The notes below the pieces were generated by a model, which saw only the letters and a list, made by a program, of their open reading frames with translations, ran no database searches and had not been told where the DNA came from. A DNA stretch of 36,402 nt, taken from NCBI GenBank assembly GCA_023382435.1, contig JAHDVS010000028.1:1-36402 (forward strand). The letters are read 5' to 3'. Source of the DNA: Thermoleophilia bacterium (GTDB taxonomy: Bacteria > Actinomycetota > Thermoleophilia > Gaiellales > Gaiellaceae). Shown here piece by piece: positions 1 through 36,402 of the stretch. A program made the position numbers and the translations under genes. Each line of letters begins with the position of its first letter. The stretch's first letter is position 1.

Positions 1-136
1 CGAACGCCTCGTCGGACATCTCGGAGTAGCCCTCGACGCAGGACTTGATGTCGCGGGCCGTCAGCGCCCGTCGCTCCGCCATCAGGAACGCGATCAGCGA
101 GAGCTGGCGGATCAGCTTGTCGGCGTCGTGCGACAC
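1..136 (-). CDS. WYL/PafB-like transcriptional regulator, N-terminal fragment
   Basis: Only the first 45 codons lie in the window; the gene runs off the left edge. Reading leftward from GTG at 136, the peptide contains LIRQLSLIAFLMAERRALTA followed by an IKSCVEGY...MSDEAF stretch. This matches the N-terminal winged-helix of WYL-domain regulators of the PafB/PafC type, where a leucine-rich helix, an 'R-x-L-T-A-x-x-I' turn and a 'Y...SDEAF' segment precede the wing. An in-frame TTG at 148 is an alternative start; neither has a clear ribosome-binding site. WYL regulators bind DNA and often sense ligands or DNA damage. The C-terminal WYL domain is outside the window, so the family call rests on the N-terminus only. 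The gene lies downstream of, and on the same strand as, the gene at 194-646. Confidence 0.6.
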   Translation of the reverse strand, partial: MSHDADKLIRQLSLIAFLMAERRALTARDIKSCVEGYSEMSDEAF

Positions 137-193
137 GCCCGTATTCAACCGGAGACGTGCCGCCGCCGCACGCGGGGCCGAAGACGGCGGGAC

Positions 194-646
194 TTACGCC
201 GCGGCGCGGCTGGCGACGCGGTCGGTCTCGAGGTGCTGGTGCGACGGGCAGTACTCGCGATCGGGCAGCGGGGTGCGCTGGCACGCCTTGCCTTTGCGCG
301 TCGTGGCGCGGCACCGTGCGACGCCGCCGTCGAACGCGCCCGCTTCGATCTGCTCGCCGATGAACGCGACCGCGGCGCCGATCCCCTGGCTGCAGGCCCA
401 GGAGACCTGCGCCTGAGCCGTGATCGGGAAGTAGCGCCGGATGTCGGCGAACAGCGTCCGTTCCGGGTGCGCGAAGTAGCGCGGGTCGCGCGCCAGGCGC
501 TCGACGGTCTCCTCGCAGGCCGCGAGCACGGCGCGGCGGTACTCGAGCCTGGTCGCCGGGCTCGCGTACGGGTCGATGATGTCCTTGATCGACCGGTAGA
601 TGGCCCGGGAGTACTGATACATGGCGGCGACGACCTTCTCGTTCAT
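194..646 (-). CDS. hypothetical protein with C-terminal Cys3-His putative zinc-binding tail
   Basis: A 150-residue protein I cannot assign to a function. ATG at 646 is preferred because GAGGG stands a few bases upstream; a TTG at 691 would add 15 residues without support. The first ~110 residues look helical and soluble, with no signal peptide or membrane segment. The tail has C-x9-C-x10-C-x2-H (CRATTRKGKAC ... YCPSH), a pattern seen in small uncharacterised zinc-binding proteins of bacteria and phages that carry 'CRATTRKGxxC' modules. It sits upstream of the WYL regulator on the same strand, with 57 bases between them. Its own upstream region holds the striking inverted repeats at 694-759. 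Role unknown; control by the repeats is inference. Confidence 0.65.
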   Translation of the reverse strand: MNEKVVAAMYQYSRAIYRSIKDIIDPYASPATRLEYRRAVLAACEETVERLARDPRYFAHPERTLFADIRRYFPITAQAQVSWACSQGIGAAVAFIGEQIEAGAFDGGVARCRATTRKGKACQRTPLPDREYCPSHQHLETDRVASRAAA

Positions 647-693
647 GATCCCTCGTCGGAGTATGGCGGTTGGCAGATGAAACTCCTGCAAAG

Positions 694-726
694 AACCGTT
701 AAGCGCAGGTTAAGCGCTTAACGGTT
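694..726. promoter_or_regulatory. nested inverted and direct repeats, probable operator
   Basis: Two perfect 12-base arms, AACCGTTAAGCG (694-705) and CGCTTAACGGTT (715-726), flank nine bases. Inside, GTTAAGCGCTTAAC (709-722) is itself a perfect 14-bp palindrome, and GTTAAGCGC occurs as a direct repeat at 698 and 709, exactly 11 bp apart. The element is much richer in AT than its surroundings and lies upstream of the minus-strand gene starting at 646. The 11-bp direct spacing suits OmpR/PhoB-type regulators; the dyad suits a dimeric repressor. Which protein binds is unknown. Confidence 0.5.
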
Positions 727-727
727 A

Positions 728-759
728 GTAACAGCTTACATGGTTCGAGCGCCTGTTAC
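728..759. repeat. second inverted repeat GTAACAG/CTGTTAC
   Basis: GTAACAG (728-734) and its exact complement CTGTTAC (753-759) are separated by 18 bases, directly beside the larger palindrome at 694-726. No gene overlaps them; the USP gene ends at 799 on the same strand. It could be a second operator or the terminator stem of the USP transcript, but the loop is long and there is no T-tract. Confidence 0.35.
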
Positions 760-798
760 AAACTCCGAGGCCGGGCGGCACGTCTCCCGGTGGGGCCG

Positions 799-1239
799 TC
801 AGGCGCTGGCGCGGGGCTCGACGCGCACCATGCGGTCCTCGCCGACCACGAGCACGGCGCAGGGCGCGCTCTCGGCGAGGCGGTGGCTGACGCTGCCGAG
901 CAGGAGCCGCGCCACCGGGCCGCGCCCTCTCGTCCCGGTCACGATCACGTCGAACCCGCCTTCCCGGGCGAGCTCGACCAGGCGCTCGACGGGCTCGCCG
1001 TGGGCGATCTCCATCTCCGCCTCGAGGCCGCGCTCGCGAAGGTAGGCGTGCGCGCGAGCGACATCCTGGTGGGCGTGGGGCGCCATCCCCACGTGCCCTC
1101 CGGCCTTTGACGCCTGCGCGTCGAGCGGCACGACGCTCGCGATCGTGACGATCGCCCCCTCGCTACGGGCCAGGCGTGCGGTCTCCTCGAGCGCGGGCAA
1201 GCTGTGCTCGAAACCGTCGTAGGCAAGCAGCAGCTTCAT
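799..1239 (-). CDS. universal stress protein (UspA family)
   Basis: A 146-residue single-domain protein of normal Usp length. It begins MKLLLAYDGFEHS, the usual first strand with the Asp that contacts ATP, and carries the nucleotide-binding signature GTRGRG...LLLGSVS near residues 109-124, followed by the closing strand CAVLVVGED. Usp proteins of this G-x-x-G type bind ATP and accumulate under growth arrest or stress; the specific stress here is unknown. The start at 1239 is strongly supported by AAGGAGG eight bases upstream. A sigma70-like promoter (1291-1319) and GC-rich repeats lie upstream. It appears monocistronic: the next minus-strand gene starts 152 bases beyond its end. Confidence 0.9.
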   Translation of the reverse strand: MKLLLAYDGFEHSLPALEETARLARSEGAIVTIASVVPLDAQASKAGGHVGMAPHAHQDVARAHAYLRERGLEAEMEIAHGEPVERLVELAREGGFDVIVTGTRGRGPVARLLLGSVSHRLAESAPCAVLVVGEDRMVRVEPRASA

Positions 1240-1261
1240 CGACGAGCCTCCTTCGCGGGTT

Positions 1262-1335
1262 GCGCCCGGCGCGGACTCGCGCCCGGCGCAAGCATCGCGC
1301 CTCGTCGCCGGCGCGTCAACTCTCGCGCCGGGCGC
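1262..1335. repeat. three copies of an 11-mer around the USP promoter
   Basis: GCGCCCGGCGC occurs at 1262-1272 and 1279-1289, and its exact complement GCGCCGGGCGC at 1325-1335. The copies bracket the predicted USP promoter (1291-1319), and the last also lies just before the -10-like hexamer of the divergent dehydrogenase gene. They may be operator half-sites or leader-RNA stems; in such GC-rich DNA chance similarity is possible. Confidence 0.35.
1291..1319 (-). promoter_or_regulatory. predicted sigma70-type promoter of the universal stress gene
   Basis: On the minus strand TTGACG (1319-1314) is followed after exactly 17 bases by GATGCT (1296-1291), a near-consensus -35 and a moderate -10. 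Transcription would begin near 1284, giving a leader of about 45 bases ahead of the AAGGAGG-led start at 1239. Confidence 0.5.
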
Positions 1336-1336
1336 G

Positions 1337-1342
1337 TAGGCT
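1337..1342 (+). promoter_or_regulatory. -10-like hexamer TAGGCT (leaderless promoter)
   Basis: TAGGCT ends seven bases before the GTG start at 1350, and no Shine-Dalgarno is present. This spacing would place the transcript start at or beside the start codon. The same arrangement recurs at seven other genes in the window. Confidence 0.45.
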
Positions 1343-1349
1343 GTCGCGC

Positions 1350-2213
1350 GTGAAGGCGGCGGAGATCGGCACGGTCGGCGTCGTGGGGCTCGGCGCCATG
1401 GGATCCGGGATCGCGCAGGTCTGCGTCCGGGCGGGCGTGCCGGTGATCGGGCGCGAGCTGACCGGGGAGCTCGCCGAGAGGGGACGCGCCGCGATCGAGC
1501 GCAGGCTCGATCGCGACGTCGAGAAGGAGCGGCTCTCGCCCGACGAGCGTGCCCGTGCGCTCGGCCTGCTCACGGTGACGACGGCGCTCGGCGACCTCGC
1601 CGGCTGCGACCTCGTGATCGAGGCCGTCCTGGAGGAGATCGGCGTCAAGCGGGCGCTGTTCGGCGAGCTCGGCGCGCTCGTCGAGCCCGACGCGGTGCTC
1701 GCTACCAACACCTCGGCGCTGTCGGTGACCCAGATCGCGGCCGCGACTCCCGGGCCCGAGCGGGTGGTCGGTCTGCATTTCTTCAACCCGGCCCCCGTGC
1801 TACCGCTCGTCGAGGTCGTGCGCACCCCCCTGACCGCCGACGCGGCGTTCGAGACCGCGTTCGCGCTGGCCGTGCGGATCGGCAAGACTCCGATCGCGTG
1901 CGAGGACACCCCGGGGTTTGTCGTCAACCGGATCCTGATCCCGATCCTCAACGACGCGGTGCGCGTGCTCGACGAGGGAACGGCCAGCGCCGAGGACATC
2001 GACGCGGCGATGCGCCTGGGAACGGGCTGGCCGATCGGACCGCTGGCGCTCATCGATCTCGTCGGCGTGGACGTGCACGTGCACGCCGCGGAGGCGCTCT
2101 GGGAGGCGTACCGGGAGCCGCGCTTCGCCCCGCCGCCCACGCTCGTGCGGATGTTGCGCGCCGGACAGCTCGGCCGTAAGTCCGGTCAGGGCTTCTACCC
2201 GTACTCCGCGTAG
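1350..2213 (+). CDS. 3-hydroxybutyryl-CoA dehydrogenase (3-hydroxyacyl-CoA dehydrogenase family)
   Basis: A 287-residue NAD(P)-dependent dehydrogenase, the standard length for the single-function Hbd/PaaH/FadB2 family. It interconverts 3-hydroxyacyl-CoA and 3-oxoacyl-CoA in fatty acid, butyrate or PHB metabolism. The Rossmann motif GLGAMGSG spans residues 13-20. Family active-site positions are visible as S122 in NTSALS, H143 in GLHFFNP and N193 in PGFVVNRI. The C-terminal helical dimerisation domain ends in LGRKSGQGFYPY, typical of the family. GTG at 1350 is chosen because it begins two strands before the nucleotide loop, as homologues do, and because of the -10-like TAGGCT just upstream. 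It is divergent from the USP gene. No other fatty-acid gene is adjacent, so the physiological substrate is uncertain. Confidence 0.92.
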   Translation: MKAAEIGTVGVVGLGAMGSGIAQVCVRAGVPVIGRELTGELAERGRAAIERRLDRDVEKERLSPDERARALGLLTVTTALGDLAGCDLVIEAVLEEIGVKRALFGELGALVEPDAVLATNTSALSVTQIAAATPGPERVVGLHFFNPAPVLPLVEVVRTPLTADAAFETAFALAVRIGKTPIACEDTPGFVVNRILIPILNDAVRVLDEGTASAEDIDAAMRLGTGWPIGPLALIDLVGVDVHVHAAEALWEAYREPRFAPPPTLVRMLRAGQLGRKSGQGFYPYSA

Positions 2214-2251
2214 GGCCGCGACGGGCCGCGAGCTCCGTCCGCCGGCCTGTC

Positions 2252-2257
2252 TACAGT
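2252..2257 (+). promoter_or_regulatory. -10-like hexamer TACAGT (leaderless promoter)
   Basis: TACAGT ends eight bases before the GTG at 2266 with no ribosome-binding site between. Identical in sequence to the hexamer before the hydantoinase gene at 19489. Confidence 0.45.
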
Positions 2258-2265
2258 CATGCCTC

Positions 2266-2472
2266 GTGACGGTGTGCTCGCTGTGTCGGCGGCATCTCCT
2301 CTCCGGGGAGCGCTACCGGCACTGGGAGCCCGGGGAGCTCTCGAATCGCGAGCGCCCGGTCTGCGGCCTCTGCGAGGAGGAGGCGCTGCGGGCCGGCTGG
2401 GCACTGACCGCGCGGCCCCCGCGCCGCGAGGGCGCCGCTGGGCTGCGCTCGACGGTCAGGCTGGTCGCCTGA
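2266..2472 (+). CDS. small zinc-ribbon-like protein
   Basis: A 68-residue protein with two CxxC knuckles, CSLC (residues 4-7) and CGLC (33-36), spaced as in a four-cysteine zinc ribbon. The segment between them contains GERYRHW; the second knuckle is followed by EEEALRAGW. The tail is basic and low in complexity. There is no signal peptide or membrane segment, so it is probably cytoplasmic. The start is GTG at 2266, eight bases after TACAGT. I do not recognise a characterised family; function unknown. It lies between the dehydrogenase and the two-component operon and shares a strand with both. Confidence 0.65.
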   Translation: MTVCSLCRRHLLSGERYRHWEPGELSNRERPVCGLCEEEALRAGWALTARPPRREGAAGLRSTVRLVA

Positions 2473-2493
2473 GCCCCGCTCTCCGGCGCGCTC

Positions 2494-2522
2494 TTTACAC
2501 TTTCCTTACAAGCAGCTAAGCG
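2494..2522 (+). promoter_or_regulatory. 11-bp spaced direct repeats, probable OmpR-family box and promoter
   Basis: TTTACA (2494), CTTACA (2505) and CTAAGC (2516) recur at an exact 11-bp period, one helical turn, as expected for tandem binding of an OmpR/PhoB-type regulator. Such a regulator is encoded in the operon just downstream, so autoregulation is likely. TTTACA could also act as a -35 with TAAGCG (2517-2522) as a -10 after 17 bases. Confidence 0.45.
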
Positions 2523-2537
2523 CATGCGCATGCGCGC
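2520..2537. repeat. alternating purine-pyrimidine palindrome
   Basis: GCGCATGCGCATGCGC (2520-2535) is a perfect 16-bp palindrome, and 2520-2537 alternates purine and pyrimidine throughout. It lies between the putative OmpR box and the first gene of the operon. It could form a hairpin in the leader RNA or adopt Z-DNA under supercoiling. Confidence 0.35.
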
Positions 2538-2570
2538 TCGGTTTGATGGATTCGGCGACCCCGCTCAGCC

Positions 2571-3038
2571 ATGGCCCTTCGTGCCCTCCTCGCAGCCGGC
2601 GCGCTTGCCGCGACCCTCGTTTTCGCGTCCGCTTCTGCGGCGGCCGGTACTGCTGCTGCGGCCGGGGCGGAGACGGGGATCGAGCTCGTGTCCGGCGCCG
2701 GCCGTGCCAACCTGAACCTGCGGGGGGCGGTGCTCGGCACGATCGCGCGCGGCACGGTCACGATCCGGGCGCGGCCCGGGCGCGAGGAGGTCGAGATCCT
2801 CGTCCTCGGGCACGAGTGGGCGCGGGAGCTCGCGGACGGCGCCACCATGTACGGCGGCCGCGGGATCCGCTTTCGCGTCTTCCGGGGCTCCTGGAGAGTC
2901 CGGGTCCAGGGCTCGGGAATCAACGTGAGCGCGGTCGGCCGCGGCGTCGTCGCCCTGCGCGGCAAGGGGCGCTACTCCGTCGCGGGCGGGCCGTACGAGC
3001 GCTGGCCGGCGTCCTACCGGGCGATCAGGCTGACCTGA
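2571..3038 (+). CDS. secreted protein of unknown function, first gene of a two-component operon
   Basis: A 155-residue protein starting at ATG 2571. Residues 1-25 form a classic signal peptide (MALRALLAAGALAATLVFA then small residues), with a likely Ala-x-Ala cleavage site and no lipobox cysteine. The mature part is rich in short beta strands and glycine, with pieces such as ISVSAVGRG-like turns (GINVSAVGRGVVALRGKG). I do not recognise the family. It is followed by the response regulator after 16 bases and then the kinase, so it is probably co-transcribed with them. It could be an extracytoplasmic partner or target of the kinase; that is inference from position. No strong Shine-Dalgarno precedes the ATG. 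Confidence 0.7.
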   Translation: MALRALLAAGALAATLVFASASAAAGTAAAAGAETGIELVSGAGRANLNLRGAVLGTIARGTVTIRARPGREEVEILVLGHEWARELADGATMYGGRGIRFRVFRGSWRVRVQGSGINVSAVGRGVVALRGKGRYSVAGGPYERWPASYRAIRLT

Positions 3039-3054
3039 CCATGGCGGCGCCGCG

Positions 3055-3765
3055 ATGAGCCAGGACGGAAGAACGCAGACCGTGCTCGTGGTCGAGGACG
3101 AGGAGAGCATCGCCTCCTTCATCGCCATGTACCTGCGCAAGGGCGGCTTCGGGGTCTCCGTCGCGGGCAGCGGCGAGGAGGCGCTCGCGAAGGCGGCAAC
3201 CGAGCGCCCGAGTCTGATCGTGCTCGATCTCGGTCTACCCGACCTCGACGGCATCGACGTGTGCCGCCGGATCCGCCAGGGCTCGGACGTGCCCGTGTTG
3301 ATGCTGACCGCACGCGACGACGACGTCGACAAGATTATCGGCCTCGAGGTGGGGGCTGACGACTACCTCACCAAGCCGTTCAACCCCCGCGAGCTCGTCG
3401 CCCGGGTGAAATCGATCCTCCGTCGGACCGCGCCCTCGCGGCGGCGCCTCGAGACGCAGGCGATCGCCCACGGCGATCTGCTCGTGGATGCGGGAAGGCG
3501 CGAGGCGCGGGTCCGCGGCGAGGAGGTGCAGCTCGCGCCGAAGGAGTTCGACCTGCTCTGGGAGCTGCTCGATCACCGCGGCCTCGTGCTGACCCGCGAC
3601 CAGCTGCTCGAGCGCGTGTGGGGCTACACGTTCGCCGGGGACACGCGCACCGTGGACGTCCATGTCCGCCAGGTGCGGCGAAAGCTCGGCGAGGCCTGCC
3701 CGATCGTGACCGTCTGGGGCGTCGGTTACAAGGTCTCGTCCGAGCCCAAGCCGGCGCCGGCGTAG
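3055..3765 (+). CDS. OmpR/PhoB-family response regulator
   Basis: A 236-residue two-domain regulator of standard length. The receiver domain (about 8-122) has the acidic pair E14/D15, the phosphoacceptor D58 in LIVLDLGLPD, the switch T85 in LMLTARD and K107 in YLTKPF. The C-terminal winged helix (about 140-230) includes LAPKEFDLLWELL, the recognition region DTRTVDVHVRQVRRKL and the wing WGVGYKV, all typical of OmpR/PhoB proteins. All phosphotransfer residues are intact. The cognate kinase gene starts 16 bases downstream. The 11-bp repeats at 2494 are a likely binding site. The signal sensed is unknown. Confidence 0.93.
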   Translation: MSQDGRTQTVLVVEDEESIASFIAMYLRKGGFGVSVAGSGEEALAKAATERPSLIVLDLGLPDLDGIDVCRRIRQGSDVPVLMLTARDDDVDKIIGLEVGADDYLTKPFNPRELVARVKSILRRTAPSRRRLETQAIAHGDLLVDAGRREARVRGEEVQLAPKEFDLLWELLDHRGLVLTRDQLLERVWGYTFAGDTRTVDVHVRQVRRKLGEACPIVTVWGVGYKVSSEPKPAPA

Positions 3766-3781
3766 TCGGGGGCTCGCGACC

Positions 3782-5161
3782 GTGCGGTCGCTCCGGTTCC
3801 GGCTTCCGGCGCTGTTCCTACTCGGCGCGGTCGTCGCCGGGATCGTGACCGCGGTGGTCACGATCCGGCTGTTCCAGGACTACGCGGAGGATCAGACGCT
3901 CGGGGACCTGCGCCGGCAGGCGTCCGGGCTCGCCGCGCTGTACGAGGCGCAGGCGCTGCAGAGCGTCGACGAGGGCACCGCGCCGCCCCGCTTCGCCGCC
4001 CCCCGGCTCGAGCGTGCCTCGGGGGCGCGCCTCTACTACGTGGGCGTCGAGCTGTTCCCCGGTCGCTTCTCGGGCCTGCGGGCGCTCTCCCTGGAGGAGG
4101 CGGGTCTCGAGGCGCTCCCCGCCGCCCAGACGACGATCGAGCTGACGCCGCCCGGCGAGGACCACCCCTACCTCGCGGTCGCCCAGCCGGTGCAGCTCGG
4201 CGGGGAGACGTTCGGCGCGCTCGTCGCCGCCAAGCCGAAGGCGGAGCTGACCGACCGCTGGTTCGTGCTCGCCTGGCGCGGCGGCCTCGCTTTCCTGGGA
4301 GGTCTCGGCGTTGCCGCCGGTCTGTCGCTCTACCTCTCGCGTCGCGTCACCCGCCCCGTGCTCGAGCTGTCGCGGGCCGCCGACGAGGTTGCCGCCGGCA
4401 GGTACGAGACCGCCGTCCCGTCGGTGCGCTCCCGCGACGAGATCGGGCATCTCGCCGACCGCTTCCGTGAGATGACCGGCCGACTCGCCGAGGCGAGCGA
4501 GCTCGAGCGCAACTTCCTGATGACCGTGTCCCACGAGCTGCGCACGCCGCTGACGGCGATCCGCGGCCACGTCGAGGTGCTCCGGGAGGGGCTTGCGGAG
4601 GACGCCGAGGCCCGCGCGGCATCGCTCGAGGTGATCGGGAGGGAAGCCGACCGGCTGTCGCGCCTGGTCGGCGACCTGCTCGACCTGGCGAAGCTCGATG
4701 CCAGGCGGTTCACGCTCGTGCGGGAGGAGGTCGACCTCGGCCGGCTGGTCGAGCAGGCGGCCCAGGCTCTCGGCGAGGAGGCCCGGCGCCGCGGGATCGC
4801 GCTCGAGCGCCGGATCGAGGACGTCCCCGTCGTCGAGACGGACGGGGACCGCGTGCTCCAGATCGTCTCGAACCTGCTCGCGAACGCGCTCCAGTGGACG
4901 CCCGACGGCGGCGCGGTCACGCTCTCGCTCGGGTCGGACGGCGGACGCGTCACCGTCACGGTCGCCGACTCCGGGCCGGGGATCCCGCGCGAGGAGCTGG
5001 AACGGGTCTTCCGCCCGTTCTGGTCGCGCAACGGCCAGGGCACCGGGCTGGGGCTCGCGATCGCGCGCGAGCTGGCGCAGGCGCTCGGGGGCCGGCTCGA
5101 GCTCGAGTCCGAGCTCGGGCGCGGCTCGCGGTTCGTGCTCGCGTTCCCGGCGCGAAGCTAG
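3782..5161 (+). CDS. membrane-bound sensor histidine kinase
   Basis: A 459-residue HPK1-type kinase. Order: short cytoplasmic tip, transmembrane helix about 9-30, extracytoplasmic sensor about 31-160 without a recognisable fold, second helix about 164-186, HAMP linker (LSRRVTRPVLELS) to about 238, dimerisation domain with the phosphorylated H251 in SHELRTP, and an ATPase domain with the N-box (SNLLANALQWTP, around 365), G1 box DSGPGIP and G2 box GTGLGLA. All catalytic motifs are present. Start is GTG at 3782, 16 bases after the regulator's stop. It should phosphorylate the adjacent OmpR-type regulator. The ligand is unknown; the secreted protein encoded first in the operon is a candidate modulator. 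Confidence 0.93.
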   Translation: MRSLRFRLPALFLLGAVVAGIVTAVVTIRLFQDYAEDQTLGDLRRQASGLAALYEAQALQSVDEGTAPPRFAAPRLERASGARLYYVGVELFPGRFSGLRALSLEEAGLEALPAAQTTIELTPPGEDHPYLAVAQPVQLGGETFGALVAAKPKAELTDRWFVLAWRGGLAFLGGLGVAAGLSLYLSRRVTRPVLELSRAADEVAAGRYETAVPSVRSRDEIGHLADRFREMTGRLAEASELERNFLMTVSHELRTPLTAIRGHVEVLREGLAEDAEARAASLEVIGREADRLSRLVGDLLDLAKLDARRFTLVREEVDLGRLVEQAAQALGEEARRRGIALERRIEDVPVVETDGDRVLQIVSNLLANALQWTPDGGAVTLSLGSDGGRVTVTVADSGPGIPREELERVFRPFWSRNGQGTGLGLAIARELAQALGGRLELESELGRGSRFVLAFPARS

Positions 5162-5168
5162 CCGCCGA

Positions 5169-5200
5169 CCGGGGCCGGGAGCCCGAGCGTCAGGCCCCGG
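5169..5200. terminator. GC-rich hairpin at a convergent gene junction
   Basis: CCGGGGCC (5169-5176) and GGCCCCGG (5193-5200) form a perfect 8-bp stem with a 16-base loop. It starts eight bases after the kinase stop and includes the stop of the converging gene. There is no T-tract, so it would be a weak or factor-dependent bidirectional terminator. Confidence 0.4.
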
Positions 5201-5669
5201 GGCCGCCGCGGCGCTCGTCGAGCCGGTAGACGGCCTGCGGCGCGGGCCGATCCTCGAGCGCCCGCTCGAGCCGGTCGAGGACGCGTTCCAGCCGGTCGAG
5301 GCGCCGCTCGACGCCGCGCCAGCCGGCGGCGATCAGATCGACGAGCAGCTCGAGATCGTCGACCCGGGCCAGCCGCTCCGCTTCGAGCTCGCCCTGGAGC
5401 CCCTCGAGCCGGCGGATCGTCTGCGCGGACAGCCCGCGCACCTCGGCGATCTGCCGCGCGACCGGCAGCACCTCGGCCTGGAGCGAGTCCCGCAGCGCGC
5501 TCGAGACCCGGTCGGGCAGCGTCGCCTCGAGCTCGGCCGCGGCCTGCGCGAGGTGCTCGATCTGATCGCGAGCCCGGGCGAGCGTTGCGTCCATGGCCGG
5601 CTCGTCCCTGCGCCCCGCCTGGAGGGCGGCGAGCCGTCGCCGTGCCCGCTCGAGCGCCTCGTCCTGCAC
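5190..5669 (-). CDS. coiled-coil hypothetical protein
   Basis: A 159-residue protein dominated by heptad-patterned helices rich in Leu, Arg, Glu and Ala, for example LDRLERVLDRLERALED near the C-terminus. No cysteine cluster, signal peptide or membrane segment is visible. Start is GTG at 5669. It is transcribed away from queA, with only 26 bases between the two starts, so their promoters must overlap. Antisense ORFs are common here, but the coiled-coil pattern, the consistent GC-rich third positions and the way it fills the gap between the kinase and queA support a real gene. Function unknown; a scaffold or adaptor role is possible but unproven. Confidence 0.6.
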   Translation of the reverse strand: MQDEALERARRRLAALQAGRRDEPAMDATLARARDQIEHLAQAAAELEATLPDRVSSALRDSLQAEVLPVARQIAEVRGLSAQTIRRLEGLQGELEAERLARVDDLELLVDLIAAGWRGVERRLDRLERVLDRLERALEDRPAPQAVYRLDERRGGPGA

Positions 5670-5680
5670 GGATCGGACTG

Positions 5681-5686
5681 TACCGT
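5681..5686 (+). promoter_or_regulatory. -10-like hexamer TACCGT (leaderless promoter of queA)
   Basis: TACCGT ends nine bases before the queA ATG at 5696, with no Shine-Dalgarno. It lies within the 26-base gap shared with the divergent coiled-coil gene. Confidence 0.4.
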
Positions 5687-5695
5687 TCCCGGCGG

Positions 5696-6637
5696 ATGAA
5701 GACCAGCGAGCTCGACTACGAGCTGCCGGACGAGCTGATCGCGCAGCATCCGCTCGAGCCCCGCGACCGCTCGCGTCTACTCGTCTACGATCGCGCGAGC
5801 GGCGACGTGCGCCACCGGAGCTTCTCCGACCTCCCAGGCGAGCTGCCCGCCGGCGCCCTCGTCGTCGTCAACGACACCCGGGTGGTGCCGGCGCGCCTGC
5901 GGGTCGAGCGGCCGGGGGGTGGCGCCGCCGAGCTGCTCTTGCTCGAGCGCCGCCACGGGGCGGTCTGGGAGGCGCTCGCGCGTCCCTCGCGACGGCTGCG
6001 ACCGGGGCAGCGCCTCGGCGGGGCCGAGCTGCTCGAGACGCTCGGCGGCGGGCGCTGGCTCGTGCGGCTGGAGGGCGAGCCTGCCGGCGAGACGCCGCTG
6101 CCCCCGTACATCCGGGAGCCACTCGCCGATCCCGGCCGCTACCAGACCGTGTACGCGCGCGACGCGGGCTCCGCCGCCGCGCCGACCGCGGGGCTGCACT
6201 TCACCCCGGAGCTGCTCGCCCTGCTCGACACCGAGCGGGTGACGCTGCACGTGGGGCTCGACACGTTTCGGCCGGTGACCGCGGATCATCTCTCCGGGCA
6301 TCCCCTCCACGGGGAGCGCTACCGTGTCTCGGCCGGCGCGTGGGAGCGGATCCGGGCCGCCAGACGGGTCGTCGCGGTGGGGACGACCACCGTGCGCGTC
6401 GTCGAGACGCTCGCGCGCGGCGGGCCGCTCGAGGGTCGCACCGAGCTGTTCGTGACGCCCGGGTTCGAGCCGCTGCGCGTCGATCACCTGCTCACGAACT
6501 TCCACCTGCCCCGCACGACGCTGCTCGCGCTCGTGATGGCGTTCGCGGGCGTCGAGCAGACCCGCGAGCTGTACCGGCTCGCCGTGAGCGAGCGCTACCG
6601 CTTCTACTCGTTCGGCGACGCCATGCTCGTGCTCTGA
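5696..6637 (+). CDS. queA: S-adenosylmethionine:tRNA ribosyltransferase-isomerase
   Basis: A 313-residue QueA, slightly shorter than the usual ~340. It transfers and isomerises ribose from SAM onto 7-aminomethyl-7-deazaguanine in tRNA to make epoxyqueuosine. Family blocks seen in order: YELPDELIAQHPLEPRDRSR at the N-terminus, VVNDTRVVPARL, the central APTAGLHFT, HVGLDTFRPV, VGTTTVRVVE, and the C-terminal LLTNFHLPRTTLL and YRFYSFGDAMLV. ATG at 5696 puts MKTSELDYELP at the start as in homologues. It is followed after 37 bases by tgt, which acts one step earlier in the same pathway. No queCDEF or queG genes lie in the window, so the source of the preQ1 base is not visible here. Confidence 0.96.
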   Translation: MKTSELDYELPDELIAQHPLEPRDRSRLLVYDRASGDVRHRSFSDLPGELPAGALVVVNDTRVVPARLRVERPGGGAAELLLLERRHGAVWEALARPSRRLRPGQRLGGAELLETLGGGRWLVRLEGEPAGETPLPPYIREPLADPGRYQTVYARDAGSAAAPTAGLHFTPELLALLDTERVTLHVGLDTFRPVTADHLSGHPLHGERYRVSAGAWERIRAARRVVAVGTTTVRVVETLARGGPLEGRTELFVTPGFEPLRVDHLLTNFHLPRTTLLALVMAFAGVEQTRELYRLAVSERYRFYSFGDAMLVL

Positions 6638-6657
6638 CCGCGGCCGCTGGCGGTTTT
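6637..6657 (+). terminator. small hairpin with T-run between queA and tgt
   Basis: ACCGC (6637-6641) and GCGGT (6650-6654) can pair around an 8-base loop, and the run TTTT (6654-6657) overlaps and follows the stem, right after the queA stop. The stem is short, so this is at most a weak terminator or attenuator; tgt has its own -10-like hexamer downstream. Confidence 0.3.
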
Positions 6658-6661
6658 GCCC

Positions 6662-6667
6662 TACCCT
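6662..6667 (+). promoter_or_regulatory. -10-like hexamer TACCCT (leaderless promoter of tgt)
   Basis: TACCCT ends seven bases before the GTG start of tgt at 6675. No Shine-Dalgarno is seen. With the hairpin just upstream, this suggests tgt-yajC-secDF can be transcribed independently of queA. Confidence 0.45.
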
Positions 6668-6674
6668 CGGGCGG

Positions 6675-7811
6675 GTGGGAGACGGGGCCTTCACGGTCGT
6701 TGCGACGGACGGGGCGGCGCGGGCCGGGGTGCTGCGCACGGCGCACGGCGACGTGCCGACGCCGGCGTTCATGCCTGTCGGGACGAAGGCGACCGTCAAG
6801 GGAATCGATCCGGAGGCTCTGCGGAGCCTGGGCGCGCGGATGGTTCTCGCGAACACCTACCACCTGCATTTTCGCCCCGGCGCGGACACGATCGAGGCCC
6901 TCGGCGGCCTGCATCGCTTCATGGGCTGGGAGGGCCCGATCCTGACCGACTCCGGCGGCTTCCAGGTCTTCTCGCTCAGGGACACGATCCTCGCGACCGA
7001 CGAGGGCGGCGTCTCGTTCCGCTCGGTCTACGACGGGCGGGAGGAGCGGTTCACCCCCGAGCTCGCGGCCGACGTGCAGCGCCAGCTCGGCTCCGACGTC
7101 GCCATGTGCCTCGACATCTGCCTGCCCGCCGACGCTGCCCCCGCGGAGCTCGAGCTCGCGGTCGCCCGCACGACCGCGTGGGCGCGCCGCCAGCTCGCGG
7201 CGCCGCGAGCCGCGGGCCAGCTCGTGTTCGGGATCGCCCAGGGAGGCACCCATCCCGAGCTGCGCCGGCGCTCGCTCGAGGAGATCGCCGCGCTCGGCTG
7301 CGACGGCCACGCGCTCGGCGGTCTCAGCGTGGGGGAGGAGCGCGAGCTCATGCTCGACACGGTCGGCTGGGCGGCCCCGCTGCTCCCGGCCGGCCGGCCG
7401 CGCTACTTCATGGGGATCGGCGACCCCGAGGGAATCCTCGCGGTGATCGAGCGCGGGATCGACATGTTCGACTGCGTTCTGCCGACGAGGCTCGGGCGCA
7501 CCGGGTCGGCCCTGACGTGGGCGGGGAGGCTCAACCTCAGGAACAGGTGCTACAGCCGCGACAGCCAGCCGCTCGATCCGTCATGCTCCTGCCCGGCGTG
7601 CGCGCGCTTCTCCCGCGCCTACCTGCGCCACCTCGTCAACCAACAGGAGCTGCTCGGCCTGATACTTTTGTCTCTCCACAACGTGCGTTTCCTACTCGAC
7701 TTGACCGCCGGCGCTCGGGTCGCCATCGAGCGCGGGGAGTTCGGCGTCTACCGGGACGCCGCGCTCGCGCGAATCGCGCAGGGCCAGTCCGCCCGGGAGG
7801 TAGCCAAGTGA
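6675..7811 (+). CDS. tgt: queuine/preQ1 tRNA-guanine transglycosylase
   Basis: A 378-residue TIM-barrel enzyme of standard length that exchanges guanine-34 for preQ1 in tRNAs with GUN anticodons. Visible: the substrate aspartate D92 in DSGGFQVFSL, the base-binding GIAQGG (about 186-191) and GGLSVGE (215-221), the nucleophile D266 in DMFDCVLPTR, and the zinc site C304-x-C306-x2-C309 with H319. All key residues are intact. Start is GTG at 6675, directly after a -10-like hexamer. Its last codon overlaps the yajC start (GTGA). The linkage queA-tgt-yajC-secD is a widely conserved bacterial arrangement. Confidence 0.97.
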   Translation: MGDGAFTVVATDGAARAGVLRTAHGDVPTPAFMPVGTKATVKGIDPEALRSLGARMVLANTYHLHFRPGADTIEALGGLHRFMGWEGPILTDSGGFQVFSLRDTILATDEGGVSFRSVYDGREERFTPELAADVQRQLGSDVAMCLDICLPADAAPAELELAVARTTAWARRQLAAPRAAGQLVFGIAQGGTHPELRRRSLEEIAALGCDGHALGGLSVGEERELMLDTVGWAAPLLPAGRPRYFMGIGDPEGILAVIERGIDMFDCVLPTRLGRTGSALTWAGRLNLRNRCYSRDSQPLDPSCSCPACARFSRAYLRHLVNQQELLGLILLSLHNVRFLLDLTAGARVAIERGEFGVYRDAALARIAQGQSAREVAK

Positions 7812-8230
7812 CGTTCGTGATCGTCATGCTCGCGATGCTCGTGTTCATGTACTTCCTGCTGATCCGCCCGCAGAAGGCGAAGCAACGGGCGGCGCAGGAC
7901 ATGTTGAACCGGCTCGCCCCCGGTGACGAGATCGTCACCGTCGGGGGGATCTACGCCGACGTCGTCGAGGTCGACGACCAGAAAGTCGTCCTCGAGATCG
8001 CCGAGGACGTCCACATCGAGGTGGCTCGCCGCGCGATCGCGAGCATCGTCCCGCCGGAGACCGAGACGGAGGACGACGAGGACGACGAGGAAGACGAGGA
8101 CGAGGGGCTCGAGGCGGACGCCGACGGCGGGGCGGGCCCGGAGGACGGTGAGGCGGCCGACGGTCAGGACACGACGGTCGACGGCGAGGCCGGGGACGCC
8201 GCCGTCGAGGCCGGGGAGCGCACCCGCTAG
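7808..8230 (+). CDS. yajC: preprotein translocase subunit YajC with long acidic tail
   Basis: A 140-residue YajC, longer than the usual ~100. The N-terminus is a single transmembrane helix (FVIVMLAMLVFMYFLLI) followed directly by the hallmark RPQKAKQRA, then LAPGDEIVTVGGIYA and the strand-rich core to about residue 88. The remaining ~50 residues are almost entirely Asp, Glu, Gly and Ala and probably disordered in the cytoplasm. YajC associates with SecDF and the Sec channel. GTG at 7808 overlaps the tgt stop by four bases, indicating translational coupling. The acidic tail is unusual in length; a role in binding basic clients or ribosomes would be speculation. Confidence 0.93.
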   Translation: MTFVIVMLAMLVFMYFLLIRPQKAKQRAAQDMLNRLAPGDEIVTVGGIYADVVEVDDQKVVLEIAEDVHIEVARRAIASIVPPETETEDDEDDEEDEDEGLEADADGGAGPEDGEAADGQDTTVDGEAGDAAVEAGERTR

Positions 8231-8242
8231 GGACGCGCGCTC

Positions 8243-11077
8243 GTGCGCCGCTTCCACCTCATCACCGTTCTCGTCGTCGCCCTGCTGGGCGGCGTCGCCG
8301 CGCTCGCGATCGCCGGCGGCTGGGAGCCGAACCGGGGCCTCGATCTCCAGGGTGGCCTCGAGGTCGTGCTCGAGGCGCAGGCGCTGCCCGGAAGCGAGAT
8401 CACCGACTCGGACCTCGACCGCTCGATCGAGATCATGCGCAGCCGCGTGGACAAGCTCGGCGTGGCGGAGCCCGAGATCCGCAAGCAGCCGCCGAACCAG
8501 ATCATCATCGAGCTACCGGGCATCAAGGACCCCGAGCGGGCCGCCCAGCTCGTCGGCCAGACCGCCCAGCTGCAGTTCTACGACCTCGAGGGCGACCTGG
8601 TGGCGCCGTCGATCTCGCCGCAGGGTTTCCCGGTCGCGAGCGCGTCCCTCTACCCGCTCCTGAAAGGCCTCCAGGAGCAGGCCAAGCAGGGAACGCCGTC
8701 AGCCTGGTACGTCTACGACGAGGCGAAGACGCGCCTCGCCGGGCCGCGGCCGACGAAGGAGGATCTGATCCGCTCGCTCCCCGGCGGGGTCGAGCCGGAC
8801 GGCGCCGAGTTCCTCGCCGTGCCCGGGAACCGGATCGTGATCGCCTGCGGTCAGAACGCCGTCGTCTGCCCCGGCGTGAACGAGTCGCCGCCGTCGCGTA
8901 CCTACTACTACCTGTTCGAGTACGACCCGGCCAACGCCGAGAACCCGGTGCCGGAGATGACCGGCGAGGACCTCGAGCTGCGCGGCACGCGACAGGACTT
9001 CGACCAGACGGGGCAGTCGATCGTGCTGATGCAGTTCACCGACAAGGGCGGCGACACGTTCCACGACATCACCCGCGAGCTCGCGATTCGCGGGCGCCTC
9101 AAGACCGGCCAGCTCGGCAGCGAGACCCCGCTCAACCAGCACTTCGCGATCGTGCTCGACGGGGAGATCCGCTCGTGGCCGTCGATCGACTTCGAGGAGA
9201 ACCCGGACGGGATCTCCGGCCAGACCGGCGCCCAGATCACGGGGCTCGGCTCGGCCCAGGAGGCCAAGGAGCTGGCGCTCGTGCTCCAAACGGGCGCGCT
9301 TCCCGTCCGTTTCGAGCAGGTCGATCGCACCGACGTCTCGGCCACGCTCGGCAAGGACAGCCTTCGCCAGGCGCTGATCGCCGCCGTCGGCGGGCTGATC
9401 GCCGTCGCGCTCTTCCTGCTCGCCGTCTATCGGTTCCTCGGCGTCATCGCGATCGCGGGCCTCGCGATCTACGGGGCGTTCCTGTACGGGGCGATCCTGC
9501 TGTTCGGCGTCACGCTGACGCTCCCCGGCTTCGCCGGTCTGGCGCTCACGATCGGGGTGGCGGTCGACGCGAACATCGTCATCTTCGAGCGCATCAAGGA
9601 AGAGGTGCGCCTCGGGAAATCGGTGCGTGCCGCGATCGCCACCGGCTACCGGCGCGGGTTCTCGACGATCGTCGACGCGAACATGGTCACGATGATCACC
9701 GCGTTCGTGCTGTTCGCGGTCGCGTCCGGAGGCGTCAAGGGCTTCGCCCTGATGCTCCTGATCGGCACCCTGCTCTCGATGTTCACGGCCGTCGCGGCGA
9801 CGCGGGCGATGCTGGGGATGCTGTCGGGGTCGCGCTGGTTCGACAACCCGGCGTTCATGGGCGCCACCGCGCTGCGGATTCCACGCTGGCAGCGGATCGA
9901 CTTCATGGGCAAGCGCCGTGTCTGGTTCGCCGTCTCCGCGACGATCGCCCTGGCCGGGGCGATCTCGCTTGGCGTTCAGGGGCTCAACCTCGGCATCGAC
10001 TTCCGGGGCGGCAGCCAGCTGACGTTCGCGACGCCGCAGCCCCTGCCCGTCGAGCGCGTCCGGGAGGTCGCCTCGGCCGTGATCCCCGCAAGCGCGATCG
10101 TGCAGGGTCGAGGCGCGACGGCGGGCGGCGGCTATTCGAGCTTCCACATCCGCTCGGAGCCTCTCCCGGAGGAGCAGCTCGGCCGGCTCAAGGACGCCCT
10201 GGTGACCGAGCTCCAGCTCGAGGAGCCGCCGAGCTCGCGCACGGTCTCCGGGAGCTTCAGCTCGCAGATCCTGCGCAACGCGATCCTCGCCGTCTGCGTC
10301 TCGCTCGTGCTGATCTTCCTCTACGTCACGTTCCGCTTCCAGTGGAAATTCGCGGCGCCCGTGCTGGCGGCGCTCCTCCACGACCTGTTCATCACGTTCG
10401 GCGTCTACTCGGTGACGCAGCGGGAGCTGACCACCGCCACGGTCGCCGCGGTCCTGACCGTGCTCGGCTACTCGATCTACGACGGGATCATCATTTTCGA
10501 CCGGGTGCGCGAGAACATCCCGTTGATGCGCAAGTCCAGCTTCGCGGCGATCGCGAACCAGTCGATCTGGGAGACCATCCGCCGGTCGATCGCGACGACG
10601 CTGAGCACGCTCCTGCCGGTGCTCGCGCTGCTCCTGTTCGGCGGCGACACGCTCAAGGACTTCGCGTTCGCCTTGCTCGTCGGGATCTTCTCCGGCGCCT
10701 ACTCGACGATCTTCATCGCCTCGCCGCTGCTGACGATCCTGAAGGAGCGCGAGCCGGAGTACGCAACCCGCAGGGGCCAGGTCGACCCGCTCGAGAAGTC
10801 GCTCGGCGACGAGCTCGAGGCCCCCGCCGCTCCCGCCCCGCCGGTGCCGGCTCGCGGTCGCCGCCGGCGAGGTGCCGCAGCCGCCGCCCAGGCCGGCCCG
10901 GCGGCGGCGGTCGTCGCCGAGGCGCCGCCCGAGGCGGAGGCGGGCGCCGGCCCCGCGGGCGAGGAGGCCGGCGAGCCGTCCGTCGCGGACGAAGCTCGTC
11001 CCGTCGCCGACGCCGCCGCCCGGCGGGAGGCAAGGCGCCAGCGTCGACGCTCGAGGCCGCATGGCCGGGCCCGCTGA
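8243..11077 (+). CDS. secDF: fused protein-export membrane protein SecDF
   Basis: A 944-residue fusion of SecD and SecF, which use the proton gradient to pull secreted proteins from the SecYEG channel. SecD part: first helix about 6-24, GLDLQGG near 33, a large periplasmic domain to about 365, then five helices including GVAVDANIVIFERIKEE. SecF part: first helix about 558-578, GIDFRGGSQL near 583, periplasmic domain, then five helices to about 835. The SecF signature is YSIYDGIIIFDRVREN rather than the common YSINDTIVVFDRI. A tail of about 90 residues rich in Ala, Pro, Arg and Glu follows, with no recognisable domain. Start GTG at 8243 lies 12 bases after yajC with AGGGA upstream. Many actinobacteria keep secD and secF separate. 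Confidence 0.96.
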   Translation: MRRFHLITVLVVALLGGVAALAIAGGWEPNRGLDLQGGLEVVLEAQALPGSEITDSDLDRSIEIMRSRVDKLGVAEPEIRKQPPNQIIIELPGIKDPERAAQLVGQTAQLQFYDLEGDLVAPSISPQGFPVASASLYPLLKGLQEQAKQGTPSAWYVYDEAKTRLAGPRPTKEDLIRSLPGGVEPDGAEFLAVPGNRIVIACGQNAVVCPGVNESPPSRTYYYLFEYDPANAENPVPEMTGEDLELRGTRQDFDQTGQSIVLMQFTDKGGDTFHDITRELAIRGRLKTGQLGSETPLNQHFAIVLDGEIRSWPSIDFEENPDGISGQTGAQITGLGSAQEAKELALVLQTGALPVRFEQVDRTDVSATLGKDSLRQALIAAVGGLIAVALFLLAVYRFLGVIAIAGLAIYGAFLYGAILLFGVTLTLPGFAGLALTIGVAVDANIVIFERIKEEVRLGKSVRAAIATGYRRGFSTIVDANMVTMITAFVLFAVASGGVKGFALMLLIGTLLSMFTAVAATRAMLGMLSGSRWFDNPAFMGATALRIPRWQRIDFMGKRRVWFAVSATIALAGAISLGVQGLNLGIDFRGGSQLTFATPQPLPVERVREVASAVIPASAIVQGRGATAGGGYSSFHIRSEPLPEEQLGRLKDALVTELQLEEPPSSRTVSGSFSSQILRNAILAVCVSLVLIFLYVTFRFQWKFAAPVLAALLHDLFITFGVYSVTQRELTTATVAAVLTVLGYSIYDGIIIFDRVRENIPLMRKSSFAAIANQSIWETIRRSIATTLSTLLPVLALLLFGGDTLKDFAFALLVGIFSGAYSTIFIASPLLTILKEREPEYATRRGQVDPLEKSLGDELEAPAAPAPPVPARGRRRRGAAAAAQAGPAAAVVAEAPPEAEAGAGPAGEEAGEPSVADEARPVADAAARREARRQRRRSRPHGRAR

Positions 11078-11426
11078 CGACCGGGCGGGAGCCCCGCTGC
11101 GGGAGCTTGCGGGCCAGGCCGTCCTCGCCGCCGTCGGCGCGGCCGCGCTGACCCGCGAGCGGGCGGAGGCGATCGTCGAGGAGCTCGTCGGCCGCGGCAG
11201 CCTCAGCCACGCGGACGCCCGTGGCCTCGCGGACGAGCTTGTCGAGTCGTCCCGGCCCGGCGGCAGCGGGCTGACCGCGCGGGCCGGTGCGGCGCTCGGA
11301 GGCGTGTTCCGCGAGCTCGGGCTCGTCATGGAGGCCGACCTGGCCGAGCTCGAGCTCCGCGTCGCCCAGCTCGAGCACCGCCTCTCGCTGCTCGAGCGCG
11401 ACGCGGACGAGACCGCCGGCGCGTAG
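11061..11426 (+). CDS. phasin-like coiled-coil protein (PHA synthesis regulator-like)
   Basis: A 121-residue helical protein starting at ATG 11061, inside the last codons of secDF (17-base overlap in another frame). The core ALTRERAEAIVEELVGRGSL followed by SHADARGLADELVE resembles the repeated helix of phasin-like proteins (COG3937 type), where 'T-x-E-x-A-x-x-x-V-x-x-L-V-x-x-G-x-L-S' precedes a second helix. The C-terminal half is a coiled coil (LAELELRVAQLEHRLSLLERD). No signal peptide or membrane helix. Granule association is known for some family members, but no PHA synthase is in the window, so function here is uncertain. It is followed by the UbiB-type kinase gene after 19 bases. Confidence 0.65.
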   Translation: MAGPADDRAGAPLRELAGQAVLAAVGAAALTRERAEAIVEELVGRGSLSHADARGLADELVESSRPGGSGLTARAGAALGGVFRELGLVMEADLAELELRVAQLEHRLSLLERDADETAGA

Positions 11427-11433
11427 GCGGCCG

Positions 11434-11453
11434 TACACTGCGCGCATGCGCGC
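11434..11453 (+). promoter_or_regulatory. -10-like TACACT and palindrome centred on the ubiB-type start codon
   Basis: TACACT (11434-11439) ends six bases before ATG at 11446, with no Shine-Dalgarno. GCGCGCATGCGCGC (11440-11453) is a perfect 14-bp palindrome whose centre is the start codon itself. The first suggests a leaderless transcript; the second could be a protein site or mask the 5' end by pairing. Confidence 0.4.
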
Positions 11454-13080
11454 GAGGCCAGCCGTGCGTCAGCTCGGGCGGCTGTCGGAGATCGGGCAGG
11501 CCGCGGCCCGGCACGGCTTCGGCTACCTGCTCGAGACCCGCAGGCCGTTCCGGTGGCGGCGAGCCGCGGAGGCGGACGGGCCGTCGCGAGGCCAGCGGCT
11601 GCGCGAGCTACTGGACGAGCTGGGCCCGACGTTCGTCAAGTTCGGCCAGCTCCTGTCAACCCGTCCCGACCTCGTGCCGCCGGACATCGTGGCCGAGCTG
11701 CGGGGCCTCCAGGACGACGTGCGACCGTTCCCGTTCGCGGAGGTCGAGGCGACGCTCGAGCGCGAGCTCGGCCTGACCGTCGAGCGCCTGTTCCTCGAGC
11801 TGGACCGGGAGCCGCTGGCGGCCGCCTCGATCGGCCAGGTCCATCGGGCGGTGCTCCCGAACGGCGAGCGCGTGGCCGTGAAGGTGCAGCGGCCCCAGGC
11901 GCCGCGCCAGATCGAGGCCGACCTCGAGCTGCTCTACCAGGCCGCCCGCATCGTCCGCCAGCGGGTCAGGGCGTTGCGCTTCATCGACACCGTCGCGATC
12001 GTGGACGAGTTCGCGCGCTCGATCCGCCAGGAGCTCGACTACCGTGCCGAGGGGCGCAACGCCGAGCGCTTCGGCCGCGACTTCCGCGGGCATCCCACGG
12101 TACGGATCCCGCGGGTCTACCGCAGCTACTCGAGCGCGCGGGTGCTGACGCTCGAGTACCTGGACGGGGTGCAGGTGGCGGACCTGGACGCGGCCGCGCT
12201 CGACTCCGACGAGCGGCGCCGGCTCGCCTACCGGATCGCTGAGGCGTGGATGACGATGATCTTCCGGCACGGGTTCTTCCACGCCGACCCGCACCCGGCG
12301 AACATCCTCGTCGTCGGCGAGGGGCACCTGGGGCTCGTCGACTTCGGCCAGGCCGGGAAGCTGTCGGGGGACGACATCGAGAAGCTGACGGCGCTGTTCA
12401 TCGACGCGGCCGGCGAGAATGTCGAGGCGCTGCCGCGGCGGCTCGCCGACCTCGGCGTCCAGTACGGGCGCGGCCAGGAGCAGGAGTTCGTGGCCGAACT
12501 GCGGGACGTCTACGACCGCTACTACGGGACTCGGCTCGCCGACATCGACCCGCTCCAGGTGATCCGGGAGGCGTTCGCCCTGATCTACCGGATGAACCTG
12601 CGACTGCCCGCCCGGTTCGTGCTGCTCGACAAGGCGATCGCGACGCTCGGCTCGGTCGGGATGGAGCTCTACCCGGACTTCAACGTGTTCGAGGTCGCCC
12701 GCCCGTACGCCCGCGAGCTGATGATGGAGCGGTTTCGCCCCGCGCGACTGGCGGCGCGGCTACGCCAGGAGGCGCGCGCCTACGCGCGGGTGGCCGCGGT
12801 CGCGCCCCACCAGGTCTCGGGCCTCGTCGACGAGCTGCGCGACGGGCAGGTCGAGGTCGGCTTCCGCAGCCGCGGTCTCGACGTGCTCGCCCACCGTCTC
12901 GACCCGGTCGTGAACCGGCTGGCGGTCGCGATCATCGGGGCGGCGGGAGTGGTCGGCTCCGCGATCCTCGCGGCGTTCGGAGGCGAGCTGCTCCGGGCCG
13001 TCGCGGTCACCGGCTTCGTCCTCTCGCTCCTGCTCGGCTTCTGGCTCGCGTGGGGGATCGTCCGCTCGGGGCGGCTCTGA
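11446..13080 (+). CDS. UbiB/ABC1-family atypical protein kinase-like membrane protein
   Basis: A 544-residue member of the UbiB/AarF/ABC1 family. The family's KxGQ motif is seen at K65 (VKFGQLLSTRPD), the alanine-rich loop AAASIGQVH at about 125-133, the ATP-binding lysine near 146 (VAVKVQRP), the catalytic HADPHPAN from 279 and the DFG-type metal motif LVDFGQAG at 299. Two hydrophobic helices occupy about 485-540, anchoring it in the membrane as in UbiB. The family acts as ATPases supporting ubiquinone or other isoprenoid-lipid metabolism; actinobacteria generally use menaquinone, so the partner pathway is unknown. ATG at 11446 follows a -10-like TACACT. It is convergent with the lipoprotein gene downstream. 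Confidence 0.9.
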   Translation: MRARPAVRQLGRLSEIGQAAARHGFGYLLETRRPFRWRRAAEADGPSRGQRLRELLDELGPTFVKFGQLLSTRPDLVPPDIVAELRGLQDDVRPFPFAEVEATLERELGLTVERLFLELDREPLAAASIGQVHRAVLPNGERVAVKVQRPQAPRQIEADLELLYQAARIVRQRVRALRFIDTVAIVDEFARSIRQELDYRAEGRNAERFGRDFRGHPTVRIPRVYRSYSSARVLTLEYLDGVQVADLDAAALDSDERRRLAYRIAEAWMTMIFRHGFFHADPHPANILVVGEGHLGLVDFGQAGKLSGDDIEKLTALFIDAAGENVEALPRRLADLGVQYGRGQEQEFVAELRDVYDRYYGTRLADIDPLQVIREAFALIYRMNLRLPARFVLLDKAIATLGSVGMELYPDFNVFEVARPYARELMMERFRPARLAARLRQEARAYARVAAVAPHQVSGLVDELRDGQVEVGFRSRGLDVLAHRLDPVVNRLAVAIIGAAGVVGSAILAAFGGELLRAVAVTGFVLSLLLGFWLAWGIVRSGRL

Positions 13081-13103
13081 TCGCCGTTGCGGCCGCTCAG
13101 AGC
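13074..13103. terminator. hairpin spanning both stop codons of a convergent pair
   Basis: GCTCTGA (13074-13080) and TCAGAGC (13097-13103) are exact complements around a 16-base loop that itself contains GCGGCCGC. The arms contain the stop codons of the kinase-like gene (plus) and of the lipoprotein gene (minus). No T-tract; a weak bidirectional terminator is plausible. Confidence 0.4.
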
Positions 13104-13879
13104 GGTGCGTCCGGGAGCTCGATCGCCTCGTTGACGCTGTCGACGACGAGATCGACGGTGAGCGCGAGCGCGTGCCCGTCCTGCTCGATCGTGAACGACT
13201 CGTGGACCGCCTTGATCAGGCCCGTCGTCTCGGACACGTAGATGACCACCCGCATGTCCCCGAGGGATCCGAGGACCTCATCGGGCAGGTCGGCCAGCCC
13301 GAGCGAGCCGAGCTCGTCGGCGGCCTGGGCGAGCGCCGCGCCCAGGAGATCGCGCATCTTCAGCGTCGCACCGAGCTTCGTGACCGGCTCGCCCAGGAAC
13401 GTCGTCGAGCGCTCGACACTCAGGCCTGTCACGTAGGCCGCGATGTCGAGCTGGCCGAAGCCGCTGCCGAGCAGCTCGAGGTCCTTCGGCTCGATCGTCT
13501 CGCCAGGCAGCACCTGCCAGCCCTCGCCGCTGTCGATCGCGATGCTTCCGTCTTTCGCGACCGCCTGCATCGTCAACGCGGGGACGCCGAGGCTCGGCGC
13601 GTCGGCGCGTAGCGTGAATGCCATCTCTCCCGCTCGCTCGCCCGCGACGTAGGCGCCGCCCTTCAGCCGCAGCGAGAGCCGCTGCCCGTCCATGTCGCCG
13701 GCGAGCTTCATCGTGAAGGCGATCGACTCGACCCCTTCCATCGCGGCCTGCGCCCGCTCGAGTATCCCCAGCGCCTCCGCGGAGGTGTCCTCCTCGCCGA
13801 TCAGGGGGAGGCTCACGCAGCCGGCGGCCCCGAGGGCGAGCACGGCTGCGACGACCACGCTGACGGTGCGTCTGACCAC
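13097..13879 (-). CDS. putative lipoprotein, LppX/LprG-like
   Basis: A 260-residue exported lipoprotein. The N-terminus MVRRTVSVVVAAVLALGAAGC gives a signal peptide with lipobox LGAAGC; the lipidated cysteine is residue 21. The mature part alternates helices and amphipathic strands (FTMKLAGDMDGQRLSLRLKG, MRVVIYVSETTGLIKAVHE), a pattern of LolA/LppX/LprG-type half-barrels that carry lipids or hydrophobic cargo. The assignment is by general pattern, not by a diagnostic motif. Start is GTG at 13879 with no obvious ribosome-binding site. It is divergent from the orphan response regulator, which could control it, but that is inference. Confidence 0.65.
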   Translation of the reverse strand: MVRRTVSVVVAAVLALGAAGCVSLPLIGEEDTSAEALGILERAQAAMEGVESIAFTMKLAGDMDGQRLSLRLKGGAYVAGERAGEMAFTLRADAPSLGVPALTMQAVAKDGSIAIDSGEGWQVLPGETIEPKDLELLGSGFGQLDIAAYVTGLSVERSTTFLGEPVTKLGATLKMRDLLGAALAQAADELGSLGLADLPDEVLGSLGDMRVVIYVSETTGLIKAVHESFTIEQDGHALALTVDLVVDSVNEAIELPDAPL

Positions 13880-14021
13880 GTGGGTGTTGCATCGACGGCC
13901 CGCGCGGCCCGGCGAATCCCTCGCATGAGGGTGGTAGCGGACGCGGCCGGAGGGGGCGACTGTCGAGCAGTTGTGACGGGTTCGCCCGAAAGGACAGCTG
14001 GAGTGGCGGGCAGGGCGTTGC

Positions 14022-14027
14022 TACCGT
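14022..14027 (+). promoter_or_regulatory. -10-like hexamer TACCGT (leaderless promoter)
   Basis: TACCGT ends seven bases before the ATG of the orphan response regulator at 14035; no Shine-Dalgarno is present. The rest of the 155-base divergent gap (13880-14034) holds only a small hairpin CCCTC-GCAT-GAGGG at 13918-13931 that I can point to. Confidence 0.45.
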
Positions 14028-14034
14028 CGCCTGC

Positions 14035-14742
14035 ATGGCTGAGCACGCGGTGCTCGTGGTCGACGAGGAGACGGAGACGAGGTCGTTCCTGGAGCGGCAG
14101 CTCGTCGAGGACGGCTTCGACGTGCTCGCGGTCGACCGGGGGCTCAGGGCGCTCGAGCTGATCGAGCGCAGCGAGCCCGATCTCGTGCTCCTCGATGCCG
14201 CGCTCCCGGACGCGTCCGGCTTCGAGCTCTGCCGCAGGCTGCGAGAGGGCGAGCCGGGCCGCGACTGGAACCGCGACGTGCCGGTGATCATCGTCAGCGC
14301 GTACGGCGACCCCGTCGACCGCCTGCGCGGCTTCGCCCGGGGCTGCGACGACTACGTCGTCAAGCCGTTCGTGTACGAGGAGCTGCTGGCGCGGATGCGG
14401 GCGGTGCTGCGGCGGGCCGGCTCGGCGGGATACAGCGACCGGCTCGGGGTGGGGGAGCTCGAGATCGACCGGCGTGCCCGCACCGTCCGCCTCGCCGGCC
14501 ACGTGGTCGCGCTGGCGGCGAAGGAGTACGAGCTGCTCGTCGCGCTCGCCTCGGAGCCCGACCGCGTGTTTCGCAAGGAGGAGCTCCTGCGTGACGTGTG
14601 GGGCTTCCGCTCGCTCGGGCGCACGCGCACGCTCGACTCGCACGCGAGCCGGCTTCGGCGCAAGCTGAACGGCCACGGCGAGCGCACGTACGTCGTCAAC
14701 GTGTGGGGCGTCGGGTACCGGCTGCTCGAGCCGGGGCTGTGA
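14035..14742 (+). CDS. orphan OmpR-family response regulator
   Basis: A 235-residue regulator. The receiver domain has the acidic pocket D10/E11, the phosphoacceptor D54 in LVLLDAALPD, S88 as the switch residue in VIIVSAYGD (Ser instead of the more common Thr, which is tolerated), and K110 in YVVKPF. The loop after helix 3 is a few residues longer than usual (EGEPGRDWNRD). The winged helix (about 140-232) has LAAKEYELLVALA, RTLDSHASRLRRKL and WGVGYRLLEP. The receiver appears able to be phosphorylated. No kinase gene is adjacent; the nearest is at 3782 with its own regulator. It is divergent from the lipoprotein gene and convergent with the helicase gene. Confidence 0.92.
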   Translation: MAEHAVLVVDEETETRSFLERQLVEDGFDVLAVDRGLRALELIERSEPDLVLLDAALPDASGFELCRRLREGEPGRDWNRDVPVIIVSAYGDPVDRLRGFARGCDDYVVKPFVYEELLARMRAVLRRAGSAGYSDRLGVGELEIDRRARTVRLAGHVVALAAKEYELLVALASEPDRVFRKEELLRDVWGFRSLGRTRTLDSHASRLRRKLNGHGERTYVVNVWGVGYRLLEPGL

Positions 14743-14763
14743 CGCCCGGGTCCAGCGGCGTGA

Positions 14764-14783
14764 GGGCGGGTCGTGACCCGCCC
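14764..14783. terminator. strong GC hairpin between converging response regulator and helicase genes
   Basis: GGGCGGGT (14764-14771) and ACCCGCCC (14776-14783) form a perfect 8-bp stem with a CGTG loop, 21 bases past the regulator's stop and 38 before the helicase stop. The stem is very stable but has no U-tract in either direction. Confidence 0.5.
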
Positions 14784-14821
14784 CTACGTCTGCGTCTGGT
14801 GGGCCGCCTCGGCTCGCGGGC

Positions 14822-16021
14822 TCAGATCTTGCGGCGCGGGCGGTTCGGGCCCCACTTGGAGCCGCCGCGGCGGGACGAGTAGACGACCCGGGCGGGCGCG
14901 ATCACCATGCCCTCGCGGGCGAACTGCTCGGTGTGTCCGAGGCGGGCGGCGACGCGGCTGACGTCCACCTGCTGGTCGGGCAGCACGAGCGTGACGCCGG
15001 TGCCGTCCCGCCCGGCGCGGCCGGTGCGCCCGACGCGGTGGACGTAGTCCTTGCCCTCGGCGGGCGGGTCGAAGTTGATCACGTGCGTGATCTCGTCGAG
15101 GTCGAGGCCCCTCGCGGCCACGTCGGTGGCGACGAGCGTCGAGACTTTGCCCGACTCGAAGTTCGCGAGCGCCTTCTCGCGGGCCGCCTGCGTCTTGTCT
15201 CCGTGCATCGCGACGGCGCGCACCCCGTGGCGGTCGAGCTTTCGTACCAGCCGATCGGCGCCGTGCTTCGTGCGCACGAAGACGAGCGCGAGGCCCCGCT
15301 CCGCGCTGAGCAGCTCGACGAGCTTCTCGACCTTGTTGTCAGCGGTGACGGGCACGAACAGATGCTCGACGTCGCCGCGCTCGCGGGAGCTCGGCAGCTC
15401 GGCCTCGTGGCTGGCCGCGTCCTGCGTGTAGGCGCGGGCCATCACGCCGACTTCCCCGTCGAGCGTCGCCGAGAACATCATCGTCTGGCGGTTGCGGGGG
15501 AGGCGGGCGACGATCCGGTCGACCTGGGGCTTGAAGCCCATGTCGAGCATCCGGTCGGCCTCGTCGAGGACGAGGATCGACACGCGGTCGAGGGAGACGG
15601 CGCGGCGGGCGACGAGATCCTCGAGCCGCCCGGGCGTGGCGACGAGCACGTGCGCCTTGCGCGCCCGCTCCGCCTGCCCCTTGATCGGGACGCCGCCGTA
15701 GACGCTCGCGGTGCGCAGCCCGCGGGCCGGGCCGAGAGCCGCGAGCTCCTCGGCTACCTGGACGCAGAGCTCGCGGGTCGGCACGAGGACGACCGCGGAG
15801 ACCGGGCCGTCCTCGGGGCGCAGGCGCTCGACGATCGGGAGCGCGAAAGCGAGGGTCTTGCCCGACCCGGTCGGCGACTTCGCGAGGATGTCGCGGCCGG
15901 CGAACGCGTCCGGGAGGACGCGGGTCTGCACCTGGAAAGGAAGTGTGATCGAGCGGCTGGCGAGCACGTCGGCGATGCGCGCGCTCACGCCGAGCTCCTG
16001 GAAGGACGGGGTGGTGACTAT
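14822..16021 (-). CDS. DEAD-box ATP-dependent RNA helicase
   Basis: About 399 residues, the minimal two-RecA-domain core plus a short basic tail. Q motif around FQELGVS...PFQVQ; Walker A SPTGSGKT (49-56); PTRELCVQ; TPGR; VLDEADRM; SAT; then VFVRTKHG, ATDVAARGLD and HRVGRTGRAG. All helicase motifs are intact; the protein should remodel RNA, for example in ribosome assembly or mRNA decay. The start is odd. Homologues begin just before TPSFQELGVS, and AAGGAG stands seven bases ahead of an in-frame ATA at 16021-16019, with no ATG, GTG or TTG nearby. The open frame continues to GTG at 16159, adding 46 Arg/Pro-rich residues with no ribosome-binding site. I give the ATA start; the boundary is uncertain. 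The leader contains a strong stem-loop. Confidence 0.9.
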   Translation of the reverse strand: MVTTPSFQELGVSARIADVLASRSITLPFQVQTRVLPDAFAGRDILAKSPTGSGKTLAFALPIVERLRPEDGPVSAVVLVPTRELCVQVAEELAALGPARGLRTASVYGGVPIKGQAERARKAHVLVATPGRLEDLVARRAVSLDRVSILVLDEADRMLDMGFKPQVDRIVARLPRNRQTMMFSATLDGEVGVMARAYTQDAASHEAELPSSRERGDVEHLFVPVTADNKVEKLVELLSAERGLALVFVRTKHGADRLVRKLDRHGVRAVAMHGDKTQAAREKALANFESGKVSTLVATDVAARGLDLDEITHVINFDPPAEGKDYVHRVGRTGRAGRDGTGVTLVLPDQQVDVSRVAARLGHTEQFAREGMVIAPARVVYSSRRGGSKWGPNRPRRKI

Positions 16022-16060
16022 GGTTCGACTCCTTGGCTTCGGGACCGCGCTCGGCGGCCC

Positions 16061-16091
16061 GTGGTCTCGAGATTCGCTTGCTCGAAACCAC
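16061..16091 (-). promoter_or_regulatory. stem-loop in the helicase mRNA leader
   Basis: Read on the minus strand, GTGGTTTCGAG (16091-16081) and CTCGAGACCAC (16071-16061) pair over 11 bp (ten Watson-Crick plus one G-U) around a 9-base loop. It ends about 26 bases upstream of the AAGGAG site. DEAD-box helicase mRNAs are known in some bacteria to be autoregulated through structured leaders, so this may be a control element. Confidence 0.45.
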
Positions 16092-16170
16092 CGGAGGAGG
16101 AACCGAGAAGAAAACCTCACCGGGCGGCCGGGCGGCCGTCCGTGCGCCAAGCGTAGCACGCGTGCCGCGG

Positions 16171-16176
16171 TACGCT
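16171..16176 (+). promoter_or_regulatory. -10-like hexamer TACGCT (leaderless promoter)
   Basis: TACGCT ends seven bases before the deacetylase ATG at 16184. The 162-base divergent gap (16022-16183) also contains the helicase leader stem-loop and GC-rich repeats near 16120-16140. Confidence 0.45.
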
Positions 16177-16183
16177 ACTGGCG

Positions 16184-17572
16184 ATGCTCCGCCGCCGGCT
16201 GTTCCCGGCCGTCTCGATCGCAGCTGCCCTGACGCTCCCGGTCGCGTGCGCCGGCGGCGCCGGGGTCGCCGTCGGCGCGCCTGCCGGCGAAACGGAAGGC
16301 CCGGCGGTCACGGCCGCCGCCCCGGCCGCGTTCAGCCCGAACGGCGACGGGATCAAGGACACCGCCGCGATCTCCGTCACGCTCGGCCAGGCGGTCATCC
16401 TGACGGTCGAGGCTCACGGGCCGGGCGGTGTCGAGACGATCCTGCCGGCCCGGTTCGCGGAGGCGGGCGAGACCGCGTTTCGCTGGGACGGGCGCGGGCG
16501 CTCCGGGCAGCGCCTCGCCGATGGCGCGTACACGATCGTCGCGCACGCGCTCGACGCGACCGGCGGCTCGGCGTCGGCCGAGGCCCGCCTGCGCCTCGAC
16601 ACGACGCCGCCGCGGGTGACCTGGGCGAACGTGGCCGAGCGCCCCGGCGCGGGCCCGCTGCGCACGCGCTTCCGGGTCACGGACCGGGGGGCGACCCGCG
16701 TCACGCTGCTCGTATCGGGCCGCGACGGCCAGCCCTGGCAGTCGGGCACGCGCCCCGCCGGCCCGGGCACGGCGCAGGTCGCCTGGGCGCTGCGGGCGCG
16801 GGGCGGCGGGAAGCTCTCCCCGGGCGGCTACCGGGTCTCCCTGCGCGCCGTCGACGACGTCGGCAACGCCGCCACGTCGCGGGCGCGGCCGGTCCTCGTC
16901 TCCTACCCGGTCTCGACGCGGGTGATCCGCCGCGTCGAGGGGGCCGGCCGGCGCGTCGCGCTCACGTTCGACGACTGCAACGACCGCGTGGCGTGGGCCC
17001 GGATCCTAGGCATCCTCGCCGCCAGGGACGCGCGCGCCACGTTCTTCTGCCTGGGCCCGCTCGTCGCTGCCCATCCCGCGCAGGCGCGCCGCACGGTGCG
17101 TGAGGGCCACTCGATCGGCAACCACAGCTGGGGGCATCCCCACATGCCGTCGCTCTCCGAGTGGGCCGTGCGCTCGGAGCTCGAGCGAGCGGGGGAGCCC
17201 TGGTGGAGCCTGGCCCGCACGTCGCCGCTGCCGCTGTTTCGGCCCCCGTACGGGGCGCTCGGCTCGAGCGTGCTCGCCGGCGCCGGCGCCGCCGGGTACC
17301 GGCTGACCGTGCTCTGGGACGTCGACCCGCAGGACTGGCGCCGGCCGGGAGCGAGCGTGATCGCGGCGCGCTCGGTCGGGCCGGCGAGGCGGGGCAGCAT
17401 CGTCGTGTTGCACGTGCAGGCGCAGACGGCCGCCGCGCTGCCCGCGATCCTCGACGGGCTCGCTCGCAAGGGCCTGCGCCCCGTCAGCCTTGACGAGCTC
17501 CTGCGCGCAGGCGGCTACCCCCAGTCGCGGGTGACGGTGAGCCAGAACGCGAGCCCGGCCCAGGGGCCGTAG
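16184..17572 (+). CDS. secreted polysaccharide deacetylase with Ig-like domains
   Basis: A 462-residue exported enzyme. Signal peptide in residues 1-25 (a cysteine at 21 lacks a good lipobox). About residues 45-140 form a FlgD-type Ig-like domain (FSPNGDGIKDTA ... WDGRGRSGQRLADGAYTI), and 145-245 a second one ending in RAVDDVGNAAT. The C-terminal NodB/CE4 domain (about 255-450) has motif 1 TFDDC (261-265), the zinc histidines H314 and H318 in NHSWGH, R353 in RPPYG, WDVDPQDW, and VLHV. Motif 1 normally ends in Gly, not Cys; the two aspartates are intact. Family members remove acetyl groups from peptidoglycan, chitin or other N-acetylglycans at the cell surface. Substrate unknown. The 3' end overlaps the converging glycosylase gene by 58 bases. 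Confidence 0.9.
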   Translation: MLRRRLFPAVSIAAALTLPVACAGGAGVAVGAPAGETEGPAVTAAAPAAFSPNGDGIKDTAAISVTLGQAVILTVEAHGPGGVETILPARFAEAGETAFRWDGRGRSGQRLADGAYTIVAHALDATGGSASAEARLRLDTTPPRVTWANVAERPGAGPLRTRFRVTDRGATRVTLLVSGRDGQPWQSGTRPAGPGTAQVAWALRARGGGKLSPGGYRVSLRAVDDVGNAATSRARPVLVSYPVSTRVIRRVEGAGRRVALTFDDCNDRVAWARILGILAARDARATFFCLGPLVAAHPAQARRTVREGHSIGNHSWGHPHMPSLSEWAVRSELERAGEPWWSLARTSPLPLFRPPYGALGSSVLAGAGAAGYRLTVLWDVDPQDWRRPGASVIAARSVGPARRGSIVVLHVQAQTAAALPAILDGLARKGLRPVSLDELLRAGGYPQSRVTVSQNASPAQGP

Positions 17573-18429
17573 CGGCGGAAGCGGCGGACGATCGCCGCGT
17601 CGCTCACTGCCTTGCGGCCGGTCAGCCGGGCGTACGTCGGTCGTGTCCAGGAGTCGAGCACCGGCTTGCCGTAGCGGCCGAGCATCGTCATCACGTGCGC
17701 GGCCGCGTACGGCCCCACGCCCGGGAGCGCGAGCAGCCGCGCCTCGACCTCGCCGTCGGGAAGCTCCGGGGCGGCGAGCGCCTCGAGGTCGAGCGAGCCC
17801 GAGGCGACCGCGCCCGCGAGCTCGCGCAGGTAGCGGCCCCGGTAGCCGGCCCTGACCGTCTCCCGGTAGAAGCCCTCGCCCATCGCCGCCATCGCCGCGG
17901 CCGTCGGGAACGCGCGGCCGGCGGCGCCGGTCGCGGGCGCCCCGGGGGCCGGCTCGCCGAGGTGCTCGACGAGCGCGCCGACCATCCGCTCGGTGGCGGC
18001 CCAGGAGCAGTTCGTCGTGCAGATCGTCTTGACGACGTCCTCGAACACGGTCGGGCTGCGCAGCATCCGCCCCGCGCCGGCGGTCGCCCAGGCGAGGTCG
18101 GGATCGGCGGCCGCGAGCGCGTAGAAGGGGGAGAGGTCCTCGTCGAGGCGCAGCACGTGGCGGACGGCGTCGAGGAGCGCCGCGGCCTGCCGGGCGCCGG
18201 GCGGGCGGCCGGCCGCGACGATGCGGGCCAGGCCGGGGCGGCCGGGCCCGATCGTGACGGTGCGGGGCCGGCCGCCGCGCAGGGGCACCGTGATCTCGAG
18301 CGCGCGCGCGTCCGTGTCCACGCGCATCGGCGGCAGCTCGGAGAGGCCGTGGGAGACGATCGTCCGCCAGAGATCGACCCGCTCGCCGCCCGCGCCGGCG
18401 AGCGGGAGCTCCGCCGACCAGCTACCCAC
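17515..18429 (-). CDS. HhH-GPD DNA glycosylase (AlkA/OGG superfamily)
   Basis: A 304-residue base-excision enzyme. GTG at 18429 is chosen because it overlaps the upstream cupin stop by eight bases and gives a family-like N-terminus (ELPLAGAGGERVDLWRT). The N-terminal half is an AlkA/OGG-like beta domain; TICTTNCSWAATERMV lies in the central helical part. The helix-hairpin-helix is LPGVGPYAAAHV, followed by KPVLDSWTRPTYARLTG with the catalytic aspartate D259. There is no lysine in the hairpin position used by bifunctional OGG1 enzymes, so a monofunctional, AlkA-like activity on alkylated or damaged purines is likely. No iron-sulfur cysteines at the C-terminus. Co-transcribed with the cupin gene. 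Confidence 0.85.
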   Translation of the reverse strand: MGSWSAELPLAGAGGERVDLWRTIVSHGLSELPPMRVDTDARALEITVPLRGGRPRTVTIGPGRPGLARIVAAGRPPGARQAAALLDAVRHVLRLDEDLSPFYALAAADPDLAWATAGAGRMLRSPTVFEDVVKTICTTNCSWAATERMVGALVEHLGEPAPGAPATGAAGRAFPTAAAMAAMGEGFYRETVRAGYRGRYLRELAGAVASGSLDLEALAAPELPDGEVEARLLALPGVGPYAAAHVMTMLGRYGKPVLDSWTRPTYARLTGRKAVSDAAIVRRFRRYGPWAGLAFWLTVTRDWG

Positions 18430-18826
18430 CGAAGTACTTCTGCTCCCAGCTCGAGACGGCGAAGGCGGCCCCCGGCTCGGCACCGATCGCGAGCACCGTC
18501 GTCCCGTCCGCGAGCGCGCGCGCCGAGCGAACGGTGGCCGGGTCGGGGACGTAGACGAGCGTTCCCGCGGGCGCGTCGACCTCCTCGCCGGCGACGGTGA
18601 AGGCGGCGTGGCCGCTCGTGACCGCGAACAGCTCCTCGTGGCGCGTGTCCGTCTCGTCGTGCTCCTCGACCAGGGTGTCACCGGCGCCCGCGACGTTCGC
18701 GTTGATGCCGAAGGAGCTGATGCCGAAGTGGTGGCGCACGGGCTTCCAGTGGAACGACCCGGGCTCCGCCTCGGCGGGAGAGGGGATCTCCGTGACCCGG
18801 ACGGCCTCGAAGGCGTGCTTCGACAT
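18422..18826 (-). CDS. cupin-domain protein
   Basis: A 134-residue single-domain cupin. The centre has HDETDTRHEELFAVTSGHAAF, which contains the first cupin motif's His and Glu ligands in a relaxed form, then APAGTLVYVPDPATVRS, the second motif's glycine-proline turn. Start at 18826 is supported by GAGAGGAG six bases upstream and by a sigma70-like promoter at 18862-18890. Small cupins range from sugar isomerases and dioxygenases to non-enzymatic binding proteins; the substrate cannot be told. Its stop overlaps the start of the DNA glycosylase gene by eight bases, so the two are translationally coupled, though no functional link is known to me. Confidence 0.82.
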   Translation of the reverse strand: MSKHAFEAVRVTEIPSPAEAEPGSFHWKPVRHHFGISSFGINANVAGAGDTLVEEHDETDTRHEELFAVTSGHAAFTVAGEEVDAPAGTLVYVPDPATVRSARALADGTTVLAIGAEPGAAFAVSSWEQKYFGG

Positions 18827-18861
18827 CGTGCTCTCCTCTCGGTCGGGGATCGACCGTTGGT

Positions 18862-18890
18862 ACGCTACGGCAACTCACGTAACCAGTCAA
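18862..18890 (-). promoter_or_regulatory. predicted sigma70-type promoter of the cupin-glycosylase operon
   Basis: On the minus strand TTGACT (18890-18885) is followed after exactly 17 bases by TAGCGT (18867-18862). The transcript would start near 18855 and reach the AGGAG-led ATG at 18826. The site fills most of the 76-base gap to the divergent CGNR gene. Confidence 0.55.
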
Positions 18891-18902
18891 GCGAGGTGGG
18901 TG

Positions 18903-19460
18903 GTGTCAGGCAGCGCGGCGGCGCCGGGAGAGCTGGAGCTCGTCCGGGCGTTCGTGAACACGCTCGACGTCGAGAGCGGGGAGGACGCGCTCGCGTCGCC
19001 GGGGGCGCTCGAGCTCTGGTTCGCGGAGCGCGGCCTGCTCCCGCGCGGCGTTGCCGCGCGCCCCGCCGAGACCCGCCGGGCGCTCGCGGTGCGCGAGGCT
19101 CTTCGCTCGCTTCTCGCCGCGAACAACGGCGGCCGGCCGGACGGGGGCGCTGCCCGCGTGCTCGACTCGGCGGCGGGGCGAGCGGGGCTCTCGCTGCGCT
19201 TCGGGCCGGAGGGCTCGGCGGGGCTCCAGCCCGGCGCGGGCGGGGTGGACGGCGCGGTCGGGTGGCTGCTCGCGATCGCCGCGGACGCGATGGCGGCCGG
19301 ATCCTGGGCGCGGCTGAAGGCGTGCCGCGCCGAGGGCTGCCGCTGGGTCTTCTACGACCGCGCCAGGAACCGTTCGCGAGCGTGGTGCTCGATGGCCGTG
19401 TGCGGCAACCGGGCGAAGGCGCGGGCCCACCGGGAGCGGGGTCGCGGTCGGAGCGGGTGA
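18903..19460 (+). CDS. CGNR zinc-finger protein with ABATE-like domain
   Basis: A 185-residue protein. The N-terminal part has the family opening FVNTLDVESGEDALASPGAL and a helical ABATE-type stress-associated domain to about residue 125. The C-terminus is the CGNR zinc finger: C-x4-C (CRAEGC), YDRARNRSRAWC, and C-x4-C ending in CGNRAKARAHR. All four cysteines and the CGNR motif are present. The basic finger suggests DNA binding, and such proteins are usually treated as transcriptional regulators. Two consecutive GTG codons (18900, 18903) are possible starts; GAGG lies upstream. The hydantoinase-type genes begin 28 bases downstream on the same strand, so it may regulate them; that is inference. 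Confidence 0.85.
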   Translation: MSGSAAAPGELELVRAFVNTLDVESGEDALASPGALELWFAERGLLPRGVAARPAETRRALAVREALRSLLAANNGGRPDGGAARVLDSAAGRAGLSLRFGPEGSAGLQPGAGGVDGAVGWLLAIAADAMAAGSWARLKACRAEGCRWVFYDRARNRSRAWCSMAVCGNRAKARAHRERGRGRSG

Positions 19461-19475
19461 TCCGGCCCGCGCCCG

Positions 19476-19481
19476 TACAGT
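19476..19481 (+). promoter_or_regulatory. -10-like hexamer TACAGT (leaderless promoter of hyuA-type gene)
   Basis: TACAGT ends seven bases before GTG at 19489 and overlaps an upstream in-frame GTG at 19480. Under the leaderless model the later GTG is the true start. Confidence 0.45.
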
Positions 19482-19488
19482 GTCGGGG

Positions 19489-21234
19489 GTGGCGGTCCTC
19501 GGTATCGACGTCGGCGGCACGTTCACGGACGCCGTGCTGCTCGAGGGCGGTCGCCTCTCGACCGCGAAAGTGCCGACCGCGCGGGAGCAGGAGGAGTCGG
19601 TCGTGGCGGCCGCGCGTGCGGTCGGCGCCGCCGCGATCGAGCGGTTCACGCACGGCACGACGGTCGCGACCAACGCGCTGCTCGAGCGCAAGGGCGCGAG
19701 GACGGCGTTCGTCGCGACGGAGGGCTTCGAGCACCTGCTCTTCCTGCGCCGCCAGGCGCGGCCGCACCTGTATCGCCCCTGCCGCGATCACCCCGAGCCG
19801 CTCGTGCCGCTCGAGCGCTGCGTCGGCGTGCGCGAGCGCGTCGGGCCGGGCGGCGTGCTCGTGCCGCTCGACCTCTCCACGCTGCCCGGGCTCGACGCGG
19901 ACGCGGTCGCGATCTGCCTCCTGTTCTCGTTCCGCGATCCGACGCACGAGCGCGCCGTGGCGGCGGAGGTGCGCCGGCGGCTGCCGCGCGCGCACGTGGT
20001 CGCCTCGCACGAGGTGGCCCCGGAGTTTCGCGAGTACGAGCGGGCCTCGACGACGGTGGCGGACGCCTACCTGGGGCCGGTGGTGGCCCGCTACCTGCGC
20101 GCGCTGCGCGACCGCTGCGCCGCGGAGGGGCTACCGGAGCCGCTCGTCCTGCGTTCCTCGGGCGGGGTGGCGACGATCGAGGAGGCGTCGGCGCACCCCG
20201 CGACGATCCTCGTCTCGGGGCCCACCGGGGGCGTGGTCGGGGCCGCGCTCGCCGCCCGGCTCGCCGGCTTCGAGCGGGCGATCTCGTTCGACATGGGGGG
20301 GACGTCGACGGATGTCTGCCTGATCGTCGGCGGGCGCGCCGAGCGCTCGGCCGAGCGGCTCGTCGGCGGCCTGCCGATCCGGCTGCCGAGCGTCGACGTG
20401 CACACGGTCGGCGCGGGTGGCGGCTCGCTCGTGTGGCGCGACGCCGGCGGCGCGCTTCGCGTCGGGCCCGAGAGCGCGGGCGCCGACCCGGGCCCCGCCT
20501 GTTACGGGCGCGGCGGGGAGCGGGGCACCGTCACGGACGCGAACCTCCTGCTGGGTCGGCTGCCGCAGCGGCTGCCGGGAGGGATCGAGCTCGATCGCGG
20601 GGCCGCGGAGCGGGCCCTGCGCGACCTCGACCCCGGGGCCGTGGTCGAGGTCGTCGACGCCGAGATGCTGCGCGCGCTCCGCCTCGTCTCCGTCGAGCGA
20701 GGCCACGACCCCCGCGAGTTCGCGCTGGTCGCGTTCGGCGGCGCGGGGCCGCTCCACGCGTGCTCGCTCGCGGAGCAGCTCGGGTGCGAGACCGTGCTCG
20801 TCCCGGCGGCGGCCGGCGTCCTGTCCGCGCTCGGCCTGGTCGCGAGCGACGAGCGGCGCGACCGCGTCAGGACGTACGTCGTGCCGCTCGAGGAGGCGGG
20901 GGAGCTACCGGAGAGCGGCGAGGCCGATCTGCGCTACCGGGGTCAGTCGTTCGAGCTGGCCGTGCCGCTCGGTGCCGGCGGGGGGATCGCGGAGGCGTTC
21001 CACCGCGCCCACGAGGAGCGCTACGGCTACGCCGACCGCGGCCGCCAGATCGAGCTCGTCGCGGTGCGTACCGCCGAGGTCGTCCCGGGCCCGCACGTCG
21101 AGCTGCCTCCGGGCGACCCGCTCGACGTGCGCGGCCCCGAGGTCGTCGAGCTCGCCGGCGCCACCTGCTGGATCCCCCCCGGGTGGGTGGGGGTTAGGGA
21201 TGGGTATAGCACCCTCGTGCTCACGAGAGCGTGA
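19489..21234 (+). CDS. hydantoinase/5-oxoprolinase A-type subunit (HyuA family), compact form
   Basis: A 581-residue ATP-dependent amidohydrolase subunit, roughly 80-100 shorter than usual HyuA (650-690). N-terminal DVGGTFTDAVL and THGTTVATNALLERKGAR, then FDMGGTSTDVCLI, VGAGGGSLVWRD, GADPGPACYGRGG and VTDANLLLGRL show the complete actin-like ATPase fold. The shortening lies between LVASDERRDRVRTYV and LRYRGQSFEL, where homologues have a long helical segment; the final domain is present. With HyuB, such proteins open hydantoin, N-methylhydantoin or 5-oxoproline rings; relatives carboxylate acetone or acetophenone. Substrate here is unknown. GTG at 19489 chosen from the -10-like hexamer spacing; GTG at 19480 is possible. 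hyuB follows after 28 bases. Confidence 0.88.
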   Translation: MAVLGIDVGGTFTDAVLLEGGRLSTAKVPTAREQEESVVAAARAVGAAAIERFTHGTTVATNALLERKGARTAFVATEGFEHLLFLRRQARPHLYRPCRDHPEPLVPLERCVGVRERVGPGGVLVPLDLSTLPGLDADAVAICLLFSFRDPTHERAVAAEVRRRLPRAHVVASHEVAPEFREYERASTTVADAYLGPVVARYLRALRDRCAAEGLPEPLVLRSSGGVATIEEASAHPATILVSGPTGGVVGAALAARLAGFERAISFDMGGTSTDVCLIVGGRAERSAERLVGGLPIRLPSVDVHTVGAGGGSLVWRDAGGALRVGPESAGADPGPACYGRGGERGTVTDANLLLGRLPQRLPGGIELDRGAAERALRDLDPGAVVEVVDAEMLRALRLVSVERGHDPREFALVAFGGAGPLHACSLAEQLGCETVLVPAAAGVLSALGLVASDERRDRVRTYVVPLEEAGELPESGEADLRYRGQSFELAVPLGAGGGIAEAFHRAHEERYGYADRGRQIELVAVRTAEVVPGPHVELPPGDPLDVRGPEVVELAGATCWIPPGWVGVRDGYSTLVLTRA

Positions 21235-21262
21235 CGGGCTGTCGAGAGAGCGTGGCGGAAGC

Positions 21263-22741
21263 GTGAACATTCAGCTGCAGGTGCTCGGGAGCGCGCTGCG
21301 GGCGGTGGCCGAGGAGATGGGAGCGGTGCTGATCCGCTCGGCGTTCTCGTCGAACATCAAGGAGCGGCGGGACTGCTCGACGGCGCTCTTCGACGCCCGC
21401 GGGCGGATGATCGCGCAGGCCGAGCACATCCCCGTGCACCTCGGCGCGATGCCGGAGGCGGTCGCGGCGGTGGCGGCGTTCGAGCCGGCGCCCGGCGAGA
21501 TCTACGTCGTCAACGATCCGTTCACCGGCGGCACGCACCTGCCCGACATCACGCTCGTGTCGCGGACGGAGGCCGGCTTCGCGGTCTCGCGCGCCCACCA
21601 CGCGGACGTCGGCGGGATGGAGCCGGCGAGCCTGCCGGCGGCGTCGCGCGAGCTGTACCAGGAGGGCATTGTGATCCCGCCGGTCAGGCTCGACGAGCAC
21701 GTGCTGCGGCTCCTCGTCGCGAACATGCGCAACCCGGAGGAGCGCCGCGGCGACCTGCGGGCGCAGGTGGCGGCCCAGTTGCTCGCGGAGCGGCGCGTCG
21801 CGGAGCTGTGCGCCCAGCACGGCCGCGAGCGGGTCGAGGCCGCGATGGACGAGCTGTACGCGTACTCGGAGCGGCTCGTGCGGGCCGGGATCGCCCGGCT
21901 CCCCGACGGGCGCTACGAGGCCGCGGACGTGCTCGAGCCGCACGACCCGTCCCAGCGGCTCGAACTCCGGGTCGTAGTCACGGTCTCGGGCGACGAGCTC
22001 GAGCTCGACTTCGCCGGGACGTCGCCCCAGCACGACGGCAACTTGAACTGCCCGCTCGCCGTGACCCGCTCGGCCTGCTTCTACGTCGTGCGCTGCCTGA
22101 CCGAGCCCGACCTGCCGGCGTCGGGCGGGGCGTACGCGCCGGTCTCGGTTCGGGCTCCGGAGGGGTCGCTCGTGAACGCCCGGCCGCCGGCGGCCGTGGT
22201 GGCCGGCAACACGGAGACGTCGAGCCGGATCACCGACGTGCTGTTCTCGGCGTTCGCGGGCGCGCTCGAGGTCCCGGCGCAGGGGCAGGGGACGATGAAC
22301 AACGTCACGTTCGGCAGCGGCCGCTTCACGTACTACGAGACGATCGGCGGCGGTCAGGGCGCCTGCCCCGACGCCGACGGACCGTCCGCGGTGCACGTCG
22401 CGATGTCGAACGCGCTGAACACCCCGGTCGAGGCGCTCGAGCTCGCCTACCCGCTGCGGGTGGAGCGCTATTCGCTGCGGCCCGGCTCGGGGGGAGCGGG
22501 GCGCCACCGCGGCGGCGACGGCGTCGTCCGGGAGCTGCGCGTGCTCGAGGCCTGCCGCCTGTCCGTGCTCAGCGAGCGGCGGCTGCACGCGCCCGCCGGC
22601 GCCCGCGGCGGCGAGCCGGGGGAGCGCGGGCGCTCTCTCCTGAACGGGGAGGAGCTGCCGTCGAAGGTGACGCGCGCGCTCGAGCCGGGCGATCTCGTCC
22701 GGATCGAGACGCCCGGCGGCGGCGGCTTCGGCGCTCCCTGA
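21263..22741 (+). CDS. hydantoinase/5-oxoprolinase B-type subunit (HyuB family)
   Basis: A 492-residue HyuB subunit, a little shorter than the usual 520-600. Diagnostic stretches are MGAVLIRSAFSSNIKERRDCS with TALFD, the metal/active-site region NDPFTGGTHLPDITLV, RAHHADVGGMEP, GTSPQHDGNLNCP, GTMNNVTFG, YYETIGGGQGA and the C-terminal GGDGVVRELRV. It should form the catalytic complex with the A subunit encoded immediately upstream. GTG at 21263 is preferred because homologues begin one or two residues before the first helix; longer in-frame readings run back through the A-subunit gene and are shadows. The gene ends four bases before the converging alkyltransferase gene, with a hairpin covering both stops. 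Confidence 0.9.
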   Translation: MNIQLQVLGSALRAVAEEMGAVLIRSAFSSNIKERRDCSTALFDARGRMIAQAEHIPVHLGAMPEAVAAVAAFEPAPGEIYVVNDPFTGGTHLPDITLVSRTEAGFAVSRAHHADVGGMEPASLPAASRELYQEGIVIPPVRLDEHVLRLLVANMRNPEERRGDLRAQVAAQLLAERRVAELCAQHGRERVEAAMDELYAYSERLVRAGIARLPDGRYEAADVLEPHDPSQRLELRVVVTVSGDELELDFAGTSPQHDGNLNCPLAVTRSACFYVVRCLTEPDLPASGGAYAPVSVRAPEGSLVNARPPAAVVAGNTETSSRITDVLFSAFAGALEVPAQGQGTMNNVTFGSGRFTYYETIGGGQGACPDADGPSAVHVAMSNALNTPVEALELAYPLRVERYSLRPGSGGAGRHRGGDGVVRELRVLEACRLSVLSERRLHAPAGARGGEPGERGRSLLNGEELPSKVTRALEPGDLVRIETPGGGGFGAP

Positions 22742-22761
22742 GCGGTTACGCGAGACCGCTC
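22740..22761. terminator. hairpin over the converging hyuB and alkyltransferase stops
   Basis: GAGCGGT (22740-22746) and ACCGCTC (22755-22761) pair perfectly around an 8-base loop. The left arm contains the hyuB stop and touches the alkyltransferase stop. No T-tract is present, as at the other convergent junctions here. Confidence 0.4.
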
Positions 22762-23306
22762 TCGAGCGCGAGCAGCCGGGCCTTCAGCTCGAGGCCCCCG
22801 GCGTAGCCGACGAGCCGCCCGGTCGAGCCGACGACGCGGTGGCACGGCAACACGATCGGGACCGGGTTGCGGTTGAGCGCGCCGCCGACGGCGCGCGCCG
22901 CGCGCGGCCTGCCCACGCGTGCCGCCAGGCCGCCGTACGTCTCGGTCGCGCCGTAGGGGACGTTGGCGAGCTCGGTGAGGACGAGCCGCTGAAACGCGGG
23001 CAGCGGGCCGAGGTCGACGGGGAGGTCGAAGGCGTCCCGGCGGCCGGCGAAGTACTCGTCGAGCTCCCGCCGGGCGGGCTCGACGGGGCGGGCGGCCTGG
23101 AGGATGCGGGCGCCGAACGCGCGGGCCAGCGGCACGAGCTGCTGCTCCGGGTCGGGATCGAACGAGACCAGGCAGACGCCGGCGGGCGTCACGGCGACGA
23201 GCAGGGCGCCGATCGGCGCCTCGACGACGTCGTAGGCGACGTCGAGGAGACCCTCGGTGGCGGCCCGCTCGCGCAGGCGACGGTCGACCTCGGCGGGGAC
23301 GGTCAC
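22746..23306 (-). CDS. methylated-DNA--protein-cysteine methyltransferase (O6-alkylguanine-DNA alkyltransferase)
   Basis: A 186-residue Ogt-type suicide repair protein that moves alkyl groups from O6-alkylguanine onto its own cysteine. The acceptor is C145 in VLPCHRVVG; the arginine finger is in RAARAVGGALNRNP (about 126-139), with VPYGATETYGGLA before it and GYAGGLELKARLLALE after. The N-terminal domain (1-85) is a standard ribonuclease-H-like fold without the extra Cys-rich Ada domain. GTG at 23306 overlaps the sigma factor's TGA by four bases, so translation is coupled; GGAG lies nine bases upstream. Being second in an operon with an ECF sigma factor suggests the sigma factor governs an alkylation or DNA-damage response, which is inference. 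Confidence 0.92.
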   Translation of the reverse strand: MTVPAEVDRRLRERAATEGLLDVAYDVVEAPIGALLVAVTPAGVCLVSFDPDPEQQLVPLARAFGARILQAARPVEPARRELDEYFAGRRDAFDLPVDLGPLPAFQRLVLTELANVPYGATETYGGLAARVGRPRAARAVGGALNRNPVPIVLPCHRVVGSTGRLVGYAGGLELKARLLALESGLA

Positions 23307-23776
23307 GGGCGCACGCTCCTCTCTCGCAGGCGCCGGACACCGGAGGAGGCGGCCTGACGGGCGGCAGCCTCGGTCGATCCGAGCGCGGTGGCGATATCGG
23401 CGTAGGAGAGGTCGTACCCGTAGCGCAGGACGACGGCGGCGCGCTCGGTCGGCGGCAGCCCGCCCGTCAAGTGCTCGAGCTCCGCGTGCGGCGGGCGGCC
23501 GGCGAGCACGGGAAGCTCCGGGGGCTGCGCGACCGGCCGCGGCGCCGGCCGGCGCTTCCCGTCGAGCGCGACCCGGGTCGCGATCGTGTACAGCCACGCC
23601 CGCAGGTGCTCCCCGGAGCGCAGGCGCGGGTAGGCGCGCAGGGCGCGCAGGAACGTGTCCTGGAACGCGTCGTCCACCTCGCCGGCGCCGGCGAGGCGGC
23701 GCAGGTAGCGATAGACACCGTCGCGGTGTGTCTCGTACAGCGTCTCGAACGGCGGCACGGGCACGACCTCCATCAT
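23303..23776 (-). CDS. ECF-type RNA polymerase sigma factor
   Basis: A 157-residue sigma-70 family protein with only regions 2 and 4. Region 2 (about 8-75): FETLYETHRDGVYRYLRRLA, DDAFQDTFLRALRAYPRL, LRAWLYTIATRVALDGKRR. A short Pro-rich linker leads to region 4 (about 100-152): LTGGLPPTERAAVVLRYGYD, LSYADIATALGSTEAAARQA, VRRLRER. All elements needed for -10 and -35 recognition appear present. Start is ATG at 23776 (or 23773); no clear Shine-Dalgarno. No anti-sigma gene is next to it; the only partner is the alkyltransferase gene it overlaps. It is divergent from the dcw cluster across 117 bases containing a near-perfect palindrome. The ECF subgroup is not determined. Confidence 0.9.
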   Translation of the reverse strand: MMEVVPVPPFETLYETHRDGVYRYLRRLAGAGEVDDAFQDTFLRALRAYPRLRSGEHLRAWLYTIATRVALDGKRRPAPRPVAQPPELPVLAGRPPHAELEHLTGGLPPTERAAVVLRYGYDLSYADIATALGSTEAAARQAASSGVRRLRERSVRP

Positions 23777-23813
23777 GAGCTGAAACGCCGGGGCGCGCCC
23801 CCGTGTGAGATCC

Positions 23814-23837
23814 GACAACGCCCGGGCGGGGGTTGTC
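23814..23837. promoter_or_regulatory. 24-bp near-perfect palindrome in the sigma/dcw divergent region
   Basis: GACAAC (23814-23819) and GTTGTC (23832-23837) are exact complements, and CCCG (21-24) pairs with CGGG (27-30) inside; only positions 23820/23831 mismatch. It overlaps the -35 TTGTCA of the dcw promoter on the plus strand and a TTGACA on the minus strand (23839-23834) facing the sigma gene. A dimeric repressor here could control both directions. Confidence 0.5.
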
Positions 23838-23861
23838 AAGTGGGGGAAAGTGGGGTAAAGT
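23833..23861 (+). promoter_or_regulatory. sigma70-type promoter of the dcw cluster
   Basis: TTGTCA (23833-23838) and TAAAGT (23856-23861) are separated by exactly 17 bases, close to consensus in both boxes. A transcript from about 23868 would have a leader near 26 bases with GAGGCAGGG upstream of the mraZ ATG. Confidence 0.7.
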
Positions 23862-23877
23862 GGGGCGCAGTGGATGA
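23838..23877 (+). promoter_or_regulatory. mraZ operator: four tandem 10-bp MraZ-type operator repeats
   Basis: AAGTGGGGGA, AAGTGGGGTA, AAGTGGGGCG and a degenerate CAGTGGATGA follow one another at an exact 10-bp period (23838, 23848, 23858, 23868). MraZ in several bacteria binds TGGGN direct repeats spaced by five bases ahead of its own operon; these match. The repeats cover the spacer, -10 and transcript start, which suits autorepression. Confidence 0.75.
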
Positions 23878-23893
23878 GGCAGGGCGCTGAATC

Positions 23894-24328
23894 ATGTTTC
23901 TCGGCGAGTACGAGCACACCCTCGACGACAAGAGCCGGCTGACGCTTCCGGCGAAGTTCCGGGATGCGTTCGCGGGCGGCTGCGTGGTCACGAGGGGCAT
24001 GGACGGCTGCCTCGTCGTCTACACACGTGAGGCGTGGGAGCGCTTCGTGTCGGTTCGGCTCGAGGGCCTCGACCCCTTTTCCCGGGAGGCGCGCCAGATG
24101 GCCCGCTTCCTGTTCTCGGGAGCGACGGAGGCCGAGCCGGACCGCCAGGGCAGGGTGATGATCCCGCCCGTGCTCGTCAGCCGCGCGAAGCTCGACCGCG
24201 AGGTCGTGGTCGCCGGCGTCCGCGATCACGTCGAGATCTGGGATCGCGCCACCTGGCGCGCACACCTCGAGGACGTGGAAGGGAGTGCTGAGCTTGTTGC
24301 CGAACGCCTTGCCGCACAGGGCGACTGA
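23894..24328 (+). CDS. mraZ: transcriptional regulator MraZ
   Basis: A 144-residue MraZ of standard length with two AbrB-like swapped-hairpin repeats. Repeat one opens MFLGEYEHTLDDKSRLTLPA with the DxxR-type signature; repeat two has GATEAEPDRQGRVMIPP with the second D-x-x-G-R. MraZ forms ring-shaped oligomers that bind tandem TGGG repeats and control the dcw cluster; in some species it counteracts the neighbouring methyltransferase RsmH. Matching operator repeats lie immediately upstream. ATG at 23894 is the first start after the promoter and gives the canonical N-terminus. The 3' end overlaps rsmH by 44 bases. Confidence 0.97.
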   Translation: MFLGEYEHTLDDKSRLTLPAKFRDAFAGGCVVTRGMDGCLVVYTREAWERFVSVRLEGLDPFSREARQMARFLFSGATEAEPDRQGRVMIPPVLVSRAKLDREVVVAGVRDHVEIWDRATWRAHLEDVEGSAELVAERLAAQGD

Positions 24329-25262
24329 CCACGTTCCCGTGCTGGCCGAGGAGGTGCTCGACCTCCTCGCGCCGAGGCCGGGGGAGACCCTCGTCGACGC
24401 CACGTTCGGCGCCGGAGGGCACGCCGCCCTACTCGCAGCCGCCCTGCGCGGCCGCGGCCGCGTGATCGCGATCGACCGCGACCCGGACGCCCGCGCCTAC
24501 TTCGAGCGTTTCGCCAAGAGGGCCGGCGTCCCCTGCCGGTTCCTGCGCGGGAGCTTCGACACGGTGCTCGCCCAGCTCGCCGGAAACGGCGTGATGGCGG
24601 ACGCGATCCTGCTCGATCTCGGCGTCTCGAGCATGCAGCTCGACCGCCCCGAGCGGGGATTCTCGTACGCGGCCGACGCGCCGCTCGACATGCGCATGGA
24701 TCCCTCCGAGCCCGAGTCGGCCCTCGAGCTCGTCAACGAGGCGGGCGAGCGCGAGCTCGCAACCACGTTCCGGCGCTTCGGCGAGGAGCGGTTCGCCCGC
24801 CAGATCGCGCGGGAGATCGTGCGGCGCAGGCGCGAGCGGCCGATCGAGCGCACCGGGGAGCTCGTCGACGCGATCCGCGCGGCCGTTCCGGCCCCGAGGC
24901 GCTTCGGCGACGGTCACCCGGCGAAACGGGTGTTCCAGGCGCTGAGGATCGCCGTCAACGACGAGCTCGGCGCGCTCGAGCGGGGACTGCCGGCCGCGCT
25001 CTCGATGCTGCGTCCGGGCGGTCGCCTGTGCGTGATCAGCTTCCAGTCGCTGGAGGACCGGATTGTCAAGCGCTTCCTGGCGGCGGAGGCGCGCGGCTGC
25101 ATCTGCCCGCCGGACCTGCCCGTCTGCGCCTGCGGGAAGGAGCCGACGCTTCGGCTCCTGACGAAGAAAGCCGTGCGGCCCTCGCCACGTGAGCTCGCCG
25201 AGAACCCCCGCTCGGCGTCGGCGCGGCTGCGTGGCGCGATCAGGACCGACGCGGCCGGCTGA
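24285..25262 (+). CDS. rsmH: 16S rRNA (cytosine-1402-N4) methyltransferase
   Basis: A 325-residue MraW/RsmH. It uses SAM to methylate N4 of C1402 in 16S rRNA, tuning decoding at the P site. Seen in order: HVPVLAEEVLDLLAPRPGE, the SAM loop VDATFGAGGHAALL, AIDRDPDA, AILLDLGVSSMQLDRPERGF, MRMDPSE, AKRVFQALRIAVNDEL, GGRLCVISFQSLEDRIVKRF and the C-terminal RSASARLRGA. The start is uncertain: GTG at 24285 lies inside the mraZ coding region, and TTG at 24294 has better spacing to GGAAGGGA. The overlap with mraZ indicates translational coupling. The TGA overlaps the ftsL ATG. Confidence 0.96.
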   Translation: MLSLLPNALPHRATDHVPVLAEEVLDLLAPRPGETLVDATFGAGGHAALLAAALRGRGRVIAIDRDPDARAYFERFAKRAGVPCRFLRGSFDTVLAQLAGNGVMADAILLDLGVSSMQLDRPERGFSYAADAPLDMRMDPSEPESALELVNEAGERELATTFRRFGEERFARQIAREIVRRRRERPIERTGELVDAIRAAVPAPRRFGDGHPAKRVFQALRIAVNDELGALERGLPAALSMLRPGGRLCVISFQSLEDRIVKRFLAAEARGCICPPDLPVCACGKEPTLRLLTKKAVRPSPRELAENPRSASARLRGAIRTDAAG

Positions 25263-25651
25263 TGGCCGTCGCCGCGCCACGGGCCCGGCCCGCGCCGAAG
25301 CCTGTCGCCGCTCCCCGTGTCGCGCGCCCGGCCGCGACCTCGCGGTCGCGCCCCGTCGCGAGGCGTGCGGCCACCTCCCCGGCGCTGGCGCGCTGGACGC
25401 TGTGGATCGCGATCGTCGCCGTCCTGCTCGCCGGCATCGTGGCGCTGAACGTCGCGGCGCTCGAGCTTCGGGTCGAGCGCGGCAAGGTGCAGTCGCAGAA
25501 CGCGGATCTGCGCGCGGGCATCGAGCGGCTCGAGGCGCAGCTCTCCGGTGCCGCGGCCGTGTCGCCGGTCGAGGCGGCGGCCCGCGGGCGGCTCGGCCTG
25601 ACCGAGCCCGCGGAGACGGTCTACCTGGGGCTCGAGCGCGCGGGGCGGTGA
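25262..25651 (+). CDS. ftsL: FtsL/DivIC-type cell division protein
   Basis: A 129-residue bitopic membrane protein. A basic Ala/Pro/Arg-rich cytoplasmic part (1-43) is followed by one transmembrane helix (about 45-66, WTLWIAIVAVLLAGIVALNVA) and a short periplasmic coiled coil (about 67-98, ELRVERGKVQSQNADLRAGI, then ERLEAQL). It ends with AAARGRLGLTEPAETVYLGL, a C-terminal motif shared with FtsL/DivIC proteins. Sequence conservation in this family is low, so the name rests on topology plus its position between rsmH and ftsI. FtsL with FtsB and FtsQ activates the FtsW-FtsI septal synthase. ATG overlaps the rsmH stop (ATGA). Confidence 0.85.
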   Translation: MAVAAPRARPAPKPVAAPRVARPAATSRSRPVARRAATSPALARWTLWIAIVAVLLAGIVALNVAALELRVERGKVQSQNADLRAGIERLEAQLSGAAAVSPVEAAARGRLGLTEPAETVYLGLERAGR

Positions 25652-25655
25652 GCTC

Positions 25656-27347
25656 GTGAGCGCGCGCCTCTCGAACCGGCGCATCCGCCTCCTCGTCGCC
25701 GTGTTCGGGCTGCTGTTCGCTGCCACGCTCGCGCGCGCGGCCTGGCTGCAGGCGGTGCGTGCACCGGGTCTCGATCGGATCGCCGCGAGCCAGCAGCGGG
25801 AGACCGTGACGGTGCCGGCGCGCCGTGGCACGATCTACGACCGCCAGGGGGTCGAGCTGGCCGTGGGCGAGGACGCGACGACCGTCTACGCGAATCCGCG
25901 TCAGGTGCGCGACCCGCGTGGGGTATCGGCGGTGGTCGCGCGCGATCTCGGGCTCGACCCCGACGTGGTGTACGGGGCGCTCTCCGACCGTTCCCGCGGG
26001 TTCGTGTACGTCGCCCGGAAGGTCGATCCGAAGGCGGCAAAGCGGCTCGCCGCACGCGGGATCGGCGGGCTCGGCTTCCTCCCGGAGGAGCGACGCGTCT
26101 ACCCGCAGGGGCGGATCGCGGCGGCCGTGCTCGGCTACGTCGGCACCGACAACGAGGGGCTCGCCGGGATCGAGCTCGAGTACGAGGAGCAGCTTGCCGG
26201 GCGCCCCGGCGAGGAGACGGTGGTGCGCGACCCGTTCGGGCGCCTGCTCGACGTGGCCGCTGCCAGCCCGGCGAGGCAGGGGCGTGATCTGACGCTGACG
26301 ATCGATCATCGGTTGCAGGCACACGTCGAGGACGTGTTGCGCCGTACCCGCGCCGCCTGGTCGGCGAAGGCGGCGACCGCGATCGTGCTCGACATCCGGA
26401 CGGGCGCGGCGCTCGCGATGGCCGTCGCTCCGGGGTTCAACGCGAACCGCTTCCCCGATCTGCCCTCCGGGCGGGTGCGCAACCGCGCGATCACCGACGT
26501 GTTCGAGCCGGGCTCGACGTTCAAGGTCGTGACCGTCGCGGCCGTGCTCGACGACCGGATCGTGCAGCCGGGCAGCTCCTTCTCGCTGGCCCCTGAGATC
26601 CAGGTCGCCGACCGGGTGATCCACGAGCTCGAGGACCGGGAGACGGAACGCCTGACCGTGTCCGAGATCCTGGTTCGGTCCTCGAATATCGGCGCGATCA
26701 CGCTGGCGCTGGCGCTCGGGGAGGACAGGCTCGCCTGGTGGATCGAGCGCTTCGGGCTCGGGCAGCCCACCGGGATCGACTTCCCGGGCGAGGCGAGCGG
26801 GATCGTGCTGCCGCGAGAGCGCTGGACCGGGGCGACGATCGGGAACGTCCCGCTCGGTCAGGGCATTGCCGTCACCCCGATCCAGCTCGCAAGCATCTAC
26901 GCGGCGATCGCGAACGGCGGCACCTGGGTCGAGCCGCATCTCGTCGAGCGGGTCGAGGGAGGCACCCGCTTCGAGCCGGAGAAGCGCCAGCTCGTCGTCC
27001 GCCGCACCGCCCGGCAGCTCACGCGGATGATGGCCGGCGTCGTCTCCGAGGGCACGGGCACGCAGGCGCAGGTGCCCGGATACACGGTTGCCGGCAAGAC
27101 CGGCACCGCCGCCAAGCCGGACGCGAGCGGCGGCTATTCCGACTCCCGCTACGTCGCGTCGTTCGTCGGTTTCGCCCCGGCCAGCGCCCCGCGGATCGCG
27201 ATCCTCGTCCTCGTCGACGAGCCGAAGAGCGGGATCCTCGGCGGCACCGTCGCGGCGCCCGCGTTCGCGGAGATCGCCGGCTTCGCGCTGCGCTACCTCG
27301 ACGTGCCCCCCGACGCGCTCCTGGCCGACGACGCTGCGGGCGGCTGA
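25656..27347 (+). CDS. ftsI: class B penicillin-binding protein, septal transpeptidase FtsI
   Basis: A 563-residue class B PBP. One membrane anchor (about 10-30), a pedestal domain with RRGTIYDRQGVELAV and YPQGRIAAAVLGYVG, then the transpeptidase domain with the nucleophile S287 in STFK, SSN at 342-344 and KTGT from K481. All three active-site motifs are intact. No C-terminal PASTA domain, unlike some actinobacterial and firmicute PBPs. It cross-links peptidoglycan at the division septum with FtsW, encoded further along. Start GTG 25656 is four bases after ftsL. A 135-base gap follows before murE. Confidence 0.95.
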   Translation: MSARLSNRRIRLLVAVFGLLFAATLARAAWLQAVRAPGLDRIAASQQRETVTVPARRGTIYDRQGVELAVGEDATTVYANPRQVRDPRGVSAVVARDLGLDPDVVYGALSDRSRGFVYVARKVDPKAAKRLAARGIGGLGFLPEERRVYPQGRIAAAVLGYVGTDNEGLAGIELEYEEQLAGRPGEETVVRDPFGRLLDVAAASPARQGRDLTLTIDHRLQAHVEDVLRRTRAAWSAKAATAIVLDIRTGAALAMAVAPGFNANRFPDLPSGRVRNRAITDVFEPGSTFKVVTVAAVLDDRIVQPGSSFSLAPEIQVADRVIHELEDRETERLTVSEILVRSSNIGAITLALALGEDRLAWWIERFGLGQPTGIDFPGEASGIVLPRERWTGATIGNVPLGQGIAVTPIQLASIYAAIANGGTWVEPHLVERVEGGTRFEPEKRQLVVRRTARQLTRMMAGVVSEGTGTQAQVPGYTVAGKTGTAAKPDASGGYSDSRYVASFVGFAPASAPRIAILVLVDEPKSGILGGTVAAPAFAEIAGFALRYLDVPPDALLADDAAGG

Positions 27348-27375
27348 GCCGGGGCACCCCTAACCCACCACCCGC

Positions 27376-27393
27376 TTCCAGCATATCCGGGAA
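27376..27393. repeat. imperfect 18-bp palindrome in the ftsI-murE gap
   Basis: TTCCAGCATATCCGGGAA has matching ends TTCC/GGAA and a self-complementary centre, with two mismatched pairs. The gap 27348-27482 is AT-richer than its surroundings and also holds a run of six T at 27443-27448. It may contain an internal promoter or regulatory site for the mur genes; I cannot identify -35/-10 boxes with confidence. Confidence 0.3.
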
Positions 27394-27482
27394 ATGCGCG
27401 CGCGTGTGTGTCGGAAAGTGGCGAAACCCGAGGAAATGAGCGTTTTTTGCGGCGGCTCGGCGCCCGGATCCGGGAGGGTGCG

Positions 27483-28973
27483 ATGGTAGAATCCCGCCCC
27501 ATCGAGCTGGAGACCCTGAGGCAGGCGATCGGAGCGACGCGGGCGGGGAGCGGGGCGTCGGCGGAGGTCACCGACCTCGCGTTCGACGACACCAGGGTGG
27601 TGTCGGGCTCGCTGTTCTTCTGCGTTTCGGGTCTTGCCGCGGACGGCCACGGGTTCGCCGCGGCGGCGGTCGAGCGTGGAGCGGCAGCGCTCGTGGTCGA
27701 GCGGCCGCTGCCGCTGCCGGTGCCGCAGCTCGTCGTCCCGGACGCGCGGGCCGCGATGGCGCCGGCGGCGAACGTGTTCTTCGGCGAGCCGACCCGGGAG
27801 CTCGAGGTTGCCGCCGTGACCGGCACGAACGGGAAGACGACCACCGCGTTTCTGCTGTTCGCGCTGCTGGCCGCCGCCGGCCGGCGGCCGGGTCTGCTCG
27901 GCACGATCGAGTGCCGGGTGGGCGGGGAGCGGCGGGCGGTGAGTCACACGACACCGGAGGCGATCGAGCTCCAGCGGACGTTCCGGGAGATGCTCGACGC
28001 GGGGGATCGCAGCTGTGCGATGGAGGCGTCGTCACACGCCTCGGCGCTGCGGCGCCTGGACGCCGTCCGCTTCGCCTGTCTCGTATTCACGAACCTGACG
28101 CGGGACCACCTCGACTTCCACGGCACCATGGACGGCTACTACCAGGCGAAGCGTCGCCTGTTCGTGGAGCCGGGCCCGGACGGGCGGCGGCCCCCGGCCG
28201 CGGTCGGCGTCGACGGCCCCCACGGCAGGCGCCTCGCGGCGGAGCTCGCCCGGCTCGACGTCCCGCTGCTCACGTTCGGGCTCGCGGCGGACGCCGCCGT
28301 CAGGCCCGAGGGGCTGGAGCTGACTGCCGCGGGCGCGTCGTTCAGCGCCGCCGGCGTGCGCGTCACGACCAGGCTGCGCGGGCGCTTCAACGTCGCGAAC
28401 GTGCTCGGCGCGATCGCGGCCGGGCGGCTGCTCGGGCTCGACGACGGCGCGATCGTCCGCGGCGTCGAGCACGTCACGGGCGTCCCCGGCCGGTTCGAGG
28501 CGATCGACGAGGGGCAGCCGTTCACGCTGCTCGTCGACTACGCCCACACGCCCGACGCGCTGCGCAACGTTCTCGGCGCCGCGCGCGAGCTCGCCGGGCG
28601 GCGCCTCCTCTGCGTGTTCGGCTGCGGTGGCGACCGCGACCGGGGCAAGCGCCCGCTGATGGGCGCCGCCGCCGCCGAGCTCGCGGATCACGTGATCGTG
28701 ACGTCCGACAACCCGCGCTCCGAGGCCCCGCTCGCGATCATCGCCGAGGTCGTCGCGGGCGCCGCGGGCGCCGGAGCCACCGTCGAGATCGAGCCCGACC
28801 GGCGCGGGGCGATCCGCCGCGCGGTCGCGCTCGCCGGCGACGGCGACGTCGTCGTGATCGCCGGCAAGGGCCACGAGCGCGGGCAGACGTTCGCAGACCG
28901 AACCGTCCCTTTCTCGGACGTGGAGGAGGCCGCCGACGCGCTGCGCCGGCTCGCCGCCGGGACGCCCGCGTGA
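27483..28973 (+). CDS. murE: UDP-MurNAc-tripeptide synthetase (meso-diaminopimelate-adding)
   Basis: A 496-residue Mur ligase that adds the third residue to UDP-MurNAc-Ala-Glu. P-loop GTNGKTTT with K118; EASSHA in the middle domain; FTNLTRDHLDFHG; VDYAHTPDALR; and DNPRSE at 409-414. The DNPR motif selects meso-diaminopimelate rather than lysine, so the wall is expected to be of the meso-DAP type. ATG at 27483 follows GGGAGGG with short spacing; an open frame extends back to GTG 27408 but the extra 25 residues are not family-like. The stop overlaps the murF start by four bases. Confidence 0.96.
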   Translation: MVESRPIELETLRQAIGATRAGSGASAEVTDLAFDDTRVVSGSLFFCVSGLAADGHGFAAAAVERGAAALVVERPLPLPVPQLVVPDARAAMAPAANVFFGEPTRELEVAAVTGTNGKTTTAFLLFALLAAAGRRPGLLGTIECRVGGERRAVSHTTPEAIELQRTFREMLDAGDRSCAMEASSHASALRRLDAVRFACLVFTNLTRDHLDFHGTMDGYYQAKRRLFVEPGPDGRRPPAAVGVDGPHGRRLAAELARLDVPLLTFGLAADAAVRPEGLELTAAGASFSAAGVRVTTRLRGRFNVANVLGAIAAGRLLGLDDGAIVRGVEHVTGVPGRFEAIDEGQPFTLLVDYAHTPDALRNVLGAARELAGRRLLCVFGCGGDRDRGKRPLMGAAAAELADHVIVTSDNPRSEAPLAIIAEVVAGAAGAGATVEIEPDRRGAIRRAVALAGDGDVVVIAGKGHERGQTFADRTVPFSDVEEAADALRRLAAGTPA

Positions 28974-30277
28974 TCCCACTCCCGCTCACCGAGGTCGCCC
29001 GCCTCTGCCCCGGGCGCCTCGAGGCGGCGCCGGGGGCCGAGCGCGTCACCGGTCTCGAGATCGACTCGCGCCGCATCCGGCCCGGCGACCTGTTCGTCGC
29101 CGTCGGCAGCGGCGCCGAGCACGTCGCCGACGCGCTCGCCCGCGGCGCCGCCGCCGCGCTCGTTCCCGACGACGCCCACCGCGCCATGGCCGCGCTCGGC
29201 GCCGCCGTCCGCACCCTGTCGTCCGCCACCGTCGTCGGCATCACCGGCGCCACCGGGAAGACGTCGACGAAGGACATCCTCGCGGCCCTCTGCCGCCCCC
29301 ACGCGCGCACCGTCGCGGCCGAGCAGAGCCACAACAACGAGATCGGGCTGCCACTCACTCTCACCCGGATCGAGCCCGACACCGAGATCGTGATCGCGGA
29401 GATGGGCACGCGCGGGCTCGGCCAGGTCGCCGACCTGTGCGCCGTCGCCAGGCCCCAGCTCGCGGTGATCACGACGCTCGGCCCCGCCCACCTCGAGCTG
29501 TTCGGGACCGTCGAGAACGTCGCCCGCGCCGAGGCCGAGATCGTCGCGGCGCTCCCGCCAGGCGGCGCCGCCGTCGTCCCCGCCGGCGAGCCGCTCCTCG
29601 ACCCGTACCTGACGAGGACGGACATCGACGTGATCCGCTACGGCAACGGCGGCGACGTGCGGCTGCTCTCGTTCTCCGCCGACGAGCACGCCCACCTCGT
29701 CGTCGACGTCCTCGACGAGCGACTCGAGCTCGCGTTCAACTTCCGCTCCCGCCACAACGCGACCAACGCGCTCGCCGCGCTCGCCGCCTACGGCGCGCTC
29801 GGGCTGCCGCTCGCCGACGCGCACGTCGGCGCCCTCGAGATCTCGCTGTCGCGCTGGCGGGAGCAGGAGCTCCCGCTCCCCGGCGGCGGCGTCCTCATCA
29901 ACGACTGCTACAACGCCAACCCGGTCTCGATGGCGGCCGCGCTCGACCACCTCGCCGAGCGCGCCCGCGGCCGCCGGCGCGTCGCCGTGCTCGGCGACAT
30001 GGCCGAGCTCGGCCCCGGCGCGCCCGCCTACCACGGCGAGGTCGGCGCCGTCGCCAGCCGCGCCGGCGTCTCCGTGCTCGTCGCGATCGGCCCGCTCGCC
30101 CGCGGCTACCTCGAAGGCGCCGAGGCCGTGCCCGCGCGCCTCTGGGCGCCGACCGTCGAGCAGGCGCTCGCCGTCTACCCCGCCCTCATCCGTCCCGGCG
30201 ACTGCGTGCTCGTCAAGGGCTCGCGCTCGATGGGGCTCGAAGCCGTCGCCGGCGCCGTCGCCGCGGCAGCCGCCTAG
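28970..30277 (+). CDS. murF: UDP-MurNAc-tripeptide:D-Ala-D-Ala ligase
   Basis: A 435-residue Mur ligase that joins D-Ala-D-Ala to UDP-MurNAc-tripeptide, the last cytoplasmic peptide step. P-loop GATGKTSTKD with K97; EQSHNNEIGLPLTL; AEMGTRGLGQV; TTLGPAHLELFG; NDCYNANPVSM and LGDMAELG are all diagnostic of MurF. Start GTG 28970 overlaps the murE TGA. From about here the plus strand becomes noticeably richer in C than G at third positions. mraY follows after nine bases. Confidence 0.96.
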   Translation: MIPLPLTEVARLCPGRLEAAPGAERVTGLEIDSRRIRPGDLFVAVGSGAEHVADALARGAAAALVPDDAHRAMAALGAAVRTLSSATVVGITGATGKTSTKDILAALCRPHARTVAAEQSHNNEIGLPLTLTRIEPDTEIVIAEMGTRGLGQVADLCAVARPQLAVITTLGPAHLELFGTVENVARAEAEIVAALPPGGAAVVPAGEPLLDPYLTRTDIDVIRYGNGGDVRLLSFSADEHAHLVVDVLDERLELAFNFRSRHNATNALAALAAYGALGLPLADAHVGALEISLSRWREQELPLPGGGVLINDCYNANPVSMAAALDHLAERARGRRRVAVLGDMAELGPGAPAYHGEVGAVASRAGVSVLVAIGPLARGYLEGAEAVPARLWAPTVEQALAVYPALIRPGDCVLVKGSRSMGLEAVAGAVAAAAA

Positions 30278-30286
30278 GAGCCGGCC

Positions 30287-31297
30287 GTGGTCCGCGTGCT
30301 CGTCGCAGGCATCCTCGCGATGGTGATCGCGATCGTGGCCGGGCCGAAGTTCATCGAGTTCCTGCGCCGCAACGAGTTCGGCCAGCACATCCGGGAGGAC
30401 GGGCCGCAGGGGCACAGCGCCAAGCAGGGCACGCCCACGATGGGCGGCCTGCTGATCATGGTCTCGATGGCGATCCCGTTCCTCATCTTCTCCTACCGCA
30501 CGATCGAGGCCCTGACCGTATTTGCCGTCACGCTCGGTTGCGCCGCGATCGGCTTCGTCGACGACTGGACGAAGCTCACCCGGCGCCGCTCGCTCGGCCT
30601 CGCGGGCCGCTGGAAGCTCGCGCTGCTCGCCCTCATCACCGCGCTCGTCGCGCTCGTCGTCTACGACCGCGGGTTTGCGACCTCCGTGTACATGCCCCTG
30701 CTCGACGTCGACGTCAGCCTGTCCTGGGCGTGGTACGGGCTCCTGTTTCTCATGATCGCCGGCGCCGCCAACGGCGTGAACCTGACCGACGGCCTCGACG
30801 GCCTCGCCTCCGGCACCGTCACGATCTCGCTGTTCACCTACACCGCCATCGGCGTGGTCGCGTGGATCGTCTCCAAGCGCCTCGGCCTCGAGAACGTCGG
30901 GCAGCTCGACCTCGCCATCCTCGGGGCCTGCCTGATCGGAGGGTCGATCGGGTTCCTCTGGTACAACGCGTTTCCCGCCCAGGTGTTCATGGGCGACACC
31001 GGCTCCATGGGCCTCGGCGGCGCCCTCGCGGCGTTCGCGATCATGACCAAGACGGAGATCCTGCTGCTTCTGATCGGAGGGGTCTTCCTGATCGAGGCGC
31101 TCTCCGTGATCGTCCAGGTCGTCAGCTACAAGCGCTTCGGCAGGCGCGTGTTCCTGATGGCCCCGATCCACCACCACTTCGAGATGAAAGCGTGGTCGGA
31201 GGCGCGGATCATGGTGCGCTTCTGGATCGTCGCGCTGATCCTCTGCGCCTGCGCGTTCGTCCTCTACTACCGCTACCAGGAGCACTTCGTCTCCTGA
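30287..31297 (+). CDS. mraY: phospho-N-acetylmuramoyl-pentapeptide transferase
   Basis: A 336-residue polytopic membrane enzyme, about ten helices, that transfers phospho-MurNAc-pentapeptide to undecaprenyl phosphate to make lipid I. Catalytic and family motifs: GTPTMGG, FVDDWTKL with the aspartate pair, NLTDGLDGLASG, FMGDTGSMGLGG and the cytoplasmic histidines in APIHHHFEMK. Slightly shorter than the usual ~360 because the N-terminal leader is compact. Start GTG at 30287. It is followed by murD after 34 bases. Confidence 0.97.
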   Translation: MVRVLVAGILAMVIAIVAGPKFIEFLRRNEFGQHIREDGPQGHSAKQGTPTMGGLLIMVSMAIPFLIFSYRTIEALTVFAVTLGCAAIGFVDDWTKLTRRRSLGLAGRWKLALLALITALVALVVYDRGFATSVYMPLLDVDVSLSWAWYGLLFLMIAGAANGVNLTDGLDGLASGTVTISLFTYTAIGVVAWIVSKRLGLENVGQLDLAILGACLIGGSIGFLWYNAFPAQVFMGDTGSMGLGGALAAFAIMTKTEILLLLIGGVFLIEALSVIVQVVSYKRFGRRVFLMAPIHHHFEMKAWSEARIMVRFWIVALILCACAFVLYYRYQEHFVS

Positions 31298-31331
31298 CGT
31301 CGCACCGGCACCCGGCCCGTCCGGCGCACGC

Positions 31332-32609
31332 GTGAGCGGCCGGCCCACGCCGCTGCCGGCCCCCGGCGCGACCGTCCTCGTCGCCGGCCTCGCCCGCTCC
31401 GGCGAGGCGGCCGCGCTCGCGCTCGCCCGCCGCGGCCTCCGGGTGATCGGGACCGACGCGAACGCCGGGCTCGAAACCGGGAGGCTTCGCGCAGCGGGCG
31501 TCGAAGTGCTGCTCGGCGCCGCGACCGAGCGTGCGCCGCTCGATGACGTGCAGCTCCTCGTGAAAAGCCCCGGGGTCCCCGGCGAGGCAGCCCTCGTCGC
31601 CGCCGCGCGCGCTCGCGCCGTCCCCGTCTGGAGCGAGGTCGAGCTCGGCGCCCGCCTCGTCGCCCAGCCCACCGTCGGCATCACCGGCACGAACGGCAAG
31701 ACCACCACCACCGCGCTCGCCGGGGCGATCCTCGCCGCCGCCGGCCGACCCGCCGCCCTCGCCGGCAACGTCGGGCGCCCCCTCTGCGCCCTCGACGGGG
31801 TGCTCGAGCCGGGCACCGCCGTCGTCTGCGAGCTGTCGAGCTTCCAGCTCGAGGACATCGAGATCCTGCGCCCGCACGTCGCCGTCCTGCTCAACCTCAC
31901 CCCCGACCACCTCGACCGGCACGGCAGCCTCGAGCGCTACCGGGCCGCCAAGCTCCGGATCTTCGAGAACCAGGGGCCCGACGACGTCGCCGTCCTCCCG
32001 CGCGGCTTCGGGCCCGTGCCCGGACGCGCGCGACGCGTCGAGTTCGCGGCCGCGGACACGCTCCCGGCGGAGCCGCGCATCCCCGGCGAGCACAACCGCG
32101 AGAACGCCGCCGCCGCCGTCGCCGCCGCCCGCGCGCTCGGCGTCGCCGACGCGGCCATCGCCGACGCGCTGCGCGCGTTCCCCGGCGTCCCGCACCGGCT
32201 CGAGCCCGTGCGCGAGGTCCGCGGCGTCGCCTTCGTCAACGATTCCAAGGCGACCAACCCCGAGTCGGCGCAGCGGGGCCTGCTCGCCTACCCGCCCGGC
32301 CTGCGCGTGATCCTCGGCGGCAGCCGCAAGGGAACGCCGTTCGACGCGCTCGCCCGCACGGCCCGCGACCGCGGCGTCGCCGGCGCCTACCTGATCGGCG
32401 AGACCGCGGCCGAGCTCGCCGCCGCGCTCGCCGCGGCAGGCGTTCCCGCCGTGCGCTGCGGCGACCTCGACGCCGCCGTCGCCCGCGCGTTCGCCGACGC
32501 GCGGCCCGGCGAGACCATCCTGCTCTCGCCCGCCTGCGCGAGCTTCGACCAGTTCGCCGACTACGAGCGGCGGGGCGAGCGCTTTCGCGCGATCGTGGAG
32601 GCCCTGTGA
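31332..32609 (+). CDS. murD: UDP-MurNAc-L-alanine:D-glutamate ligase
   Basis: A 425-residue Mur ligase adding D-glutamate. N-terminal Rossmann domain with VAGLARSGEAAALAL and VKSPGVPG; P-loop GITGTNGKTTTTAL; the central ELSSFQLEDIE; NLTPDHLDRHGSLERY; GEHNRENAAAAV; FVNDSKATNPES; LSPACASFDQFADYE. All are typical of MurD and intact. Somewhat shorter than the common 440-450. Start GTG 31332. The stop overlaps the ftsW GTG by four bases. Confidence 0.96.
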   Translation: MSGRPTPLPAPGATVLVAGLARSGEAAALALARRGLRVIGTDANAGLETGRLRAAGVEVLLGAATERAPLDDVQLLVKSPGVPGEAALVAAARARAVPVWSEVELGARLVAQPTVGITGTNGKTTTTALAGAILAAAGRPAALAGNVGRPLCALDGVLEPGTAVVCELSSFQLEDIEILRPHVAVLLNLTPDHLDRHGSLERYRAAKLRIFENQGPDDVAVLPRGFGPVPGRARRVEFAAADTLPAEPRIPGEHNRENAAAAVAAARALGVADAAIADALRAFPGVPHRLEPVREVRGVAFVNDSKATNPESAQRGLLAYPPGLRVILGGSRKGTPFDALARTARDRGVAGAYLIGETAAELAAALAAAGVPAVRCGDLDAAVARAFADARPGETILLSPACASFDQFADYERRGERFRAIVEAL

Positions 32610-33874
32610 AAGCCCCCGCCGCGGCCGGGCAGGGGGGCCGTCGCCCCGCCCGCGGCCGCGTCCGCGCGCATGCCCAGCTCGAGCACGGCCTGCTCGTGCT
32701 CGTCACGCTCGCGCTCACCGCTTTCGGGCTCGTCATGGTCTACAGCGCGAGCTCCGCCCGGGCGGCCGTCTCCGCCGGCGACCCCGGCTACTACCTGAAA
32801 CGCCAGGCGCTCTACGCGCTCGCCGGGCTCGCCCTCTTCGTCGTCCTCGCCCGCACCGACTTCCGCGCGCTGCGGCGCGCCGCCGGGCCGCTCCTCGCCG
32901 CCAGCTTCGTCCTGCTCGCCGCGGTGCTCGTCCTCGGCGTCAGCGTCAACGGCGCCCGCCGCTGGCTCGACGTCGGGCCCGTCTCCGTGCAGCCCTCCGA
33001 GCTCGCGAAGGTCGCGATCGTGATCTGGGTCGCCGCCCTGCTCTCGAAACGCCAGCCGCCCACGTCGCTCCGCGGCCTCCTACGTCCGATCGGGGTCGTC
33101 GTCGGGGCCGCGCTCCTGCTCGTGCTGCTCGAGCCCGACCTCGGCACCGCGCTCGCCCTCCTCGGCGCGGTCGGCGCGATCCTGCTCGTCACGGGGACGC
33201 CGATGCGGGTGCTGCTCGCCGCGGGCTCCGTGATGGCCGCGCTCGTCCTGACCGCGTCCTGGCTCGAGCCGTACCGCCGCGCCCGCCTGGTCGCGTTCAT
33301 CGACCCGTGGCAGGACCCCCAAGGCGCCGGCTTCCAGTCCGTCCAGGCGCTGATCGCGCTCGGCTCCGGCGGGATCTTCGGCGTCGGTCTCGGCGAGAGC
33401 GTCCAGAAGGTCTACTACCTGCCCGAGGCGTCCACCGACATGATCTTCGCGATCGTCGGCGAGGAGCTCGGCCTGCTCGGCGCCGCCGCCGTGATCCTCG
33501 CCTACGCGGCCTTCGGGTTCGCCGGCTTCCGGATCGCGCTGCGCTGCCGAAACCCGTTCGGGAAGCGGCTCGCTGCCGGCCTGACCGCCCTCGTGTGCGG
33601 CCAGGCCGCCGTCAACCTCGGCGCCGTCCTGGGCATCGCGCCGCTCACCGGCATCCCGCTCCCGTTCGTCAGCTACGGTGGCTCGAGCCTCGTCGCCGGC
33701 CTCGCCACCGTCGGCATCCTCCTTAACATCGCGGTCAACGATGCAGCAGCCAGCGAACGGGATCAGGTGCGTGATCGCGGCCGGCGGGACGGCGGGGCAC
33801 GTCCTGCCCGCGCTCGCCGTGGCGGACGCGCTGAGAGCCCGCGGCGCCAGCGTCAGCTTCGCCGGCTCGCCTGA
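32606..33874 (+). CDS. ftsW: septal peptidoglycan glycosyltransferase FtsW (SEDS family)
   Basis: A 422-residue SEDS protein with about ten transmembrane helices after a basic N-terminal tail. It polymerises lipid II at the septum with FtsI. Visible motifs: VMVYSASSA, QPSELAKVAIVIW, EPDLGTAL, GFQSVQALIALGSGGIFGVG, FAIVGEELGLLGA and PLPFVSYGGSSLV. The transmembrane core ends near NIAVNDAA; the frame then stays open for about 40 more codons giving an Arg-rich tail (for example GRRDGGARPARARRGG), which lies entirely over the 5' end of murG in another frame. That makes a 134-base overlap with murG, which is unusual. Confidence 0.94.
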   Translation: MKAPAAAGQGGRRPARGRVRAHAQLEHGLLVLVTLALTAFGLVMVYSASSARAAVSAGDPGYYLKRQALYALAGLALFVVLARTDFRALRRAAGPLLAASFVLLAAVLVLGVSVNGARRWLDVGPVSVQPSELAKVAIVIWVAALLSKRQPPTSLRGLLRPIGVVVGAALLLVLLEPDLGTALALLGAVGAILLVTGTPMRVLLAAGSVMAALVLTASWLEPYRRARLVAFIDPWQDPQGAGFQSVQALIALGSGGIFGVGLGESVQKVYYLPEASTDMIFAIVGEELGLLGAAAVILAYAAFGFAGFRIALRCRNPFGKRLAAGLTALVCGQAAVNLGAVLGIAPLTGIPLPFVSYGGSSLVAGLATVGILLNIAVNDAAASERDQVRDRGRRDGGARPARARRGGRAESPRRQRQLRRLA

Positions 33875-34823
33875 GCGGATCGAGGCGACGCTCGTGCCCG
33901 CGGCCGGCTACGAGCTCGACGCTCTGCGCGTCGACGGCCTCCCGCGCGCCGTCGGCACGCGGCTCCTGCGCGCGCTAGCCACCGACGCGCGCGCCCCGCT
34001 CGCCGCCCGCCGGCTGCTCGCCCGCAGGCGCCCCCACGTGGTGCTCTCCGCCGGCGGCTACACCGGCGGCCCCGCCGTCCTCGCCGCCGCCTCGCTGCGG
34101 ATCCCCGCCGCCGTCACCGAGGCCGACGCCCACCTCGGCCTCGCCAACCGCCTCGCAGCGCCGTTCGCGGCGCGCGTCTTCCTCGCCTACCCGCTCGCCG
34201 GGCGCGGCGGCAGCAAGTACCGGGTCGTCGGCCGACCGATCCCGGCCCGGTCGCTCGCGCCCGCCGGCGGGCGCACGGAGGCGCGGCGGCGCTTCGGGCT
34301 TCCCCAGGACGGCCCCGTCGTCCTCGTCTGCGGCGGCAGCCTCGGCGCCCGGCGGCTCAACGATGCGGCCCTCGACGCGTTCGGCGCCGGCGGGCCCGCC
34401 GTGCTCCACCTCTCCGGCGCGCGCGACCACGCCGCTCTCGCGCCGCGCGTGCTCCGCCCCGGCTACCGGCTCGTCGCCTTCACCGACGAGTTCGGGGCCG
34501 CGCTCGCCGCCTGCGACCTCGTCGTCTCCCGCGCCGGCGGCGCCGTCTGGGAGATCGCCGCCGCCGGCAAGCCCGCGCTGCTCGTCCCCTACCCGGACGC
34601 CACCGCCGACCACCAGACCAGGAACGCCCGCCACTTCGAGCGCGGCGGCGGCGCCATCCTCGTCCCGGACGCGCAGCTCGACCTGCGCCGCCGGGTCGAC
34701 GCCCTGCTCGCCGACCCGGCTCGGCTCGCCGCGATGGGCGATGCGATGCTCGCGCTCGCCCGCCCCGGGGCGGCCGAAGCCGTCGCCGAGGAGCTGATCG
34801 CCCTTGCAGCCGCTCGCCGGTAG
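33741..34823 (+). CDS. murG: undecaprenyl-PP-MurNAc-pentapeptide GlcNAc transferase
   Basis: A 360-residue GT28 glycosyltransferase converting lipid I to lipid II at the inner membrane face. The N-terminal loop reads AAGGTAGHVLPALAVADAL (the more common form is GGTGGH), followed by SAGGYTGGPAVLAA, TEADAHLGLANRLAAPFA, VCGGSLGARRLND, and the UDP-GlcNAc site SRAGGAVWEIAAAGKPALLVPYP with DHQTRNA. ATG at 33741 gives a 10-residue lead; GTG at 33771 directly before IAAGG is an equally plausible start. Either way the gene starts well inside ftsW. murC overlaps its end by 20 bases. Confidence 0.95.
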   Translation: MQQPANGIRCVIAAGGTAGHVLPALAVADALRARGASVSFAGSPERIEATLVPAAGYELDALRVDGLPRAVGTRLLRALATDARAPLAARRLLARRRPHVVLSAGGYTGGPAVLAAASLRIPAAVTEADAHLGLANRLAAPFAARVFLAYPLAGRGGSKYRVVGRPIPARSLAPAGGRTEARRRFGLPQDGPVVLVCGGSLGARRLNDAALDAFGAGGPAVLHLSGARDHAALAPRVLRPGYRLVAFTDEFGAALAACDLVVSRAGGAVWEIAAAGKPALLVPYPDATADHQTRNARHFERGGGAILVPDAQLDLRRRVDALLADPARLAAMGDAMLALARPGAAEAVAEELIALAAARR

Positions 34824-36027
34824 GAAACTCTGGCTCGTCGGCATCGGCGGCGCCGGCATGAGCGCGCTCGCGCACGTCTGCCGCGCCTGGGGTGCCGAGG
34901 TCGCCGGCTCCGACCGCGCCCGCACCCCGTACGCCGAGCGGCTCGAGCGCGACGGGATCCCCGTCGTCGTCGGCCACGCCGCCGCGAACGTCCCCGCCGG
35001 GTTCGAGGTCGTCGCCTCCTCCGCGATCGCCCCCGACAACCCCGAGCTCGCCGGCGGCTACCGCCGTCGCGGCGAGCTGCTCGCCGAGCTCGTCGCGCTG
35101 CGGCCCTCGATCGTCGTCGCCGGCGCGCACGGCAAGACGACGACCGCGTCGATGATCGCCTACTGCCTCCACGAGCTCGGGCACGACCCCGCCTACCTGA
35201 TCGGCGGCGACGTGCCGCAGCTCGGCGGCAACGCCGGGGCGGGGGAGGGGTGGCTCGTCGCCGAGGGCGACGAATCGGACCGCTCGCTGCTGCTCCTGCG
35301 CCCGCGGATCGCGGTCGTCACCAACGTCGACCTCGACCACCACGCCACGTTCGCCTCCCGGGCCGAGGTGGAGGCCCTGTTCGCCGGCTGGCTCGCAGCG
35401 CTCGCCGACGGCGCAACCGCGATCCGGGGCGAGCGAGTCGAGGCGCCCCCCGGCCTGACCCTCGCGATCCCCGGCGAGCACAACCGCCGCAACGCCGCCT
35501 GCGCGCTCGCGGCGCTCGCCGCCGCGGGCGTGGACGCCGCCGCGGCCGCGCGGGCGCTCGCGGCCTTCCGCGGCGCCGGGCGCCGCTTCGAGCTGCGGGG
35601 CGAGGCGGGCGGCGTCCGCGTCGTCGACGACTACGGCCACCACCCGGTGGAGGTGGCGGCGACGCTCGAGGCCGCGCGGGCCGTCGCCGGCGGGGGACGC
35701 GTGCTCGTCCTCTTCCAGCCCCACCTCTACTCGCGCACCCTCCACCTCGCCCGCGAGCTCGCCGCCGCGCTCGCCGCCGCCGACGCGGTCTGCATCACCG
35801 ACGTCTACCCGGCGCGCGAGCGGCCGCTCCCCGGCGTCACGGGGAAACTGATCGTCGAGCGGCTCTGCGAGCTGCGCCCCGGAATGCCGGTCGCCTGGGC
35901 GCCGGCCGTCACCGCCGCCGCGGCGCTGCTGGCGGGGCAGGCGCGCCCCGGCGACCTCCTCCTCACGGTCGGCGCGGGCGACGTCGACCGCGCCGGCCCG
36001 GCGATCCTGGCGACACTGTCGTCATGA
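34804..36027 (+). CDS. murC: UDP-N-acetylmuramate:L-alanine ligase
   Basis: A 407-residue Mur ligase adding the first amino acid to UDP-MurNAc. N-terminal WLVGIGGAGMSALAHV; P-loop VVAGAHGKTTTASM; AEGDESDRSLL; NVDLDHHATF; IPGEHNRRNAACAL; RRFELRG...VVDDYGHHPVEV; FQPHLYSRT. All are MurC signatures. It is 50-60 residues shorter than typical MurC, mainly through compact loops. Start is TTG at 34804, inside the end of murG, with GAGGAG eleven bases upstream; no ATG or GTG lies between it and the nucleotide loop. The stop overlaps the murB ATG (ATGA). Confidence 0.94.
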   Translation: MQPLAGRKLWLVGIGGAGMSALAHVCRAWGAEVAGSDRARTPYAERLERDGIPVVVGHAAANVPAGFEVVASSAIAPDNPELAGGYRRRGELLAELVALRPSIVVAGAHGKTTTASMIAYCLHELGHDPAYLIGGDVPQLGGNAGAGEGWLVAEGDESDRSLLLLRPRIAVVTNVDLDHHATFASRAEVEALFAGWLAALADGATAIRGERVEAPPGLTLAIPGEHNRRNAACALAALAAAGVDAAAAARALAAFRGAGRRFELRGEAGGVRVVDDYGHHPVEVAATLEAARAVAGGGRVLVLFQPHLYSRTLHLARELAAALAAADAVCITDVYPARERPLPGVTGKLIVERLCELRPGMPVAWAPAVTAAAALLAGQARPGDLLLTVGAGDVDRAGPAILATLSS

Positions 36028-36402
36028 GCGAGCAGCCGAAGACGCTGAAGCGCGACGTCGGCCTCCACCGGCACACCACGATCGGCACCGGGGGCCCGGC
36101 CCGCTGGCTCGCGAAGCCCGAAACCGTGCAGGAACTCGTCGACCTGCTCGCCTGGGCGGCCGAGCGCGACGAGCCGGTCGCCGTGCTCGGCCTCGGCTCG
36201 AACCTGCTCGTCGCCGACGACGGCTTTCCCGGGCTCGCGCTCAGGCTGTCCGGCACGCTCGCCTACGTCAAGATCGACGGGACGAGCATGACCGCCGGTG
36301 GCGGCGCCCCGCTCGCCGTGTGCCTCCACCGCGCCCGCGACGCCGGCCTCGGCGGGCTCGAGTTCGCCTGCGCGATCCCGGGCACCGTCGGCGGCGCCGT
36401 CT
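36024..36402 (+). CDS. murB: UDP-N-acetylenolpyruvoylglucosamine reductase, 5' part
   Basis: Only the first 126 codons are in the window; the gene is cut by the right edge, not broken. Visible: HTTIGTGGPARWLAKPETVQ, the FAD-binding VLGLGSNLLVADDGFPGL, and GGLEFACAIPGTVGGAV, the conserved family stretch at this position. MurB uses NADPH and FAD to reduce UDP-GlcNAc-enolpyruvate to UDP-MurNAc, supplying the substrate of MurC. ATG at 36024 overlaps the murC TGA. In many actinobacteria ftsQ comes next, but that lies outside. Confidence 0.95.
   Translation, partial: MSEQPKTLKRDVGLHRHTTIGTGGPARWLAKPETVQELVDLLAWAAERDEPVAVLGLGSNLLVADDGFPGLALRLSGTLAYVKIDGTSMTAGGGAPLAVCLHRARDAGLGGLEFACAIPGTVGGAV

What the first reader, a model, noticed from the sequence alone, without database searches (positions are those of the whole stretch)
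694..759. Dense operator-like repeats upstream of an unknown gene and near a WYL regulator
Within 66 bases there are a 12-bp-arm inverted repeat, an internal 14-bp perfect palindrome, an 11-bp-spaced direct repeat GTTAAGCGC and a second inverted repeat GTAACAG/CTGTTAC. The AT-rich block stands out sharply. It lies upstream of the gene at 646, whose neighbour is a WYL-type regulator. It could be the regulator's operator or a mobile-element relic.
Basis: seen in the sequence. Interest (0 to 1): 0.5.

Follow-up and report, generated by a model that had tools for sequence, protein, structure and literature searches.

The report
Two-promoter control region, direct-repeat switch
The cluster of short repeats is most likely the control region of a small, widely conserved bacterial gene of unknown function, with two start sites overlapping a row of evenly spaced protein-binding repeats of a well-known type, so it is a new example of a familiar switch rather than a new kind of element.

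Summary
The repeats are real. They lie in the 152-bp gap between gene 197-646(-) and the universal stress protein gene, in a Gaiellales-type (Actinomycetota, Thermoleophilia) metagenome-assembled genome. Read on the gene strand, the block looks like a double promoter. P1: TTTGTAACA-N15-TAAGCT (762-733). P2: two CTTAAC units 11 bp apart (714-698), two weaker units and a -10 box CATACT (665-660). The second inverted repeat is partly P1's -35 region. The 13-bp inverted repeat would be a hairpin at the 5' end of a P1 transcript. TTAACN4SCTTAAC occurs 27 times in 129 genomes of the order (reversed control 1): 7 sites precede gene-646 orthologs, 10 precede htrA. Outside the order, 9 of 36 sites (control 18) precede gene-646 orthologs. 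A profile trained on promoters of the linked two-component operon in other genomes ranks that operon's promoter first and this block second in the window. So it is probably an OmpR/PhoB-family response-regulator operator. The regulator is unresolved: the linked one (3055-3765) is plausible, but no linked ortholog was found in nine outlying genomes that keep the site. WYL and mobile-element ideas are not supported.

The parts
197..646 (-). Target gene: 150-aa protein of unknown function, four predicted long helices plus C-x9-C-x10-C-x2-H; a match in 115 of 129 genomes of the order at E<=0.001
660..665 (-). -10 box of P2 (CATACT); 13 nt lie between it and the start codon at 646, so a P2 transcript would be nearly leaderless (inferred)
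   Evidence: same or similar spacing in relatives and in RR-operon promoters
676..680 (-). Fourth 11-bp unit, weak (TCATC)
   Evidence: position given by the RR-promoter profile
687..691 (-). Third 11-bp unit, weak (TTGCA)
   Evidence: position given by the RR-promoter profile
698..702 (-). Second 11-bp unit TTAAC (direct repeat)
709..713 (-). First 11-bp unit TTAAC (direct repeat)
694..726 (-). 13-bp perfect inverted repeat; in a P1 transcript a hairpin at the very 5' end (stretch 640-727: -32.6 kcal/mol, z -4.85, 1 of 200 shuffles as good)
733..738 (-). -10 box of P1 (TAAGCT)
754..762 (-). -35 region of P1 (TTTGTAACA), conserved upstream of gene-646 orthologs; with its -10 found once in the whole genome
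1..136 (-). N-terminal fragment of the WYL regulator, downstream neighbour, cut by the contig end
2493..2548 (+). Promoter region of the operon secreted protein-RR-HK, same 11-bp-unit layout; no good -10 box in the window's own copy
3055..3765 (+). OmpR/PhoB-family response regulator, candidate regulator of P2 (not proven)
3782..5161 (+). Histidine kinase next to it

Best explanation
The block is the promoter region of gene 197-646(-). It holds two overlapping promoters. P1 (TTTGTAACA-N15-TAAGCT) is a sigma-70-like promoter. P2 lacks a -35 box and instead carries tandem 11-bp units (two strong CTTAAC, two weak) that end 10 bp before a -10 box; an activated OmpR/PhoB-family response regulator would bind them head-to-tail and recruit RNA polymerase. 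Because the two strong units lie at about +14 to +29 of P1 (start taken as 726), the same binding should hinder P1. The palindrome is partly incidental: it is a third, inverted copy of the unit and, in RNA, a hairpin at the 5' end of the P1 transcript. Shown here: sequence, conservation, geometry, shared profile. Inferred: start sites, binding, activation, interference.
For: TTAACN4SCTTAAC: 27 sites in 129 order genomes against 1 for the reversed control; 63 against 19 in 399 class genomes, that is 36 against 18 outside the order (columns summed by hand). By tblastn on the loci of all 63 sites, 16 lie before a gene-646 ortholog, 10 before htrA, 8 before an Rrf2-like gene. In regions fetched by protein, not by motif, 11 of 52 (51 relatives plus the window) hold the pair with at most 1 mismatch; shuffles give 0.14%. 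A profile from 27 RR-operon promoters of other genomes ranks 2493(+) at 22.8 bits and 714(-) at 9.2 bits first and second in the window; next 0.9. Shuffles of the intergenic region reach its score in 14 of 5000 (profile, which included this genome's RR promoter). With that same profile, the part of each site not used to select it (units 3, 4, -10) reaches p<=0.03 in 13 of 16 gene-646 sites. P1: TTTGTNACA occurs 37 times in 389 kb of 53 loci, all 37 upstream of gene 646 on its strand, in 35 loci; in the own genome the whole P1 pattern occurs once, control 0. Published OmpR-family sites have the same 11-bp period: PHO box (PMC4415409, passages), M. tuberculosis PhoP 7+4 bp (PMC4832192, passages), C. 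glutamicum MtrA 8+3 bp (PMC3353115, passages), CiaR TTTAAG-N5-TTTAAG (PMC3091779, passages).
Against: No binding or expression data. 31 of the 52 protein-fetched regions have no pair within 2 mismatches, and with the RR profile only 11 of 52 reach p<=0.02. The plain sigma-70 consensus scan finds no promoter in 600-1300. Units 3 and 4 are weak in the window. The htrA sites share units 1-2, but their downstream part fits the RR profile in only 1 of 10 at p<0.05, while 2 of 8 Rrf2-like sites and one IclR-like site reach p<=0.03. In the own genome, beyond the two exact sites, looser matches are at control level (8 found, control 8, up to 2 mismatches). The profile gives 5.9 bits inside coding sequence of L130. 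29 of the 63 exact sites lie before none of the three gene types.
Confidence: 0.72

Rival explanations
1. The linked response regulator 3055-3765 with kinase 3782-5161 is the protein that binds the block and also its own promoter, so the window holds an autoregulated two-component system and one of its targets.
For: RR and gene 646 lie on one contig in 51 of the 89 genomes for which I had typed a place of both, all 51 within 14.3 kb, 50 of 51 divergent. RR-operon promoters share the 11-bp layout and -10 spacing with this block.
Against: In 38 of those 89 genomes the two are on different contigs, among them all five typed of family f3, in which three genomes have exact sites before gene 646. 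In 9 outlying genomes that keep the site, matches to the RR are at most 52% identical (none at E<=1e-50 in G351), none lies near the gene, and none of the 16 stretches upstream of them (two shorter than 250 bp) holds a TTWAC pair within 2 mismatches. Genomes such as L010/G055 and L031/G062 keep a linked RR but lack P2. Sharing a layout could mean that both are targets of a third regulator.
Confidence: 0.35
2. The perfect inverted repeat matters as RNA: a 5'-terminal hairpin (stabiliser or attenuator) of the P1 transcript. This can be true together with the operator reading.
For: Window hairpin z -4.85. The first 30 nt after P1 in 34 leaders, the window included, have mean z -0.97 and 17 below -1 (about -0.84 without the window, from the same numbers), against -0.19, +0.44 and -0.16 in control windows. 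Hairpin plus T-rich tail in 10 of 34, 3.4 expected.
Against: 17 of 34 leaders have no marked hairpin; over 50 nt the mean z is only -0.71; RNAalifold finds no common pair in 9 leaders that I had picked; the sequences are related; the window hairpin is followed by CTTTG, not a T run, and the terminator scan finds none.
Confidence: 0.3
3. The block is the operator of the WYL regulator encoded downstream.
For: Neighbourhood only: a WYL-type gene follows gene 646 in the window and, beyond dinB, in L003 and L042 (WYL by Pfam in L003, dinB by Pfam in L042, the rest by eye).
Against: No copy of the pair seen by eye in the pre-WYL stretch of the two loci printed; the pair's other main neighbours are htrA genes; 11-bp direct repeats are typical of OmpR-family regulators.
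Confidence: 0.06
4. Mobile-element relic or chance repeats.
For: A 13-bp inverted repeat somewhere in the window is not rare by chance (46 of 200 shuffles).
Against: No dispersed copies; pair, position and spacing recur in relatives.
Confidence: 0.03

Closest known systems
PHO box and other OmpR/PhoB-family response-regulator operators (PhoB, PhoP, MtrA)
   Same: Tandem units in one orientation with an 11-bp period, close upstream of a -10 box; the MtrA consensus (A/G)TAACAAT-N3-(A/G)TAACAAT resembles the TTAAC units (PMC3353115 passages)
   Different: The unit is CTTAAC; the binding protein is unknown; the most widespread target is an uncharacterised gene
CiaR box of streptococci (TTTAAG-N5-TTTAAG)
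   Same: Same 6+5 bp geometry; on the + strand GTTAAG-N5-GTTAAG is nearly the CiaR sequence; htrA is a frequent neighbour of the site here
   Different: In gene orientation the unit reads CTTAAC; different phylum; up to four units; no CiaR ortholog shown
C. glutamicum MprA motif TKTTAAGAAM
   Same: Contains TTAAG; MprA binds before htrA and before its own gene (PMC12113857 passages)
   Different: Described as one loose 10-bp motif, not as an 11-bp direct repeat

Membership tests
OmpR/PhoB-family response-regulator operator | Two or more same-orientation units with an 11-bp period | tested here: met
   Two exact TTAAC units 11 bp apart at 713-698 (-); two more only by profile position
OmpR/PhoB-family response-regulator operator | Fixed spacing to a -10 box | tested here: met
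   -10 box starts 48 nt after the first T; same within 1-2 nt in many, not all, gene-646 and RR-operon promoters printed
OmpR/PhoB-family response-regulator operator | Conserved upstream of orthologs | tested here: met
   16 of 63 exact class-wide sites lie before gene-646 orthologs; yet 31 of 52 protein-fetched regions lack the pair
OmpR/PhoB-family response-regulator operator | Bound by a phosphorylated response regulator | not testable with these tools
   Needs a binding assay
CiaR box | NTTAAG-N5-TTTAAG in promoter orientation, -10 ten nt after the last repeat | tested here: not met
   Gene-strand units read CTTAAC; definition from passages of PMC3091779
WYL regulator operator | Same site before the WYL gene | tested here: inconclusive
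   No pair seen by eye in 2 printed pre-WYL stretches (L003, L042); not counted more widely
Mobile element relic | Dispersed copies in the genome | tested here: not met
   4 copies of GTTAAGCGC, 3 of them here, control 5; 2 exact CTTAACN5CTTAAC sites

The most novel reading that the evidence does not exclude
A class-wide signal-controlled gene: in Thermoleophilia an unnamed protein with a zinc-type Cys/His motif is a standing target of an envelope-stress-type two-component regulon shared with htrA and an RR operon. In Gaiellaceae it acquired a second, gene-specific promoter whose start lies on the regulator's sites, so that the regulator flips transcription from P1 (with a 5' hairpin) to a nearly leaderless P2; later genera dropped P2. 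The window would be a stage with both.
Probability: 0.3. Interest if true: 0.5.

Novelty: new member of a known kind. Interest (0 to 1): 0.35.

Why it matters
It gives a predicted regulatory motif (CTTAAC-N5-CTTAAC, 11-bp period) for a large, mostly uncultivated actinobacterial class, ties it to htrA and to an uncharacterised conserved gene, and offers a possible case of promoter turnover. It makes the unknown gene testable: look for it under conditions that induce htrA.

Tried and rejected
WYL operator and mobile relic: see rivals. Sigma-70 consensus and intrinsic-terminator scan: 0 and 0 found in 600-1300. Rfam: 0 matches in the window, L142, L138, L139 and L013. Common RNA structure of P1 leaders: no consensus pair in 9 picked leaders. 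Function of the target protein: Pfam below cut-offs; NCBIfam HGG_STG domain E 2.5e-4 but below its cut-off; no PDB fold match with E<=0.001.

RR-HK-HtrA operon at C3 of the same genome (L130), looked at as an alternative regulator: gene order like mycobacterial mprAB-pepD (recalled, from no call); its RR scores best with the RpaB, YycF and MtrA models, below their cut-offs; reading by eye I saw no TTAAC pair before it. htrA in one regulon with the RR operon: units 1-2 agree, the downstream part does not; yet the own htrA promoter is the best hit of the RR profile in its 6-kb piece, 8.1 bits, and the tatA site the best in its 5-kb piece at only 0.3 bits.

A tree of 58 proteins puts P2 alone in the outlying groups, P1+P2 in many early-branching Gaiellaceae-like rows and P1 alone mostly in a nested set. 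Six of its rows (L148-150, L154-156) had been chosen by the motif, the program warns of long branches that meet, and L050's best pair is not at the usual place, so the order of events is only suggested. In one search I left out three weak or partial gene-646 matches (G073, G075, G097) and used the 103 strongest RR places, whose printed list was itself cut. Paper searches on the lineage returned 1 and 5 papers, unrelated by their listing; I make no wider claim about the literature.

Full report
Observation. The long inverted repeat has 13-bp arms. Direct repeat, palindrome and long inverted repeat are one thing: three overlapping copies of GTTAAGCGC, two on the + and one on the - strand. Four copies exist in the 2.73-Mb genome, three of them here (control 5). 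By shuffling, the long inverted repeat is rare locally (0 of 5000) but not in a window of this size (46 of 200); the 7-bp second inverted repeat is ordinary (660 of 5000), and 14-bp palindromes are common in the window (27).

Setting. The window is a whole contig (C28) of a 79-contig genome; relatives found by protein are mostly titled Gaiellaceae, Thermoleophilia or Actinomycetota MAGs. The block lies between the universal stress protein gene 799-1239(-) and gene 197-646(-). That gene has a match in 115 of 129 genomes of the order. Its product has no Pfam hit above cut-off, 33 invariant columns in 29 aligned sequences, among them three Cys and two His, a predicted fold of four long helices with mean pLDDT 86, and no PDB match at E<=0.001. 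The WYL regulator is downstream: 45 residues remain on the contig, 84% identical to the start of a 668-aa protein of L003 with WYL and WCX domains.

Conservation. I took 53 relatives by protein and read the upstream DNA where it was held. Two elements recur. First, TTTGTNACA: 37 copies in 389 kb, all 37 upstream of gene 646 on its own strand, in 35 of 53 loci. With TANNNT 13-17 nt further on it is present in 33 of 58 regions. In the own genome that full pattern occurs once, at 762-733, control 0. Second, TTAAC units 11 bp apart: 11 of 52 regions (51 relatives plus the window) hold the pair with at most one mismatch, 21 with at most two; shuffled regions give 0.14% and 3.5% (six motif-selected rows, which all match, are left out of the 52).

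Class-wide pattern scan. TTAACN4SCTTAAC: 27 sites in 129 order genomes, reversed control 1; 63 sites in 399 class genomes, control 19. The loci of all 63 were fetched and searched by tblastn: 16 lie before gene-646 orthologs (7 in the order, 9 of 36 outside), 10 before htrA-type proteases (all in the order; 51% or more identical to the L094 protein, which alone was checked by Pfam), 8 before Rrf2-like genes of one outlying family (name by eye). The other 29 lie before none of these; one precedes an AAA/FtsH-like gene (L101). In the own genome the only other exact site precedes tatA; at up to 2 mismatches the own genome has 8 matches and the control 8.

Geometry and shared profile. In P2 the first T of the pair is 48 nt before the -10 box CATACT. 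Promoters of the operon secreted protein-RR-HK show the same layout with TTTACA/CTTACA units. A 56-bp profile from 27 of those promoters, all from other genomes, gives the RR promoter at 2493(+) 22.8 bits and this block at 714(-) 9.2 bits as the two best places of the window on both strands; the next is 0.9. On the 52 gene-646 regions the profile reaches p<=0.02 in 11. When only the part not used for selecting sites is scored, 13 of 16 gene-646 sites reach p<=0.03, 2 of 8 Rrf2-like sites do, and 1 of 10 htrA sites reaches p<0.05.

Which regulator. RR 3055-3765 is OmpR-family. It lies on the same contig as gene 646 in 51 of 89 genomes with a typed place for both, all within 14.3 kb, 50 of 51 divergent; in the other 38 the contigs differ. 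Against it: in nine outlying genomes that keep the site, matches are at most 52% identical, not near the gene, and none of 16 has a TTWAC pair within 2 mismatches upstream. I hold the operator class fairly likely (0.72) and this particular regulator less so (0.35).

The palindrome. Relatives printed keep the direct repeat but not the palindrome. On a P1 transcript it would be a 13-bp hairpin at the 5' end. P1 leaders tend to fold there too (mean z -0.97 in 34 leaders with the window; controls -0.19, +0.44, -0.16), but half do not and no common structure emerges. It may have an RNA role, be an extra inverted half-site, or both.

Mechanism proposed. Without signal, P1 gives basal expression. With signal, a phosphorylated OmpR-family regulator lines up on the 11-bp units, activates P2 and, sitting at about +14 to +29 of P1 (to about +51 with the weak units), hinders P1. 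This is inferred; for C. glutamicum MtrA, sites near the -10 repress and sites upstream of the -35 activate (PMC3353115, passages).

Known context. An 11-bp period is shared by PhoB, PhoP, MtrA and CiaR sites (passages read). This is a new member of a known kind. New are the motif, its main target and the promoter turnover suggested, not shown, by the tree.

Noticed in passing
L137-L143 (genomes of one outlying family, f9): In most of these loci TTAAC units precede a conserved leader TGGCTGTTGACCTTCAGCCTCCCCAA...; in L139 a short Cys-rich ORF follows. No Rfam match for L138, L139 and L142.
   Followed up: partly
L159, L160, L162-L167: In family f6 the same TTAAC pair lies before an Rrf2-like regulator gene (8 loci), usually with a divergent membrane-anchored protein gene on the other side (by eye).
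   Followed up: partly
L012-L015, L028, L039, upstream of gene 646: A leader of about 50 nt (CGCGGAAGCCGAGT...GGGCTTTGGCCAGTTCGCC...) is nearly identical in these relatives.
   Followed up: no
Own genome C18:20395, C21:4322, C47:2086 (L122, L123, L125): GGGGTCTGACCCCTCAA occurs in all three loci, perhaps an intergenic repeat.
   Followed up: no
L130 (own genome C3:76500-80500): Response regulator, histidine kinase and an HtrA-type protease gene follow one another.
   Followed up: partly
window 197-646: Highly conserved protein without a named family; its C-terminal Cys/His motif resembles the HGGxSTG domain model below cut-off.
   Followed up: partly
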